IMG/VR virus record: IMGVR_UViG_3300020394_000989
Location: 1 to 50,348 of that record
Source of the DNA: a virus
Length of the DNA: 50,348 bases
Strand: one strand, 5' to 3'
Shown here: positions 1 to 50,348 of the stretch, one piece after another
Position numbering within the stretch: the stretch's first letter is position 1
Layout of the letters: each line of letters starts with the position of its first letter
Program-made: the position numbers and the translations under genes
The notes under the pieces: model-generated
What the model saw: only the letters and a program-made list of their open reading frames with translations
The model's database searches: none
Told to the model about the DNA's origin: nothing

Positions 1-417
1 TTCTATGATATTAGTGTAGATGATTCAAACGCATCTGATCTTGTGGTACATGAAGGACCAGCAGTTTCACCACCAGACGATGCAATCGGTGCAAAACAGT
101 TCTACATCCACCATCATCAAGTGGACCATAATCGTGTCCTCTCAGGTGAAAGAACATTTGAACTTGTGAACTTTGATTGGAAGTTTCCTTACCATATTGT
201 TCATATGAATCGTAAGAGTGGAGCACTGGTAGTTCCTGTTGGAACGTATCATCGTAGCACATCAGGATCTGAGGGTTCGATTGTAATCAATCAAGCAGTA
301 AGAGATGATGAGTTCAATGCAGAAACAGAATTTGTTCCTGTGAGTGCTGGTAATAATCCCGAACTTTATCGGGTTTTGATTCATGAACAACCTGTAATCC
401 ATGACATAGGAGAGTAA
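1..417 (+). CDS. Cupin-like protein, 5' end missing
   Basis: The open frame enters from the left edge and 138 codons are visible before the stop at 415-417, so the true start lies outside the window. A histidine cluster (FYIHHHQVDHN) is followed by RVLSGERTFELVNF and later by VPVGTYHRS. This resembles the metal-binding His pair and later His of beta-barrel cupins such as sugar epimerases. I infer a small cupin-fold protein; no substrate can be named. A GTG at 43 is in frame but cuts into the domain and is unlikely to be the start. The stop overlaps the ATG of an alternative frame at 417. Confidence 0.6.
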   Translation, partial: FYDISVDDSNASDLVVHEGPAVSPPDDAIGAKQFYIHHHQVDHNRVLSGERTFELVNFDWKFPYHIVHMNRKSGALVVPVGTYHRSTSGSEGSIVINQAVRDDEFNAETEFVPVSAGNNPELYRVLIHEQPVIHDIGE

Positions 418-653
418 TGGTCAACGACTTTTTGGATAATCTGGGTGCTAGACAGCACAGAAAAATTATGGAGAAAAATGCCACCAAGGAAGAAATCATC
501 AACACCTGCGAAGAAACCTTCGGCAAAAAAGACTGCCACGAAGAAACCTACTACAACTCCGAAAGCGAAGGCAAAGACTTCAAAGACGCCTTCTACGCGC
601 CAGAAAACTACGGCACCTGGGAAACTGAAACCCAGGAAGAAACTTCCACCTGA
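417..653 (+). CDS. Alternative overlapping ORF, 78 aa, doubtful
   Basis: This frame opens with an ATG that overlaps the upstream stop (TAATG), the arrangement used repeatedly by real genes in this window, so translational coupling is possible. The first 25 residues (MVNDFLDNLGARQHRKIMEK) look protein-like. The rest is polar and acidic and is read +1 relative to the Lys/Pro/Thr-rich gene at 478-810, so it may be only its shadow. It could be a real overlapping gene, a short peptide, or the head of a frameshift fusion. I do not recognise it. Confidence 0.25.
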   Translation: MVNDFLDNLGARQHRKIMEKNATKEEIINTCEETFGKKDCHEETYYNSESEGKDFKDAFYAPENYGTWETETQEETST

Positions 654-810
654 AGAAATGCACCCCTTTCCAACATTCCCATATCGTTTAGAATATCAAG
701 ATGGAAAAGACACCAGAATCTGTCACTTCGAGTGTGAAGAACACAGAGACAAACACATTAAACGATACGGACTCAGAAAAAACCAATACTTCAGCGACAA
801 CGCTACCTAA
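478..810 (+). CDS. Basic protein with histone-tail-like N-terminus
   Basis: This is a 110-residue protein. Residues 1-60 are Lys/Pro/Thr/Ala rich with repeated KKP, AKK and TPK units, like a histone H1 tail or a nucleic-acid-binding linker. Residues 62-105 form a compact domain (FPYRLEYQDGKDTRICHFE, then EEHRDKHIKRYGL) of a type I associate with small cyanophage proteins. I chose the ATG at 478 because GGAG lies a few bases upstream; an in-frame TTG at 445 is less likely. DNA or RNA binding is inferred from composition only. Its 3' end overlaps the next membrane-protein gene by about 110 bases. Confidence 0.65.
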   Translation: MPPRKKSSTPAKKPSAKKTATKKPTTTPKAKAKTSKTPSTRQKTTAPGKLKPRKKLPPEEMHPFPTFPYRLEYQDGKDTRICHFECEEHRDKHIKRYGLRKNQYFSDNAT

Positions 811-943
811 AGATCCTATCATTCCTTCTCTTATGTTTCTTGGAGTAATACTTGCCACATTGAGTGTTATTGTGCTAGGATACTTCAAAGGTAACATGCA
901 CTTGCTTACCACACTTAAAAACGCTAGGGAGTTTTATTCATGA
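701..943 (+). CDS. Small single-pass membrane protein
   Basis: This 80-residue protein has a Ser/Thr/Asn/Glu-rich first half (residues 1-38) and then one clear transmembrane segment (LMFLGVILATLSVIVLGYF, about residues 44-63) with a short tail. The start overlaps the preceding gene in another frame. A later in-frame ATG at 833 would keep only part of the hydrophobic segment, so the 701 start is preferred but not certain. The stop overlaps the ATG of the next gene (ATGA at 940). Function unknown; it would sit in the host inner membrane. Confidence 0.5.
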   Translation: MEKTPESVTSSVKNTETNTLNDTDSEKTNTSATTLPKDPIIPSLMFLGVILATLSVIVLGYFKGNMHLLTTLKNAREFYS

Positions 944-1110
944 CTACCAAACAATTTGTATCTACTAAAGGTGATACTTGGGAGTGGGAAGAAACCCCAG
1001 AAGTTGTTGCTGCTCTGTCACAACTTCACAAAACAATTAAAGACACTGAACGTCGAATTGCCAACCTTGAACTAAAACGACCCCATGAAAGACCAACCAA
1101 TAACAGTTGA
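940..1110 (+). CDS. Small hypothetical protein, 56 aa
   Basis: It begins MTTKQFVSTKGDTWEWEETP and continues with a charged, probably helical stretch (LSQLHKTIKDTERRIANLELKR). The ATG overlaps the preceding stop (ATGA), which supports coupled translation, and the 3' end overlaps the next gene by 26 bases. The C-terminal half could form a short coiled coil. No function recognised. Confidence 0.55.
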   Translation: MTTKQFVSTKGDTWEWEETPEVVAALSQLHKTIKDTERRIANLELKRPHERPTNNS

Positions 1111-1330
1111 AGATTACAAGAAAGAAGGTGTTGCTGACGAGTTCTTTGATAAGTATTTTTACATCGCAAAAGAACTTGGTGAAGGTGCTAAAGCAGAGGA
1201 CATTTTGAAAATTATGGAAACTCTGGGTGCCTTGGTTATGAAGCAACGAATTAAGGACAAAGTAGGACCATTTGGATTCAATAAAAAAACAGATGACGGA
1301 ACAGACACAGACGGAACAGCAGAAGATTAA
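1085..1330 (+). CDS. Small hypothetical acidic protein, 81 aa
   Basis: A mostly helical, charged protein (KYFYIAKELGEGAKAEDILKI) with an acidic disordered tail ending TDDGTDTDGTAED. It overlaps both neighbours, as is normal in this dense left-hand operon. The ATG at 1085 is the only sensible start. I do not recognise the family. Confidence 0.6.
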   Translation: MKDQPITVEDYKKEGVADEFFDKYFYIAKELGEGAKAEDILKIMETLGALVMKQRIKDKVGPFGFNKKTDDGTDTDGTAED

Positions 1331-1553
1331 AGTGCCTGATGGTGCTGAACTTATTGATGATGTTTTCTATGTTTGGAAAACACGTTTCGGTCTTCATACT
1401 ACGATGACTAAAAGTGGTCGTAAAATGTTGACCGGAATGGAAAAAGAAGATGTTATCAGTATGACACGTTGGCATCTTAAATGTGAACAGGAAGGCACAC
1501 TTGAAGATTATACTCGCGTTGTTAATAATGGCGTAGTTGGCGGTAAACTGTGA
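1293..1553 (+). CDS. Small hypothetical protein, 86 aa
   Basis: The ATG at 1293 (MTEQTQTEQQKIKVPDGAEL) is chosen over an in-frame TTG at 1272. The core (DDVFYVWKTRFGLHTTMTKS, then DVISMTRWHLKCEQEG) is compact and looks like a folded small domain. The first 38 bases overlap the previous gene. Probably a cyanophage-type conserved small protein; function unknown. Confidence 0.65.
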   Translation: MTEQTQTEQQKIKVPDGAELIDDVFYVWKTRFGLHTTMTKSGRKMLTGMEKEDVISMTRWHLKCEQEGTLEDYTRVVNNGVVGGKL

Positions 1554-1588
1554 TTCGTAAACTGCACATTTGGTTATGGGGAGTTGTG

Positions 1589-1819
1589 ATGGACATTGAG
1601 GATTTTTTGTATCCTTGGAAAACATCTCAACCTCCATCCTGGGCAATAGAAAGACATAATCTTCCCAATCATCGTGATGATGAATTAGATGATATTCTTT
1701 ATCGTGAATGGGTGAAAGCACATGACGATAAGATTGGCAGATTACAAACTGAGATGATCTCTGTTCAAAATCAAATACATAAACTTCAGGATGAATTAAA
1801 GTCATGTACGAAGAATTAA
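1589..1819 (+). CDS. Small protein with C-terminal coiled coil, 76 aa
   Basis: The ATG at 1589 has GGGGAG six bases upstream, which decides the start over a GTG at 1550. The N-terminal part carries MDIEDFLYPWKTSQPPSWA. The last 30 residues (KIGRLQTEMISVQNQIHKLQ) show heptad-like hydrophobic spacing typical of a coiled coil. Cellular role unknown. Confidence 0.65.
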   Translation: MDIEDFLYPWKTSQPPSWAIERHNLPNHRDDELDDILYREWVKAHDDKIGRLQTEMISVQNQIHKLQDELKSCTKN

Positions 1820-1980
1820 ACGACTTTGAGAAAGCACTCTCTCATTTTGGAACTAGAGTAGAGATTATCACTGCCATGGAAATGGCAAATAAATTATCAA
1901 CTGAAGATGCTTATCAAATGATTAAAGCAGAAATGAAAGAAATGAAAAAAGTTCGCCGGGAGCATAAAAATGAACAGTGA
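1804..1980 (+). CDS. Small helical protein, 58 aa
   Basis: It starts MYEELNDFEKALSHFGTRVE and ends in a Lys/Glu/Met-rich helix (MIKAEMKEMKKVRREHKN). The start overlaps the end of the upstream gene by 16 bases and the stop overlaps the next gene by 11. Helical throughout by inspection. No known function. Confidence 0.6.
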   Translation: MYEELNDFEKALSHFGTRVEIITAMEMANKLSTEDAYQMIKAEMKEMKKVRREHKNEQ

Positions 1981-2152
1981 AAATGCTGCCGTAAGTGACT
2001 CTCTAAAAGTATCACAAAATGAAGATGGAAGTTTTACTTTAGAGTGGGATAAAGATGATCCTACATGGAACTTCCTTAACAACTTGACATCTGAAGAAAT
2101 TCAGAGTATGGTAGTAAAAGCAGTCGAGGATGGACTAAATGGACCTGTATAA
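1970..2152 (+). CDS. Small conserved-looking protein, 60 aa
   Basis: The ATG at 1970 follows GGGAG with good spacing. The core reads DGSFTLEWDKDDPTWNFLNN, then a helix LTSEEIQSMVVKAVEDGL. This FxxEWDxxDPxWxxLN pattern is one I associate with small proteins of T4-like cyanophages. Possibly a protein-interaction module; function unknown. Confidence 0.65.
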   Translation: MNSENAAVSDSLKVSQNEDGSFTLEWDKDDPTWNFLNNLTSEEIQSMVVKAVEDGLNGPV

Positions 2153-2480
2153 AAAGGTTGAAAAAGTCATTAACGATCATGTTATTGAACATAAGGAAGA
2201 AGTTCGTAAGGGTAAAGAACTTCTATCTAAACTTGATCTTATTAGATTCAATGAGCATACTAGAACATCACCACCACAAGACTATTCATTTAGTTTGAAC
2301 GAAACTGGTGAAAAGTCTAAATGGTGGTATGAGTATGATCGAAATGACTTAAATAGACCAAATCCTTTCAAAAAATATACCATTACATCTGGTGCTAGTA
2401 GTTACGATCCCAAATACGGTTATCACTACTCTCCTGAAGCACAAGGAACATGGTATGATTACACAGAACTTCCCGAATAA
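2139..2480 (+). CDS. Hypothetical protein, 113 aa
   Basis: A Lys/Glu-rich helix (about residues 5-33) is followed by an aromatic-rich C-terminal region with many Tyr, Trp and Pro residues (KWWYEYDRNDLNRPNPFKKY, YDPKYGYHYSP). The start overlaps the preceding gene by 14 bases and the stop overlaps the next start (TAATG). No family recognised. Confidence 0.65.
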   Translation: MDLYKKVEKVINDHVIEHKEEVRKGKELLSKLDLIRFNEHTRTSPPQDYSFSLNETGEKSKWWYEYDRNDLNRPNPFKKYTITSGASSYDPKYGYHYSPEAQGTWYDYTELPE

Positions 2481-2707
2481 TGGCATTATCTAAATCAGTA
2501 AAAGAATCACTTAAAGAAGCACAAGAATCACTCAGAAATGCGCTTGCGTATGCTGCTAGAGGTGAACGTCCCATGGTTTGCAGCACTATAGCAGAAATGA
2601 TTCAAAAGATCGAAACTGTCACCATGTGTGATGATGTTCTAGATAAACTAGAAAGTCGTGAAGATGGTTCTTCAGGAACCTGGGGTCATTTTTTTACTGA
2701 TGATTAA
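2480..2707 (+). CDS. Small helical protein, 75 aa
   Basis: It is coupled to the upstream gene by a TAATG overlap. The first half is amphipathic helix (SLKEAQESLRNALAYAARGE) and a second helix follows (STIAEMIQKIETV), resembling a small helical-hairpin adaptor. It is the last gene of the overlapping block starting at the left edge. Function unknown. Confidence 0.65.
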   Translation: MALSKSVKESLKEAQESLRNALAYAARGERPMVCSTIAEMIQKIETVTMCDDVLDKLESREDGSSGTWGHFFTDD

Positions 2708-2794
2708 GTTATATGAATCAATCCTATATAAAATATGAAGGGAATAATTTTTTCTGTGTTGAAATGCTAAAATAACTTAGTTCTCAAGAAATCT

Positions 2795-2956
2795 ATGACT
2801 CTTCCAAAAAACGGCAAAAAACTGACAGAAAAAGAAGTAAAAAGTATCGAAAGTGCTATCAAAGATACTGGAATTAAAGCAGTTCACCCCGAAAAGATGG
2901 AAGCGTTAGCAGAAATGCTGGTTTCAAAACTAAAAAATGAAAAAAATAAGCAATAA
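2795..2956 (+). CDS. Small lysine-rich protein, 53 aa
   Basis: The protein reads MTLPKNGKKLTEKEVKSIES and ends KLKNEKNKQ; it is basic and helical. An 87-base AT-rich gap precedes it, containing the -10-like TAAAAT around 2768 and a TATATAAAA stretch near 2725, so it may have its own weak promoter. No function recognised. Confidence 0.5.
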   Translation: MTLPKNGKKLTEKEVKSIESAIKDTGIKAVHPEKMEALAEMLVSKLKNEKNKQ

Positions 2957-2986
2957 TTGACTATTTTGGTAATAGATGACTACAAT
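2957..2986 (+). promoter_or_regulatory. Sigma-70-like promoter for CP12
   Basis: TTGACT (2957-2962) and TACAAT (2981-2986) are separated by 18 bases, directly before the CP12 gene. A late-like CAATAAATA overlaps the -10 region (2983-2991). Either could be used; the leader to the ATG at 3000 would be very short. Confidence 0.5.
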
Positions 2987-2999
2987 AAATATGTAAATC

Positions 3000-3242
3000 A
3001 TGCAACACAACCCAATGGATAGTGTAGAAAAGCACATCGAGGTTGATAAAAAGATCCTTGAAGATCCTACTACATCTCCTCAACAACGCCGTCATATTGA
3101 AGAAGAACTACATGAACTAGAGGTTTATGTGGAAAATCATAAGGAAGAGATTGCGGCAGGAGATCATCACGATCCTTCTGCTTTAGAATTATTCTGTGAG
3201 GTAGAACCTTCCGCACCTGAGTGTAAAATGTACGATGACTGA
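3000..3242 (+). CDS. cp12: CP12-like Calvin cycle inhibitor
   Basis: CP12 bridges GAPDH and phosphoribulokinase and inactivates both, blocking carbon fixation in the host cytosol. This 80-residue protein carries the diagnostic C-terminal module: Cys66 and Cys75 spaced as in the redox disulfide loop (LFCEVEPSAPECKMYDD), which binds GAPDH. The N-terminal region (TTSPQQRRHIEEELHELE) is a helix as in phage CP12. The N-terminal Cys pair of some host CP12s is absent, as in cyanophage versions I know. In cyanophages CP12 is thought to divert NADPH from the Calvin cycle to nucleotide synthesis; that role is inferred here. Confidence 0.88.
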   Translation: MQHNPMDSVEKHIEVDKKILEDPTTSPQQRRHIEEELHELEVYVENHKEEIAAGDHHDPSALELFCEVEPSAPECKMYDD

Positions 3243-3270
3243 TGCTATATAAACTGCCTTCAGGTAGTTT

Positions 3271-3426
3271 ATGAGTCCATCCAAATACGATCACATTTTA
3301 ATCCATCGAAATCCTAACAGACAATACTGTAAACCAAAACAAACTGAATACAAAGATCCAAAATTTATCCAACTAAGAATCTACTACAAGTGTGAGAGCA
3401 CTTACTACAATCAAAAGACAATTTAA
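3271..3426 (+). CDS. Small hypothetical protein, 51 aa
   Basis: It lies 28 bases after CP12 and just before the terminator, so it probably shares the CP12 transcript. It is basic and Tyr-rich (LIHRNPNRQYCKPKQTEYKD) with two cysteines. The ATG at 3271 follows AGGTAG. Function unknown. Confidence 0.5.
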   Translation: MSPSKYDHILIHRNPNRQYCKPKQTEYKDPKFIQLRIYYKCESTYYNQKTI

Positions 3427-3438
3427 GAACTGTCACAC

Positions 3439-3462
3439 GGGAGGTTTCGCACCTCCCTTTTT
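3439..3462 (+). terminator. Intrinsic terminator after the CP12 unit
   Basis: A perfect 7-bp GC-rich stem (GGGAGGT / ACCTCCC, loop TTCGC) is followed directly by TTTTT. This is a textbook rho-independent terminator closing the left-hand operon. Confidence 0.9.
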
Positions 3463-3475
3463 CGTGTATATTAAG

Positions 3476-3627
3476 GAAGTGGAGGGGAACAGGACACCCA
3501 TTCATCACTCCTAGCGAGTTAGTTGGCAACTCTACTGCTGGTGATAAACTCCACAAACACAAGAGAGGTAAATCATAAATGTGTTCCCTTACGCGGAACC
3601 GCCTCTCACACCCTTTTCTTTTTCACC
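3476..3627 (+). other. Possible structured leader before gene 3628
   Basis: About 150 bases between the terminator and the next gene contain nested pairings. These are GTGGAG (3478-3483) with CTCCAC (about 3550), an inner CACC/GGTG, and an innermost GAGTT/AACTC. A second element follows (GAGAGG with CCTCTC, enclosing GTTCC/GGAAC) and then a T-rich stretch. A 29-codon ORF (ATG near 3579, preceded by GAGAGG) lies inside the second element. It could be a regulatory leader or a noncoding RNA; I see no known class. Confidence 0.35.
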
Positions 3628-4047
3628 ATGGGCACTCGTTCACGCATCGGTATTCAACTCAAAGATGATTCTATTCTTTCTGTTTATTGCCATTATGATG
3701 GTTATCCTTCTTTCAATGGTAAAGTTCTCCGCGAGTTCTACGATACGAAGGAGAAAGCATCGCAACTGATTAACGGTGGTGATATGTCCTGCACCTGGAC
3801 AAATGTGGGTTGGAAGAACGAAACTCTTCCCCAATCTGGTGCTCTTCACTATACTTCTCGTGGTGAATCTATTGAAGATAACGCACCACGCCTGGATAAA
3901 GATATGGAAGAGTTCTTCTCTATGGGTGAAGAATACTCTTATATCTTCCGCAACGGTCAATGGTTTGCATACGATATGCACGAATTTGATCCTATGGTAG
4001 CACCTGAACCCGTAGAAATCCCTGCTGGTTCTATTAACGATAACTGA
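3628..4047 (+). CDS. Conserved phage protein of the MGTRSRIG type
   Basis: This 139-residue protein starts MGTRSRIGIQLKDDSILSVY and carries CHYDGYPSFNGKVL early on, a pattern I recognise from small uncharacterised proteins in many cyanophages and other phages. The frame stays open upstream to 3523, but the conserved N-terminus and an ATG at 3628 favour this start. A GDMSCTW stretch follows in the middle, then an acidic tail ending in a Pro/Glu-rich segment. It is the first gene after the CP12 terminator. Role unknown; probably cytoplasmic. Confidence 0.75.
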   Translation: MGTRSRIGIQLKDDSILSVYCHYDGYPSFNGKVLREFYDTKEKASQLINGGDMSCTWTNVGWKNETLPQSGALHYTSRGESIEDNAPRLDKDMEEFFSMGEEYSYIFRNGQWFAYDMHEFDPMVAPEPVEIPAGSINDN

Positions 4048-4054
4048 GGAAATT

Positions 4055-4282
4055 ATGCTAGAATTTGATGACATTGAACTCATGCAACTTAAGTTCTGCA
4101 TGGATCAAACCAAAAGTATGATGGCACACCCAAGTGAGCACATGCGTCACGCATCTATCACTAAGAAAGTGGAAGATGAGATGAACCGACGCAGGGAAGA
4201 CAAGGGAACTTATACGCCAGAATATGTTAGGTTACAGTTGGAAGATCAACTGCGAAAACTCCGCCGTGAGATGGGCGGTTGA
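4055..4282 (+). CDS. Small helical protein, 75 aa
   Basis: GAGGAAA precedes the ATG at 4055, only seven bases after the upstream stop, so it is translated from the same message. The sequence is charged and helical (MRHASITKKVEDEMNRRRED, then LQLEDQLRKLRREMGG) with a likely C-terminal coiled coil. A hairpin and the next promoter follow the stop. Function unknown. Confidence 0.65.
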   Translation: MLEFDDIELMQLKFCMDQTKSMMAHPSEHMRHASITKKVEDEMNRRREDKGTYTPEYVRLQLEDQLRKLRREMGG

Positions 4283-4294
4283 ATAACCTGCACA

Positions 4295-4337
4295 GGGGGC
4301 GCTGAAATGCCCCCAGATGCCCCTATAATACGTTCAT
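4295..4337 (+). promoter_or_regulatory. Hairpin plus -10 promoter cassette A
   Basis: A perfect 6-bp stem (GGGGGC 4295-4300 / GCCCCC 4309-4314) is followed after 9 bases by TATAAT (4324-4329) and then GTTCAT. No good -35 is present; CTGAAA at 4302 is the nearest. First of a series of similar cassettes. The gene at 4351 follows. Confidence 0.6.
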
Positions 4338-4350
4338 ACGATTCAAACCA

Positions 4351-4788
4351 ATGGGAACCACCTTCGCTGACTACGTTGCCACTCAGGATGCTCGCAACAC
4401 CATTCAACTGAATGTTCACAAGTGGACTCTGATGCTCTGTGATGCACTCAAGCATAATTACATCAATTATTGCATCAAGATGCACGAGCGTTCTCAAAGT
4501 GTTGAAGATCCGACTGGTTATCATCAGGAATGTATTGACAAACTGAAGAATGGTGAGTCTGATTATGACTTCTTCATTGAAGAAGGTCGTAAGTATCACA
4601 AAATTGTGATGGATGCTTGTGGTTCAAAATCTGTTCATGCTTTCATTGATAAGAAGACTGGAGAAGTTTACAAGCCAGCATCATTCAGAGGTCCTGCTAA
4701 GCACGTTCGCTTTGATCTGCGATTGATTAAGGATCGTGAGTGGTTGTATGAGCACGCTGATTGGTCAGGTTCTTATCTCTATAAGTGA
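4351..4788 (+). CDS. Conserved cyanophage hypothetical, 145 aa
   Basis: The C-terminal half has a pattern I associate with a widespread uncharacterised phage family: RKYHKIVMDACGSKSVHAFI, then DKKTGEVYKPASFRGPAKHV, then a stretch ending ADWSGSYLYK. The N-terminus (about residues 1-60) is helical and may be an interaction region. It is transcribed from cassette A. The biochemical role is unknown. The stop overlaps a short hydrophobic ORF at 4788. Confidence 0.75.
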   Translation: MGTTFADYVATQDARNTIQLNVHKWTLMLCDALKHNYINYCIKMHERSQSVEDPTGYHQECIDKLKNGESDYDFFIEEGRKYHKIVMDACGSKSVHAFIDKKTGEVYKPASFRGPAKHVRFDLRLIKDREWLYEHADWSGSYLYK

Positions 4789-4922
4789 TGACTTCAACCC
4801 ATAAACTTATCTTCATCGGTTCATTTATTTGGTTTCTTCATTGGGGTCAATGTCTTACATCTGTCATTCTGGATACGGTTATTCTAAAAAACTCTGTGAG
4901 GATGTTACCTCTTGGTTTGTGA
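4788..4922 (+). CDS. Possible 44-aa hydrophobic peptide
   Basis: An ATG overlapping the upstream stop (TGATG) opens a 44-codon frame with a hydrophobic segment (LIFIGSFIWFLHWGQCL). It overlaps the metallopeptidase start by about 70 bases in another frame. It could be a small membrane peptide or chance. Low confidence. Confidence 0.25.
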   Translation: MTSTHKLIFIGSFIWFLHWGQCLTSVILDTVILKNSVRMLPLGL

Positions 4923-5302
4923 ATACCTATTATCCACGCCACAAACTTGATATTGACATCGTTCATCGTGGATTGAAATGTGATAAGGTTGTCGGATTGT
5001 GTGATGTTAATGGTCCATCAAGTCGCCCCCGTGCTTTCTTGATTGACCTTCAAGCACACATGGAGAAGGAGTTGTATGTAAAAACTCTTTTTCATGAACT
5101 GACCCACATGGCACAGTGGATTGATGGTACGCTGCGCTGTCGCAGTGGAAAATTGTATTATTGTCAAGAACCAGCAGATAAATGGGATTATGAGCATCAA
5201 CCTCATGAAATAGAAGCACGAGAGGCAGAAGAAACTTTGTATGATTTGTGGATGATGGATAAACAACCAGTTTCATTCTTTCCAAATCGACTTACTGCTT
5301 GA
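4850..5302 (+). CDS. Small zinc metallopeptidase (HExxH)
   Basis: This 150-residue protein has the zinc signature HELTH at residues 82-86, preceded by the helix ELYVKTLF. A downstream acidic helix (HQPHEIEAREAEETLYDLW) can supply the third zinc ligand, as in SprT-like and other small phage gluzincins. I start it at ATG 4850, with GGGG just upstream, rather than TTG 4829. No signal peptide is visible, so it probably acts in the cytoplasm. Possible targets include host or virion proteins; none can be named. The next transcription unit starts within the last codons (TTGACA at 5299). Confidence 0.8.
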   Translation: MSYICHSGYGYSKKLCEDVTSWFVNTYYPRHKLDIDIVHRGLKCDKVVGLCDVNGPSSRPRAFLIDLQAHMEKELYVKTLFHELTHMAQWIDGTLRCRSGKLYYCQEPADKWDYEHQPHEIEAREAEETLYDLWMMDKQPVSFFPNRLTA

Positions 5303-5327
5303 CAGGATAAAATATCCGATCTATAAT
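5299..5327 (+). promoter_or_regulatory. Perfect-consensus sigma-70 promoter
   Basis: TTGACA (5299-5304) and TATAAT (5322-5327) have exactly 17 bases between them, an ideal housekeeping promoter. It overlaps the end of the metallopeptidase gene and drives the nuclease/methyltransferase pair. Confidence 0.9.
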
Positions 5328-5375
5328 TAAGAGATAGTCCTGAGATGACTCTAAAAGCATCACATGTAGTATCAA

Positions 5376-5391
5376 CGCACTTTTAAGTGCG
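5376..5391 (+). promoter_or_regulatory. Leader hairpin before the nuclease gene
   Basis: A 6-bp stem CGCACT/AGTGCG with loop TTTA lies nine bases before the nuclease ATG, where a ribosome would bind. It may limit translation of the nuclease, but this is inference. No T-run follows. Confidence 0.5.
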
Positions 5392-5399
5392 AGATAAAA

Positions 5400-5942
5400 A
5401 TGTTTAATAAAATGGTTGCATTCTGGGCAGATGTTCTAAATCTCCCATACAAATCAAATAGCCAAGACAACCCACTTCATGAACAGCAGGTAAGAGATTT
5501 GCTTGAAAAGCATAATCTTACTTACGTTTATCAACCTAACGGTATTCAGAACTCACCTGACTTCCGAATTACACTTAATAGCGGTAAAACCGTTGACATT
5601 GAGTGTAAGTCAAGCAAGCAAACATATCCCACCTATAATGGTGGTCTTCCAAAGTCAGGAACAGTTTACATTTTCAGCAGCAAGCGTTACAACGAAACGA
5701 CGATTTACTTCGCTGATGATGTAGTTTCTCCTCAAAAGCGTGAGCAATTCTCTAAACTTGTAGATGAGTTGAACGCAGTTCTGAAAGTTCATCAAGCAGA
5801 TGAGTCTTGGCAGGAAGATTCTAGAGGTTTCGATTTTTATATCCGAAACATGTATGTTCAGAATGGAGCAGGCAAGAAAGACTACTTCAAACATGCTGAA
5901 CGACAAATCTGCGAGTCAAACGTTCTCAATCATAACTGGTAA
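5400..5942 (+). CDS. PD-(D/E)XK nuclease, type II restriction-like
   Basis: This 180-residue protein has the catalytic pattern of type II restriction enzymes: Pro53-Asp54 (NGIQNSPDFRI) and Glu68-x-Lys70 (VDIECKSS). A conserved-looking PTYNGGLPKSGTVYIFSSKR stretch follows. Its gene overlaps a DNA methyltransferase by 50 bases, the usual layout of restriction-modification pairs. It would cut specific DNA sites, either host DNA or rival phages; the site cannot be read from sequence. The leader carries a consensus promoter and a hairpin. Alternatives are a nicking enzyme or a solitary host-DNA-degrading nuclease. The catalytic motif is seen; specificity and partnership are inferred. Confidence 0.75.
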   Translation: MFNKMVAFWADVLNLPYKSNSQDNPLHEQQVRDLLEKHNLTYVYQPNGIQNSPDFRITLNSGKTVDIECKSSKQTYPTYNGGLPKSGTVYIFSSKRYNETTIYFADDVVSPQKREQFSKLVDELNAVLKVHQADESWQEDSRGFDFYIRNMYVQNGAGKKDYFKHAERQICESNVLNHNW

Positions 5943-6798
5943 TTGTAAAGAGGTTCTCTCCACTTACGGGGAGAACTTTTTTCATTCCTGTATCACTGAC
6001 CCGCCTTATGGTATGGGTATGGATCATTGGGACTATTCTGTACCTGATGTTAGCATCTGGCGTGAGGTGTATCGTACACTTCGCCCAGGTGCTTTTTGTC
6101 TTGCTTTCTGTTCTCCAGAATTGTATCATCGCCTGGCATGTAATGTAGAAGATGCTGGTTTTACTATTAAAGATCAGATTATGTGGATGACTACAACTAA
6201 GATGGCAAAGTATAATAGGTTGAAACCTGCTCATGAACCCATTGTTGTTGGTCAGAAACCTTATGAAGGTTCGCTCAAAGATAATCATGAAAAATGGGGA
6301 TGTGGTTTGATTGATGTAGAAAATACCCGTGTCCCTTGGGAGAAAGAACCACCAAAGGGTTGGGTTGCTGATGGTCATAAACGACGCACATTTGGTAGAG
6401 AAGGGAAAACAACTGGAACACAACAAGAATATGGAACAAAGGATGCTAATCCTAAGGGACGTTACCCAATGAATATCATCGGGGAGGTTGAAACTGCTCA
6501 CCAAAAGTATTTTTATGCTCCTCGCGCTACAAGAAAAGAGAAGGGCAAATATAATAATCATCCTACAGTTAAACCCATCAATCTGATGGCATATCTTATT
6601 AAGATCTATTCTCCTGTTAATTCTACGGTGCTTGATCCGTTCTGTGGTAGTGGGAGCACTGGAGTTGCTGCCATAAGAGAAAGTAGAAACTTTGTTGGGG
6701 TTGATCTTAGTTCAGACTATACAGAAATCGCAAGGGAGCGGTGTGCGGACGAGGGGGTGGCACAGGGCGAATCGAATCCACTGCTGGATGCCCTATAA
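5893..6798 (+). CDS. DNA methyltransferase, beta class (N6-A or N4-C)
   Basis: This 301-residue protein transfers methyl groups from SAM to an adenine or cytosine amino group. Catalytic motif IV is DPPY (residues 36-39). The SAM-binding motif I is DPFCGSG (residues 248-254), followed by the NFVGVDLS strand. The order IV before I marks the beta class, and DPPY favours adenine. The central region (about residues 140-215) is the likely target-recognition part. I use ATG 5893, inside the nuclease gene; the frame is open upstream to 5800. The last 20 residues look unlike family ends and lie on a promoter cassette. It would protect phage DNA from the upstream nuclease. Confidence 0.88.
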   Translation: MLNDKSASQTFSIITGNCKEVLSTYGENFFHSCITDPPYGMGMDHWDYSVPDVSIWREVYRTLRPGAFCLAFCSPELYHRLACNVEDAGFTIKDQIMWMTTTKMAKYNRLKPAHEPIVVGQKPYEGSLKDNHEKWGCGLIDVENTRVPWEKEPPKGWVADGHKRRTFGREGKTTGTQQEYGTKDANPKGRYPMNIIGEVETAHQKYFYAPRATRKEKGKYNNHPTVKPINLMAYLIKIYSPVNSTVLDPFCGSGSTGVAAIRESRNFVGVDLSSDYTEIARERCADEGVAQGESNPLLDAL

Positions 6799-6807
6799 TT
6801 GGTTCAT
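6776..6807 (+). promoter_or_regulatory. Hairpin plus -10 promoter cassette B
   Basis: Stem ATCCA (6776-6780) / TGGAT (6785-6789), then GCCC, then TATAAT (6794-6799) and GGTTCAT. The -10 box contains the methyltransferase stop codon TAA (6796-6798). The gene at 6825 follows after GGGAG. Confidence 0.6.
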
Positions 6808-6824
6808 ACCAAGGGAGACACCCA

Positions 6825-6992
6825 ATGATCACCAGCAAGCGAATGATGCTCGACGTTATGTCAAAGTGTGATGATGCCGACAAACTGACCCGCATTGAAA
6901 AGTTCCAAGTGTTCTGTAATGTCTGCGACAATATGCTGAAGGAAGGCAGAATGACTAAAGCAACTCACAAGCGTTTCACGGAGATCTGGTGA
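6825..6992 (+). CDS. Small helical protein, 55 aa
   Basis: The ATG at 6825 follows GGGAGACACCCA, and promoter cassette B lies just upstream. The protein (ITSKRMMLDVMSKCDDADKL, then RIEKFQVFCNVCDNMLKEG) is helical with three cysteines. It is a typical early-type small phage protein. Function unknown. Confidence 0.65.
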   Translation: MITSKRMMLDVMSKCDDADKLTRIEKFQVFCNVCDNMLKEGRMTKATHKRFTEIW

Positions 6993-7000
6993 CCGGTTCA

Positions 7001-7062
7001 GGGAGTGGCACACCACCGCTCCCCTGATCCGCTCCATGCTCTATAATAAGTTTATCAACGCA
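7001..7062 (+). promoter_or_regulatory. Hairpin plus -10 promoter cassette C
   Basis: An imperfect stem (CAGGGAG with CTCCCCTG, inner TGG/CCA) ends near 7026. TATAAT at 7042-7047 follows, then AAGTTTATCAACGCA. No -35 hexamer is obvious. The gene at 7070 follows. Confidence 0.55.
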
Positions 7063-7069
7063 ACGGACC

Positions 7070-7357
7070 ATGATCACCGTCAACCTGACCGAACAACAAC
7101 TTGCTCTCATGGAAGAACTTGTGGGTAAGAAGTTTGATGAAGTAGCACAAGCATGGTTGCCTGCCGAAGAAACAAAGGATATGAATAAACTTTGTTATGA
7201 TACTCTCCTCAATCTTCGTTGTGTTCGTTTGGCAAAAGAGTTTGATGAAACTTATGCCAACTGGGACAAATCGGTCTGGTCTTTTGATAAGAAAGAATAC
7301 CTGCGTGATGTAGGTCTTGTGACGGATGAGGAACTAGCACAGCAGGGCATCTGCTGA
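7070..7357 (+). CDS. Hypothetical protein, 95 aa
   Basis: It starts MITVNLTEQQLALMEELVG; a helical first half is followed by an acidic, Trp-containing second half (FDETYANWDKSVWSFDKKEY). It has its own promoter cassette upstream and another after its stop, so it is likely a single-gene transcription unit with possible read-through. No family recognised. Confidence 0.65.
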   Translation: MITVNLTEQQLALMEELVGKKFDEVAQAWLPAEETKDMNKLCYDTLLNLRCVRLAKEFDETYANWDKSVWSFDKKEYLRDVGLVTDEELAQQGIC

Positions 7358-7390
7358 CCCCATCCTGCCCTATAATAAGTTCATCGACAG
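7340..7390 (+). promoter_or_regulatory. Hairpin plus -10 promoter cassette D
   Basis: Stem CAGCA (7340-7344) / TGCTG (7352-7356) overlaps the stop of the upstream gene. TATAAT (7371-7376) follows, with the shared AAGTTCATC motif. The gene at 7402 follows after GGGAG. Confidence 0.6.
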
Positions 7391-7401
7391 GGAGACACCC
7401 C

Positions 7402-7638
7402 ATGAGCAACACCAACGTTTTCTACAAGGTTGAGATCGACACCGTTGATGCTCCCCAGCATCCCATTGTGTACTTCCGCAAGGCAAAGCGTTGTAAGACT
7501 GCTAAGGGCGCTGATCGCCAGCACAATCGCATTGCGAATGAGACTGTGAACGACTGGCGTCAATTCTCTTCTCAGATTCGTCGCTACACCATCTCCCGTG
7601 TGCCAGCTGACGTAGTGGTACGCGGGGAGGTGCGCTGA
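7402..7638 (+). CDS. Small basic protein, 78 aa
   Basis: MSNTNVFYKVEIDTVDAPQH starts a beta-rich first half. The second half is rich in Arg and Lys (YFRKAKRCKTAKGADRQHNR, then SQIRRYTISR), suggesting nucleic-acid or ribosome contact, which is inference only. GGGAGACACCCC precedes the ATG. Function unknown. Confidence 0.65.
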   Translation: MSNTNVFYKVEIDTVDAPQHPIVYFRKAKRCKTAKGADRQHNRIANETVNDWRQFSSQIRRYTISRVPADVVVRGEVR

Positions 7639-7671
7639 CCCCTTTCTGCCCTATAATAAGTTCATCAACGC
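7624..7671 (+). promoter_or_regulatory. -10 promoter cassette E
   Basis: A weak GGGG/CCCC pairing (7624-7627 with 7639-7642) is followed after 9 bases by TATAAT (7652-7657) and AAGTTCATCAACGCAA. This is nearly identical downstream to cassettes C and D. The gene at 7682 follows. Confidence 0.55.
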
Positions 7672-7681
7672 AAGACACCCG

Positions 7682-7906
7682 ATGCAACTGACTTTCAAAC
7701 GTCACTCCATGGTCGTTGAGTTTCGCCCCCATGCCATTCTGACTGATAAATTTGTTTGCACCCAGAAGTTCAAAGGTGATGCTAAGTGTATGCGATTGTT
7801 CACCAAGAAAGAGATGATTGAGTCTATCGCTGCACGTTTGGATATTGGTTATGAAGTCACTGACTTCCTGACTGAGCCCCAACAGTATTTCCCTGCTGCC
7901 TGCTGA
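7682..7906 (+). CDS. Hypothetical protein, 74 aa
   Basis: MQLTFKRHSMVVEFRPHAIL and later FVCTQKFKGDAKCMRLFTKK look like a small beta-sheet domain. A helix follows (EMIESIAARLDIGYEVTDFL). It is transcribed from cassette E. No known function. Confidence 0.65.
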   Translation: MQLTFKRHSMVVEFRPHAILTDKFVCTQKFKGDAKCMRLFTKKEMIESIAARLDIGYEVTDFLTEPQQYFPAAC

Positions 7907-7944
7907 TTTTGTCTTTTATCTCCTTTCCCACTGATCCTAACACC

Positions 7945-8172
7945 ATGAACCGCCAAGAACTGCTTGAAACCTACATCGAAGAAATCATTGATGGTATGGA
8001 TCATAAAACAATGTATCAGTATGTTTATGACAACCTCTACGATCATCTGAACAAGTATGATGAAGAGGAACTGGTGGAAGAAGTGAAAGATTACTACCCA
8101 CATTTGTTGGAAGAAGAATCCAGTATCAGTGAACTGGAAGCAACTGCTGATGATTATGGAGTGGGCAAATGA
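7945..8172 (+). CDS. Conserved cyanophage small acidic protein, 75 aa
   Basis: MNRQELLETYIEEIIDGMDH, then a helix with KTMYQYVYDNLYDHLNKY, then YDEEELVEEVKDYYPHLLEE. I associate this helical acidic pattern with a very common small family of T4-like cyanophages. The ATG at 7945 gives the family N-terminus; a TTG at 7909 is in frame but unlikely. The stop overlaps the next gene by four bases. Function unknown. Confidence 0.75.
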   Translation: MNRQELLETYIEEIIDGMDHKTMYQYVYDNLYDHLNKYDEEELVEEVKDYYPHLLEEESSISELEATADDYGVGK

Positions 8173-8381
8173 ACGTTCAAATCACTGACATTGAGTTTGA
8201 TTGTTCTCTTGATGATGCTGATTGGAGTGAATCCGATCGGGTTACAACTGAAGAGCGTTTGAGTGAAGTTTATGTGGGACAATTTTGGGAAGTAGATGAT
8301 GAAGAAGATTTGATCGATGAGATCTCAACTGCATCAGGTTGGTGCATTAAATCTATTGACTACCGCCACGTTCTGAAATGA
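8169..8381 (+). CDS. Conserved cyanophage small protein, 70 aa
   Basis: The ATG overlaps the upstream stop (ATGA). The pattern TDIEFDCSLDDADW at the start and DDEEDLIDEISTASGWCIKS near the end is one I associate with a common small family of cyanophages. It is probably a single alpha/beta domain. It overlaps the next gene by four bases, so 7945, 8169 and 8378 form a coupled trio. Confidence 0.75.
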   Translation: MNVQITDIEFDCSLDDADWSESDRVTTEERLSEVYVGQFWEVDDEEDLIDEISTASGWCIKSIDYRHVLK

Positions 8382-9289
8382 AGAATCTACACCTGCAACA
8401 TCCCGAAGATTCTATTCTCACAGGTGATCTATCTGTGCTGGATTGGTTCTTGGCATCTTCCACACTTTCTGTCAAGATTGATGGTGCTCCTGCGATTGTA
8501 TGGGGCACTAACCCTGCGACTGGTAAGTTCTTTGTGGGCACCAAAAGTGTGTTCAACAAAGTGAAAATCAAAATCAATCATACTCACGAGGAGATTGATG
8601 CTAACCATGAGGGACAAGTAGCAATCATTCTGCATTGTGCGCTTGATTGTCTTCCACGGACAGAAGGTATCGTTCAAGGTGATTTTATTGGTTTCGGTGG
8701 CAGTGACACCTACAAACCGAATACGATCACCTATGTGTTTGATCAGGTGATGGAGGAAAATATCATCGTAGCTCCACATACGTTCTACACAACTGATGGA
8801 GATCTTCGTGATGCTGAGGCACATCCGCTGTGTTCTTGGAATTTTGAGTTGAACCTTAGAAGTACAAGTAAGTGTAAGTTTGTTCAACCTTCCGCATGGA
8901 TGGCAGATGAAGACTTTACTGAGATTGTGAAGTTTGCGCGGGCGATGTCACAAATGTGTGAGTTTGTTGATGATAAGAAAGCACGGCAAATTGAGAAAGC
9001 AATCAACACTTTCCTTAAAATCCATGCCGTCCTGGACCCGGAGGCACTTGCCATCGCTGCCGACTGTGATTTGAACTTAATGCGTTTTTGGAACTTAGTG
9101 CGCAAGATTAAGATGGATATGCTATCAATTTGTAGCAACAATGGTCCTCAGGCAGTGATGAAAGGCATCAAAGTTGATGGTGAGGGTTATGTTAGGAGCA
9201 ATGCTCATGGCATGTTCAAATTGATTGATCGGGAGGAGTTTAGCGCAGTAAATTTTAATAGTGGACGGTTTCAGAAACTGTCCGCCTAA
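8378..9289 (+). CDS. Ligase-like nucleotidyltransferase
   Basis: This 303-residue protein has features of the covalent nucleotidyltransferase superfamily (DNA and RNA ligases). LSVKIDGAPAIVWG at residues 30-43 matches motif I KxDG with Lys33 as the expected AMP acceptor. GKFFVGTKSVF follows. Near the end, GEGYVRSNAHGMFKLIDREE gives an EG-V element (Glu269) and a C-terminal Lys (Lys281) as in motifs IV and V. The start, LHLQHPEDSILTGDLSVLDW, is typical of an uncharacterised phage family. Whether it seals DNA or RNA, or is inactive, is unknown. The ATG overlaps the previous stop. A GGAC..GTCC hairpin lies at its 3' end. Confidence 0.65.
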   Translation: MKNLHLQHPEDSILTGDLSVLDWFLASSTLSVKIDGAPAIVWGTNPATGKFFVGTKSVFNKVKIKINHTHEEIDANHEGQVAIILHCALDCLPRTEGIVQGDFIGFGGSDTYKPNTITYVFDQVMEENIIVAPHTFYTTDGDLRDAEAHPLCSWNFELNLRSTSKCKFVQPSAWMADEDFTEIVKFARAMSQMCEFVDDKKARQIEKAINTFLKIHAVLDPEALAIAADCDLNLMRFWNLVRKIKMDMLSICSNNGPQAVMKGIKVDGEGYVRSNAHGMFKLIDREEFSAVNFNSGRFQKLSA

Positions 9290-9322
9290 GCGCCCATGGC
9301 GCTCTCTTATGCTACAATTACA
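9290..9322 (+). promoter_or_regulatory. Hairpin plus -10 promoter cassette G
   Basis: Stem GCGCC (9290-9294) / GGCGC (9298-9302) with loop CAT follows the upstream stop. After 10 bases comes TACAAT (9313-9318). No clear -35. The gene at 9341, preceded by AAAGGA, follows. Confidence 0.55.
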
Positions 9323-9340
9323 AAGTAACCGCAAAGGATT

Positions 9341-9571
9341 ATGACTGAGTTCACTGACGAGCAACGTGTTGAGATGATTGAGAATCAATGTGAGCACATT
9401 ATTGAATTGTGTGCCAGTTATGTTGATGCTGATCAACTTGAAGATGTTGGTAACATTCGTGCGCTCTATGAAGAGTATGCAGAATGGTTGGATACTTTCA
9501 CTGATGCGAAAGGATGCGATGAAGAATATATCACCGCATGGTGTCCTAACTTTCTTGACTGTGCCAGTTGA
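9341..9571 (+). CDS. Small acidic protein, 76 aa
   Basis: MTEFTDEQRVEMIENQCEHI begins an acidic helical protein with several Cys and Trp residues (DAKGCDEEYITAWCPNFLDC). The AAAGGA Shine-Dalgarno at the ATG is good. It is flanked by promoter cassettes on both sides, so it is probably its own unit. Function unknown. Confidence 0.65.
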   Translation: MTEFTDEQRVEMIENQCEHIIELCASYVDADQLEDVGNIRALYEEYAEWLDTFTDAKGCDEEYITAWCPNFLDCAS

Positions 9572-9583
9572 GGATCTGGTATA

Positions 9584-9628
9584 GAAGGGGTTCCCCCACC
9601 CCTTCCATGCCCTATAATAAGTTCAACA
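9584..9628 (+). promoter_or_regulatory. Hairpin plus -10 promoter cassette F
   Basis: A perfect 8-bp stem GAAGGGGT (9584-9591) / ACCCCTTC (9598-9605) is followed after 7 bases by TATAAT (9613-9618) and AAGTTCA. It is the strongest hairpin of the series. AAAGGAG and the gene at 9642 follow. Confidence 0.65.
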
Positions 9629-9641
9629 AGCAAAGGAGAGC

Positions 9642-9845
9642 ATGACCCGCACAATTCAAGAGGTTCGCGCCGAGCGTGATCATCACCTCTCCATCCCTGA
9701 GAACCGCCTGAAGTATGCCTTCATCTTCCTTGATGATCATGGTTTCAATCCTGATGATGACTATGCTGAAGAAGTTCGCATTAAGTGCTACAATGGCATA
9801 GCAAAATGGTCCGACAAACTTGACACCTCTGAGGCGCACTACTGA
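9642..9845 (+). CDS. Small hypothetical protein, 67 aa
   Basis: An excellent ribosome site (AAAGGAGAGC) precedes the ATG. The protein starts MTRTIQEVRAERDHHLSIPE, and DDHGFNPDDDYAEEVRIKCY follows. It opens a chain of five genes joined by one-base TGATG overlaps. Function unknown. Confidence 0.65.
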   Translation: MTRTIQEVRAERDHHLSIPENRLKYAFIFLDDHGFNPDDDYAEEVRIKCYNGIAKWSDKLDTSEAHY

Positions 9846-10087
9846 TGACCATCACTGCTGCTACACCATCCGATTGGATCGACTTTTGGGAAAACGAAAT
9901 GTCTGAAACTGTTTCATTCGATCAAGAGCAACTTACCGCATTGCTCTCACTTTCTGAGCAAATTCAGGAAACAATTCAGATTGCTGCTGAATTGTGGGAT
10001 ATGAGTGACTTTGAAGAAAATGCTTTGTGTGGCATTGTTGCTGATGCTTTTGCTGAAAAAGGTATCAAACTGGAGGCACTTGTTTGA
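9845..10087 (+). CDS. Small acidic helical protein, 80 aa
   Basis: It is translationally coupled to the upstream gene (TGATG). The sequence (MTITAATPSDWIDFWENEMS, then QLTALLSLSEQIQETIQIAA) is helical and acidic, like a small adaptor or inhibitor protein. Its C-terminus (CGIVADAFAEKGIKLEALV) is also helical. No family recognised. Confidence 0.6.
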   Translation: MTITAATPSDWIDFWENEMSETVSFDQEQLTALLSLSEQIQETIQIAAELWDMSDFEENALCGIVADAFAEKGIKLEALV

Positions 10088-10275
10088 TGGAAACCACTGC
10101 TGCTACTTACATCATCAGTGTAACAACTGATGAGGGCATTGCTACTTTCTATAAGACAATGCCCACCACACCAAAGACATCCAAAGGAGTTAAAGCACAG
10201 AACACAAAGTTGTCCAGGTGGGTAGAACAACAATACCCAAACTTCACTGACTACGAAATTACTCCCGCTAACTGA
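10087..10275 (+). CDS. Small protein, 62 aa
   Basis: The ATG overlaps the previous stop (TGATG); a TTG at 10084 is in frame but unlikely. The start METTAATYIISVTTDEGIAT is beta-strand-like, followed by a Lys/Thr-rich region (TPKTSKGVKAQNTKLSRWVE). Function unknown. Confidence 0.6.
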   Translation: METTAATYIISVTTDEGIATFYKTMPTTPKTSKGVKAQNTKLSRWVEQQYPNFTDYEITPAN

Positions 10276-10556
10276 TGAACTACACTCTCAAAGAACTTCA
10301 GCAACGTGTCAATCAAATGATTGAACAACAAGGTGAAGATGCACATTGTGCCGCGTGGATTTACACCAAAAATGATTGTCATCTGAAGGATGAAGATGGT
10401 GAGATTGATTATCAAAACAATGTAGAAGATCCTGATCTTATTGAGCGTATCTTTGATGATGTTGGGAACATTGATTACATCTACACAGTGATTCAAGAAT
10501 GTGTTGATGAAGTTGTAGAAGAGCAGACTATGTTGTATCAACAGGAGTTAGTTTGA
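10275..10556 (+). CDS. Acidic helical protein, 93 aa
   Basis: It is coupled by TGATG on both sides. The sequence MNYTLKELQQRVNQMIEQQG and later EDPDLIERIFDDVGNIDYIY and VIQECVDEVVEEQTMLYQQE is strongly acidic and helical, a type common among phage proteins that bind host enzymes. The specific role is unknown. Confidence 0.6.
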   Translation: MNYTLKELQQRVNQMIEQQGEDAHCAAWIYTKNDCHLKDEDGEIDYQNNVEDPDLIERIFDDVGNIDYIYTVIQECVDEVVEEQTMLYQQELV

Positions 10557-10711
10557 TGACACCACAACAGGAACAAGCACTTGCAGATTTTCAGAAAATG
10601 ATTGACAAACTTTGTGTTCGTAAGATCAATCTAATGAAAGAGGTTAATGACATCAATCAAACGATCATCTTTCTTGGACAACAACGAGACAACATGTTAA
10701 AGGAGGAATGA
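10556..10711 (+). CDS. Small coiled-coil protein, 51 aa
   Basis: A short frame coupled by TGATG to the previous gene: MTPQQEQALADFQKMIDKLC, then RKINLMKEVNDINQTIIFLG. The pattern is a continuous amphipathic helix. Its end encodes AGGAGG, which serves as the ribosome site of the next gene. Confidence 0.55.
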   Translation: MTPQQEQALADFQKMIDKLCVRKINLMKEVNDINQTIIFLGQQRDNMLKEE

Positions 10712-10714
10712 ACA

Positions 10715-10894
10715 ATGTGTGACATGAACGTGACTAAGGATGAATTGAATCTTATCATCGAACGCCTGGAGGATGCGATCAATGTTTGTTACACTGCGCC
10801 AGAGAATCCAAAGGATGAAGGTTATCCTTATGCGACAGGATTCGCACGTTCTGCGATGCAAGGAGCGGTTGAAGACTTACGGCGTTTGATGTGA
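10715..10894 (+). CDS. Small helical protein, 59 aa
   Basis: AAAGGAGGAATGAACA in front of the ATG is a near-perfect ribosome site. The protein is MCDMNVTKDELNLIIERLED, with TGFARSAMQGAVEDLRRLM at the end. It looks like a two-helix domain. The following -10 box TATAAT begins right after its stop. Function unknown. Confidence 0.6.
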   Translation: MCDMNVTKDELNLIIERLEDAINVCYTAPENPKDEGYPYATGFARSAMQGAVEDLRRLM

Positions 10895-10900
10895 TATAAT
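10895..10900 (+). promoter_or_regulatory. -10 box TATAAT before gene 10927
   Basis: TATAAT abuts the stop of the upstream gene and lies 26 bases before the next ATG. A TTGAAG at 10869 would be 20 bases away, which is too far for a standard -35, so this promoter is tentative. Confidence 0.45.
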
Positions 10901-10926
10901 TAGAGTTGTAGAGTTCAGTAAGTACA

Positions 10927-11133
10927 ATGACTCACGAAAAACAGGTTCCACTTAATGTCCATGAACTTGGAGTAATTTTATCTGCGCTACAACTCTTATC
11001 GCATCACGATGAAAATATAATTGCGAAAGAATATGGTAGTGCTTCATCACTTCACAATCGTTTGAAAGAAGTGTATGATAATATGGATCAATCAACTGTT
11101 TGTTTGACTTATGACTGTGAACCTTCCTTTTGA
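10927..11133 (+). CDS. Conserved-looking small protein, 68 aa
   Basis: MTHEKQVPLNVHELGVILSA leads into a helical core (LQLLSHHDENIIAKEYGSAS, then LHNRLKEVYDNMD). I associate this pattern with cyanophage genomes but know no function. Its end overlaps the next gene if the upstream start of that gene is used. Confidence 0.65.
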   Translation: MTHEKQVPLNVHELGVILSALQLLSHHDENIIAKEYGSASSLHNRLKEVYDNMDQSTVCLTYDCEPSF

Positions 11134-11329
11134 CAGAGATCATCTTATGAATGAGCAAGACGTTGAAATGTTTATGAAAGCATTTGATGATTTCATGGAA
11201 CATGCTGATGTTGAGATGCAGAATTACATCCGCCGCGAGGCAGTGAGAAAGTACAATCAATCATCATTGGAACATAAAGCGGCAGAGATGGAAGTAACTG
11301 TAGATTACTATATGCAGGAGTTCATGTGA
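11111..11329 (+). CDS. Small acidic protein, 72 aa (start uncertain)
   Basis: Two starts are possible: ATG 11111 (overlapping the previous gene) or ATG 11147 (MNEQDVEMFMKAFDDFMEHA), which has a better AGAG site and keeps the helical core. A helix-rich domain with many Met and Glu residues follows. It is coupled to the next gene, whose GTG overlaps the stop. Function unknown. Confidence 0.6.
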   Translation: MTVNLPFDRDHLMNEQDVEMFMKAFDDFMEHADVEMQNYIRREAVRKYNQSSLEHKAAEMEVTVDYYMQEFM

Positions 11330-11487
11330 ATTTTAATGCTGAAGAGTTAAAGTATCTACGTCATGTTTTACGTTCTACCAGTTCTTATATTATTGCTCAG
11401 GGTCGCGAACATGTTGCCCCCAGCGTTGACCATTACAAATTAACTGATAAAATAAAGATGTACGAAGACAGGTTACGTCATGGATGA
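11326..11487 (+). CDS. Small protein, 53 aa, GTG start
   Basis: GTG at 11326 overlaps the upstream stop (GTGA) and has AGGAG six bases before it, which decides the start. The sequence (MNFNAEELKYLRHVLRSTSS, then APSVDHYKLTDKIKMYEDRL) forms two short helices. Function unknown. Confidence 0.55.
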   Translation: MNFNAEELKYLRHVLRSTSSYIIAQGREHVAPSVDHYKLTDKIKMYEDRLRHG

Positions 11488-11665
11488 CATCACAAAGTTA
11501 ATCCTAGCAAAGTATCAAGTTGAGAACATCATTGAGTTAATTAAGGATAATGAGTATAGGCAGTATATGTTTATGCATCTTAATCCTGTTTATTATGAAC
11601 TGGAAAGGCAGTTGACTAATCTCACAATCGCTGATAAAATACAAACAAACAAAGAGGAGCAATGA
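11480..11665 (+). CDS. Small helical protein, 61 aa
   Basis: MDDITKLILAKYQVENIIEL and later NPVYYELERQLTNLTIADKI are helical. It overlaps the genes on both sides by a few bases, and its last codons encode GAGGAG, the ribosome site of the next gene. Function unknown. Confidence 0.6.
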   Translation: MDDITKLILAKYQVENIIELIKDNEYRQYMFMHLNPVYYELERQLTNLTIADKIQTNKEEQ

Positions 11666-11895
11666 AGAGTCTTTACATTGTCAATCATTTCATTCCATTT
11701 CCTAGGTCTGAGTATGGTGGTATATGGAATGTAGTAGCAGAACACGATGATGAATGTTTCGATCTGATCACTGCTGAAGATGCTGGATTGAATGATGATT
11801 ACTACAATCGTCTCCGTGAGAACATCATCAATGCTCCTAAATATGGATTGGTCGACGAACACGAATCTTGTATTGTTGAGCAATTTACGACATGA
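11662..11895 (+). CDS. Small hypothetical protein, 77 aa
   Basis: GAGGAGCA precedes the ATG at 11662. The start (MKSLYIVNHFIPFPRSEYGG) is hydrophobic and aromatic, then acidic and Asp-rich (NVVAEHDDECFDLITAEDAG). It overlaps the next gene by four bases. No family recognised. Confidence 0.6.
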   Translation: MKSLYIVNHFIPFPRSEYGGIWNVVAEHDDECFDLITAEDAGLNDDYYNRLRENIINAPKYGLVDEHESCIVEQFTT

Positions 11896-12068
11896 ACAAA
11901 CAAACGACTTATAGGATAGAAGAACTTGCCACAAGCGGATGGGAGTTGGTAGGTGAACGCCCTGAAGATTATTCAGGATTAACCCGTGAACAAACAAAGG
12001 AAAAACTACTTTGGTTAATTGAACATGAAGGACTCAACCCTGGACGATTGCGAGCAATTCCTGAATGA
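11892..12068 (+). CDS. Small conserved cyanophage-type protein, 58 aa
   Basis: TTYRIEELATSGWELVGERP, a helix (TREQTKEKLLWLIEHEGLNP) and an ending GRLRAIPE. I associate the pattern YRIEEL..GWEL followed by a helix and GxNPxxLRAIP with a frequent small family in T4-like cyanophages. Function unknown. It overlaps its neighbours on both sides. Confidence 0.65.
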   Translation: MNKQTTYRIEELATSGWELVGERPEDYSGLTREQTKEKLLWLIEHEGLNPGRLRAIPE

Positions 12069-12351
12069 CATAGGTTTTATTCACGATCCACCAAAAGGTT
12101 ACAAATATGAAGTTCGCAAAAAAGGTTCTCTTGTATCAATCTGGACTGTATCTAATCCTGGGTTTATTTTCAATAACGGTGGCACTGTTCGCTGTATCTG
12201 GGGATTCTACAATCCAAAAACAAAATGCTATCACGCCCCTATTAACTCCACCAAGCACGGAGATAAAGTAGATATTAAATCTACCACTCCATATTCAGCA
12301 ATGCAACTAAACTTGAACCCTCTTGAGTATGCCTTATTCTCCGCGAGTTGA
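12025..12351 (+). CDS. Hypothetical protein, 108 aa
   Basis: ATG 12025 (MKDSTLDDCEQFLNDIGFIH) is used; TTG 12019 is in frame but unlikely. The middle (SLVSIWTVSNPGFIFNNGGT, then RCIWGFYNPKTKCYHAPINS) has alternating hydrophobic strands, suggesting a small beta domain. The start overlaps the previous gene by 44 bases, and the stop overlaps the next gene. Function unknown. Confidence 0.6.
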   Translation: MKDSTLDDCEQFLNDIGFIHDPPKGYKYEVRKKGSLVSIWTVSNPGFIFNNGGTVRCIWGFYNPKTKCYHAPINSTKHGDKVDIKSTTPYSAMQLNLNPLEYALFSAS

Positions 12352-12613
12352 TGACTACGTTAAGTGGAATCATTACAACAAAACTGAAGAGGGTTGGGTT
12401 TATTTTGTATCTGATGAATATATCAGTATAGAGATAGGAGTAAAGGATAAACCATATTGTCAGTACACAAAGGAAGAGAAACATAAAAAGATTCATGTTC
12501 TGGTAGTATGCCAAAGATGGTTTTGGGATGAATTAGAGTATGTGAAGAATAGGAGAGATAATGATATTTCAGACTATAAGTCACAGACCGGAAGATACCT
12601 AGATCCACAGTGA
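12329..12613 (+). CDS. Conserved cyanophage-type protein, 94 aa
   Basis: MPYSPRVDDYVKWNHYNKTE, then GWVYFVSDEYISIEIGVKDK and KHKKIHVLVVCQRWFWDELE form a pattern I associate with a frequent cyanophage family: a small beta-rich domain with an ending of basic and aromatic residues. ATG 12329 is chosen over TTG 12323. It overlaps the upstream gene by 23 bases. Function unknown. Confidence 0.7.
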   Translation: MPYSPRVDDYVKWNHYNKTEEGWVYFVSDEYISIEIGVKDKPYCQYTKEEKHKKIHVLVVCQRWFWDELEYVKNRRDNDISDYKSQTGRYLDPQ

Positions 12614-12660
12614 TTTTCTAAATACTTCCGAGGTTTCTTACGAGTGGGACAGCGCCCGAA

Positions 12661-12813
12661 ATGAATAAGACTTTCAAGCAATTTGTAGAAGGGATGTTAC
12701 CTAAGACTGAGAAGGGTATCAATAATGCAATGAAGAAAGGGTTGGATAAGTTAGATCAGAAGTATCAGAAAGAGTATGATGATAGGAAGTATCCGTTAGA
12801 TAAGAAAGCATGA
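12661..12813 (+). CDS. Small basic protein starting MNKTFKQFVEGM, 50 aa
   Basis: The N-terminus (KTFKQFVEG) resembles a leader-like helix that, in my knowledge of cyanophages, starts several proteins thought to be packaged in the head. The rest is Lys-rich (KTEKGINNAMKKGLDKLDQK). It stands between a 47-base gap and the large repeat region. No function can be assigned. Confidence 0.5.
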   Translation: MNKTFKQFVEGMLPKTEKGINNAMKKGLDKLDQKYQKEYDDRKYPLDKKA

Positions 12814-12897
12814 TAATTTGTAGTTAATGATACAGAAGTAATTAAAAAATAGGTTTTTAATATAGAAATAAATATAAAACTGTTTTTTTATTGTTAA

Positions 12898-12945
12898 AGT
12901 AACTGCTGAGTATCTGGGGAGTATCTACACAGTAACTGCTGAGTA
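12898..12945 (+). repeat. 15-bp direct repeat, two copies 33 bases apart
   Basis: AGTAACTGCTGAGTA occurs at 12898-12912 and 12931-12945. Between them, AGTATCT occurs twice. The 33-base spacing matches the common spacing of the downstream array. No function known. Confidence 0.75.
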
Positions 12946-12959
12946 AATCTTATAGAAAG

Positions 12960-13024
12960 GTGCCGGGGTGTTGTGAGTTTAGCGAGCGTATCATAAGGAG
13001 CGCAGTTTGTCAACACACGGGCAC
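12960..13024. repeat. 14-bp imperfect inverted repeat
   Basis: GTGCCGGGGTGTTG (12960-12973) pairs with CAACACACGGGCAC (13011-13024) at 12 of 14 positions across a 37-base loop. It could form a stem in RNA or a cruciform in DNA. No T-run follows, so it is not a standard terminator. Confidence 0.5.
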
Positions 13025-13098
13025 GCGAAAATCCACAGAAGGACACAAAGATCTCGACGAGTTATGTTATCATAGTGACACAATCTCGACTAGCAATG

Positions 13099-13106
13099 TA
13101 TAAATA
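13099..13106 (+). promoter_or_regulatory. T4-type late promoter motif TATAAATA
   Basis: An exact TATAAATA in the middle of the repeat array. No long ORF follows closely, only a 10-codon frame at 13108, so it may drive the gene at 13218, a small RNA or replication-related transcription. Tentative. Confidence 0.4.
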
Positions 13107-13163
13107 ATGGTTATGAATCTCGACGAGTATCATGTCTAGACGAGACACACATCTCGACTAGAC

Positions 13164-13192
13164 TTGCGCCTCGACGATATATCTGCTACAAT
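13164..13192 (+). promoter_or_regulatory. Sigma-70-like promoter within the array
   Basis: TTGCGC (13164-13169), 17 bases, TACAAT (13187-13192). A degenerate array copy lies between the two boxes and an exact copy lies just downstream at 13201. This is where a repressor would bind. Confidence 0.6.
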
Positions 13193-13217
13193 ACACAAGA
13201 ATCTCGACGAGAGCATT

Positions 13218-13397
13218 ATGTACGACGACTACGATCTCGACTATACAATGTATCACGACAATGCACATGATCTCGACGAGACATATGACATATGGGTGCA
13301 GTCATTTGCACACACACAACTAGATGAAGATCTCGACGAGGAGTATGCACGCGATGCGCAAGATTATGATGCGCTTGCGTATAAACATTATGCATGA
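13218..13397 (+). CDS. Small acidic repeat-encoded protein, 59 aa
   Basis: The ATG at 13218 gives MYDDYDLDYTMYHDNAHDLD; the protein is rich in Asp, Glu and Tyr, with repeated LDY/LDE units. Each LD unit is encoded by a copy of the DNA array (CTC GAC GAG reads Leu-Asp-Glu), so the protein partly results from repeat spread or the repeat is kept for DNA binding. The frame is open upstream to 13164, but the promoter at 13187 favours the later ATG. Strong acidity would suit a DNA-mimic or inhibitor; this is inference. It may not be a real protein. Confidence 0.5.
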   Translation: MYDDYDLDYTMYHDNAHDLDETYDIWVQSFAHTQLDEDLDEEYARDAQDYDALAYKHYA

Positions 13398-13403
13398 TAT
13401 AAT
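13375..13403 (+). promoter_or_regulatory. Sigma-70-like promoter for gene 13431
   Basis: TTGCGT (13375-13380), exactly 17 bases, TATAAT (13398-13403). It begins inside the end of the upstream small gene. Confidence 0.75.
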
Positions 13404-13430
13404 GTAGTACACTCACACATCTAGACGCCC

Positions 13431-13586
13431 ATGTATACACTTACTAAGCGCAAAGTACGTGTTATTCTAGACATCGAATGTTACGATGATCTAGACATCG
13501 AATCACTCGATTGGAATGATATCTTACACCTAGAAGGTGATGAGAATGTTGACACTACCATCGTGGATGATGACATCGACTGGTGA
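13431..13586 (+). CDS. Small acidic cyanophage-type protein, 51 aa
   Basis: MYTLTKRKVRVILDIECYDD, then DLDIESLDWNDILHLEGDEN. I associate the RKVRVILDIECYDDLDIE pattern with small proteins found in many T4-like cyanophages. It has its own promoter and a terminator after it. Two CTAGACATCG elements occur in the coding sequence, related to the upstream array. Function unknown. Confidence 0.7.
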   Translation: MYTLTKRKVRVILDIECYDDLDIESLDWNDILHLEGDENVDTTIVDDDIDW

Positions 13587-13613
13587 GTGTGCCGGTTCAA
13601 TAACCTAGACAAG

Positions 13614-13641
13614 ACCCCTTGCGACTTCGTTCGTGAGGGGT
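13614..13641 (+). terminator. Probable intrinsic terminator
   Basis: ACCCCT (13614-13619) pairs with AGGGGT (13636-13641), with partial inner pairing (CGA/TCG). The sequence after it (TATTGTCATTTT) is only moderately T-rich. Confidence 0.6.
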
Positions 13642-13699
13642 TATTGTCATTTTGTGGGTTGAGAATTCTCTTCACAAACTCCCCACCAAGTTATTGACA

Positions 13700-13921
13700 A
13701 TGAACAACACAATTCGCTTCATGTTTCAGACACTTAGTGTTCTGGCGATCTTGACAGAATTGATCGTAGATTTGGCAGTAAGTGTCATCGCCTTCGTGAT
13801 TGTGGTCTCTGAGTATGCATATGAAATTGCACAGATTGTTTACAGTGATCGTCACAACATTCTGGCGAAAGTAAACCAAACTCGTAACAACATTGGTTCA
13901 TACTTTGTGTATGCTGCTTGA
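13700..13921 (+). CDS. Small membrane protein, 73 aa
   Basis: MNNTIRFMFQTLSVLAILTE begins a long hydrophobic region (about residues 8-38, including LAVSVIAFVIVVSEYAY) that can cross the membrane once or as a hairpin. A polar tail follows (NILAKVNQTRNNIGSYFVYA). The ATG at 13700 is chosen; 13652 is in frame without support. TTGACA overlaps its start and another TTGACA follows its stop. Host inner membrane is the likely location; function unknown. Confidence 0.6.
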   Translation: MNNTIRFMFQTLSVLAILTELIVDLAVSVIAFVIVVSEYAYEIAQIVYSDRHNILAKVNQTRNNIGSYFVYAA

Positions 13922-14014
13922 TTGACAAGAATGTGTGCCAATAGTATTGGTGGCACAAACATTTACCATTCCATTCAAAATCGTGTATTGTAGTCAAAGT
14001 TGAGAAATTCACCA

Positions 14015-14143
14015 ATGGATGAGTTCACTTTCGACACTGATCTTTTCGCTGAGATTAATGATTCTCAGGCAGAAATCTTCGATGTTATTGAGGAGGAAAA
14101 GTTTGATGTAGAAAAATACATCAACGGCGAAACCGATTACTGA
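14015..14143 (+). CDS. Small acidic protein, 42 aa
   Basis: MDEFTFDTDLFAEINDSQAE, then IFDVIEEEKFDVEKYINGET. It is very acidic. Its coding sequence contains the first arm (14084-14104) of a 21-bp perfect inverted repeat whose second arm lies after the stop. Function unknown. Confidence 0.5.
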   Translation: MDEFTFDTDLFAEINDSQAEIFDVIEEEKFDVEKYINGETDY

Positions 14144-14181
14144 TACCAACTCAGAAACTTTTCCTCCTCAATAACATTTTT
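14084..14181 (+). terminator. 21-bp perfect inverted repeat, possible terminator
   Basis: Arm 1 (14084-14104, containing TGAGGAGGAAAAG) is the exact reverse complement of arm 2 (14155-14175, containing CTTTTCCTCCTCA), with a 50-base loop that includes the stop codon of the gene at 14015. ATTTTT follows (14176-14181). This may be a long-stem terminator, or an RNase processing or double-strand target site. Confidence 0.6.
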
Positions 14182-14183
14182 CA

Positions 14184-14435
14184 ATGCTTCGCAAAATCAC
14201 AGTTCACTCCGAAAATTCCATTCGTTTCACACCAAGAGCGAAGAAAATCACCCAGGAACTGAATGAGTATCGCCGTGCTAATGGTGAGGTTTCGTTGAAA
14301 GAAATGGCACGAATCTTCGGGTTGGGTGAAACAAATTGTACCCACTATTACTACGGCAAGCATTACTTTATTGATCATGATCATGGGCATGGTTGTTACA
14401 CACAAATGCGCCGGGGTGCGTGTGTTGATCTCTGA
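14184..14435 (+). CDS. Small protein with HTH-like segment, 83 aa
   Basis: A basic start (MLRKITVHSENSIRFTPRAK), a helix, then VSLKEMARIFGLGETNCTHY, which fits a helix-turn-helix of about 20 residues. The end is His-rich (HYFIDHDHGHGCYTQ) with a possible metal site. DNA binding is an inference; it might act on nearby repeats. No own promoter is obvious just upstream, so expression may depend on the long-stem element. Confidence 0.5.
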   Translation: MLRKITVHSENSIRFTPRAKKITQELNEYRRANGEVSLKEMARIFGLGETNCTHYYYGKHYFIDHDHGHGCYTQMRRGACVDL

Positions 14436-14451
14436 GGTAGTTTGAGTTACT

Positions 14452-14491
14452 TAGTGGGTGGGGAGTTAGTGTCACTAACTCTTTCCCACTA
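14452..14491 (+). terminator. Long hairpin before leader copy 1
   Basis: TAGTGGG pairs with CCCACTA, and GAGTTAGT pairs with ACTAACTC around a GTC loop, a stem of about 14-15 bp with a small bulge. It is followed by TTTGACA. It probably ends transcription of gene 14184 or separates units. Confidence 0.6.
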
Positions 14492-14617
14492 TTTGACACC
14501 CAGGTCGGCTGCCTGCCCACCTGCCCGATTGGCACAAGCAACCTTAAGGTTTTCTTCCGCAGTTCTGTATCACCACGAACTACCAAAATCCGCAGGGTGT
14601 GCCATCATAATGGCATG
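14489..14617 (+). repeat. Duplicated 129-bp leader, copy 1
   Basis: It matches 14823-14951 at a constant offset of 334 bases, over 80 percent identical by eye. It contains a 33-bp identical core (14527-14559) with the palindrome AACCTTAAGGTT (14540-14551). It ends at the start codon of the gene at 14615 and contains TTGACA near its beginning. A small hairpin GCCAT/ATGGC sits immediately before the ATG. Confidence 0.8.
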
Positions 14618-14797
14618 AAAACAAAAACACTTCTCTCCTCTCCTCAAACCCTGCAAGATCTTCAGGATTTTATGTTTGACACTATGGCATCCACAGAGAT
14701 GGCACTTGACTGGTTCTGCGACCGCTTTGATGTTTCTGCCACCGATGAGGTGATAGATTTTGTGGTTGATGCACACTTTGCCTTCTTCGGTGAGTGA
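14615..14797 (+). CDS. Small protein, 60 aa
   Basis: MKTKTLLSSPQTLQDLQDFM, then ASTEMALDWFCDRFDVSATD and an ending FAFFGE. It is helical and acidic. The upstream 129-bp leader is shared with the unrelated gene at 14949, so the two genes are probably co-regulated. A strong terminator follows at 14805. Function unknown. Confidence 0.6.
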   Translation: MKTKTLLSSPQTLQDLQDFMFDTMASTEMALDWFCDRFDVSATDEVIDFVVDAHFAFFGE

Positions 14798-14804
14798 TAC
14801 ATTG

Positions 14805-14828
14805 TAGGGGGATCATTTCCCCCTATTT
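14805..14828 (+). terminator. Intrinsic terminator after gene 14615
   Basis: A perfect 8-bp stem TAGGGGGA (14805-14812) / TCCCCCTA (14818-14825) with loop TCATT, followed by TTT. It runs directly into leader copy 2. Confidence 0.75.
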
Positions 14829-14951
14829 GACACCCAGGTCAGCCGCCCGACCACCCTCCCGATTGGCACAAGCAACCTTAAGGTTTTCTTCCGTAGTTTT
14901 GTATCACGATGAACTACAAAATCCTGGGATCTGTGCCATGCTTAAGGCATG
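14823..14951 (+). repeat. Duplicated 129-bp leader, copy 2
   Basis: Second copy of the leader at 14489-14617. Its palindrome AACCTTAAGGTT lies at 14874-14885. The sequence CATGC/GCATG forms a hairpin whose 3' arm contains the ATG of the gene at 14949. The element may regulate translation or carry an unrecognised promoter. Confidence 0.8.
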
Positions 14952-15197
14952 AACAAAACAAACCTTTCCGAATCTTCCTTCTACGTGCGCCGCACCTGGA
15001 CCACCTTCTCCGGTACGCCCGTTAAGATGGATCACGTTGGACCCTACCATGGGGATCAAGAGTACGCCGTCGCGATGCAGCGGAAGCACGACATGGATCG
15101 TGCGGTGCCTGCCACTGAGCAGATCACCAAGTGGGAGTGGGTTGATGGCGTAACTGCCATTGCCGACATTGTGTTCGGCACAGTGCCGATCGCCTGA
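14949..15197 (+). CDS. Small protein, 82 aa
   Basis: MNKTNLSESSFYVRRTWTTF, then a mixed-charge region (HGDQEYAVAMQRKHDMDRAV) and a hydrophobic end (TAIADIVFGTVPIA). It is GC-richer than genes on either side of the 14.4-16.3 kb block. The ATG lies in a hairpin of leader copy 2. No family recognised. Confidence 0.6.
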   Translation: MNKTNLSESSFYVRRTWTTFSGTPVKMDHVGPYHGDQEYAVAMQRKHDMDRAVPATEQITKWEWVDGVTAIADIVFGTVPIA

Positions 15198-15251
15198 TTT
15201 TCTTCAGGTTTCCCCGTTGACTTTCCTACCAATCCCGACTACCTTAAGGAT

Positions 15252-15428
15252 ATGAAATTTGATTCAAACGGCATCTTTGCCAGCACTCCCGAACTTGCTT
15301 CCATCGCCCTCCAGGTGCTGGAGCAGGAGAAGCGCGAGCGCGAACTGCGCCGCGAGTGGTTCACCAAGTGGAACGATTCCCGCCCTCAGGGAACGTTCGG
15401 CACCTGGAACATTTCCGACCGGCACTAA
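15252..15428 (+). CDS. Small charged protein, 58 aa
   Basis: MKFDSNGIFASTPELASIAL, then LQVLEQEKRERELRREWFTK and RPQGTFGTWNISDRH. The middle is a highly charged helix. CTTAAGGATAT before the ATG gives AAGGA as ribosome site within a CCTTAAGG motif. A possible promoter TTGACT (15219-15224) lies upstream. Function unknown. Confidence 0.6.
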   Translation: MKFDSNGIFASTPELASIALQVLEQEKRERELRREWFTKWNDSRPQGTFGTWNISDRH

Positions 15429-15446
15429 AACCGGCACAATGACCCC

Positions 15447-15475
15447 GGCGGTTCGCCGCCTCTACCGACTACAAT
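15447..15475 (+). promoter_or_regulatory. UUCG hairpin plus -10, cassette I
   Basis: GGCGG (15447-15451) / CCGCC (15456-15460) around a TTCG tetraloop, then 9 bases and TACAAT (15470-15475). The layout is the same as cassettes A-G. The ArdA-like gene at 15499 follows. Confidence 0.55.
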
Positions 15476-15498
15476 TCTCACATACCAAACAAACACAC

Positions 15499-15987
15499 AT
15501 GACCAACGCTCTCAAAGGAACCGAACTGCTCGACGCCATCCGTTCCATGGAAACCGCAACGCGATCTGAACAGTGCCTCTCCTGCGGTTACGTTCGCCAG
15601 GATGGCAAACCCGCATTCACTTCGTTCTTTGAAGCGATCCTGGAGGCGCGTGGCATCACCACCGCAGCGCAGGAGAAGGAAGAAATGCTCACAGAGTACA
15701 AAGATTCTGACGAACTGGAAACCCTGAAGGAACTTCTGGAGGTTGACTACAGCGTTGACGCGATCAAAGCGTTTGTTGAGTACTTCGGCACCGGGATGCT
15801 GGAGAGTTTCCAGGATTCCTTTCAGGGTGAGATGAGCGGGGCAGAGTTCGCTCAGCAGTTTACCGAAGACTGCTGGTGCACCGACATCCCCGGATTCGTG
15901 GAGGTGGATTGGGAAGCAACCTGGCAGAACCTGGAGCGTTACGACTACGCGGAGCAGGATGGGTTCATCTTCTGCTGTAACTTCTGA
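15499..15987 (+). CDS. ArdA-like antirestriction protein
   Basis: ArdA proteins are acidic DNA mimics that occupy type I restriction enzymes. The C-terminal half here (SVDAIKAFVEYFGTGMLESF, then FQDSFQGEMSGAEFAQQFTE, DIPGFVEVDWEATWQNLERY and a final GFIF) follows the ArdA layout of an acidic domain ending in a Tyr/Phe/Asp-rich stretch. At 162 residues it is close to the usual 165-170. The start MTNALKGTEL at 15499 matches the promoter at 15470; the frame is open upstream to 15259. The N-terminal CLSCGYVRQDGKPAF is less typical. Its strong negative charge supports DNA mimicry. It may defend the phage against host type I systems. Confidence 0.65.
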   Translation: MTNALKGTELLDAIRSMETATRSEQCLSCGYVRQDGKPAFTSFFEAILEARGITTAAQEKEEMLTEYKDSDELETLKELLEVDYSVDAIKAFVEYFGTGMLESFQDSFQGEMSGAEFAQQFTEDCWCTDIPGFVEVDWEATWQNLERYDYAEQDGFIFCCNF

Positions 15988-16001
15988 ATCCCTTAAGGTT
16001 T

Positions 16002-16036
16002 CGGGGGGTTCGTTCCCCCCGTTCGTGCTGTAGAAT
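16002..16036 (+). promoter_or_regulatory. Hairpin plus -10, cassette J
   Basis: CGGGGGG (16002-16008) / CCCCCCG (16015-16021) with loop TTCGTT, then 9 bases and TAGAAT (16031-16036). CCTTAAGGTT lies just upstream (15991-16000). The gene at 16061 follows. Confidence 0.55.
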
Positions 16037-16060
16037 TTGAACGTTCCAAACCAACCACCC

Positions 16061-16285
16061 ATGACCTCCTCCACCGAGAACCTGCTGAACATCGCCGCAG
16101 AACTGAACGCAGCAGGCAAGGAAGTGAAAATCCGCCGCCTGCGTACCTCCCACGGAACCAAGGCAAACCGCTACGCCGACCGCATTCGTGGTGGTTCCTC
16201 CCGCGTTCGCACCCATGGCGGAGCAGCAGGCAGCAGGGGAACCAGCATGACCACCAAGGCGAGCGCCCTGGCAGACGTGGGTTGA
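16061..16285 (+). CDS. Small basic Arg-rich protein, 74 aa
   Basis: MTSSTENLLNIAAELNAAGK, then VKIRRLRTSHGTKANRYADR and GSSRVRTHGGAAGSRGTSM. It is Arg- and Gly-rich, suggesting nucleic-acid binding. It is high in GC with host-like codons (CGC, GCC), suggesting a recent transfer from a Synechococcus-like genome. The ATG at 16061 fits the promoter. Function unknown. Confidence 0.6.
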   Translation: MTSSTENLLNIAAELNAAGKEVKIRRLRTSHGTKANRYADRIRGGSSRVRTHGGAAGSRGTSMTTKASALADVG

Positions 16286-16312
16286 CCGCAGCGTTCGTGC
16301 GTGGTAGGCAGT

Positions 16313-16345
16313 GCCCCCCTGGCGGGGGCGTTGCCGCCCGGCGGC
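16313..16345 (+). terminator. Double GC-rich hairpin at region boundary
   Basis: GCCCCC (16313-16318) / GGGGGC (16324-16329) is followed by GCCGC/GCGGC (16333-16345). No T-run follows, so it may be a processed or factor-assisted terminator. It marks the end of the GC-rich block. Confidence 0.5.
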
Positions 16346-16379
16346 GCGTATATAAAACGCTTAGGTACCATTAATCTAT

Positions 16380-16425
16380 AAAGTCTTGCTTTCGCGGGGT
16401 ATTTGTATAACACAAGACTTTTCTA
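16380..16425 (+). other. 9-bp inverted repeat with T-rich end
   Basis: AAAGTCTTG (16380-16388) pairs with CAAGACTTT (16413-16421), 24-base loop, followed by TTCTATATAAAA. It could be a second terminator before gene 16459 or its regulator. Two TATATAAAA stretches (about 16349 and 16425) are near-matches to late promoter sequences. No gene lies at 16286-16458. Confidence 0.4.
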
Positions 16426-16458
16426 TATAAAACAAAATGGAAAAAAGAAATACCTCTT

Positions 16459-16629
16459 ATGCAAAAAAATTCCGCAGAAAATTTTTCAACCATAGAAGTC
16501 GATCCTGTAACTGGTGAGTACGTGGTTATCATACCTGAGTGGGTTATTAGTGAATTCGGGTGGTATGAGGGCACAGGAGTCAATATGGAAGTAGAGAATG
16601 GTTGTATCGTAATAACCGAAGTAGAATGA
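16459..16629 (+). CDS. AbrB/MazE-like small protein, 56 aa
   Basis: The core IEVDPVTGEYVVIIPEWVIS, GWYEGTGVNMEVENGCIVIT has the swapped-hairpin AbrB/MazE pattern: strand, Tyr-x-hydrophobic-Ile-Pro, helix, Trp-x-x-Gly, two strands. Such proteins are DNA-binding regulators or antitoxins. No toxin gene is next to it, so a free-standing regulator is more likely. TTGACT of the next promoter overlaps its stop. The ATG at 16459 is the only sensible start. The fold is inferred from pattern. Confidence 0.6.
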   Translation: MQKNSAENFSTIEVDPVTGEYVVIIPEWVISEFGWYEGTGVNMEVENGCIVITEVE

Positions 16630-16658
16630 TTGACTCATACATGAGTTGATAGTATAAT
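16630..16658 (+). promoter_or_regulatory. Sigma-70 promoter for the glycosyltransferase unit
   Basis: TTGACT (16630-16635), exactly 17 bases, TATAAT (16653-16658). It is a near-consensus promoter, 39 bases before the ATG at 16698. Confidence 0.85.
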
Positions 16659-16697
16659 TAATAGTGAATCGATTCAAATTCAAACTTGACTTAAGTT

Positions 16698-17456
16698 ATG
16701 GCAAAAGGATTTACAGTAAAAGCAAAAACGCCCGTTGTGAAGAAAGAAACTACAGAATGGGATTATGACAAAGCTAGAGAGTTAATCAAAGGAAAGACAG
16801 TAGTATTCTGTTTACCTGGTAGAGGAGTATCATATACGTATCTAAAGAGTTTTGTTCAGTTATGTTTTGATCTAGTACAACATGGTGCTAGTATTCAGAT
16901 TTCACAAGATTATAGTTCAATGGTGAACTTTGCCCGATGTAAGTGTTTAGGTGCTAATGTTCTCCGTGGTCCAAATCAAATTCCATGGGATGGTAAATTG
17001 AAGTATGATTATCAATTATGGATTGATAGTGATATTGTATTCAATACTGAGAAGTTTTATCAATTAGTGTTGTTAGATAAGGATATTGCTTCTGGTTGGT
17101 ATTGTACTGAGGATGGAGTTACTACAAGTGTTGCTCATTGGATGGATGAGGAAGATTTCCGTTCTAATGGTGGAGTCATGAATCATGAAACACTTGAGAG
17201 TATTCAGAAGCGTAAGAAACCATTTACAGTTGACTATGCTGGATTTGGATGGTTACTTATCAAGCATGGAGTATTTGAACATGAGGGATTACCTTATCCT
17301 TGGTTTGCTCCTAAGATGCAGGTATTTGAATCTGGTGAGGTTCAGGACATGTGTGGAGAGGATGTAAGTTTCTGTCTTGATGCTAAGGAAGCAGGATTTG
17401 AGATTTGGTGTGATCCTCGTATCAGAGTTGGGCACGAAAAAACTCGCGTTATCTGA
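16698..17456 (+). CDS. GT-A type glycosyltransferase
   Basis: This 252-residue protein carries a DxD-type motif, WIDSD (residues 108-112), which in GT-A enzymes binds the nucleotide-sugar metal ion. It is preceded by an N-terminal strand KTVVFCLPGRGVSYTYLKS and SQDYSSMVNFARC, as in phage enzymes of this kind. A likely acceptor region is VDYAGFGWLLIKHGVFEHEG and CGEDVSFCLDAKEAGFEIWC, with conserved-looking Asp and Glu. It would modify a sugar or a nucleotide-linked acceptor (phage DNA, virion or host surface); which is unknown. Its own strong promoter lies upstream. Confidence 0.75.
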   Translation: MAKGFTVKAKTPVVKKETTEWDYDKARELIKGKTVVFCLPGRGVSYTYLKSFVQLCFDLVQHGASIQISQDYSSMVNFARCKCLGANVLRGPNQIPWDGKLKYDYQLWIDSDIVFNTEKFYQLVLLDKDIASGWYCTEDGVTTSVAHWMDEEDFRSNGGVMNHETLESIQKRKKPFTVDYAGFGWLLIKHGVFEHEGLPYPWFAPKMQVFESGEVQDMCGEDVSFCLDAKEAGFEIWCDPRIRVGHEKTRVI

Positions 17457-17457
17457 T

Positions 17458-17622
17458 ATGCGTAGAGAATTATATACAATTCTCCATAAGGGTCAAGTTC
17501 TTGCTGAAGGCTTGACCCAAGAGGAATATTTTGATAAACTAGCAGACCTAGCGGAGGATTTTTATTCCGCTGGTGCTCCGAATCCCTCGGAGCTTGATAC
17601 ACAAATTACTACAGAGGATTAA
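17458..17622 (+). CDS. Small acidic protein, 54 aa
   Basis: MRRELYTILHKGQVLAEGLT, then QEEYFDKLADLAEDFYSAGA and an acidic end. ATG 17458 starts two bases after the upstream stop. It probably belongs to the glycosyltransferase message. It could be a small regulator; no function recognised. Confidence 0.55.
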   Translation: MRRELYTILHKGQVLAEGLTQEEYFDKLADLAEDFYSAGAPNPSELDTQITTED

Positions 17623-17624
17623 TT

Positions 17625-17771
17625 ATGGCACGGTCGAAAGTCGGTCTATTGGGCGAAACCATGATCGAGTCAAAACCGAAAAAGACTCGTCAGGGGCAAG
17701 GGAAGAATACGAAATATGCCGCTTCTTCTCGTAACAACAAAAAGAAAGTATATCGTGGGCAAGGTCGATAA
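17625..17771 (+). CDS. Small basic conserved cyanophage protein, 48 aa
   Basis: MARSKVGLLGETMIESKPKK, then TRQGQGKNTKYAASSRNNKK and KVYRGQGR. This Lys/Arg/Gly-rich sequence with TRxGxG..TKYAA.SRN and YRGQG belongs to a small family I associate with many cyanophages. Nucleic-acid binding is suggested by charge. It overlaps the next gene. Confidence 0.7.
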   Translation: MARSKVGLLGETMIESKPKKTRQGQGKNTKYAASSRNNKKKVYRGQGR

Positions 17772-18324
17772 TTTATTTCCTACACCATTTTATAACGCAA
17801 AATTAGGATTAAATTTAAACCTACTTGAATCTGAGTGTTATAAGCATAAAGAAAAAGATCCTGGTGTCAGGCGTTCTAATGCTTCAGGATGGCAATCCAA
17901 TCATATTACGTCAGATGGTATTTTAGATAATTCATTGATTCATGGTATCATTGAATCTGCCAATGAATTTTGTGGAATTATTGAAATACCGCCTGTAATG
18001 CTTGATATATTATGGATTAATATTAATCCTAAGTATTCCTATAATCAATGTCATACACATCCAGGATCTGTTCTATCTGGTGTTTATTATATAAAAATAC
18101 CAGATCAATCTGGTGATTTGGTATTCATTAATCCATATGATACTATAATTGATGCGTCAAGGAATATGAATGGTGGTGTTAGTGTTTCTGATTCAATGTA
18201 TAGGATCACACCACAGGAAGATCAAATATTAATCTTTCCTCCATGGACTCAACATTTGGTAGAACAAAATTTATCTGATGATGATAGAATATCTGTATCA
18301 TTTAACTTTGTTCATCATATGTAA
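17716..18324 (+). CDS. 2OG-Fe(II) oxygenase
   Basis: This 202-residue protein has the double-stranded beta-helix metal site of 2-oxoglutarate/Fe(II) dioxygenases: QCHTHPGSVLSGVYYIKIPD supplies a His pair (His113 and His115), and PPWTQHLVEQN supplies His180. The 2OG-binding Arg191 follows in DDRISVSFN. It fits a family common in cyanomyoviruses. It would hydroxylate a protein, nucleic acid or small molecule with O2 and 2-oxoglutarate. The conserved part begins VDNLFPTPFYNAKLG at about residue 17, so a GTG start at 17755 is possible. It overlaps gene 17625. The substrate is unknown. Confidence 0.8.
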   Translation: MPLLLVTTKRKYIVGKVDNLFPTPFYNAKLGLNLNLLESECYKHKEKDPGVRRSNASGWQSNHITSDGILDNSLIHGIIESANEFCGIIEIPPVMLDILWININPKYSYNQCHTHPGSVLSGVYYIKIPDQSGDLVFINPYDTIIDASRNMNGGVSVSDSMYRITPQEDQILIFPPWTQHLVEQNLSDDDRISVSFNFVHHM

Positions 18325-18327
18325 AAA

Positions 18328-18335
18328 AATAAATA
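18328..18335 (+). promoter_or_regulatory. Late promoter-like AATAAATA
   Basis: One mismatch to TATAAATA, just after the oxygenase stop and 53 bases before the ATG at 18388. It is likely the first late promoter of the structural region. Confidence 0.45.
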
Positions 18336-18387
18336 CTGATGAGGGATAGAAACCCCTATAAAAGTTCTGATTTTTATCAGGAGTAAC

Positions 18388-18534
18388 ATGGGAAATTCAC
18401 CTGTAGACAGAGATCAAGACTACATGTATAAAATGTGGGGCACTACTGCTTTGATTACTGATTATTGGACAAAACCACATAAAACAAGTGATGCACCTGA
18501 AGAATTAACTGAAGAAGAGCAAAATCAACAGTGA
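18388..18534 (+). CDS. Small protein before gp25, 48 aa
   Basis: AGGAGTAAC before the ATG is a strong ribosome site, and a small CTGAT/ATCAG hairpin (18367-18380) sits next to it. The protein is MGNSPVDRDQDYMYKMWGTT, then KPHKTSDAPEELTEEEQNQQ, with a disordered acidic tail. It directly precedes the late promoter for gp25. Role unknown; it may be a virion or assembly protein. Confidence 0.55.
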   Translation: MGNSPVDRDQDYMYKMWGTTALITDYWTKPHKTSDAPEELTEEEQNQQ

Positions 18535-18537
18535 AGG

Positions 18538-18545
18538 TATAAATA
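18538..18545 (+). promoter_or_regulatory. T4-type late promoter, exact TATAAATA
   Basis: TATAAATA lies 25 bases before the ATG of gp25, in the short gap after gene 18388. It should start transcription of the baseplate operon using the phage late sigma factor. Confidence 0.85.
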
Positions 18546-18569
18546 AATTCAGAAAAATCTACCCCTGTA

Positions 18570-18971
18570 ATGGCATCTCCAAGGGTTTCCAGAGCGTTCA
18601 AGGACATAAGTTTCTCCTTTGATCCACATCCAGTATCAAAGGATCTTCCAATTATTATAAATGAGCGTGCTATTGTGCGTTCTGTTCGTAATTTGGTCGA
18701 AACTATTCCTACTGAACGCTTTTTTAATCCTACATTAGGTACTGATATACGTTCAAGTCTGTTTGAATTAGTAAATTATGGTACCGCAACTGTTATAAGG
18801 GATCAAATTAAGGATACTGTAGAGTTTTATGAGGATCGAATTGAAAATTTAAACATAAAAGTAGATCCACAACCTGATAATAACTCCTTTAATGTTACAG
18901 TTTTCTTTGATATTGTAGGATTAGATTTACCAACACAAGCCTTTTCATTCATTTTAGAGGCAACGCGATAA
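18570..18971 (+). CDS. 25: Baseplate wedge protein gp25
   Basis: The product is part of the baseplate wedge around the tail tube of a contractile tail, near gp6. The sequence fits the gp25 (lysozyme-like fold) family: FKDISFSFDPHPVSKDLPII, then IVRSVRNLVETIPTERFFNP, GTDIRSSLFELVNYGTATVI, and a C-terminal beta region (NNSFNVTVFFDIVGL). The length of 133 residues is close to T4 gp25 (132). The late promoter is upstream, and gp6 follows four bases after the stop. High confidence from motif and order. Confidence 0.92.
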   Translation: MASPRVSRAFKDISFSFDPHPVSKDLPIIINERAIVRSVRNLVETIPTERFFNPTLGTDIRSSLFELVNYGTATVIRDQIKDTVEFYEDRIENLNIKVDPQPDNNSFNVTVFFDIVGLDLPTQAFSFILEATR

Positions 18972-18974
18972 AAA

Positions 18975-20876
18975 ATGCCTTTTACTCAGTTTACTAACCT
19001 AGATTTCGATCAAATTAGGGTCCAAATCAAAGATTATCTCCGTGCTAATTCAAATTTCACGGATTTTGACTTTGAAGGGTCTAATTTTTCCGTCTTAATC
19101 GATACTTTAGCATATAATACTTACATTAACGCATTTAATGCGAACTTGGTAGTAAATGAATCGTTCCTTGATGGAGCAACAGTTCGTGAAAATGTGGTTT
19201 CTTTAGCAAGAAACATAGGATATGTACCACGTTCCAAGAGTTCAGCAAAGGCGCAGGTTACATTTACGGTTCCCGTAACTACTAGCAGTAGTTTTATCAC
19301 TCTTGAAGCAGGTTTAGTGTGTATTGGAGCAGTAGATAACACCTCTTATCGCTTTTCTATTCCAGAGAACGTATCAACCACGGTTGTCAACGGTGTAGCA
19401 CAGTTTGGAACTGCCGAAAAACCATTAGAAGTGTATCAAGGATCAGTATTATCCACTCAATTCTTGGTGGATCGCACTGAAGATCAACGTTTTATCATTG
19501 ATAATCCGAATGTAGACACTTCTTCCATCAGAGTATTTGTAAAAGGAAGTTCTGATTCTGGTTTAGGTAGAGAATTTCATCCTGTTAGTAATATTCTTAA
19601 CATTGACAAGAATTCTGAGATCTTTTTACTACAGGAAGTTCAAGAAGAACGCTATGAATTGTTGTTTGGTGATGATTACTTTGGTAAAAAATTAGAAAAT
19701 AACTCAGTAGTTACCGTTAGATATATCGTAACTGATGGTGCTGCCGGAAATGGACCATCATTGTTTGATTTTCAAGGTAATTTTGTTGATGAAAGTGGTA
19801 TTAGAGTCATACCTAGCGCGTCAGTCCCCATTACAACCGTTCAGAAGGCGATCAACGGTGGTGAGATAGAGAGTTTATCATCAATTAAATACTTCGCTCC
19901 TAGGATGTATTCCGCGCAGCACAGAGCGGTTACATCAAGAGACTATGAAGCGATTATTCAATCAATATATCCTAATACAGAATCTGTAGCAGTCGTTGGT
20001 GGAGAAGAGTTAAGTCCACCAAAGTTTGGTACCGTTCAGATTAGTATTAAACCAAAAAATGGAACATATGTTTCTGATTTTGATAAGCAAAATATATTGA
20101 ATAAGTTGAAACAATATTCAATAGCTGGTATCAATCAGTCTATTGTTGATCTTAAAGTTCTTTATGTTGAACTAGATTCAACCATTTACTATGACGATAA
20201 CAAGGTTTCAATTGTTGAAAATTTAAAATCTGATATAACAACAGCATTAACATCTTATTCTAAAGATGTTGATATGAATCGTTTTGGTGGAAGATTTAAG
20301 TATAGTAAGATATTACAACTGATTGATAGAGTAGATAATGCGATTACTTCTAACATCACAAAAATAAAAATTAGAAGGGATCTTAAAGTTCTTAAGAATC
20401 AATTCGCTCAATATGAATTATGTTTTGGTAACAGATTTCATGCCAATCCAGATGGATTTAATATAAAGTCAACTGGATTTAAGATTGCTGGCGAAAAATC
20501 AATAGTATATCTTACAGATACACCAACTGATACCAGCAAAGGTATCATGTCAATTGTTAAAATTGGTAAGGATGGTAAGATAGATGTTTTAGCAAAAGAA
20601 GTTGGAATTGTTGATTATATGAAAGGAGAAATTATTCTCAATACAATTAATATTGTAGAAACATCATCACCAAACGATATTATTGAAATTCAAGCATTCC
20701 CAGAATCAAATGATGTTATTGGTTTGAAAGATCTATATGTCTCATTAGACATCCCACATAGTAAGATAAATATGACAAAGGATGTTATCGCATCAGGTGA
20801 AGACATTTCTGGCGTCTCATTCACTAGAGATTATTATACTTCAAGCTATTCCAACGGAGATTTAGAGAGGAAATAA
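18975..20876 (+). CDS. 6: Baseplate wedge protein gp6
   Basis: gp6 forms the ring that joins baseplate wedges around the hub. At 633 residues this protein is similar in length to T4 gp6 (660). The N-terminus FTQFTNLDFDQIRVQIKDYL and NLVVNESFLDGATVRENVVS, and then LARNIGYVPRSKSSAKAQVT, fit the J/gp6-like family. Middle regions (VPITTVQKAINGGEIESLSS, then FAPRMYSAQHRAVTSRDYEA) and NTESVAVVGGEEL match the wedge core. It lies between gp25 and the giant protein, as in T4-like cyanophages. It is co-transcribed with gp25. Confidence 0.92.
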   Translation: MPFTQFTNLDFDQIRVQIKDYLRANSNFTDFDFEGSNFSVLIDTLAYNTYINAFNANLVVNESFLDGATVRENVVSLARNIGYVPRSKSSAKAQVTFTVPVTTSSSFITLEAGLVCIGAVDNTSYRFSIPENVSTTVVNGVAQFGTAEKPLEVYQGSVLSTQFLVDRTEDQRFIIDNPNVDTSSIRVFVKGSSDSGLGREFHPVSNILNIDKNSEIFLLQEVQEERYELLFGDDYFGKKLENNSVVTVRYIVTDGAAGNGPSLFDFQGNFVDESGIRVIPSASVPITTVQKAINGGEIESLSSIKYFAPRMYSAQHRAVTSRDYEAIIQSIYPNTESVAVVGGEELSPPKFGTVQISIKPKNGTYVSDFDKQNILNKLKQYSIAGINQSIVDLKVLYVELDSTIYYDDNKVSIVENLKSDITTALTSYSKDVDMNRFGGRFKYSKILQLIDRVDNAITSNITKIKIRRDLKVLKNQFAQYELCFGNRFHANPDGFNIKSTGFKIAGEKSIVYLTDTPTDTSKGIMSIVKIGKDGKIDVLAKEVGIVDYMKGEIILNTINIVETSSPNDIIEIQAFPESNDVIGLKDLYVSLDIPHSKINMTKDVIASGEDISGVSFTRDYYTSSYSNGDLERK

Positions 20877-20879
20877 AAT

Positions 20880-23800
20880 ATGTCGCATTTTGAGAAGAGA
20901 GTGCAACTCAATAAAATTATTGAGAGCCAACTTCCTGAATTTTTGGTAACTGATTTCCCAAAGGCAGTCGAATTTTTCAAGCAATATTACATTTCCCTAG
21001 AGAATCAGGGAAGTAGTGTTGACTTAGTTGATAATCTTGATCGCTACATCAAGATTGATAATTTGATACCTGAAGTTGTTGTAGGTAAAACATTACTCTC
21101 TTCATCAATTGATTCTACAGATACCACAATTACTGTGTTATCCACAAAGGGATTTCCTGATGATTATGGTCTTCTCAAAATAGATGATGAAATTATTACA
21201 TATACATCAAAAACTGATACTACGTTTTTAGGATGTATTCGTGGATTTAGTGGTATAACTGGATATGATGATACTACAAAGGCATACTTTACTAATACGA
21301 ATAGGCAGAGTGTAATCTTTGAGGACACCGTAGCGGCATCACATACTGCGGATTCGTCTGTCCAAAATCTTAGTGCTTTATTTTTACAAGAATTTTATAA
21401 AAAATTAAAAACAACATTTACTCCAGGTTTTGAAGATAAAGATTTTGTTAGTGATTTAGATGTAGGTAATTTTGTCAAACATGCTAGAGATTTTTATCAG
21501 TCTAAAGGTATTGAAGAATCAATAATAATTCTATTTAAAGTTCTTTATGGAGTAACAGCAACTGTAATTGATCTTGAGGAAAGATTATTTAAGCCTTCTT
21601 CAGCAAATTATATTAGAAGAGAAACTGCTGTTGTTGAAAGTATATCAGGGAATCCATCAGAACTTAGGGGACAAACAATATTTAAGTCAAATGATTTGAG
21701 CACGAGTGCTTCTGTCTCTGAGGTTGAAGTTTTTACTCGAAATGGAAGAACTTTCTACAAACTAGGTTTATTTGTTGGATATGATGATCGTGATTTAATT
21801 GAGGGATTTTTTAGTATCCCTGGTTATTCCAGAGCTTTAGAACCTGTTTTTATTGGTGATACTGTAATTAATGTAGATTCTACTATTGGTTTTCCAGAGA
21901 GTGGAACATTAATTTCTGGGCAAAATAAAATTACATACACCTCCAAGAGTATTAATCAATTTTTTGGATGCTCTGGTATTAACTTTTCAGTAAATGTTGA
22001 TGCTGGTCATACTGAAGCCATCATGTTGGGTGGTCCTGTTCGAGCAGATGAAACTGTATTTGGATATGGAAATGGCGATATTAATAATAGAATTGATTTG
22101 CGTTTAACTGGAGTTCTTTCTGATTTTGTTTCTCTGGAAGATATTCCGTTAATGGAGGATGAAGAAACTCTTTTGATTGAAAATATTGGTGAAGTAATTG
22201 ATAATCCAGATACAGACAAAACTTATAAGCAGGTCTTTGCTAATTCTTGGAAATACAATACTAGTACAAGATTTGATGTCAAAGATATTCAAGCGTCAGT
22301 ATTTGTTCTATATGATGATATTGATAAATCTCAACTGAAAAAAGGTGATGTTGTTGATATTTTATTAGGAAGTAGTGACTATGCAGCGGTTGGTATTAGT
22401 AGCATTACTGGTGAAGTTATTGTTCACACAGATGCTATAGTTGATTCTGTTAACACTTCCACAAAAGAAGTAACATTATCAAATCTTAATCAGTTTACTC
22501 CTGATATTAATAGGACTTATAGTATCAGAAGAAAATTATTTAAGGCAAGAAGTTTAACAACTCCTCTAAAGGATGGTAATAATACTTATATTTCAGATAC
22601 TCTGAATGTATACACTACAGACAATGAGGAATTTGGTTATGCGGCATCATATTCATTACCTAGTTACGAAATTAATGATGAGATTGTTGAATCCACAATT
22701 CCAAATGGTACTAAAACTTACTTAGAAGGTTACGATAATTTCTTTAAAAGTTATTCGACGATTGTATTCTCAGAACCCGTAAAATTTATTGATGGCGATC
22801 AGGTATTATATACTGCTACAAATCAATTATCAGGTTTAATCTCAGGTGAGAAATATACTGTAAAGGTTATTGATATTAACAAGATAAAACTTTTTGCTAC
22901 TAGTATTCTTGTTGCTACAAATGACTTTGTTCGTTTTACTGAAAATTTAAATCCTGGAAGTCACACTTTCACACTTGATCGCCATGAAGATCGTATAATT
23001 TCTCCTAAAAATATTTTAAGAAAGTTTCAACTATCTAATTCCACATCAGAAGGAAAGGTCGAGAAGAGAAATCTTGGAAATATTGGTATGATGGTTGATG
23101 GTGTTGAAATTACAAGTCCACAATCAACCGATAATATTTTCTTTGGTCCCATCAGTTCGTTTGAAGTTCTTAATGGTGGTGATGGTTATGATATATTAAA
23201 TCCACCAAATATTACAATAAGCGCAGGAGCAGGAAGCACTGCTTATGTAGAACCAGTTGTTCAGGGTATCGTAAAATCGGTTCTTGTAGATCCACAAGAT
23301 TTTGATGTAGATGAAGTTCTTTCAGTTACACTTACTGGAATGAATGGTGAAGGTTGTGAATTAAAACCAATCATGGGGAGAAGATTCCGTGAGATTGAAT
23401 TTGATTCACGTCAATTATCTCTTGGTGGTGGAATTGATATTAATGATGAAACTATTACATTCAGAGAACCACACAATTTAGATGAAGGGCAGATCATCGT
23501 TTATAATCAAAATGGCAATACTCCATTAGCAGTTGGTGATCCTGGTGATCCAACTAATACTACAACAGGTAGTTTAGCAAGTGGTGATGAATATGCTGTA
23601 AAAATAATTAATCCAACTACTATCAAACTTCATGCTACTACTGGTGATGCTTTAGCGGGAATCAATACGATAGGACTGACCGAAACTTCTAATGGCATTC
23701 ATATTTTTAGAACCAAAAGAAGAAATAATTTGAGAGAGGTAAGAGTAATAAATTCTGGTTCTGGATTTACGTATAGAAAATTAAGAATTAAACCAAAAGA

Positions 23801-26800
23801 TGTTTCTATTGAATATGATTCTATTATATTCAATAACCATGGATTTGAACATGGTGAGGTTGTAGAATATTCATTCACTGAAACTGGTATAGGTGGATTA
23901 GACGTATTACGTAAATATTCTATTGATAAAATTAGTTCCGATAGATTTAGATTAATTGATCTTGGTCAAGATGGATCATTAACAACCGATTTAGTGAGAG
24001 GTAAGTATGTAAATCTTACTAGTGTTGGAGCAGGATATCACATTTTCCAATATCCACAATTGAGTATAGTTGATAATTCTACATTTACAGGTGGAGTACA
24101 AAAGACATTCGAATTTACTCCAATTATTGAGGGTAAAATAATTGATGCGTATATGTATGAATCAGGAACTGGATATGGATCAACAACATTAAATTTACAT
24201 AAAAAACCTGTAATTTCTATTTCTAAAGGAAAGAACGCTCAACTAGCACCAATTATTTCTAACGGTAAAATCAAGGCAGTTCAAGTCCTAAGTCGTGGTA
24301 ATGATTACATAACACCACCAGAATTAGTTGTAGAAGATACATCAATTCCTGGTGGAACTGGTGCTATTATTAGACCAGTCATGGTTGATAATAAAGTTGA
24401 CTCTGTAGTTGTTATCAACGAAGGTTTGGGATACAATCCAAATACAACTTCGATATATGTAAAGGAAAGAGGTTTAGGTGCTAAATTTGGAGTAAGAGTT
24501 CGTAATTTACAAGTTAATGATGCTGAGAGATTTGCTACTCATGCTAGAAATAGGCAGGTCAAAATATTCTCAAGTTTTAGCAAGAACAAGAGTGATGATT
24601 CTTTAGTATATGGAATGTACGGATATTCTGAGGATCTTGCTAAAGGATATTTTGAAAATCTAGATGGAAATCATTCACCAATTATTGGTTGGGCATATGA
24701 TGGTAATCCAATTTATGGTCCATTTGGATATGCTGATCCTGAAGATATTCAATCTGGTGTTAGAATATTAACCTCTTCATATAAACTCAATACTGGAATT
24801 GTTTCTGATAGACCATCCTCTTTCGCATCTGGATTCTTTATTGATGACTATCAATATGATGCTAGTGGTGATTTAGATGTTCATAATGGAAGATTTTGTA
24901 AAACACCAGAATTTCCAAATGGAATTTATGCGTACTTTGCTACAGTTGGAATAAGTCAACAGTCTCCAAAGTTTGAACCACAATATCCATATTTTATTGG
25001 AGATAGTTATAAATCAAAAGTTATTGAAGAAAACTTTACTTTAGATCATACTTTTGATTTCAATAATTCAACTCTTTCTAGAAACACTTTACCATATAAT
25101 ATTAATAAAAAATATGCTAATTATGACTTCATCAATGAGGGATATGAATCTTTTGAGCAGCAATCAAGAGTTAAATCGATCACGAAAGGTGATATTGATG
25201 AAGTTAAAATTATTCAAGGTGGAACAGGGTATAAGTTAAATGATAGAGTTAATTTTGACCTTGAAGGAACTGGGGGAGTTGGTTTAAGAGCAGAGGTATC
25301 TGAACTGGTTGGGGCAGCAATAACTTCAATTAACACTACTTTGGATCGTTATGAGGGTGTTGTATTTGAATGGAAGAGTGATAGAGAGGTCATAGCTTTT
25401 AATCGTACTGGTTTTGAATTTATTAATAATGATAATGTTCTTGTAGGTGGATTATCAACATCAGTAACATCACTACCTGGAATTAAAAATATTGGATTTA
25501 GTACTGAAACTGTCAAACTATCCGGCGATGTTTCTTCATATTCAGCACTTCCCTTTGGAAAATCTGAAGATATTTTTGTTAATAGAAGATTCAATAATGT
25601 ATCTGCAGGAAGTTCTGTAGAGATTATTTCTTCAAATGGTACAGAAATAGTTACCGTTCTTAATGATTTTGGTAATGGTGTCTTAAAAATTCATAGACAT
25701 GCTGCAGCAGGTGTAGCACATACTGCTACTTCAATATTAAATTTAAAAAATGATAGTGCGATTTTAAAAGTAAAAACTAAAAAATTCTCATCTGAGAGAA
25801 ATTCTTTAGCATACTTTAATGCTAATAATTCTATTGGTGTTGGAGTAGGAACTGGATCTGTATATACTTTTGAAGTAGGAGGAACTCCAAAAACTGTTGC
25901 GATTCCTCCACGTCAAATTTACATTCCAAATCATCCATTTAAAACAGGACAAAAACTTACATTTACAAAATCATTTGATCCTACAGTTACTTCAATAATA
26001 GTGGGTGATGATAACGCTCAAACTAATACTTTCTCTATTCCAGATACAGTAACTAGAACCTCTGATGTATATGTAATTAACAAAGGTAGAGATTATATTG
26101 GATTAACAACTTCTGTAGGATTGACTACGACTGGAAATGGTCTTTATTTCTACTCTAATGGTAGTGATAATTCGCAGTACTTGCTTGAAACAAATAAGGA
26201 GCAGATTACTGGTGAAGTAAACAAGGTTGTAACTACAGTAAGTTGTGGCACAACTCATGGATTAAGTGAGAGTGATGAAATAAAGATGACTGTTATTCCA
26301 AACACCATTGTTGGAATTGGAACCACAGCAGCAGTTACACTTAAGTTCAATAAGGATGAGCAAAAAATTCTAATCAATCCAAATACAATCCCTGCATCAT
26401 CTATCAATACTGTAAATAACACAATCACTATCGAAGATCATGGATTTGAAACTGGAGATAAAATTTATTATGAAAGTAGTCAACCTGCCACAGGTCTTTC
26501 TGTAGGATCTTACTTTGTAATTAAAAATTCTTCAAGTGAGTTTAGATTAGCAGAAACTAAGTATGAGACTTATTCAGAAACAGAAAAGGAAGTTAATATT
26601 ACTAATGCTGGAACTGCTAGCCATACATTCTCTCTGATCAACCCACCAATCGATGTAGTAAGAAATGGGGATTTACAATTCATTTTATCAGACTCATCTC
26701 TACAAGGATATAGACTCAAAATTTTCCGAGAGAAAGAATTTATCAATGAGTTTAATTCCTCTTATGATACTAGAGATTCTAATGTAAAAACCAGTGGAAT

Positions 26801-29800
26801 AATTGGCGTTAATACTTCATCGTTAACAATATCATATTCTGAAAATATTCCATCAAATTTATTCTATACTTTAGAAAAAGGAAGCTATATTAGCACATCA
26901 GATACTGATGTAGCAAATGCTTGTAAAATTAATTATATTGATAGTGAGTATAATGGATCCTTCAATATATTTGGCGTTGATGATAGAACATTTAAGTTCT
27001 CTCCATTTAGAATGCCAAAAGTTTTTGATTATATTGATACTCAGTGTGATAAACTTGAATATAGTATTAGATCTTCAAAAAATGAAGATTTAGATGGAAC
27101 CATATCAAAAGTTGAAATTTTATCTAAAGGATTTAAATTTGAAAGTCTCCCTCGATTTATCAATGTAAGTTCTGGATCTACAAGTGATTCTAATGTTGAA
27201 AATGGTGTAAATGCTAATTTAGTAGCAATATCAACTTCAATTGGTAGAATTAAAAAAGTTAGATTTAGAGATATTGGATATGATTATCCTTCAGATAAAA
27301 CCTTAAGACCAGATGCTTTTGTCCCACCAATTGTAAGATTGGATAATCTGGATACAATTGATGAAATTGATATTGAATATGGTGGAGCAAGATACTTAAG
27401 TGATCCTGATTTAATTTTATGGAACGAAACAAAACAATCTGTATATGATTCAACATCTTTAGTTGCTAGTGCTCCAAACGGTGCTGTTTCTAGTGTTGAA
27501 CAACTTGGTCCATTATTTGGATTGGATTCGGAACCACATAGAATTATTGCTATCAATAACTCTAATGGGGTCGGTATTAGTTCAATGACTACCAGTGCTG
27601 CTGGAATCGCCACATGTACACTTTCAACTCCTATCTTAGGATTTACTAATGCTCCTTTTGAAACCGGTGATTTTGTTTTCACTGAAGGCATTCAGATGGC
27701 AACGTCGGGTGATGGATATAATTCTGCTGATTATGGATATAAGTTCTTTAAAATTATATCCTATCAGAATACAAGTCCAGCAAAATTAACATTCAAACTG
27801 GCCGATGAAGATGATGTGATACTCACATCTAATCCAGGTATAGCAAAAACTATACAATCTGGATACGCAACTCTTGTAAACAAGAAAAATTATCCAATAA
27901 TTAATGTAGTTCAAAAGAGATCCAGTTTCTCTGTTGGTGAAAAATTATTTGTTGACGCCGGAACAGGATTTACTAGCACGGATTTAATTATATCTCTAGT
28001 TAGAGATGATTACATCAAAGTTGTTGGTAGATATATTTTACGCAAAGGATTTAGAATAAAAGGTCAAATAAGTGGTTCAATTGCTGAAGTAGTTGATATT
28101 GATAAAAAGCGTGCCAAGTTTACAATTGATTATGCGTCAAGAACTGATAATGGATGGAGTGATGATATTGGAATGATTAGTGAAGATTTCCAAGTAACTC
28201 CTGATAATGATTACTATCAAAATCTTTCATATTCAATTAAGAGTCCAATAACTTGGAAGGATCTTTCTGGTCCAGTCAATAGCATACTTCACCCTGCAGG
28301 TCTGAAAAACTTTGCCGACGTAGGAATTTCTTCTGTAGGATCTTTCCAAGCAGGTCTTGGCGCTACTACAACTTCATTAGTTGTTCTAGATGTTCTTAGT
28401 GAAGAGCGTGTTGATGCCATCAATAATTTTGATAATGCTGTAGATGATGGACCAATTCAGAGTAGAATCGGCAATTTCTTACAATCAAATACTTTACAGA
28501 TACAAAATAGAAAATTAACTGATTATACTGAATGTAGAACTAATAGAGTTTTGTTCCACGATGATATTAGTTCTCAATTCTCAAGTGATGGATTCAAAGA
28601 TCTATTTTCCGAAATTGAAGAAGTTTCTCAATTAGAGAATCATATTAGATATACAATACAAATTATAGATCCTGATACTTCTGATGTTCAATTATCTGAA
28701 GTTGTTCTACTATCAACAAAAACTGATACTTATCTATTTGAAAAATATTCGTCTTTCACCAATGAAAGGTTAGGATTTTTTAGAGCGGATATTGATACGG
28801 ATGGTAGAAAAACCTTTATCTTTGAACCAACTGATCCATATGATAGAGATCATGATATTAAATTAGTTAAAAAATCATATCTCTATCAAGATCTTCCAAC
28901 TGGAGACTCTGGTGTTGGAAAAACTTCTTTTGGATCGGTTGAATTTACAGGTTCATTTGTCTCTGGTATTAGTAGTGTTGGACCATATGATCCACAATTA
29001 GTTGGATCGGGAACCACTAGTATCAAAACTATCGCATCATTTGATTCAAGCAATTTTAACGGAGCTTTTGCTTCTATTGAAATTTCAGATAGATTTGATA
29101 AGGTTCCTGATCAATATGTTGAGGCGTTTGTTGATTTTGATGGGACGGATACTTATCTTAGCGAATATTATTTTGATACAGTAACACAATCATATAGTGC
29201 CTCCTCAACTGGTATTATAAGTGCTGATTATGATGCCTCTGCAGGTATTGTTTCTGTTAGAGCAAGAAATATCGCTACAACTTCTGAGGGACCAGTTTTT
29301 GATGTCCGTTCAAATATTATCGGGTTTGCTGCCACAACTGCAGGAATTGGAACATATAGATTCTTGCTTAACAATCAACCTCCAGGTAATGAAAGAAGTG
29401 CTAGGTATGAATCCACAGTTGGTTTTGGCACAACAGCAGTTTCTCTCGGTAGATTTGATATTAATACAGTTTCTTCATCTAATTCTATTGTTCGCGTTTC
29501 TTCCGGAAATACGTCATCAATTCATCAAGTTGCATTGATGGCAAATAATTTAAAGTTAGAGTCATATGTTGTACCAGGACCATTTACAATAACAAACGGA
29601 AATGTTGGGTTGGGGACATTTGGAACAAATATAATTGGAAATGAATTCTTCCTGAATTTCTATCCTGATCCTGGATATAATGTTGAAGCACAATCTATGA
29701 ATGAGGTGTTCTACAGAGCATCTGACTTTGATAATCAGGCATTGGATCTTGAATATGGTCCAGTAAATCAAAGAGTATTCTTATCAGCATATGATGGATT

Positions 29801-32800
29801 AAATGGACTTAGAGCAAATAGAACAAAATTCAGTTTACTTCATCAAGGTAGTCCCATTTACATGAAGACATTTGATCCTGCTGATACAAATGTCCTTAAC
29901 TATGAAACTGGTGTATTCTCATATCCTAATCATTTCTTTAATACTGGTGAAGAATTAATCTATACACCTAAGTCAACATTCATTGGTGTTGGTCAAACCG
30001 CAATCGGAATTGGTGAAACTAGTAATCATGCTGGTATTGTTACAACAAAACTTCCAGATAAAGTTTTTGCTATCGCACTGACTCCAGATACTTTCCAACT
30101 CTCAACAAGAGAGGATTATGCAAGATCGGGTATTTTTGTAACATTTACTGATCCTGGTGAAGGTAATGCTCATGAATTAGAGTTTACTAAAAAGTTATCA
30201 AAAACAGTTATAAGTCTTGATGGTATCGTTCAACAACCAATTTCATTTACACCAATCAATCATATTCTTAGACACAATAATGGTGGAATTACTGCTGGAA
30301 TTTCAACATTCAATTTGAGTGGAATTTCATCTATTCAACCAAGAGATTTGCTAAGAATTGATGATGAATACATGAAGGTTGTTGAAGTCGGTCTTAGCAC
30401 CAATGTAAACGGTCAGATTATGGGTCCAATTAATGGAATTATTGCTTCTGGTGCTGCTGCTACACATCCTACAGTTTCTGTTCAAAGGGGTGTTGTTGGT
30501 TCTATTGCTGCAGCACACACTGATGAATCTGAGGTTAGAATTTACAGAGGTTCAATCAATATTGTTAAAAATGAAGTATTCTTTGCTGAACCACCAAAAG
30601 GAAATTCTAGAAAGAGAAGAAATGAATCTAATCTTCCATACGTAAGAGCAGAGTATTCAGGAAGAACTTTCTTAAGATCTGATTACTCCACCAACATGTT
30701 ATTTGATGACATTTCAGATTCATTTACTGGAATTGCTAAAACATACACCACAACAGTTGGAGGAATCAATACAGTAGGTATTGAACCTGGAAATGGAATT
30801 GTGTTTATTAATGGTGTATTCCAAACTCCATCAACACCAAATAATGCTGGTAATAATTATATTTTTGAAAATGATTCAACAAATGGAGTATCTAGTATTG
30901 TATTTACTGGCATCACATCTATCAGTGGGGAACCAGTTGAGTCTGAGTTTGATATAAATCAGAATCAAATTCCTAGAGGTGGTTTAGTTGTCTCATTTGG
31001 ATCTACACCTGGATTGGGATATGCTCCACTAGTAGGTGCTAATGTTTTTGCTAAGAAAAATTCTTCAGGAGAACTTACAGAAATTGTTGGTATCAATACA
31101 TGGGTGAATGCAGTAAATGTTCAAACTGCAGATTATAATAATGTTTCTGGACTTATTGAAATCCAAACAACAAGTAATCATTACCTTAAGGGTGGATCTA
31201 AAGTCAAATTAGATGGATTAGTATTCCAATGTGATACTGGTAGTGGACCAACCTCAAAGGTATATCCAGATAAAGACCTTACTTTTGATATTTTCAATAT
31301 TGTTGATTCTAGAAATCTTGTCGTTAATGTAGGAGTTAGTACTATTGTCCACACTTACCTAAGTGGTGGAGAAGTTTATGAGCATTTCTCTCTCAATACT
31401 GGTTCTGGATATAGGGAACCTGTTTCAATTGGGGTCACTGATCTGGCATTTGAACACAGATTTGTAAGAGCAGTAGAAAATTCGATTACAGCAAGTTCTG
31501 GTGGTCCTTTCACAGCAACTGATGCTGTTTTCATATCTCATAGTGGTGAATTAAGATTAACAATTCCGAATCATGGGTTAACTACAAGTGACACTATACT
31601 CATAGCTGATGAGTCAATTATCTTCAGATGCTCTGATGACGATTTCTTTACTGAACAAGAATATCCAAGATCTTCAGATCCAGCATCTGGCGCTAATTTA
31701 TCAATAACTGAAGTCGCTGGTGATATAATAATTGTTAATGTTGGACCTGCTGGTGGAGCAGGTAAAGGCGCTGTAGTAAGTGCGACTGTTGGTGCTGGTG
31801 GAACTCTTACTTTCAGCATAGATTCTCCAGGAACAGGATATGTCAATCCAGTAATTGAGATTCCAGAACCAAATTATGAAAACATGCCAGTTGTTGGTGT
31901 TTCTAGATTGGGTATAGGTAGCACTACAACTACTGGAAACAATTTATTAGTAAATCTTACCATGGGTCAAATTGATGATGGTGCCAATGGTGATAGATTC
32001 TTTGATGCTGCAAATTTAATTACCAGTAATCTTGAATTCATAGCGGATATTGCTTACGGTAGAATGTTAGCACAATTCCCATCATATACACCACCTTCCG
32101 GCACTACTGGAAGAGATTGTAAGGATGATATTGTTGATGTTCTCGAATCGATTTCTTACAATCTTAAGTATGGAGGAAATGATTTAACAGTTGATGCTGC
32201 TAATCTTTACGTAACTGGGGCACACGTTTCTGGTGAAGAACAAGAAACAATATATGCGTTCATGGAAGCAAGAGACATGGCGATTCAATCCATGAGAAAT
32301 GAAGCAATAACTGTTGGTGGTTATTCAACAAGAACACAAATTTTCGATCTCTCCATCACAGTGGATACTTCGACTCCTTTATGTGCTAATGTAGCATCTG
32401 CTATTCATACTCTTGTTGGTATTGTAACTAATGCGGTTGATCCAAATATCGGCACAACACCAACACGCACAGTTGCTCCTGGATCCATGGTTGGTGTAAG
32501 TGACTTTAAGATCGCAAGAAATGGTTATGGATTCCAAGTGGGTGATATAGTCACTGTTGCTGGACTTGTAACCGCTGCCAATATTTCTGAACCTGTTTCA
32601 GAGTTCCAACTTGAGATTACACAAACATTTAATGATTTCTTCACTTCTTGGTCATTTGGAGAAATGGATTATATTGACAGCATACTTGGTTATCAAGATG
32701 GTAATAGAACAAGATTCCCATTATTCTATGAGGGTGAACTTCTTGCTTTTGAAATAGATCCCGATGATCCTCTTTCCGGTGCCATTGATTTAGATTCGGT

Positions 32801-34295
32801 TCTCATTATATTCATAAATGGTGTCTTACAGAAACCAAAGTATGCTTATACTTTTGGTGGTGGAACATCGTTTGAATTTTCAAGACCACCTCGTGTTAAT
32901 GACAAAGTAGATATTTTCTTCTATGTTGGCACACAGGGAGTTGATATTAGTATTGTTAGTGTTACCGAAACTCTCAAAATAGGCGATGATGTATTAGTAT
33001 CAAAACACCCATCACACGGAGAAACCTCCAGTCAACTTGTTGGAAGAACTATAGCAGAAATTCTTGGTTCTGATAAACTTGAGACGGCAATTTACACTGG
33101 TCCGGGTATTAATGAAAATACCTTCAAACCAATAAAATGGACTAAGCAGAAGAGAGACAAATATGTCAAAGGGGATTTGGTTTATAAAACCAGAGACTCT
33201 ATTGAACCAAAAATCTTCCCAACTGCCAAAGTTATTAGTGATGTTAAAACTTCTTCGTCAGAAATTTTTGTAGATAACGCACAATTCTTTGATTATGATG
33301 AAATAATATATGATTTGAATGTTGGCACATTTAATTTCGATTCATTATTGATTGATCCATCTGAACCAGTATCTGCTGGATTCACACCAACAGTTGGTGC
33401 AGGAGGAACAATTTCTGCCATCCAGATTACAAACTCAGGTTTTGGTTATACTGGTTCTACAGTTGATATTAAGTTGTCATCTCCTGTTTCTGTTGGTGTT
33501 GGTGTAGGAACCACAGCAACTGCTATTGGTGTTGTTGGACCTAATGGAGATATTACATCAGTTTCAATTACCAATCCAGGATTCGGATATACTACATCTA
33601 TCCCTGCTTATGCTATCGCTGAGGTTCCTCAAATTCAAACCGAGTTAATTACCGATATTCAAAATGTTCAAGGATTTAGTGGAATTATAACTGGTATTCA
33701 GGAAACAACAGGATCGGGTGGTCAAAAGGCGATACAATTCTTCTTTAACGCACTCAAAGACTATGGCATAGATGGAGAGGCGCAAAATGCTTCTGATACC
33801 AACGATCTTCTTGTTGGATATCCAGTCATGATTTATGACACTGCTGTAGGAACCGGTGTTACTTCAGTTACCGGAAATAGTGATGATAATATTGTTGGAA
33901 TTGGTACCCAATTCTTGAATAATATATATGTTGTTGATTCTAGAACAAGTGGACTTTCAATTGCTGCTAATGGTGAAATCATTTGTAATGTTCAAAGTAA
34001 TAGTGATCTTACAGGAATTTCTTCCACTGGATTATTCAATGATACAGATGCAGGATTGACATCAGCACTTGGTAGAATTTCTTGGGGCAGAATATATAAC
34101 TATACTGAGAGATCTGGAAATCCAATATCTATTGGTGTTACTGGATTAACCGTTGATTCTGGATTATCAACATTCCCAACAATTCAAAGAAGAGGCACTT
34201 TTGGTCAAAGTAAGAGTGGTGGAGTTCGTTCTGTAAAACCTGTTTCTGATCCAGATATTTTTGCTGACAACAATCTGCCATTCTATACCCAATAA
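20880..34295 (+). CDS. Giant baseplate/tail protein with YHYH domain
   Basis: This 4,471-residue protein lies where T4 has gp7 (1,032 residues), so it is likely a greatly enlarged wedge or peripheral tail protein. The start KRVQLNKIIESQLPEFLVTD is conserved-looking. A YHYH-type segment (GWAYDGNPIYGPFGY) lies near residue 1270. At least nine G-x-G-Y/F repeats (for example INSGSGF, ITNSGFGYTG) suggest beta-solenoid modules. Several HGFxxGDxVxY-type motifs and IDDEIITYTSKT-type motifs repeat. A helical domain at about residues 3700-3860 (SNLEFIADIAYGRMLAQFPS) breaks the beta pattern. It is probably a long tail-tip fibre or wedge. There is no catalytic motif I recognise. Confidence 0.75.
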   Translation: MSHFEKRVQLNKIIESQLPEFLVTDFPKAVEFFKQYYISLENQGSSVDLVDNLDRYIKIDNLIPEVVVGKTLLSSSIDSTDTTITVLSTKGFPDDYGLLKIDDEIITYTSKTDTTFLGCIRGFSGITGYDDTTKAYFTNTNRQSVIFEDTVAASHTADSSVQNLSALFLQEFYKKLKTTFTPGFEDKDFVSDLDVGNFVKHARDFYQSKGIEESIIILFKVLYGVTATVIDLEERLFKPSSANYIRRETAVVESISGNPSELRGQTIFKSNDLSTSASVSEVEVFTRNGRTFYKLGLFVGYDDRDLIEGFFSIPGYSRALEPVFIGDTVINVDSTIGFPESGTLISGQNKITYTSKSINQFFGCSGINFSVNVDAGHTEAIMLGGPVRADETVFGYGNGDINNRIDLRLTGVLSDFVSLEDIPLMEDEETLLIENIGEVIDNPDTDKTYKQVFANSWKYNTSTRFDVKDIQASVFVLYDDIDKSQLKKGDVVDILLGSSDYAAVGISSITGEVIVHTDAIVDSVNTSTKEVTLSNLNQFTPDINRTYSIRRKLFKARSLTTPLKDGNNTYISDTLNVYTTDNEEFGYAASYSLPSYEINDEIVESTIPNGTKTYLEGYDNFFKSYSTIVFSEPVKFIDGDQVLYTATNQLSGLISGEKYTVKVIDINKIKLFATSILVATNDFVRFTENLNPGSHTFTLDRHEDRIISPKNILRKFQLSNSTSEGKVEKRNLGNIGMMVDGVEITSPQSTDNIFFGPISSFEVLNGGDGYDILNPPNITISAGAGSTAYVEPVVQGIVKSVLVDPQDFDVDEVLSVTLTGMNGEGCELKPIMGRRFREIEFDSRQLSLGGGIDINDETITFREPHNLDEGQIIVYNQNGNTPLAVGDPGDPTNTTTGSLASGDEYAVKIINPTTIKLHATTGDALAGINTIGLTETSNGIHIFRTKRRNNLREVRVINSGSGFTYRKLRIKPKDVSIEYDSIIFNNHGFEHGEVVEYSFTETGIGGLDVLRKYSIDKISSDRFRLIDLGQDGSLTTDLVRGKYVNLTSVGAGYHIFQYPQLSIVDNSTFTGGVQKTFEFTPIIEGKIIDAYMYESGTGYGSTTLNLHKKPVISISKGKNAQLAPIISNGKIKAVQVLSRGNDYITPPELVVEDTSIPGGTGAIIRPVMVDNKVDSVVVINEGLGYNPNTTSIYVKERGLGAKFGVRVRNLQVNDAERFATHARNRQVKIFSSFSKNKSDDSLVYGMYGYSEDLAKGYFENLDGNHSPIIGWAYDGNPIYGPFGYADPEDIQSGVRILTSSYKLNTGIVSDRPSSFASGFFIDDYQYDASGDLDVHNGRFCKTPEFPNGIYAYFATVGISQQSPKFEPQYPYFIGDSYKSKVIEENFTLDHTFDFNNSTLSRNTLPYNINKKYANYDFINEGYESFEQQSRVKSITKGDIDEVKIIQGGTGYKLNDRVNFDLEGTGGVGLRAEVSELVGAAITSINTTLDRYEGVVFEWKSDREVIAFNRTGFEFINNDNVLVGGLSTSVTSLPGIKNIGFSTETVKLSGDVSSYSALPFGKSEDIFVNRRFNNVSAGSSVEIISSNGTEIVTVLNDFGNGVLKIHRHAAAGVAHTATSILNLKNDSAILKVKTKKFSSERNSLAYFNANNSIGVGVGTGSVYTFEVGGTPKTVAIPPRQIYIPNHPFKTGQKLTFTKSFDPTVTSIIVGDDNAQTNTFSIPDTVTRTSDVYVINKGRDYIGLTTSVGLTTTGNGLYFYSNGSDNSQYLLETNKEQITGEVNKVVTTVSCGTTHGLSESDEIKMTVIPNTIVGIGTTAAVTLKFNKDEQKILINPNTIPASSINTVNNTITIEDHGFETGDKIYYESSQPATGLSVGSYFVIKNSSSEFRLAETKYETYSETEKEVNITNAGTASHTFSLINPPIDVVRNGDLQFILSDSSLQGYRLKIFREKEFINEFNSSYDTRDSNVKTSGIIGVNTSSLTISYSENIPSNLFYTLEKGSYISTSDTDVANACKINYIDSEYNGSFNIFGVDDRTFKFSPFRMPKVFDYIDTQCDKLEYSIRSSKNEDLDGTISKVEILSKGFKFESLPRFINVSSGSTSDSNVENGVNANLVAISTSIGRIKKVRFRDIGYDYPSDKTLRPDAFVPPIVRLDNLDTIDEIDIEYGGARYLSDPDLILWNETKQSVYDSTSLVASAPNGAVSSVEQLGPLFGLDSEPHRIIAINNSNGVGISSMTTSAAGIATCTLSTPILGFTNAPFETGDFVFTEGIQMATSGDGYNSADYGYKFFKIISYQNTSPAKLTFKLADEDDVILTSNPGIAKTIQSGYATLVNKKNYPIINVVQKRSSFSVGEKLFVDAGTGFTSTDLIISLVRDDYIKVVGRYILRKGFRIKGQISGSIAEVVDIDKKRAKFTIDYASRTDNGWSDDIGMISEDFQVTPDNDYYQNLSYSIKSPITWKDLSGPVNSILHPAGLKNFADVGISSVGSFQAGLGATTTSLVVLDVLSEERVDAINNFDNAVDDGPIQSRIGNFLQSNTLQIQNRKLTDYTECRTNRVLFHDDISSQFSSDGFKDLFSEIEEVSQLENHIRYTIQIIDPDTSDVQLSEVVLLSTKTDTYLFEKYSSFTNERLGFFRADIDTDGRKTFIFEPTDPYDRDHDIKLVKKSYLYQDLPTGDSGVGKTSFGSVEFTGSFVSGISSVGPYDPQLVGSGTTSIKTIASFDSSNFNGAFASIEISDRFDKVPDQYVEAFVDFDGTDTYLSEYYFDTVTQSYSASSTGIISADYDASAGIVSVRARNIATTSEGPVFDVRSNIIGFAATTAGIGTYRFLLNNQPPGNERSARYESTVGFGTTAVSLGRFDINTVSSSNSIVRVSSGNTSSIHQVALMANNLKLESYVVPGPFTITNGNVGLGTFGTNIIGNEFFLNFYPDPGYNVEAQSMNEVFYRASDFDNQALDLEYGPVNQRVFLSAYDGLNGLRANRTKFSLLHQGSPIYMKTFDPADTNVLNYETGVFSYPNHFFNTGEELIYTPKSTFIGVGQTAIGIGETSNHAGIVTTKLPDKVFAIALTPDTFQLSTREDYARSGIFVTFTDPGEGNAHELEFTKKLSKTVISLDGIVQQPISFTPINHILRHNNGGITAGISTFNLSGISSIQPRDLLRIDDEYMKVVEVGLSTNVNGQIMGPINGIIASGAAATHPTVSVQRGVVGSIAAAHTDESEVRIYRGSINIVKNEVFFAEPPKGNSRKRRNESNLPYVRAEYSGRTFLRSDYSTNMLFDDISDSFTGIAKTYTTTVGGINTVGIEPGNGIVFINGVFQTPSTPNNAGNNYIFENDSTNGVSSIVFTGITSISGEPVESEFDINQNQIPRGGLVVSFGSTPGLGYAPLVGANVFAKKNSSGELTEIVGINTWVNAVNVQTADYNNVSGLIEIQTTSNHYLKGGSKVKLDGLVFQCDTGSGPTSKVYPDKDLTFDIFNIVDSRNLVVNVGVSTIVHTYLSGGEVYEHFSLNTGSGYREPVSIGVTDLAFEHRFVRAVENSITASSGGPFTATDAVFISHSGELRLTIPNHGLTTSDTILIADESIIFRCSDDDFFTEQEYPRSSDPASGANLSITEVAGDIIIVNVGPAGGAGKGAVVSATVGAGGTLTFSIDSPGTGYVNPVIEIPEPNYENMPVVGVSRLGIGSTTTTGNNLLVNLTMGQIDDGANGDRFFDAANLITSNLEFIADIAYGRMLAQFPSYTPPSGTTGRDCKDDIVDVLESISYNLKYGGNDLTVDAANLYVTGAHVSGEEQETIYAFMEARDMAIQSMRNEAITVGGYSTRTQIFDLSITVDTSTPLCANVASAIHTLVGIVTNAVDPNIGTTPTRTVAPGSMVGVSDFKIARNGYGFQVGDIVTVAGLVTAANISEPVSEFQLEITQTFNDFFTSWSFGEMDYIDSILGYQDGNRTRFPLFYEGELLAFEIDPDDPLSGAIDLDSVLIIFINGVLQKPKYAYTFGGGTSFEFSRPPRVNDKVDIFFYVGTQGVDISIVSVTETLKIGDDVLVSKHPSHGETSSQLVGRTIAEILGSDKLETAIYTGPGINENTFKPIKWTKQKRDKYVKGDLVYKTRDSIEPKIFPTAKVISDVKTSSSEIFVDNAQFFDYDEIIYDLNVGTFNFDSLLIDPSEPVSAGFTPTVGAGGTISAIQITNSGFGYTGSTVDIKLSSPVSVGVGVGTTATAIGVVGPNGDITSVSITNPGFGYTTSIPAYAIAEVPQIQTELITDIQNVQGFSGIITGIQETTGSGGQKAIQFFFNALKDYGIDGEAQNASDTNDLLVGYPVMIYDTAVGTGVTSVTGNSDDNIVGIGTQFLNNIYVVDSRTSGLSIAANGEIICNVQSNSDLTGISSTGLFNDTDAGLTSALGRISWGRIYNYTERSGNPISIGVTGLTVDSGLSTFPTIQRRGTFGQSKSGGVRSVKPVSDPDIFADNNLPFYTQ

Positions 34296-34300
34296 CCAGA

Positions 34301-34308
34301 TATAAATA
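34301..34308 (+). promoter_or_regulatory. T4-type late promoter, exact TATAAATA
   Basis: TATAAATA six bases after the stop of the giant gene and 18 bases before the gp8 ATG. It would give an independent start for gp8 and the following large gene. Confidence 0.8.
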
Positions 34309-34325
34309 CATAAAAAAGTATAACG

Positions 34326-35897
34326 ATGTCCGCACTTGTTACTGATCAATTTAGAATTCTGAATGCCAGTAATTTTGTAGAGTCAGTTGAAAATTCTTCT
34401 AACTCATATTATATTACGGTAGGTCTTCCAAATCCAACTATTGTTGGGTATGGAAGAAGTGCTACGTGGAATACTAATCCGCCTGCTCCAATTGATAGTA
34501 TTGCATATAGTAAGCATTCAGGTGATGTAACCTTATATGGTAAGAAAGTTTCTTCCAAAAATATAAGGAGATTAGTAAGAAGAATTGACTGGGCTGCAGG
34601 AAATAGGTATGAAATGTATAGGCACGATTATAGTGCTTTGAGACCATCTCCAATTACTAATGCATCCAGATTATATGATGCCAATTATTATGTTATGAAC
34701 TCTGATTTTAGAGTTTATATCTGTATCGAAAATGGTTCTTTTGGTGAACCTGGATCTCCAGAATCAAAAGGTAATGTTTCACAAGATGAACCTACCTTTA
34801 CTGACTTAGAACCAAGCAGAGCTGGTGATAGTGGTGACGGATATATTTGGAAATATCTATTTACAGTGAGTCCAAGTGATATTATCAAGTTTGATTCAAC
34901 AGAATATATCACAGTTCCTAATGAATGGCAAACTAGTAATGATGCTCAAATAAGATCTGTTAGAGAAGCAGCAGATTCTTCTGTCAATCAAAATCAAATT
35001 AAAACAGTATACATTGAAAAAAAGGGGCAAAGTTATGCCAACGGTTTAGGGCAGGAGATGGATATAATTGGTGATGGATCTGGTGGTAAGGTGAGAGTTG
35101 ATGTTGTTGGTGGATCGATAACAGATGCTGTCGTCACTACTGGTGGAAAAGATTATAGTTATGCTTTAGTTGATTTGGGTCCTATTAATTCAAGCTCAAC
35201 TGGATTTTCTGCCAATTTAGTTCCTATTATTCCACCATCTAAGGGACATGGTTTTGATGTATATACTGAGTTAGGAACTGATAAAGTACTTGTTTATGCT
35301 AGATTTGATGATTCAACTAGAGATTTTCCAGTTGATACCAGTTTCGCCCAAGTATCAATTGTTAAAAATCCAACTAAGGTTGGGACAAATGATGTTTATC
35401 AAGAGAATACTTTCAGTGGTCTAAATTCTATTAAATTCGCCAATATTAGTGGAACACCTAAAGTTGGCGAAAAAATTGAACAGATTGTTCAGGGTGGCGC
35501 TGGAAGAGCTTACGGTTATGTTGCTTCCTATGATTTAGAAACTAAAGTTCTTAAGTATTTCTCTGATAGATCACTTTATTTCAATCAAACAACTCTAGAT
35601 ACGCAAGATTATACGGGCATATCTACAAACGGTAGAGCATATCCATTTGAATCAACTGTAAATGTTGTAAGTGGTCAAACATCATCTTTCTCAGGAGCAA
35701 TTGATACAAATTTTGCTGGAATTACTACAAATCCAACAGGAACAAAATTAGTTAATCTGGGTGTTGATTTTACAGGTGGTTTGGCAATTCCTGAAATAAA
35801 TAAAGGTTCAGGGGACGTTATTTACCTTGATAATAGAGCAAGTATTGCTAGAAACCCACGCCAAAAAGAAGACTTAAAAATTATACTGGAATTCTAA
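34326..35897 (+). CDS. 8: Baseplate wedge protein gp8
   Basis: In T4, gp8 is a wedge component of 334 residues; cyanophage versions are longer, here 523. The N-terminus SALVTDQFRILNASNFVESV, then SSNSYYITVGLPNPTI and GDSGDGYIWKYLFTVSPSDI, and a conserved-looking C-terminus VIYLDNRASIARNPRQKEDL, fit the gp8 family. It follows a late promoter and precedes a very large virion protein. It probably sits between gp6/gp7-type proteins and the outer baseplate. A GGKDYSYALVDL stretch resembles the G-x-x-Y repeats of the giant protein. Confidence 0.85.
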   Translation: MSALVTDQFRILNASNFVESVENSSNSYYITVGLPNPTIVGYGRSATWNTNPPAPIDSIAYSKHSGDVTLYGKKVSSKNIRRLVRRIDWAAGNRYEMYRHDYSALRPSPITNASRLYDANYYVMNSDFRVYICIENGSFGEPGSPESKGNVSQDEPTFTDLEPSRAGDSGDGYIWKYLFTVSPSDIIKFDSTEYITVPNEWQTSNDAQIRSVREAADSSVNQNQIKTVYIEKKGQSYANGLGQEMDIIGDGSGGKVRVDVVGGSITDAVVTTGGKDYSYALVDLGPINSSSTGFSANLVPIIPPSKGHGFDVYTELGTDKVLVYARFDDSTRDFPVDTSFAQVSIVKNPTKVGTNDVYQENTFSGLNSIKFANISGTPKVGEKIEQIVQGGAGRAYGYVASYDLETKVLKYFSDRSLYFNQTTLDTQDYTGISTNGRAYPFESTVNVVSGQTSSFSGAIDTNFAGITTNPTGTKLVNLGVDFTGGLAIPEINKGSGDVIYLDNRASIARNPRQKEDLKIILEF

Positions 35898-35900
35898 AAA

Positions 35901-38900
35901 ATGCCACAGAAGACTAATCTCAATGTAAATCCTTATTATGATGATTTTGATAAGGCTAATAATTTTTACAGGGTTTTATTCAAACCTGGATATCCTGTTC
36001 AGGCAAGAGAATTAACTGGTCTCCAGTCAATTTTACAAAATCAGATAGAAAATTATGGAAGCCATGTCTTCAAAGAAGGATCCATGGTTATTCCGGGTGG
36101 AATTACTTGTGACGATGCTTTTACGACAGTAAAGGTTAAAGGAGATCATCTAGGTATTGATATTACTGTTTATCTTGATTCTCTCGTTGCTGGAGATGGT
36201 GTTAAATTAAAAGGTGAAACTTCTGAGGCTGTAGGTAATATTACTGGATATATTATGCCACCTGATGAAGGTGTAGAAGATATAACTCTCTTCGTCAAAT
36301 ATTCTGATGGTGCTAAAGATGGAGAATCTGTAGGATTCCAAGATGGAGAAGTACTTATAATTCAAGAGAATGTTACATATGGTAATACCACATTGTCATC
36401 TGGTGATAGTGTCTTATCACTAGTAACAACAAATTCGACGGCAACTGGTTATGCTGTTGGTGTTACTCAAGGTGTTTACTTTATTAGGGGATGCTTTGTT
36501 GACACTCCAGATACAAGAATTGTTTTAGATCCATATAATAACGAACCTTCTTTTAGAGTCGGATTTGATATCGTTGAGGAAGTAATAAATTCTGATCAAG
36601 ATCCTAATTTAAATGATAATGCTAAAGGTTTTACTAACTATGCTGCTCCTGGTGCAGATAGATTAAAAATCAGCGTTAAATTAGCTAAAAAGCAACTTAC
36701 CGACACTGATGATACAAACTTCATTGAACTTGTAAGAATTGATGAAGGTGAAATTAAAAAATTACAGGATAAGTCTCAGTATAGTGAAATTAGAAAGTAT
36801 TTCGCCAAGAGAACATATGATGAATCTGGCAACTATTCTATTGATAATTTTATTGTAGATACTGCTGAGACTTTAAATGATGAGATGGGTAATGGTGGTC
36901 TCTTCAGATCAGATCAAATTACCGATGAAGGAAATATTCCATCCGAAGACTCATTGTCTGTAAAAGTGTCCGCAGGCACGGCATACGTTAAAGGATTTGA
37001 TATTGATTTAGTTGGATCGACTATTGTCGATATTGATAAACCGAGAGCAACAAAGACTATTAAAGACTCTAGAGTTCCGTTTTCTCCGGGAAGCATGTTG
37101 AGAGTCAATAATGTTGCCGGAACTCCATTTATTAATATTGGTGATGGGTCTAGCGCAAACACGACAAATACAAATATTATTAGTCTTTACAAAGAGAGAA
37201 GAAATGCTGCTGGAAATTCTAATATATCAAATGCAGCAACCGCTGGTTTAACAACAAAAATCGGTGAAGCAAGAGTTTATTGGTTTGGTCTGACTGATGA
37301 TACTTATAGGGGAGATAAGACTGAGTGGGATCTCTACTTATATGATATTCAAACATTTACTAGTGTTACATTAACAAACGCATATCCAGCGACTGATGTT
37401 CCAGATACCTCCTATGTTAGAGGACTTTCTAGTGGCGCTACAGGATACATCACAAATAGAAATAGTTCCAGCACCAATTCTTTCAATCTGACTCAAACTT
37501 CAGGATCTTTCCTCGTTGGAGAGCAAATTATTATCAATGAAAATATTGAACTACAAACGGCAATTATCAGTCAAGAAGAATTTACTGTAGAGGATATCAA
37601 AGCAGTTTATCAAGATGCTGATTCTTTGAATTCAAGTTTACAATCTGACTTCATAGCAAACACTGTATTAGAGGAAAAAGTATTACCTAATTTTGGTAAA
37701 AGTGATTTACTGAATGTATCTGGAAGTAGTTCTACTACAAAAACTGGTAAAGTTGGTGGTAGATTCTTTAGTGGTGTAACAGGAATAAAGTTGGGAAGAA
37801 CTATTAAATATCAAAACGGCAATTCTGATCCAATTTATGCCGATATTACCGCAATAGATCCAAGTGGAACAGAAATTACATTGACGAAACCAAGTGCTGC
37901 TGTAAGTGGTGTTTATACAAATTCTCAAGCTAACGGAAACTATACGTTCTGCATGATGGTTCCAAAAATAAGAGATGAGGGAACTGAGGGTTTGTATGCG
38001 ACAATGCCAGTAAATGCTACAGCATCTGTTGATTTATCTTCTTCTAATCTGACAATTACAAAACAGATAACTGGATTGAGTGTATCTTCTAATGAGCTCA
38101 CACTTAATGTATCTGATGCTTTAGACGCTAATTCTGGAATTACTGATGTATTCTATGAATCATTTGATGCTGAGAGATATTCAATTCACTACTCTAATGG
38201 TGAAATTGAAGAATTGACCGGTGATCAATTTACTTTAGGAGCAAATAGCACTTCAGTTACATTTAGTGGTCTCAGTCAATCATCAGCAACAAACGTAACT
38301 GTAATTGTTACTCTCAGAAAGAAAGGAATTATCAGTAAAGGTAAAGACCTTATTAGAAGTAATAAGTTAAGCGTTACTGGAACTAAAAAAACAAAAGCAC
38401 TTAATGGGTTATCAACTACCAAATACTATGGAACTAGAATTGAAGATTATGAGATCTCATTAAATGTGCCAGATGCAGTCAATGTTCGTGCTATTTACGA
38501 ATCAACTGATGAAAATGCTCCAGTTTTAGATAAATTAAAATTTGCCACTGGATTAGCATTAGATCAAACATTGATTGTTGGTGAAAAACTTCTGGGAATT
38601 GATAGTAGAGCGATAGGTCAAGTTGTTGATGTTACTGCTAATGAAGTTTTTTACGTAAGAAGAAATACAAATATTTTTGCTGTTGGTGAAGTTGTTAAAT
38701 TCTCAGATTCTGCTAAAGAACTGGTTATTCAAGAATATGTAAAAGGAAGTTACTTAGATTTAACTTCTAATTACTTTTTAGATACTGGTAATCGCCATGA
38801 TATGTGCGATTATTCTAGAATTATAAAGAATCCAAACACGCAAACTCCATCTAAACAATTATTGATTGTTTTTGATAAGTATGAAATTGCTTCTGGAGAT

Positions 38901-41900
38901 AGTGGAGATTTATTTACTGTAAATTCATATTCCGCAGATAGATTTAAGAGTGATATTCCAAAATTACCAAGTGGTTTGAAGGTTTCTGATATCCTTGATT
39001 TTAGACCTAGAGTAAAACCATTTACATCAACAACTGCTTCTCCCTTTGCGTTTGATCAAAGACAATATGAGTCAACAACTAATTATGTTGTAACTCCCGG
39101 AGAATCATCTTTTGTTGGATATGATTATTATCTACCAAGAGTAGACATATTAACACTCAATAAATTGGGTCAAATTGAAGTTGTTAAAGGTGAGCCAGAT
39201 GATGTTCCTCAGGCACCAGTATTATCTGATGATGCGATGCTTCTCGCAGAAATATCTTATCCACCATATCTCTATGATGCTGGTAGAGATCCACAAATTA
39301 CTCTAAAGGATAATAGAAGATATACAATGCGTGATATTGGTAAAATTGCCAATAGAGTTGATAATCTGGAAGCCGTAACAAGTTTGACTATGTTGGAGTT
39401 GGGTACAAAAACCACCTCTATAACCGATGCTAATGGTTTTGATAGATTTAAAACTGGATTTATTGTTTGTGATTTTAGAGACAAGAGTTTAGCAGATCCA
39501 GATCTAACTACAATTGATATTAGTAGAGAAGGTGCAGCAGGAATTGCTCCTGTTGATATATGGACTATGGAGGCAGAACTTGCCTTTGACCCAAGTATCG
39601 ATACTTCAACTGCAGATTTAAATCAAAATCTCAAATTAGCCGATTCAAATGTTCAAAAGACTGGAGATATCATAACTCTAGCATATAATAGTGTGGATAT
39701 GGGAATTGGAAACCCACATGCCACCAGTACTGAGAATGTCAATCCATTTGAAGTTATTTCCTACGTTGGTGCTGTTGTCCTTCATCCATCATCCGATAAT
39801 TGGACAAGAACAATATATGGTAAAGATAATGTAAGAAAGGAATCCACCGGAGCTGAGTGGAAGTATGAAGCAAAAACTAAAAAAGAGAAGGAAAAGGACA
39901 AACCAGTATTTGAAAAATACAGTAAAGGTGGAGGAAGAGGAGAAAAGGGTACGAGAAAAGCATATCAAACAACAACAATCACCAAAACAACCAAATTTAA
40001 GCGCGTCCTTGAGAATCCTCGTCGTGAGTTTGATTATGTTGAAGATGTAAAAATTGAAGGCGAAGTTGATCCGCACATGAGATCAAGAAATGTATTTTTT
40101 GCCGCTAATGGTTTACGTCCTTTAGCAAGGCATTATCATTTCATTGATAGTCAACAGGTAGATATAGTTCCAAAACTTTGTGAAATCGACATGATTTCTG
40201 GTACTTTTGTTCCTAAAGAGGAGGTTGACATTATTAATGCTGCAGGTGAAAAAATTGGTTTCATGAGAATTAAGAGACCTAAGCATAAATTTGGAGATAA
40301 TAATTTAACAGAAATTTCAGCTGGTTTAGGTAGTCCTGTTGGACCTGTAGAACCATATAGTGTTGATCCATATGATAGATCAAGAAATGCTCCAGCGGAT
40401 AATTATTCACCAACATCAAAATTGATCAATTTTGCTGTTAAAACTCTTGCTACAAAAGAAGAATATTATGGATATGTAGAAGTAGGTGCTAAAGTTATCG
40501 GTAAAACTTCTGGAGCTGTTGCTAAAATTACAAGAGCAGAATTAATCTCTGATAATTGGGGTGATATTCTCGCAGCATTCTTCTTTAGAGATCCAAATAC
40601 AAAACCAAAACCTGCGGTTCGTATTAAATCAGGAACTAAATCTGTTAAGGTTACATCAACTGCTCCAAACACAATTGGCATTCCTGGTGAAACCTCTGAG
40701 GCGATAGGAACTTACAGTGGTGATGGCAAAACATTTACTTTGACTAAAGATGTTGTCAAAGTAAGAAATCCTAAAAAGAATTCTATCCCCAAAAAGAAAA
40801 GAAAAGTTGAACAAATCTTAAAAACAAGATTTTTTGATAATGAAGGAAATGTTGTTGATACTAAAAAGGAAAAAGTTAAAGCACCACATAGAGACCCACT
40901 TGCTCAATCATTCACTATTCCTGAAGGGTCTGGTGTATTTTTAACTGAATTTGACCTATTCTTCAAAACAGTAGATCCAGATAAAAAATGTTTTATTGAA
41001 CTCAGAGAAATGGAATTAGGAACTCCAACTAATTTGTTGGTTGAAGAATGGTGTAATATTTCTCTTAACCCAAATGAAATTAACGTTCCACCTGAGGGAA
41101 GTTTTGAGCCAGTAGCGACTAGAATAAAATTCCCATCACCAACATATCTAGAGGGCGGTAAAGAATACGCAATTGTAATTCTTGCTCCAGGGTCTTTAAA
41201 ATATAGAATGTTTACAGCGAAGTTTGGAGACAAAACTTTTAGCAATACCACCTTACCAGATGTTCAAGAAGTTACATATGGAAAGCAGTATATCGGTGGA
41301 TCTTTATTCAAATCTCAGAATGGAACCATTTGGACTGCAAGCCAATATGAAGACTTGACTTTCAAACTTTATAAAGCACAGTTCAAACCTTCTGGAACTT
41401 TGACTTGGTATAATAGTTCTGTGTTGCCGAAAGGAGATAACTCGACAGTGCTTGAAGATAATCCAATACAAGGATTGCCTAGAAAGTTAAAACTTGATGT
41501 AAGTGGAAGTGGAACACTAAATGCTTCTGTTGTTCCCGGAATTAGAGTAAGAGAAAGTGCTGCCGGTGAAACTATTAGTGGTTTTGTTGAAAATATTGGT
41601 GGACCAGCCGCTACCATTGAACTTGCTGCTGGTGGATCTGATTACAATAATGGTAACGGTAGTGGTGTAAGTAATTTCTCTACACTAACAAATTGTGATT
41701 TAGTTTCTTTGACTGGTAAAGGTTCAGGTGCTAAGGTTAATATTCAAACTGATGCTAATGGTGTAATCACTCAGGTTGAACTTACCGGAACCACAGGTAA
41801 AGGATATGTTGAAGGAGAATTATGTGAGATTGATACATCAACTATTGGAACCAGCAATGCTCATAAAAAAGGTGGCGGTGCTAAAATCACTATTAAAACT

Positions 41901-43439
41901 TCATCCTCAGTTTATAAAGATACTCTCTATCTAACTGATGTTCAGGGAGAACATTTCACACAGGGAAATGATGTCTACTACTACACTGATCCTACAGATG
42001 AATCAACAAGAACAACTGCGGGTGTAACTGTCGGAACAGATGCCTCTTCTATTATTGATGAGAAATTTGATGGAAATGTTTTCCGAATCAAGCAACATAA
42101 TCATGCGATGCATGGTGGTAATAATAGGATTCAAGTTGTTGACATTGAACCTGACACCACAAAAACTGAAATCACCGCAGAGTTTGGTATTTCTGCCACA
42201 CAAGTTTCGGTTGCTAAAACCGGAGTGTTTGCAACATTTGAAGGAATTAGCACTTCTATGGGATATGCTCTAATTGAAAATGAAATTGTTTCTTATAGTG
42301 GTATTATTGCTGGATCTGGTGGAGCAGGGTCTATTACTATTAATGGTAGAGGATTGGATGGATCAACCAAATCCACTCATACTAAAGGAACTTCAATTCA
42401 ACCATACGAAGTTAATGGAGTGTCTCTAACTAGGATCAATAAATATCACGATATTCCCACAACTACTGGAATTAAAATTGATTATAGTGATGATAATTCA
42501 AATATTGATAGCTACCATCTAAGATTTGATAGGGATCTTGTTCCGGCAAGAAATTCTGGAGCAAATTTACTTTGCTTTGAAACAGAAAAAGGATTTGGTG
42601 GCAATCATGTTGGAATATCTCAAAATTATCAATTCAGTCAAATTCAACCAGTATTTAATATCTTAACACCAGGAAAGGGAACTCAGGTTTCTACTAATAT
42701 TAGAACTGTTTCTGGAACGAGTGCTGGAGGATCTGAAGTATCATTTATTGATCAGGGATATGAACCTGTTGTTCTCAATAAAGTTCATACTTTCCCAACT
42801 CCAAGGTTAGTTGCTTCAAAGGCAAATGAGGATCTTAGATTACAAACACTTCCAAGAAATAAATCACTTACATTGAGAATGGATCTCGTCACTGAGAATG
42901 AAAATGTATCTCCTACGCTGGATGTTCAAAATTCAACTTTTATTCTTGGAAGAAATAAGATTAATAATCCAGTTAGGGATTATGTATCTGATCCTAGAAG
43001 CAATGAATTGGTAAATGATCCTCATGGTTCAGTATTTGCTACAAAACCAATATCAATAGCACAACCAGCAACAAGCCTTAAGGTTATCATTGCTGCTCAT
43101 AGGCAAGAAGGTGCTGATTTTAGGGTATTCTATCAACTCCGCAGATTAGATTCTGCTAATATTGATCAAAAATTCATTCCATTCCCAGGATATGATAATT
43201 TGATTGATACAGATGGTGATGGTTATGGAGATAGAGTTATTGATCAAAATAAAAATAGTGGGAGACCTGATGCATTCGTTACCGCTAATGGAGCAAATGT
43301 TGAAGAATACTCCGAATATCAATTCAGTGTTGATAATGTAGATCAATTTACAGCATTTGCCATCAAAATTGTAATGTCATCAACTAATGAATGTACACCG
43401 GTTAGATTAAAAGACTTTAGAGCAATAGCATTAGCATAA
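35901..43439 (+). CDS. Large virion protein, DUF4815-like N-terminus
   Basis: This 2,512-residue protein begins NLNVNPYYDDFDKANNFYRV, then PVQARELTGLQSILQNQIEN, the hallmark of the DUF4815 domain of cyanophage baseplate or tail-fibre proteins. It lies where T4 has gp9-gp10, so it is probably the outer baseplate/fibre connector. A Lys/Arg-rich region lies near residue 1323 (KTKKEKEKDK). GxGY-like repeats occur near residues 1910-1970. A calcium-binding-like DTDGDGYGD segment lies near residue 2435. The C-terminus resembles carbohydrate-binding or structural beta domains (SVDNVDQFTAFAIKIVMSST). The start ATG is three bases after the gp8 stop. Confidence 0.75.
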   Translation: MPQKTNLNVNPYYDDFDKANNFYRVLFKPGYPVQARELTGLQSILQNQIENYGSHVFKEGSMVIPGGITCDDAFTTVKVKGDHLGIDITVYLDSLVAGDGVKLKGETSEAVGNITGYIMPPDEGVEDITLFVKYSDGAKDGESVGFQDGEVLIIQENVTYGNTTLSSGDSVLSLVTTNSTATGYAVGVTQGVYFIRGCFVDTPDTRIVLDPYNNEPSFRVGFDIVEEVINSDQDPNLNDNAKGFTNYAAPGADRLKISVKLAKKQLTDTDDTNFIELVRIDEGEIKKLQDKSQYSEIRKYFAKRTYDESGNYSIDNFIVDTAETLNDEMGNGGLFRSDQITDEGNIPSEDSLSVKVSAGTAYVKGFDIDLVGSTIVDIDKPRATKTIKDSRVPFSPGSMLRVNNVAGTPFINIGDGSSANTTNTNIISLYKERRNAAGNSNISNAATAGLTTKIGEARVYWFGLTDDTYRGDKTEWDLYLYDIQTFTSVTLTNAYPATDVPDTSYVRGLSSGATGYITNRNSSSTNSFNLTQTSGSFLVGEQIIINENIELQTAIISQEEFTVEDIKAVYQDADSLNSSLQSDFIANTVLEEKVLPNFGKSDLLNVSGSSSTTKTGKVGGRFFSGVTGIKLGRTIKYQNGNSDPIYADITAIDPSGTEITLTKPSAAVSGVYTNSQANGNYTFCMMVPKIRDEGTEGLYATMPVNATASVDLSSSNLTITKQITGLSVSSNELTLNVSDALDANSGITDVFYESFDAERYSIHYSNGEIEELTGDQFTLGANSTSVTFSGLSQSSATNVTVIVTLRKKGIISKGKDLIRSNKLSVTGTKKTKALNGLSTTKYYGTRIEDYEISLNVPDAVNVRAIYESTDENAPVLDKLKFATGLALDQTLIVGEKLLGIDSRAIGQVVDVTANEVFYVRRNTNIFAVGEVVKFSDSAKELVIQEYVKGSYLDLTSNYFLDTGNRHDMCDYSRIIKNPNTQTPSKQLLIVFDKYEIASGDSGDLFTVNSYSADRFKSDIPKLPSGLKVSDILDFRPRVKPFTSTTASPFAFDQRQYESTTNYVVTPGESSFVGYDYYLPRVDILTLNKLGQIEVVKGEPDDVPQAPVLSDDAMLLAEISYPPYLYDAGRDPQITLKDNRRYTMRDIGKIANRVDNLEAVTSLTMLELGTKTTSITDANGFDRFKTGFIVCDFRDKSLADPDLTTIDISREGAAGIAPVDIWTMEAELAFDPSIDTSTADLNQNLKLADSNVQKTGDIITLAYNSVDMGIGNPHATSTENVNPFEVISYVGAVVLHPSSDNWTRTIYGKDNVRKESTGAEWKYEAKTKKEKEKDKPVFEKYSKGGGRGEKGTRKAYQTTTITKTTKFKRVLENPRREFDYVEDVKIEGEVDPHMRSRNVFFAANGLRPLARHYHFIDSQQVDIVPKLCEIDMISGTFVPKEEVDIINAAGEKIGFMRIKRPKHKFGDNNLTEISAGLGSPVGPVEPYSVDPYDRSRNAPADNYSPTSKLINFAVKTLATKEEYYGYVEVGAKVIGKTSGAVAKITRAELISDNWGDILAAFFFRDPNTKPKPAVRIKSGTKSVKVTSTAPNTIGIPGETSEAIGTYSGDGKTFTLTKDVVKVRNPKKNSIPKKKRKVEQILKTRFFDNEGNVVDTKKEKVKAPHRDPLAQSFTIPEGSGVFLTEFDLFFKTVDPDKKCFIELREMELGTPTNLLVEEWCNISLNPNEINVPPEGSFEPVATRIKFPSPTYLEGGKEYAIVILAPGSLKYRMFTAKFGDKTFSNTTLPDVQEVTYGKQYIGGSLFKSQNGTIWTASQYEDLTFKLYKAQFKPSGTLTWYNSSVLPKGDNSTVLEDNPIQGLPRKLKLDVSGSGTLNASVVPGIRVRESAAGETISGFVENIGGPAATIELAAGGSDYNNGNGSGVSNFSTLTNCDLVSLTGKGSGAKVNIQTDANGVITQVELTGTTGKGYVEGELCEIDTSTIGTSNAHKKGGGAKITIKTSSSVYKDTLYLTDVQGEHFTQGNDVYYYTDPTDESTRTTAGVTVGTDASSIIDEKFDGNVFRIKQHNHAMHGGNNRIQVVDIEPDTTKTEITAEFGISATQVSVAKTGVFATFEGISTSMGYALIENEIVSYSGIIAGSGGAGSITINGRGLDGSTKSTHTKGTSIQPYEVNGVSLTRINKYHDIPTTTGIKIDYSDDNSNIDSYHLRFDRDLVPARNSGANLLCFETEKGFGGNHVGISQNYQFSQIQPVFNILTPGKGTQVSTNIRTVSGTSAGGSEVSFIDQGYEPVVLNKVHTFPTPRLVASKANEDLRLQTLPRNKSLTLRMDLVTENENVSPTLDVQNSTFILGRNKINNPVRDYVSDPRSNELVNDPHGSVFATKPISIAQPATSLKVIIAAHRQEGADFRVFYQLRRLDSANIDQKFIPFPGYDNLIDTDGDGYGDRVIDQNKNSGRPDAFVTANGANVEEYSEYQFSVDNVDQFTAFAIKIVMSSTNECTPVRLKDFRAIALA

Positions 43440-43660
43440 TGGAAAAGGATAATTTAATACCCGTTGAGGGTGAACCTAGTCTCTTTAGAGACAAAAACAC
43501 CGGAGCAATCATTAATACCGATTCCTCCGGATATACTCAATATAAAAAAATGAAACAAAGGAGGCAGACAGAAAGGGAAGAATTAGATATACTAAAAAAG
43601 GATATCGATGAAATCAAATCACTATTAAGGGAGCTTACAAATGGATCCAGATCAAATTGA
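43439..43660 (+). CDS. Small protein with coiled coil, 73 aa
   Basis: MEKDNLIPVEGEPSLFRDKN, then IINTDSSGYTQYKKMKQRRQ and a helical C-terminus (EELDILKKDIDEIKSLLREL) with heptad spacing. The start overlaps the stop of the large virion gene (TAATG). It is probably a tail or fibre assembly helper. Function unknown. Confidence 0.65.
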   Translation: MEKDNLIPVEGEPSLFRDKNTGAIINTDSSGYTQYKKMKQRRQTEREELDILKKDIDEIKSLLRELTNGSRSN

Positions 43661-43820
43661 ACTAAAAAATTTGAGTAAAGGTTTTGAATATGTGAAACTT
43701 GCTAAGGAAATTGATTCTTGTGATGATAGAAATACTCTAAGAGATATTGCCAAATCTTACGCCAAATTATATCTCAAACAGCAGGAAGTAGTTGCTGGTT
43801 TGGGACTTGAAGGAGTATAA
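43641..43820 (+). CDS. Small helical protein, 59 aa
   Basis: MDPDQIELKNLSKGFEYVKL, then AKEIDSCDDRNTLRDIAKSY, ending QQEVVAGLGLEGV. It is helical, a pattern I associate with small proteins near cyanophage fibre genes. The start overlaps the previous gene by 20 bases. The late promoter TATAAATA overlaps its stop. Function unknown. Confidence 0.65.
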   Translation: MDPDQIELKNLSKGFEYVKLAKEIDSCDDRNTLRDIAKSYAKLYLKQQEVVAGLGLEGV

Positions 43821-43823
43821 ATA
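43816..43823 (+). promoter_or_regulatory. T4-type late promoter, exact TATAAATA
   Basis: TATAAATA overlaps the stop codon of gene 43641 and lies 36 bases before the ATG at 43852. It should drive the fibre and neck genes. Confidence 0.8.
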
Positions 43824-43851
43824 ATTCCTAGATCTGAAAAATCTATTGTAA

Positions 43852-44079
43852 ATGGCTGATATCAAGGTCAGAGTAGGGCAACAACCGGCAATAAAAGTTA
43901 TATCTTCTCTCGCTGGTGCCCAGGGATTATCTCTGGCTGAACTTAGTGATGTTAGTGCATCCAACTTACAGAATGGTATGGTTTTAGTATACAATAGTTC
44001 CATTCAAAAGTGGGAAGCAACTTTGGAGTTGACACCCGGCGCAACACAGAATTTAGACATCAACGGAGGAAATTTCTGA
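43852..44079 (+). CDS. Small virion-type protein, 75 aa
   Basis: MADIKVRVGQQPAIKVISSL, then LSLAELSDVSASNLQNGMVL, then VYNSSIQKWEATLELTPG. The LSDV-x-x-SNLQxGxVLVYNS pattern is typical of cyanophage tail-fibre N-terminal or connector segments. It is probably a structural component next to the fibre gene at 44081. A late promoter is upstream. Confidence 0.7.
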   Translation: MADIKVRVGQQPAIKVISSLAGAQGLSLAELSDVSASNLQNGMVLVYNSSIQKWEATLELTPGATQNLDINGGNF

Positions 44080-44080
44080 A

Positions 44081-45706
44081 ATGGCAAGTATTATCAGGAT
44101 CAAAAGATCCTCGGGTACTAATAAACCAGCATCTTTACAATGGGGAGAACTAGGATACGTAACTGGTATTGGTAGTTACGGAGGTTTAAACCAATATAAG
44201 GATAGAGTTTTCCTTGGGGATGACGGCACCAATGCTAATCCGGTTGGTGGATTTTATTACACCTCCATGATGGAGCATGAGCCTGGTGTAATTCCAGCAG
44301 CATCTCATAATTCCAGAAACCAAGATAGGGGTGTAGTTGCCATTATGGCACCTGCTACCAACTCAGGTTTAGGTGGAGCAGAATCACTCAAAGTTAATCA
44401 GTGGAATGTAGATAATTTAAGAATAGATGGAAACGTAATTTCATCCACAGATACTGATGGAGATATAAGATTAGATCCTCACGGTACAGGTGAAGTTGTA
44501 ATACCCGATGATACTTTCCTTACTTTTGGTGATGACGATGACGCCAGGATTGAATATGATGAAGACGCTTCAAATCGTGTTCAAGTAACTGGTGCTCCTT
44601 GGACTTGGAATACTCCTATTACAGTTAATGGAGAATCTATATTTGGTAATGTAAGAATTGATAATAATGTTATTGCGACTCTTCCAGGAACAGGTGATAC
44701 TCTTTTCATAGATCCATATCCAGATGGATTAAGTAATGAAGGAAAAGTTATAATTAAGGGTGATCTTCAAGTTGATGGCACCACAACTACAGTTAACTCA
44801 ACATCTTCTACGGTAAATGATCCTATTCTTCATGTAGGTGATGTTACTAGTGAAAGAACAGTCATGCAGACTGTTAATAGTGGTGATAGTGTTATCGTAC
44901 TGGATTCTGTCGTTGGGATAAATGTTGGAGACATTATCGCCCACACCAGTATTTCTGGTGGAACTTCAATTAACAACATTAATACTGGAACTAAAGCAGT
45001 AACATTAGATTCCAATGTTATTGCCGGTATTTCTACAACTAGTCAAGTAACTATTACCCATGCGGTTGATACAAATACTGATAGAGGTATTTCATTCGCA
45101 TATAATACAAGTACTGGGGTAGTAAATAACAAATTAGGATTCTTTGGTTTTGAAGATAGTTCTATAGCATCATCTGCTTCCAATGCTAATACACATGGAA
45201 CACATGGTGATGACAGCAGAAGATGGACTTATATTCCTGACGGCACAATTAATAATAGTGTTGTAACTGGAACTAAAGGTTTCCTTGATATTAGAGGTAT
45301 TTACTATCAGACTGGTGATTATGAAACTGGTGGTGTTGTATATTTTGATGGAAATGGTCTTCAAAGATCAACAAATGCTCCAGCAGCACCAACATTTACT
45401 TCAAAGCAGGTATTAACAGCAATCACTAAAAAAGATTTTTCTTTAACTGCTTCAATCACAGCATCTGCTGGTGACATCATCAGACAAGATGGAACTAACG
45501 CATACGGTATTGTTGAAACTGGCGTATCTGGAGCAAATAACGTAAGTTTAATCGGAATTGAGGGAACATTTGCTACTGGTCAGAATTTGAGAAGGGAAGG
45601 TGTTAATGGTTCAATCACCAATTTAGCGTCCAATCCGGTTTCAATCACTGACATATATAATAACAAGCCCCACTGGACTTCAACTCTTGACGGGGGTACT
45701 TTCTGA
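44081..45706 (+). CDS. Tail fibre-like structural protein, 541 aa
   Basis: MASIIRIKRSSGTNKPASLQ starts a fibre-type protein. The N-terminus carries GELGYVTGIGSYGGLNQYKD and the middle has KGDLQVDGTTTTVNSTSSTV, a signature of cyanophage tail-fibre proteins. Beta-rich repeats (GDIRLDPHGTGEVVIPDDTF) fill the rest. It begins two bases after the previous stop, probably on the same transcript. It would form part of the fibre or collar. Receptor specificity is unknown. Confidence 0.75.
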   Translation: MASIIRIKRSSGTNKPASLQWGELGYVTGIGSYGGLNQYKDRVFLGDDGTNANPVGGFYYTSMMEHEPGVIPAASHNSRNQDRGVVAIMAPATNSGLGGAESLKVNQWNVDNLRIDGNVISSTDTDGDIRLDPHGTGEVVIPDDTFLTFGDDDDARIEYDEDASNRVQVTGAPWTWNTPITVNGESIFGNVRIDNNVIATLPGTGDTLFIDPYPDGLSNEGKVIIKGDLQVDGTTTTVNSTSSTVNDPILHVGDVTSERTVMQTVNSGDSVIVLDSVVGINVGDIIAHTSISGGTSINNINTGTKAVTLDSNVIAGISTTSQVTITHAVDTNTDRGISFAYNTSTGVVNNKLGFFGFEDSSIASSASNANTHGTHGDDSRRWTYIPDGTINNSVVTGTKGFLDIRGIYYQTGDYETGGVVYFDGNGLQRSTNAPAAPTFTSKQVLTAITKKDFSLTASITASAGDIIRQDGTNAYGIVETGVSGANNVSLIGIEGTFATGQNLRREGVNGSITNLASNPVSITDIYNNKPHWTSTLDGGTF

Positions 45707-45714
45707 GGTAACTA

Positions 45715-45900
45715 ATGGAAAATCAAAGTGAAGTGGATGTCAACGTTCTGATAAAAATTTATAATTCTAAATTAGCAACAGTATCAAATCAAAATGTTCT
45801 TCTTGAAGCAAAGTTAGCAACTTTGACTCAGGATTTTAAAGAACAACTTGATGCTTTGTCAAATGAAAACGCTGACCTCAAAGCAAAATTAGAAGAGTAA
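45715..45900 (+). CDS. Small coiled-coil protein, 61 aa
   Basis: MENQSEVDVNVLIKIYNSKL, then VLLEAKLATLTQDFKEQLDA and a final heptad-rich stretch ending ENADLKAKLEE. It is likely a parallel coiled coil, possibly a fibre or collar chaperone. It sits between the fibre gene and gp13 with short gaps. Function unknown. Confidence 0.6.
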   Translation: MENQSEVDVNVLIKIYNSKLATVSNQNVLLEAKLATLTQDFKEQLDALSNENADLKAKLEE

Positions 45901-45901
45901 T

Positions 45902-46732
45902 ATGGCAAAACCATCAACTAGGCAAGGATTAATAGAGTATTGCTTACGTCAACTTGGTGCTCCAGTTTTAGAAATTAACGTGGATGAAGATCAAATTGAT
46001 GATCTGGTTGATGATGCCATTCAATATTTTAATGAACGCCATTATGATGGTGTTGAAAAGATGTATCTTAAATATAAGATTACAGAAGATGATGTCAATA
46101 GAGGGAGAGGGAAGGGAACTAGTGGAACTGGAATAGTTGGTTCTACAGCAACTGACACCTCTGGTAGAACATATAATTTTTATGAAACAGAAAATTATAT
46201 TCAGGTTCCAGATTCTGTAATAGGGATAGAAAAGATTTTTAAGTTTGATACTAGTTCCATTTCAGGTGGAATGTTCAGTATTAAGTATCAACTTTTTCTA
46301 AACGATTTATATTATTTTAATTCGGTAGAATTACTGCAGTATTCGATGGTCAAATCCTATCTTGAGGATATTGATCATTTATTAACAACTGATAAGCAAA
46401 TAAGATTTAATAAAAGACAGGATAGATTATACCTTGATATTGATTGGGGTTCTCAACCAAAAGATGAATTTATTGTTATTGAATGCTATAGAGCATTAGA
46501 TCCCGATAGTTTCACTCAAATTTACAATGATAGTTTTATGAAACTATACTTAACTGCTCTTATCAAAAGACAGTGGGGTAGAAATCTTAGTAAGTTTAGG
46601 GGAGTGAAACTTCCTGGAGGGATTGAATTAAATGGGGGAGAAATTTTACAGCAGGCAGAGTCCGAAATAGCGGATATTAAATCTAGGATGATGTCTGAAT
46701 ACGAATTACCACCCCTTGACTTTATTGGATAA
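45902..46732 (+). CDS. 13: Neck protein gp13
   Basis: gp13 and gp14 form the neck that links the filled head to the tail. The 276-residue length is near T4 gp13 (309). The N-terminus (PSTRQGLIEYCLRQLGAPVL) and INVDEDQIDDLVDDAIQYFN, and then NERHYDGVEKMYLKYKITED, are strongly typical of cyanophage gp13. A region with KQIRFNKRQDRLYLDID and ECYRALDPDSFTQIYNDSFM follows. The stop overlaps the ATG of gp14, so the two are translated together. Confidence 0.92.
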   Translation: MAKPSTRQGLIEYCLRQLGAPVLEINVDEDQIDDLVDDAIQYFNERHYDGVEKMYLKYKITEDDVNRGRGKGTSGTGIVGSTATDTSGRTYNFYETENYIQVPDSVIGIEKIFKFDTSSISGGMFSIKYQLFLNDLYYFNSVELLQYSMVKSYLEDIDHLLTTDKQIRFNKRQDRLYLDIDWGSQPKDEFIVIECYRALDPDSFTQIYNDSFMKLYLTALIKRQWGRNLSKFRGVKLPGGIELNGGEILQQAESEIADIKSRMMSEYELPPLDFIG

Positions 46733-48192
46733 TGGCACTTAATCCTTTCTTTTCACAAGGGACTGCATCTGAGCAAAGATTAGTCCAAGATTTAATAAAC
46801 GAGCACCTACAATTTCATGGTGTCGAAGTAACATATATTCCTAGAAAATTTGTAAATAGAAAAACAATTATAGAAGAGATTCAAACTTCTAAATTTGATG
46901 ATAACTTTTCAATTGAAGCATATGTAAATACATTTGAAGGATATGGTGGTGCTGGAGATATTATGACAAAATTTGGTGTAAGTATTCGTGATGAATTGAT
47001 ACTTACACTTTCAAAAGAAAGATTTGAAGATTTTGTTGCTCCCTTCATGGCAGCTTTAGATGATGGAACTGATACTTCCATAATGCCAGCTTCAACAAGA
47101 CCTAGAGAAGGTGATTTAGTATATTTTCCACTTGGACAAAGATTATTTGAAGTAAAATTTGTAGAGCACGAAGATCCTTTCTATCAGTTAGGAAAAAATT
47201 ACGTTTATCAACTCAAATGCGAACTCTTTGAGTATGAAGATGAAGTTATTGATACTTCAATCGGTGCTATTGATACTCAAGTTCAAGATGAAGGATACAT
47301 AACAACCCTAAATTTGATAGGTATTGGAAGAACTGCTATTGCTGAAGCATTCATTCAAGGAACTGTTACCAGTGGTTATATAAATGAAATTTTCCTCAAT
47401 CATGATGGTTATGGGTATACCTCTGCTCCTACAATTAGTATAACTGCCTCTCCAACTGGTCAAATCGGAGATAATGCTAGCGCGGTTGGATTCATAACAA
47501 CTAGAGGTGGAGTAACTTCAGTAGAAAAAATTCTTCTTACTAATGCTGGTGCTGGATATGTAGTGCCACCATCAATAACAATTACCGGTGGTGGTGGTGT
47601 TGGAGCATCTGCGACATGCTCTGTTATAACATCTGGTCAGGGGGTTATAAGAATCAATGTTACTGATGGTGGTGTTGGATATTCTACAGCACCAACTATC
47701 ACCATTGGAGCACCACCAAACAGCGGTATAGCAAAGACTGCCGTAGGTATAGCATCTATTGGAAGAGTTGGAAATAATGAAGATGTCGTTGGCAATGATG
47801 TCTTAAATGCTGTTTACATTCAAGACCCTGGAAGAGGATACAGTTCAGCACCAACAGTTATTGTTTCCGATCCAGATGTTATCAAATCTTCTGGTAATTA
47901 TATTTTCAATGAGTTGGTTTATGGTGAAAGATCCCTTATTGAAGCAAGAGTTAAATCTTGGGATGCTGATGAAGCAATTCTAAGAGTTTCTCATGTTGGT
48001 ATTGGAGCAACTACAGGAGATGCTTTCTTCCCTGGAGAATTGATTATAGGAAGAGAATCTGGTGCTCAGTATCCAGTACAGCAATTTAATGAAGATAATG
48101 TGGTTGATAAATATACCGAGAACGACATATTTGAATCTGAAGCCGATAGCATAATTGACTTCTCTGAAGGAAATCCATTTGGTACATATTAA
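46732..48192 (+). CDS. 14: Neck protein gp14, enlarged
   Basis: The first 200 residues match T4-type gp14 (256 residues in T4): ALNPFFSQGTASEQRLVQDL, YIPRKFVNRKTIIEEIQTSK and FSIEAYVNTFEGYGGAGDIM. Here the protein has 486 residues. An insertion of four G-x-GY repeats lies at about residues 222-385 (NHDGYGYTSAPTISI, TNAGAGYVVPPSITI, TDGGVGYSTAPTITI, QDPGRGYSSAPTVIV), before a C-terminal part ending FSEGNPFGTY. The inserts resemble repeats in the giant tail protein and may project from the neck. It is coupled to gp13 and gp15. Confidence 0.92.
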   Translation: MALNPFFSQGTASEQRLVQDLINEHLQFHGVEVTYIPRKFVNRKTIIEEIQTSKFDDNFSIEAYVNTFEGYGGAGDIMTKFGVSIRDELILTLSKERFEDFVAPFMAALDDGTDTSIMPASTRPREGDLVYFPLGQRLFEVKFVEHEDPFYQLGKNYVYQLKCELFEYEDEVIDTSIGAIDTQVQDEGYITTLNLIGIGRTAIAEAFIQGTVTSGYINEIFLNHDGYGYTSAPTISITASPTGQIGDNASAVGFITTRGGVTSVEKILLTNAGAGYVVPPSITITGGGGVGASATCSVITSGQGVIRINVTDGGVGYSTAPTITIGAPPNSGIAKTAVGIASIGRVGNNEDVVGNDVLNAVYIQDPGRGYSSAPTVIVSDPDVIKSSGNYIFNELVYGERSLIEARVKSWDADEAILRVSHVGIGATTGDAFFPGELIIGRESGAQYPVQQFNEDNVVDKYTENDIFESEADSIIDFSEGNPFGTY

Positions 48193-49037
48193 TGTTAGGT
48201 AATTATTATTATCATCAAATAATAAGAAAAACGATTATAGCGTTTGGAACGTTATTTAATGATATTCACATCAGGCATACTGATGGTCAAGGAAACGCAG
48301 AAAGTGATATTAAAGTGCCTTTGGCGTATGGACCAAGTCAGAAATTTTTAGCGAGATTAGATCAACAAGCAGATTTGAACAAGGCAGTTCAAATAACTTT
48401 GCCAAGATTGTCATTTGAGATGACATCAATTAACTATGATCCATCAAGAAAATCAAGTTTAATTCAAACATTTAAAACATGTGATGATGGAAGTAAAGTA
48501 AAAAAAGTATTCATGCCGGTCCCATATAATATTGGGTTTGAATTAAATTTACTCTCAAAATTAAATGATGATTCACTTCAAGTTCTTGAGCAAATTCTTC
48601 CATATTTTCAACCACATTTTAATTTAACGATAGATTTGATAGATTCTATCGGAGAAAAAAGAGACATTCCTATTGTTCTTGAGTCTATTGGATTTCAAGA
48701 TGATTATGAGGGAAACTTTGATACAAGAAGAGCATTAATTCATACTTTTAATTTTACCGCCAAAACATACCTGTTTGGCGCAATCGCAGACAGCAGCGAT
48801 GGACTTATTCGTAAGGTTCAAGTTGATATGTATAGTAATACAGATACTAAAGCTGCTAAGAGAGAAGTTAGATATACTGTTACACCAAAATCAAAAGTAG
48901 ATAGGAATGATGATGGAGTAATTGACGCGGCAGATCATGCTTTGCTGCAACCTGGTGATGATTTTGGATTCGATGAAGGAATAGAATTCTTCAGTGATGG
49001 TAAAACATATAGTGAAGTTCGTCAAACTGATATTTAA
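48192..49037 (+). CDS. 15: Tail completion protein gp15
   Basis: gp15 caps the sheath and tube and accepts the head. The protein (281 residues, T4 gp15 272) begins MLGNYYYHQIIRKTIIAFGT, with LFNDIHIRHTDGQGNAESDI, VPLAYGPSQKFLARLDQQAD and LPRLSFEMTSINYDPSRKSS typical of the family. A C-terminal DRNDDGVIDAADHALL segment (about residues 237-252) looks like a calcium-binding loop and is unexpected in gp15. It is coupled to gp14 (TAATG). Confidence 0.92.
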   Translation: MLGNYYYHQIIRKTIIAFGTLFNDIHIRHTDGQGNAESDIKVPLAYGPSQKFLARLDQQADLNKAVQITLPRLSFEMTSINYDPSRKSSLIQTFKTCDDGSKVKKVFMPVPYNIGFELNLLSKLNDDSLQVLEQILPYFQPHFNLTIDLIDSIGEKRDIPIVLESIGFQDDYEGNFDTRRALIHTFNFTAKTYLFGAIADSSDGLIRKVQVDMYSNTDTKAAKREVRYTVTPKSKVDRNDDGVIDAADHALLQPGDDFGFDEGIEFFSDGKTYSEVRQTDI

Positions 49038-49042
49038 TAAAC

Positions 49043-49474
49043 ATGAAAGATAATTATGAGTCTATTGACAAGGCACTTGATATTGAAAGTGAAATTGTTG
49101 AATCAAAACCGATGAAACCTGTTCCACCAAAAGTGGAAAAGGATGATATTAAAAAAGATTATGAATATACTCGTGCTAACTTATATTCTCTCATAGAAAA
49201 AGGTCAAGAGGCAATAAATGGAATAATGGAACTTGCTGGGGAAAGCGCAAGTCCAAGAGCATATGAAGTTGCTGGGCAGTTAATTAAATCAGTCGCTGAT
49301 ACTACCGATAAGTTAGCAGATCTTCAAAAGAAACTAAAGGATTTGGAGGAGGATAATACTAAAAAGGGTCCAAATAATGTTACTAATAATGCTTTATTTG
49401 TTGGATCAACATCAGAATTATCAAAACTACTGAAGCAAGGTTTTCTAAATAATAATGATTCTGACAGCAAATAA
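49043..49474 (+). CDS. 16: Small terminase subunit gp16
   Basis: gp16 recognises concatemeric phage DNA and regulates the packaging motor gp17. The central region (YEYTRANLYSLIEKGQEAIN, then IMELAGESASPRAYEVAGQL, LIKSVADTTDKLADLQKKLK) fits the helical core of T4-type gp16. The length of 143 residues is near T4 (164). Acidic N- and C-terminal ends flank it. It lies six bases after gp15. The gene for gp17 is expected beyond the right edge. Confidence 0.9.
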   Translation: MKDNYESIDKALDIESEIVESKPMKPVPPKVEKDDIKKDYEYTRANLYSLIEKGQEAINGIMELAGESASPRAYEVAGQLIKSVADTTDKLADLQKKLKDLEEDNTKKGPNNVTNNALFVGSTSELSKLLKQGFLNNNDSDSK

Positions 49475-50348
49475 TGACGAAAAAATCCTGTAAAAAAGGA
49501 TACTACTATTGCTTCACTTCTAAGAAGTGTAAAAGAATCCCAATGGGATATCATGTCATGGGTGGCGGTAGACTCATGAAAGATGAAGATCATGAAAATG
49601 ATGAAGGAAAGAAGAAGAACGGAAATGGGAATGGAAGTCACTCAAATGGCAATGGAAATGGGAATGGGAGCTCTAATGGGAGCTCTAATGGTGGAGGCGG
49701 AAACGGAGTCTCTGAAGCATGGAGTGCTAAGTACAAAAAATCCATCGATTGTAATAATCCAAAAGGATTCTCTCAGCGAGCACACTGTGGGGGTAGAAAG
49801 AAAGTAAGCGAAGCAACAATGAGTCCTGCTCAAAAAAGAAAGGACACCATGCTGAAGAAAAAATATGATGAGTCTGATATGAAGCAGAATATGATCGATC
49901 AGTATGGTAAAGAAGAAGGTACCAAGATTTACTTTGCTACCATCCGTAAACAAGCGATGGATGAAGAGTTGGATAGCAAGGATAAACCATTTATCAAAAA
50001 GTTAGTTGGAAAACTCAGAAAAGGATCCAAAACACACGCAAAACAAGCGGATGATTTGGAAAAGGCAATGAATGAGGAATCAAATCCTCGTATTCCTAGA
50101 AAAGAGGGGCAACCCGCAAATTCTAAGAAGCATTCTGATCTTTATACTGATGAAAATCCAAAGGGAACTATTCATGGTTTAGGATTTAAAGATGTAGCAA
50201 CTGCAAAAGCAAGCGTTGCAAAAATCAAAAAATCAAGTCGTTCTCATGCTCATAAAATCCAAGCAGCAATTGCTATGGAACAAAGAGCAAGAGTTATGGG
50301 CAAAACCTCTGAAGCAGCAGTATTCAGAAAGTTCATTAATTCAATGAA
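49474..50348 (+). CDS. Multidomain phage protein, 3' end missing
   Basis: The ATG overlaps the gp16 stop (TAATG), and the frame is open to the right edge (291 codons plus 2 bases). A short Cys-rich N-terminus (MTKKSCKKGYYYCFTSKKCK) is followed by a Gly/Asn/Ser linker (about residues 49-77). Next comes KYKKSIDCNNPKGFSQRAHC, a small domain I associate with cyanophages and other large viruses. A basic helical region follows. The last part (KKHSDLYTDENPKGTIHGLG, then SSRSHAHKIQAAIAMEQRAR) is another widespread small domain. It is probably a virion or DNA-associated protein. The position between gp16 and the expected gp17 is notable. Confidence 0.75.
   Translation, partial: MTKKSCKKGYYYCFTSKKCKRIPMGYHVMGGGRLMKDEDHENDEGKKKNGNGNGSHSNGNGNGNGSSNGSSNGGGGNGVSEAWSAKYKKSIDCNNPKGFSQRAHCGGRKKVSEATMSPAQKRKDTMLKKKYDESDMKQNMIDQYGKEEGTKIYFATIRKQAMDEELDSKDKPFIKKLVGKLRKGSKTHAKQADDLEKAMNEESNPRIPRKEGQPANSKKHSDLYTDENPKGTIHGLGFKDVATAKASVAKIKKSSRSHAHKIQAAIAMEQRARVMGKTSEAAVFRKFINSM

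What the first reader, a model, noticed from the sequence alone, without database searches (positions are those of the whole stretch)
13051..13340. Phased palindromic ATCTCGACGAG array
Eight clear copies (five exact ATCTCGACGAG, three ATCTCGACTAG/T) plus several degenerate copies occur in 290 bases, with spacings of 17 or 32-36 bases (about 60 once). The core CTCG-A-CGAG is an inverted repeat around one base, as in dimer operators. Copies lie on a sigma-70-like promoter (between -35 and -10 and just downstream). It resembles no known phage element I can name. It could be an iteron-like origin, an operator array, or a partition or packaging site.
Basis: partly seen in the sequence, partly recalled or inferred. 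Interest (0 to 1): 0.78.

Follow-up and report, generated by a model that had tools for sequence, protein, structure and literature searches.

The report
Conserved operator array in cyanophage promoters
Many large T4-like viruses of ocean and lake cyanobacteria carry a run of short, nearly mirror-image DNA sites laid over the promoter of one small two-gene unit, probably docking sites for an unidentified protein that switches those viral genes, which makes a poorly understood step of cyanophage infection testable.

Summary
The array is real. Seven exact ATCTCGAC(G/T)AG copies and several degenerate ones lie at 13051-13340, with none elsewhere in the 50-kb record; shuffled sequence never gives more than one per 300 bp. 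It is not peculiar to this contig: the same arrays occur at the same locus in many IMG/VR contigs and in the isolates S-SRM01, P-SSM2 and S-T4. They are absent from Bellamy, S-SM2, DSL-LC03, S-SCSM1 and S-PM2.

The array covers the promoter and 5' part of a two-gene unit (ORF1, under strong purifying selection; ORF2, phrog_12516) that ends at a terminator. In 57 of 68 representative loci one copy sits between the -35 and -10 boxes. In 61 of 68 another sits just before the ORF1 start. In 48 of 68 one lies 8-13 bp after a late-promoter-like (N)ATAWATA. Two further tiny-gene families have arrays in front of them.

Half-site statistics, untranscribed copies and no unusual RNA folding favour protein-bound DNA operators. 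An origin finds no GC-skew support. The binding protein is unknown. A 56-aa AbrB/MazE-like protein (16459-16629) co-occurs, but is very acidic, so it is only a candidate. A regulatory array is well supported; its sign and binder are inferred.

The parts
13051..13340 (+). Array of ATCT(C/A)G(A/T)C(G/T)AG sites: 8 clear and about 3 degenerate copies, all in the direction of transcription
13164..13192 (+). Sigma-70-like promoter TTGCGC-N17-TACAAT with a degenerate motif (CTCGACGAT, 13170-13178) filling the 5' side of the spacer; relatives have TTGCAT or TTGACA and TATAAT or TACAAT
13099..13106 (+). Late-promoter-like TATAAATA, followed 10 bp later by a motif copy (13117)
   Evidence: late consensus NATAAATA for cyanomyoviruses from PMC2984593
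13201..13211 (+). Motif copy between the -10 box and the ORF1 start codon, a position occupied in 61 of 68 relatives
13218..13397 (+). ORF1, 59 aa (MYDDYDLDYT...YARDAQDYDALAYKHYA), no Pfam family and only insignificant PHROGs matches; copies 13234, 13270 and 13330 in frame
   Evidence: purifying selection in the last 20 codons
13431..13586 (+). ORF2, 51 aa (..ILDIECYDDLDIESLDWNDILHLEGDENV..), phrog_12516; also present in relatives without the array
13613..13642 (+). Terminator-like hairpin closing the two-gene unit
12985..13013 (-). Leftward sigma-70-like promoter (reverse complement TTGACA-N17-TACGCT), a pattern also seen in relatives with and without the array
   Evidence: read; pattern found in 45 of 68 loci
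16459..16629 (+). 56-aa AbrB/MazE-like protein (phrog_661), a candidate binding protein only; the stretch includes the stop codon

Best explanation
A multi-copy operator array. A dimeric sequence-specific DNA-binding protein, most likely phage-encoded, binds the imperfect palindrome ATCT(C/A)G(A/T)C(G/T)AG(AT) at many sites over the promoter and 5' part of a small transcription unit (ORF1-ORF2-terminator), and in many relatives over one or two further tiny genes. One site fills the -35/-10 spacer, one lies at the start codon and one just downstream of a late-promoter-like element, so occupancy should block RNA polymerase at the early promoter and probably at the late one; copies inside the coding sequence could act as elongation roadblocks. 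Shown: array, positions, conservation, coding nature of ORF1, small regulon. Inferred: that a protein binds, that it represses, and which protein it is (the 56-aa AbrB-like protein at 16459-16629 is the best phage candidate, about 0.25).
For: Clustered far beyond chance and confined to one locus here. In the complete S-SRM01 genome all 11 core copies lie in three arrays within 5.4 kb of 240 kb. Same locus and placement in many IMG/VR contigs and in P-SSM2, S-T4 and AG-345-F15. Of 68 representative unit-A loci, 57 have a core in the sigma-70 spacer (nearly all at -17 or -16 from the -10 box), 61 have one between -10 and the start codon, and 48 have one 8-13 bp after NATAWATA against about 5 by random placement. 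The -35 TTG is kept, as for a repressible rather than an activator-dependent promoter. Left and right half-site variants combine independently (12 double variants, 8.9 expected), as for a dimer with tolerant half-sites. Copies in the spacer and further upstream are not transcribed from this promoter, and the transcript does not fold unusually (z -1.27). Related arrays of half-sites occupy the same place in S-SKS1, L370 and L392. Presence follows phage lineage more than host: S-T4 has it and S-SCSM1 lacks it, both recorded on WH 7803.
Against: No binding, footprint or expression data. The sites are oriented: of 297 upstream sites 256 have the left AT and 73 the right AT, stronger asymmetry than a simple dimer site needs. 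The arrays before phrog_1653 and the third family show no sigma-70-like promoter within 170 bp, so promoter occlusion does not explain them. The candidate protein has one K/R against eleven D/E in the window (pI about 4); its predicted monomer was of low confidence and matched no AbrB fold; it also occurs in Sf-CH5 and, more distantly, in ACG-2014f and S-PM2, where no array was found. 10.5-bp phasing failed after thinning.
Confidence: 0.62

Rival explanations
1. The sites act in RNA: short repeated hairpins or sequence tags in the 5' UTR and coding part of the mRNA are bound by a translational regulator such as phage RegA or a host RNA-binding protein.
For: Oriented along transcription; a copy lies 2-4 bp before the ORF1 start codon in most loci and about 6 bp before the start in many phrog_1653 units; those arrays lack a recognisable promoter.
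Against: The commonest positions include the -35/-10 spacer and further upstream, outside the transcript of that promoter; half-site changes are not compensatory; folding not unusual; no Rfam match. Upstream copies could still be transcribed from the late-like promoter.
Confidence: 0.12
2. A replication origin or iteron cluster: an initiator binds the array beside an AT-rich region and a leftward promoter that primes replication.
For: Neighbouring AT-rich block, short tandem repeats and a leftward promoter at the same intergenic locus, also in relatives.
Against: Cumulative GC skew runs without a turn through the locus in S-SRM01, S-SKS1, Bellamy, S-SM2, DSL-LC03 and Sf-CH5; up to three arrays per genome; array absent in relatives that keep the AT-rich block and leftward promoter. 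T4-like phages can use several origins, so skew is weak evidence.
Confidence: 0.08
3. Stoperator-like roadblocks: the protein mainly stops elongating polymerase, like the oriented 13-bp stoperators of mycobacteriophage L5 (recalled, not tested here), and promoter occlusion is secondary.
For: Oriented sites, copies inside coding sequence and between genes without a promoter.
Against: Fixed placement in the promoter spacer in 57 of 68 loci argues for promoter control; these phages are not known to be temperate.
Confidence: 0.13
4. Recognition by a host transcription factor, the phage using or decoying a host regulon.
For: No phage-encoded classical transcription factor was found that follows the array.
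Against: Of 83 double-motif stretches in 84,980 species genomes, none is titled cyanobacterial; three are contigs encoding the phage ORF1-like protein and most of the rest are high-GC genomes. Only paired sites were searched. Presence differs between phages of one host.
Confidence: 0.1

Closest known systems
Multi-operator repressor regions of phages, e.g. lambda OL/OR (from general knowledge)
   Same: Several imperfect-palindrome sites with preferred spacings, one or more lying between -35 and -10
   Different: Different sequence; more copies; extends into the coding sequence; lytic T4-like phages; no known repressor; also at genes without a visible promoter
Mycobacteriophage L5 stoperators (from general knowledge)
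   Same: Short sites oriented with transcription and repeated between and within small genes
   Different: Here clustered at one to three loci rather than dispersed over the genome; palindromic core; placed in a promoter spacer
T4 middle promoters with MotA boxes (from general knowledge)
   Same: A phage-specific element upstream of a -10 box
   Different: The MotA box replaces the -35 box, while here TTGCAT or TTGACA is kept at 17 bp; cyanomyoviruses lack motA (PMC2984593)
MazE/AbrB antitoxin-type regulators binding repeated palindromes
   Same: The co-occurring 56-aa protein family weakly matches PF04014 and TIGR01439
   Different: Very acidic, no toxin partner identified, no motif seen at its own gene in the window, binding untested

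Membership tests
Phage multi-operator (repressor) array | Several copies of one palindromic site clustered over a promoter, beyond chance | tested here: met
Phage multi-operator (repressor) array | Conserved position relative to core promoter elements in relatives | tested here: met
   57/68 in the spacer, 61/68 between -10 and ATG
Phage multi-operator (repressor) array | A protein binds the sites and represses | not testable with these tools
   no binding or expression data available
Phage multi-operator (repressor) array | Cognate regulator gene identified | tested here: inconclusive
   AbrB-like gene co-occurs (13/13 array loci with at least 8.3 kb downstream; all of S-SRM01, P-SSM2, S-T4, S-SKS1, G001, G002, G004, G008 and the window) but is acidic and also found without an array; every locus of the neighbour-gene sample carried it, so that sample could not test the link
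Iteron-type replication origin | Strand-composition switch at the locus | tested here: not met
   six complete genomes; weak test for T4-like phages
Iteron-type replication origin | Single conserved site with adjacent AT-rich unwinding region | tested here: not met
   AT-rich block present, but up to three arrays per genome and the block also occurs without an array
Stoperators | Sites oriented with transcription | tested here: met
   left AT 256/297, right AT 73/297 in unit A; not clear in the phrog_1653 unit
Stoperators | Dispersed over the genome and bound by the phage repressor | tested here: not met
   confined to one to three clusters; binding untested
T4 middle (MotA) promoters | Element replaces the -35 box | tested here: not met
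   -35 TTG retained at 17-18 bp in nearly all loci
AbrB/MazE DNA-binding family (candidate protein) | Significant match to family profile | tested here: inconclusive
   11 of 26 members match PF04014 at E up to 1, best 4e-4; the window protein itself does not match it
AbrB/MazE DNA-binding family (candidate protein) | Basic DNA-contacting residues | tested here: not met
   window protein has 1 K/R and 11 D/E

The most novel reading that the evidence does not exclude
A dedicated middle-phase switch of Kyanoviridae: a tiny phage protein, perhaps the acidic AbrB-like one acting with a partner, binds oriented arrays over paired early and late promoters and between tiny genes, acting both as promoter repressor and as elongation roadblock, with operator types (palindrome, ACGAGAT, ACGAGAA) that diverge between lineages.
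Probability: 0.18. Interest if true: 0.78.

Novelty: new variant of a known kind. Interest (0 to 1): 0.6.

Why it matters
Cyanomyoviruses lack alt, modA, modB, motA and asiA, and how their early and middle transcription is controlled was described as unclear (PMC2984593). This is a widespread, precisely placed cis-element at such promoters, present in cultured phages including P-SSM2, S-T4 and S-SRM01, so its protein can be fished out directly. A full-text search of the held library found no paper containing both the core sequence and the word cyanophage, though papers outside that library could exist.

Tried and rejected
Origin by GC skew: no turn at the locus. RNA element: no Rfam match, no unusual fold. 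Helical phasing: spacings prefer 30-33 and 40-43 bp, but the best-fit period was about 8.6 bp and the 10.5-bp signal lost significance with 23 thinned lineages; multiples of three inside ORF1 come from the reading frame. Host genomes: 83 double-motif stretches; three encode ORF1-like proteins and are probably misbinned phage contigs (L158, L175, L194). Identification of the binder by gene co-occurrence: most families returned were unconvincing reading frames or structural genes; of the small proteins, the AbrB-like one was in all nine array genomes with few negatives. Unbiased 2x2 test of that protein against the array through the neighbouring conserved gene: failed as a test, because every sampled locus carried the protein (12 with array, 4 without). 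The generic promoter scan does not list the early promoter (TTGCGC is a weak -35); it rests on conservation in relatives.

Full report
Observation. The array is present as described. Seven exact ATCTCGAC(G/T)AG and one ATCTCGACTAT lie at 13051-13340, all on the + strand, with degenerate copies at 13136, 13170 and 13254. No ATCTCGAC(G/T)AG occurs elsewhere in the 50,348-base IMG/VR record. In 200 Markov shuffles of the window no 300-bp stretch held more than one; seven are observed.

Context. The array covers the promoter and 5' part of a compact unit: sigma-70-like TTGCGC-N17-TACAAT (13164-13192), ORF1 (13218-13397, 59 aa), ORF2 (13431-13586, 51 aa, phrog_12516) and a terminator-like hairpin (13613-13642). 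A late-promoter-like TATAAATA lies at 13099-13106. A leftward TTGACA-N17-TACGCT lies upstream (12985-13013); the leftward pattern is shared with relatives that have no array (seen). The last three clear copies are in frame in ORF1. ORF1 is a real gene: over its last 20 codons in 74 distinct sequences, single-base codon differences are synonymous to non-synonymous 1.96 to 1, against 0.24 expected. The pairs are not independent, so the ratio is descriptive.

Distribution. That sample is selected for exact same-strand pairs, and a few members are unrelated coding sequence (for example L092 and L128). Of the isolates, S-SRM01 has 11 core copies in three arrays within 5.4 kb of a 240-kb genome; P-SSM2 and S-T4 have one array locus of the ATCTCGACTAGAT type (the two places in the S-T4 record have the same internal spacing and are probably a repeated end of the record). 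S-SKS1 has one or two full sites and eight ACGAGAT half-sites. Complete genomes of Bellamy, S-SM2, DSL-LC03 and Sf-CH5 have site counts near the shuffled level and no cluster; exact-pattern counts in S-SCSM1, S-CAM7, ACG-2014f and S-PM2 are zero. In a sample reached through a neighbouring gene, without regard to the array, 12 of 16 loci with at least 4.4 kb upstream carry an array.

Regulon. Array-bearing contigs show arrays in front of three tiny-gene families: ORF1-ORF2, phrog_1653 (KAKNRFANLM) and one without a family (CEWRTQSF). The window has only the first. Neither of the other two shows a sigma-70-like promoter within 170 bp.

Anatomy. Among 68 representative loci, a core lies in the -35/-10 spacer in 57 and between -10 and the start codon in 61; a site lies 8-13 bp after NATAWATA in 48, against a mean of 5.2 by random placement. 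The frequent element is CATATATA; only the window-type TATAAATA fits the published late consensus NATAAATA. In the window the spacer copy is degenerate (CTCGACGAT) and is not counted among the 57. Of 297 upstream sites, the left AT is present in 256 and the right AT in 73; the centre is A in 212 and T in 85; variants of the two halves are independent (12 double, 8.9 expected). This fits a protein dimer on DNA better than a base-paired RNA, but the orientation bias is unexplained.

Binding protein. A 56-aa protein 3.1 kb downstream (16459-16629, phrog_661) was present in every array locus with at least 8.3 kb downstream (13 of 13) and in all nine array genomes compared, and was not found in Bellamy, S-SM2, DSL-LC03 or S-SCSM1. 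Some relatives weakly match the MazE antitoxin and AbrB profiles. Against it: it lies beside conserved genes, so linkage may be plain synteny; it occurs in Sf-CH5, ACG-2014f and S-PM2 without an array; it is highly acidic; its predicted structure is uninformative. It is a lead, not an identification. Other factors, including host proteins, remain possible.

Mechanism. The most likely working is repression by occlusion: a bound site between -35 and -10 and another at the start of the transcript exclude polymerase, with neighbouring sites giving cooperativity. The retained -35 box argues against a MotA-like activator. Sites in the coding sequence and between promoterless genes suggest an added roadblock role. 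All steps after 'conserved sites at fixed promoter positions' are inferred.

Novelty. Operator arrays are a known kind; the sequence, its spread through T4-like cyanophages, its placement on an early and a late-like promoter at once and its extension into ORF1 appear new. No paper in the held library contains both the core sequence and 'cyanophage'; unheld or differently worded reports cannot be excluded.

Noticed in passing
window 12985-13013 (-) and L008-L011, L133, L134, L136: A leftward sigma-70-like promoter (TTGACA-N17-TANNNT) at the same intergenic locus in relatives with and without the array, pointing into an AT-rich stretch with no gene on that strand in the annotated relatives; possibly an untranslated RNA.
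   Followed up: partly
window 12898-12945; L009 about 3140-3240: Short tandem repeats (AGTAACTGCTGAGTA; CTTATAAACCTTCTCTAATA) between the AT-rich block and the leftward promoter, differing in sequence between phages at the same place.
   Followed up: no
L370 5960-6330, L392 2520-2590, L009 3360-3720: At the same locus other arrays replace the palindrome: ACGAGAA, CTACGAGATTT and ACGAGAT half-sites, mostly on the sense strand.
   Followed up: partly
L158, L175, L194: Contigs in metagenome-assembled genomes titled Gammaproteobacteria, Flavobacteriales and Sphingobacteriales encode the cyanophage ORF1-like protein and the array; probably misbinned phage DNA.
   Followed up: yes
L008 3060-3197 (S-SRM01 85649-85786): ORF1 is not annotated in S-SRM01, while the P-SSM2 counterpart is annotated as PSSM2_098 (L394 8879-9034).
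   Followed up: yes
units before phrog_1653, e.g. L059, L080, L091: A conserved hairpin of the type GTGCCACTTCNTCTAGTGGCAC sits between the first two motif copies downstream of the preceding stop codon.
   Followed up: no
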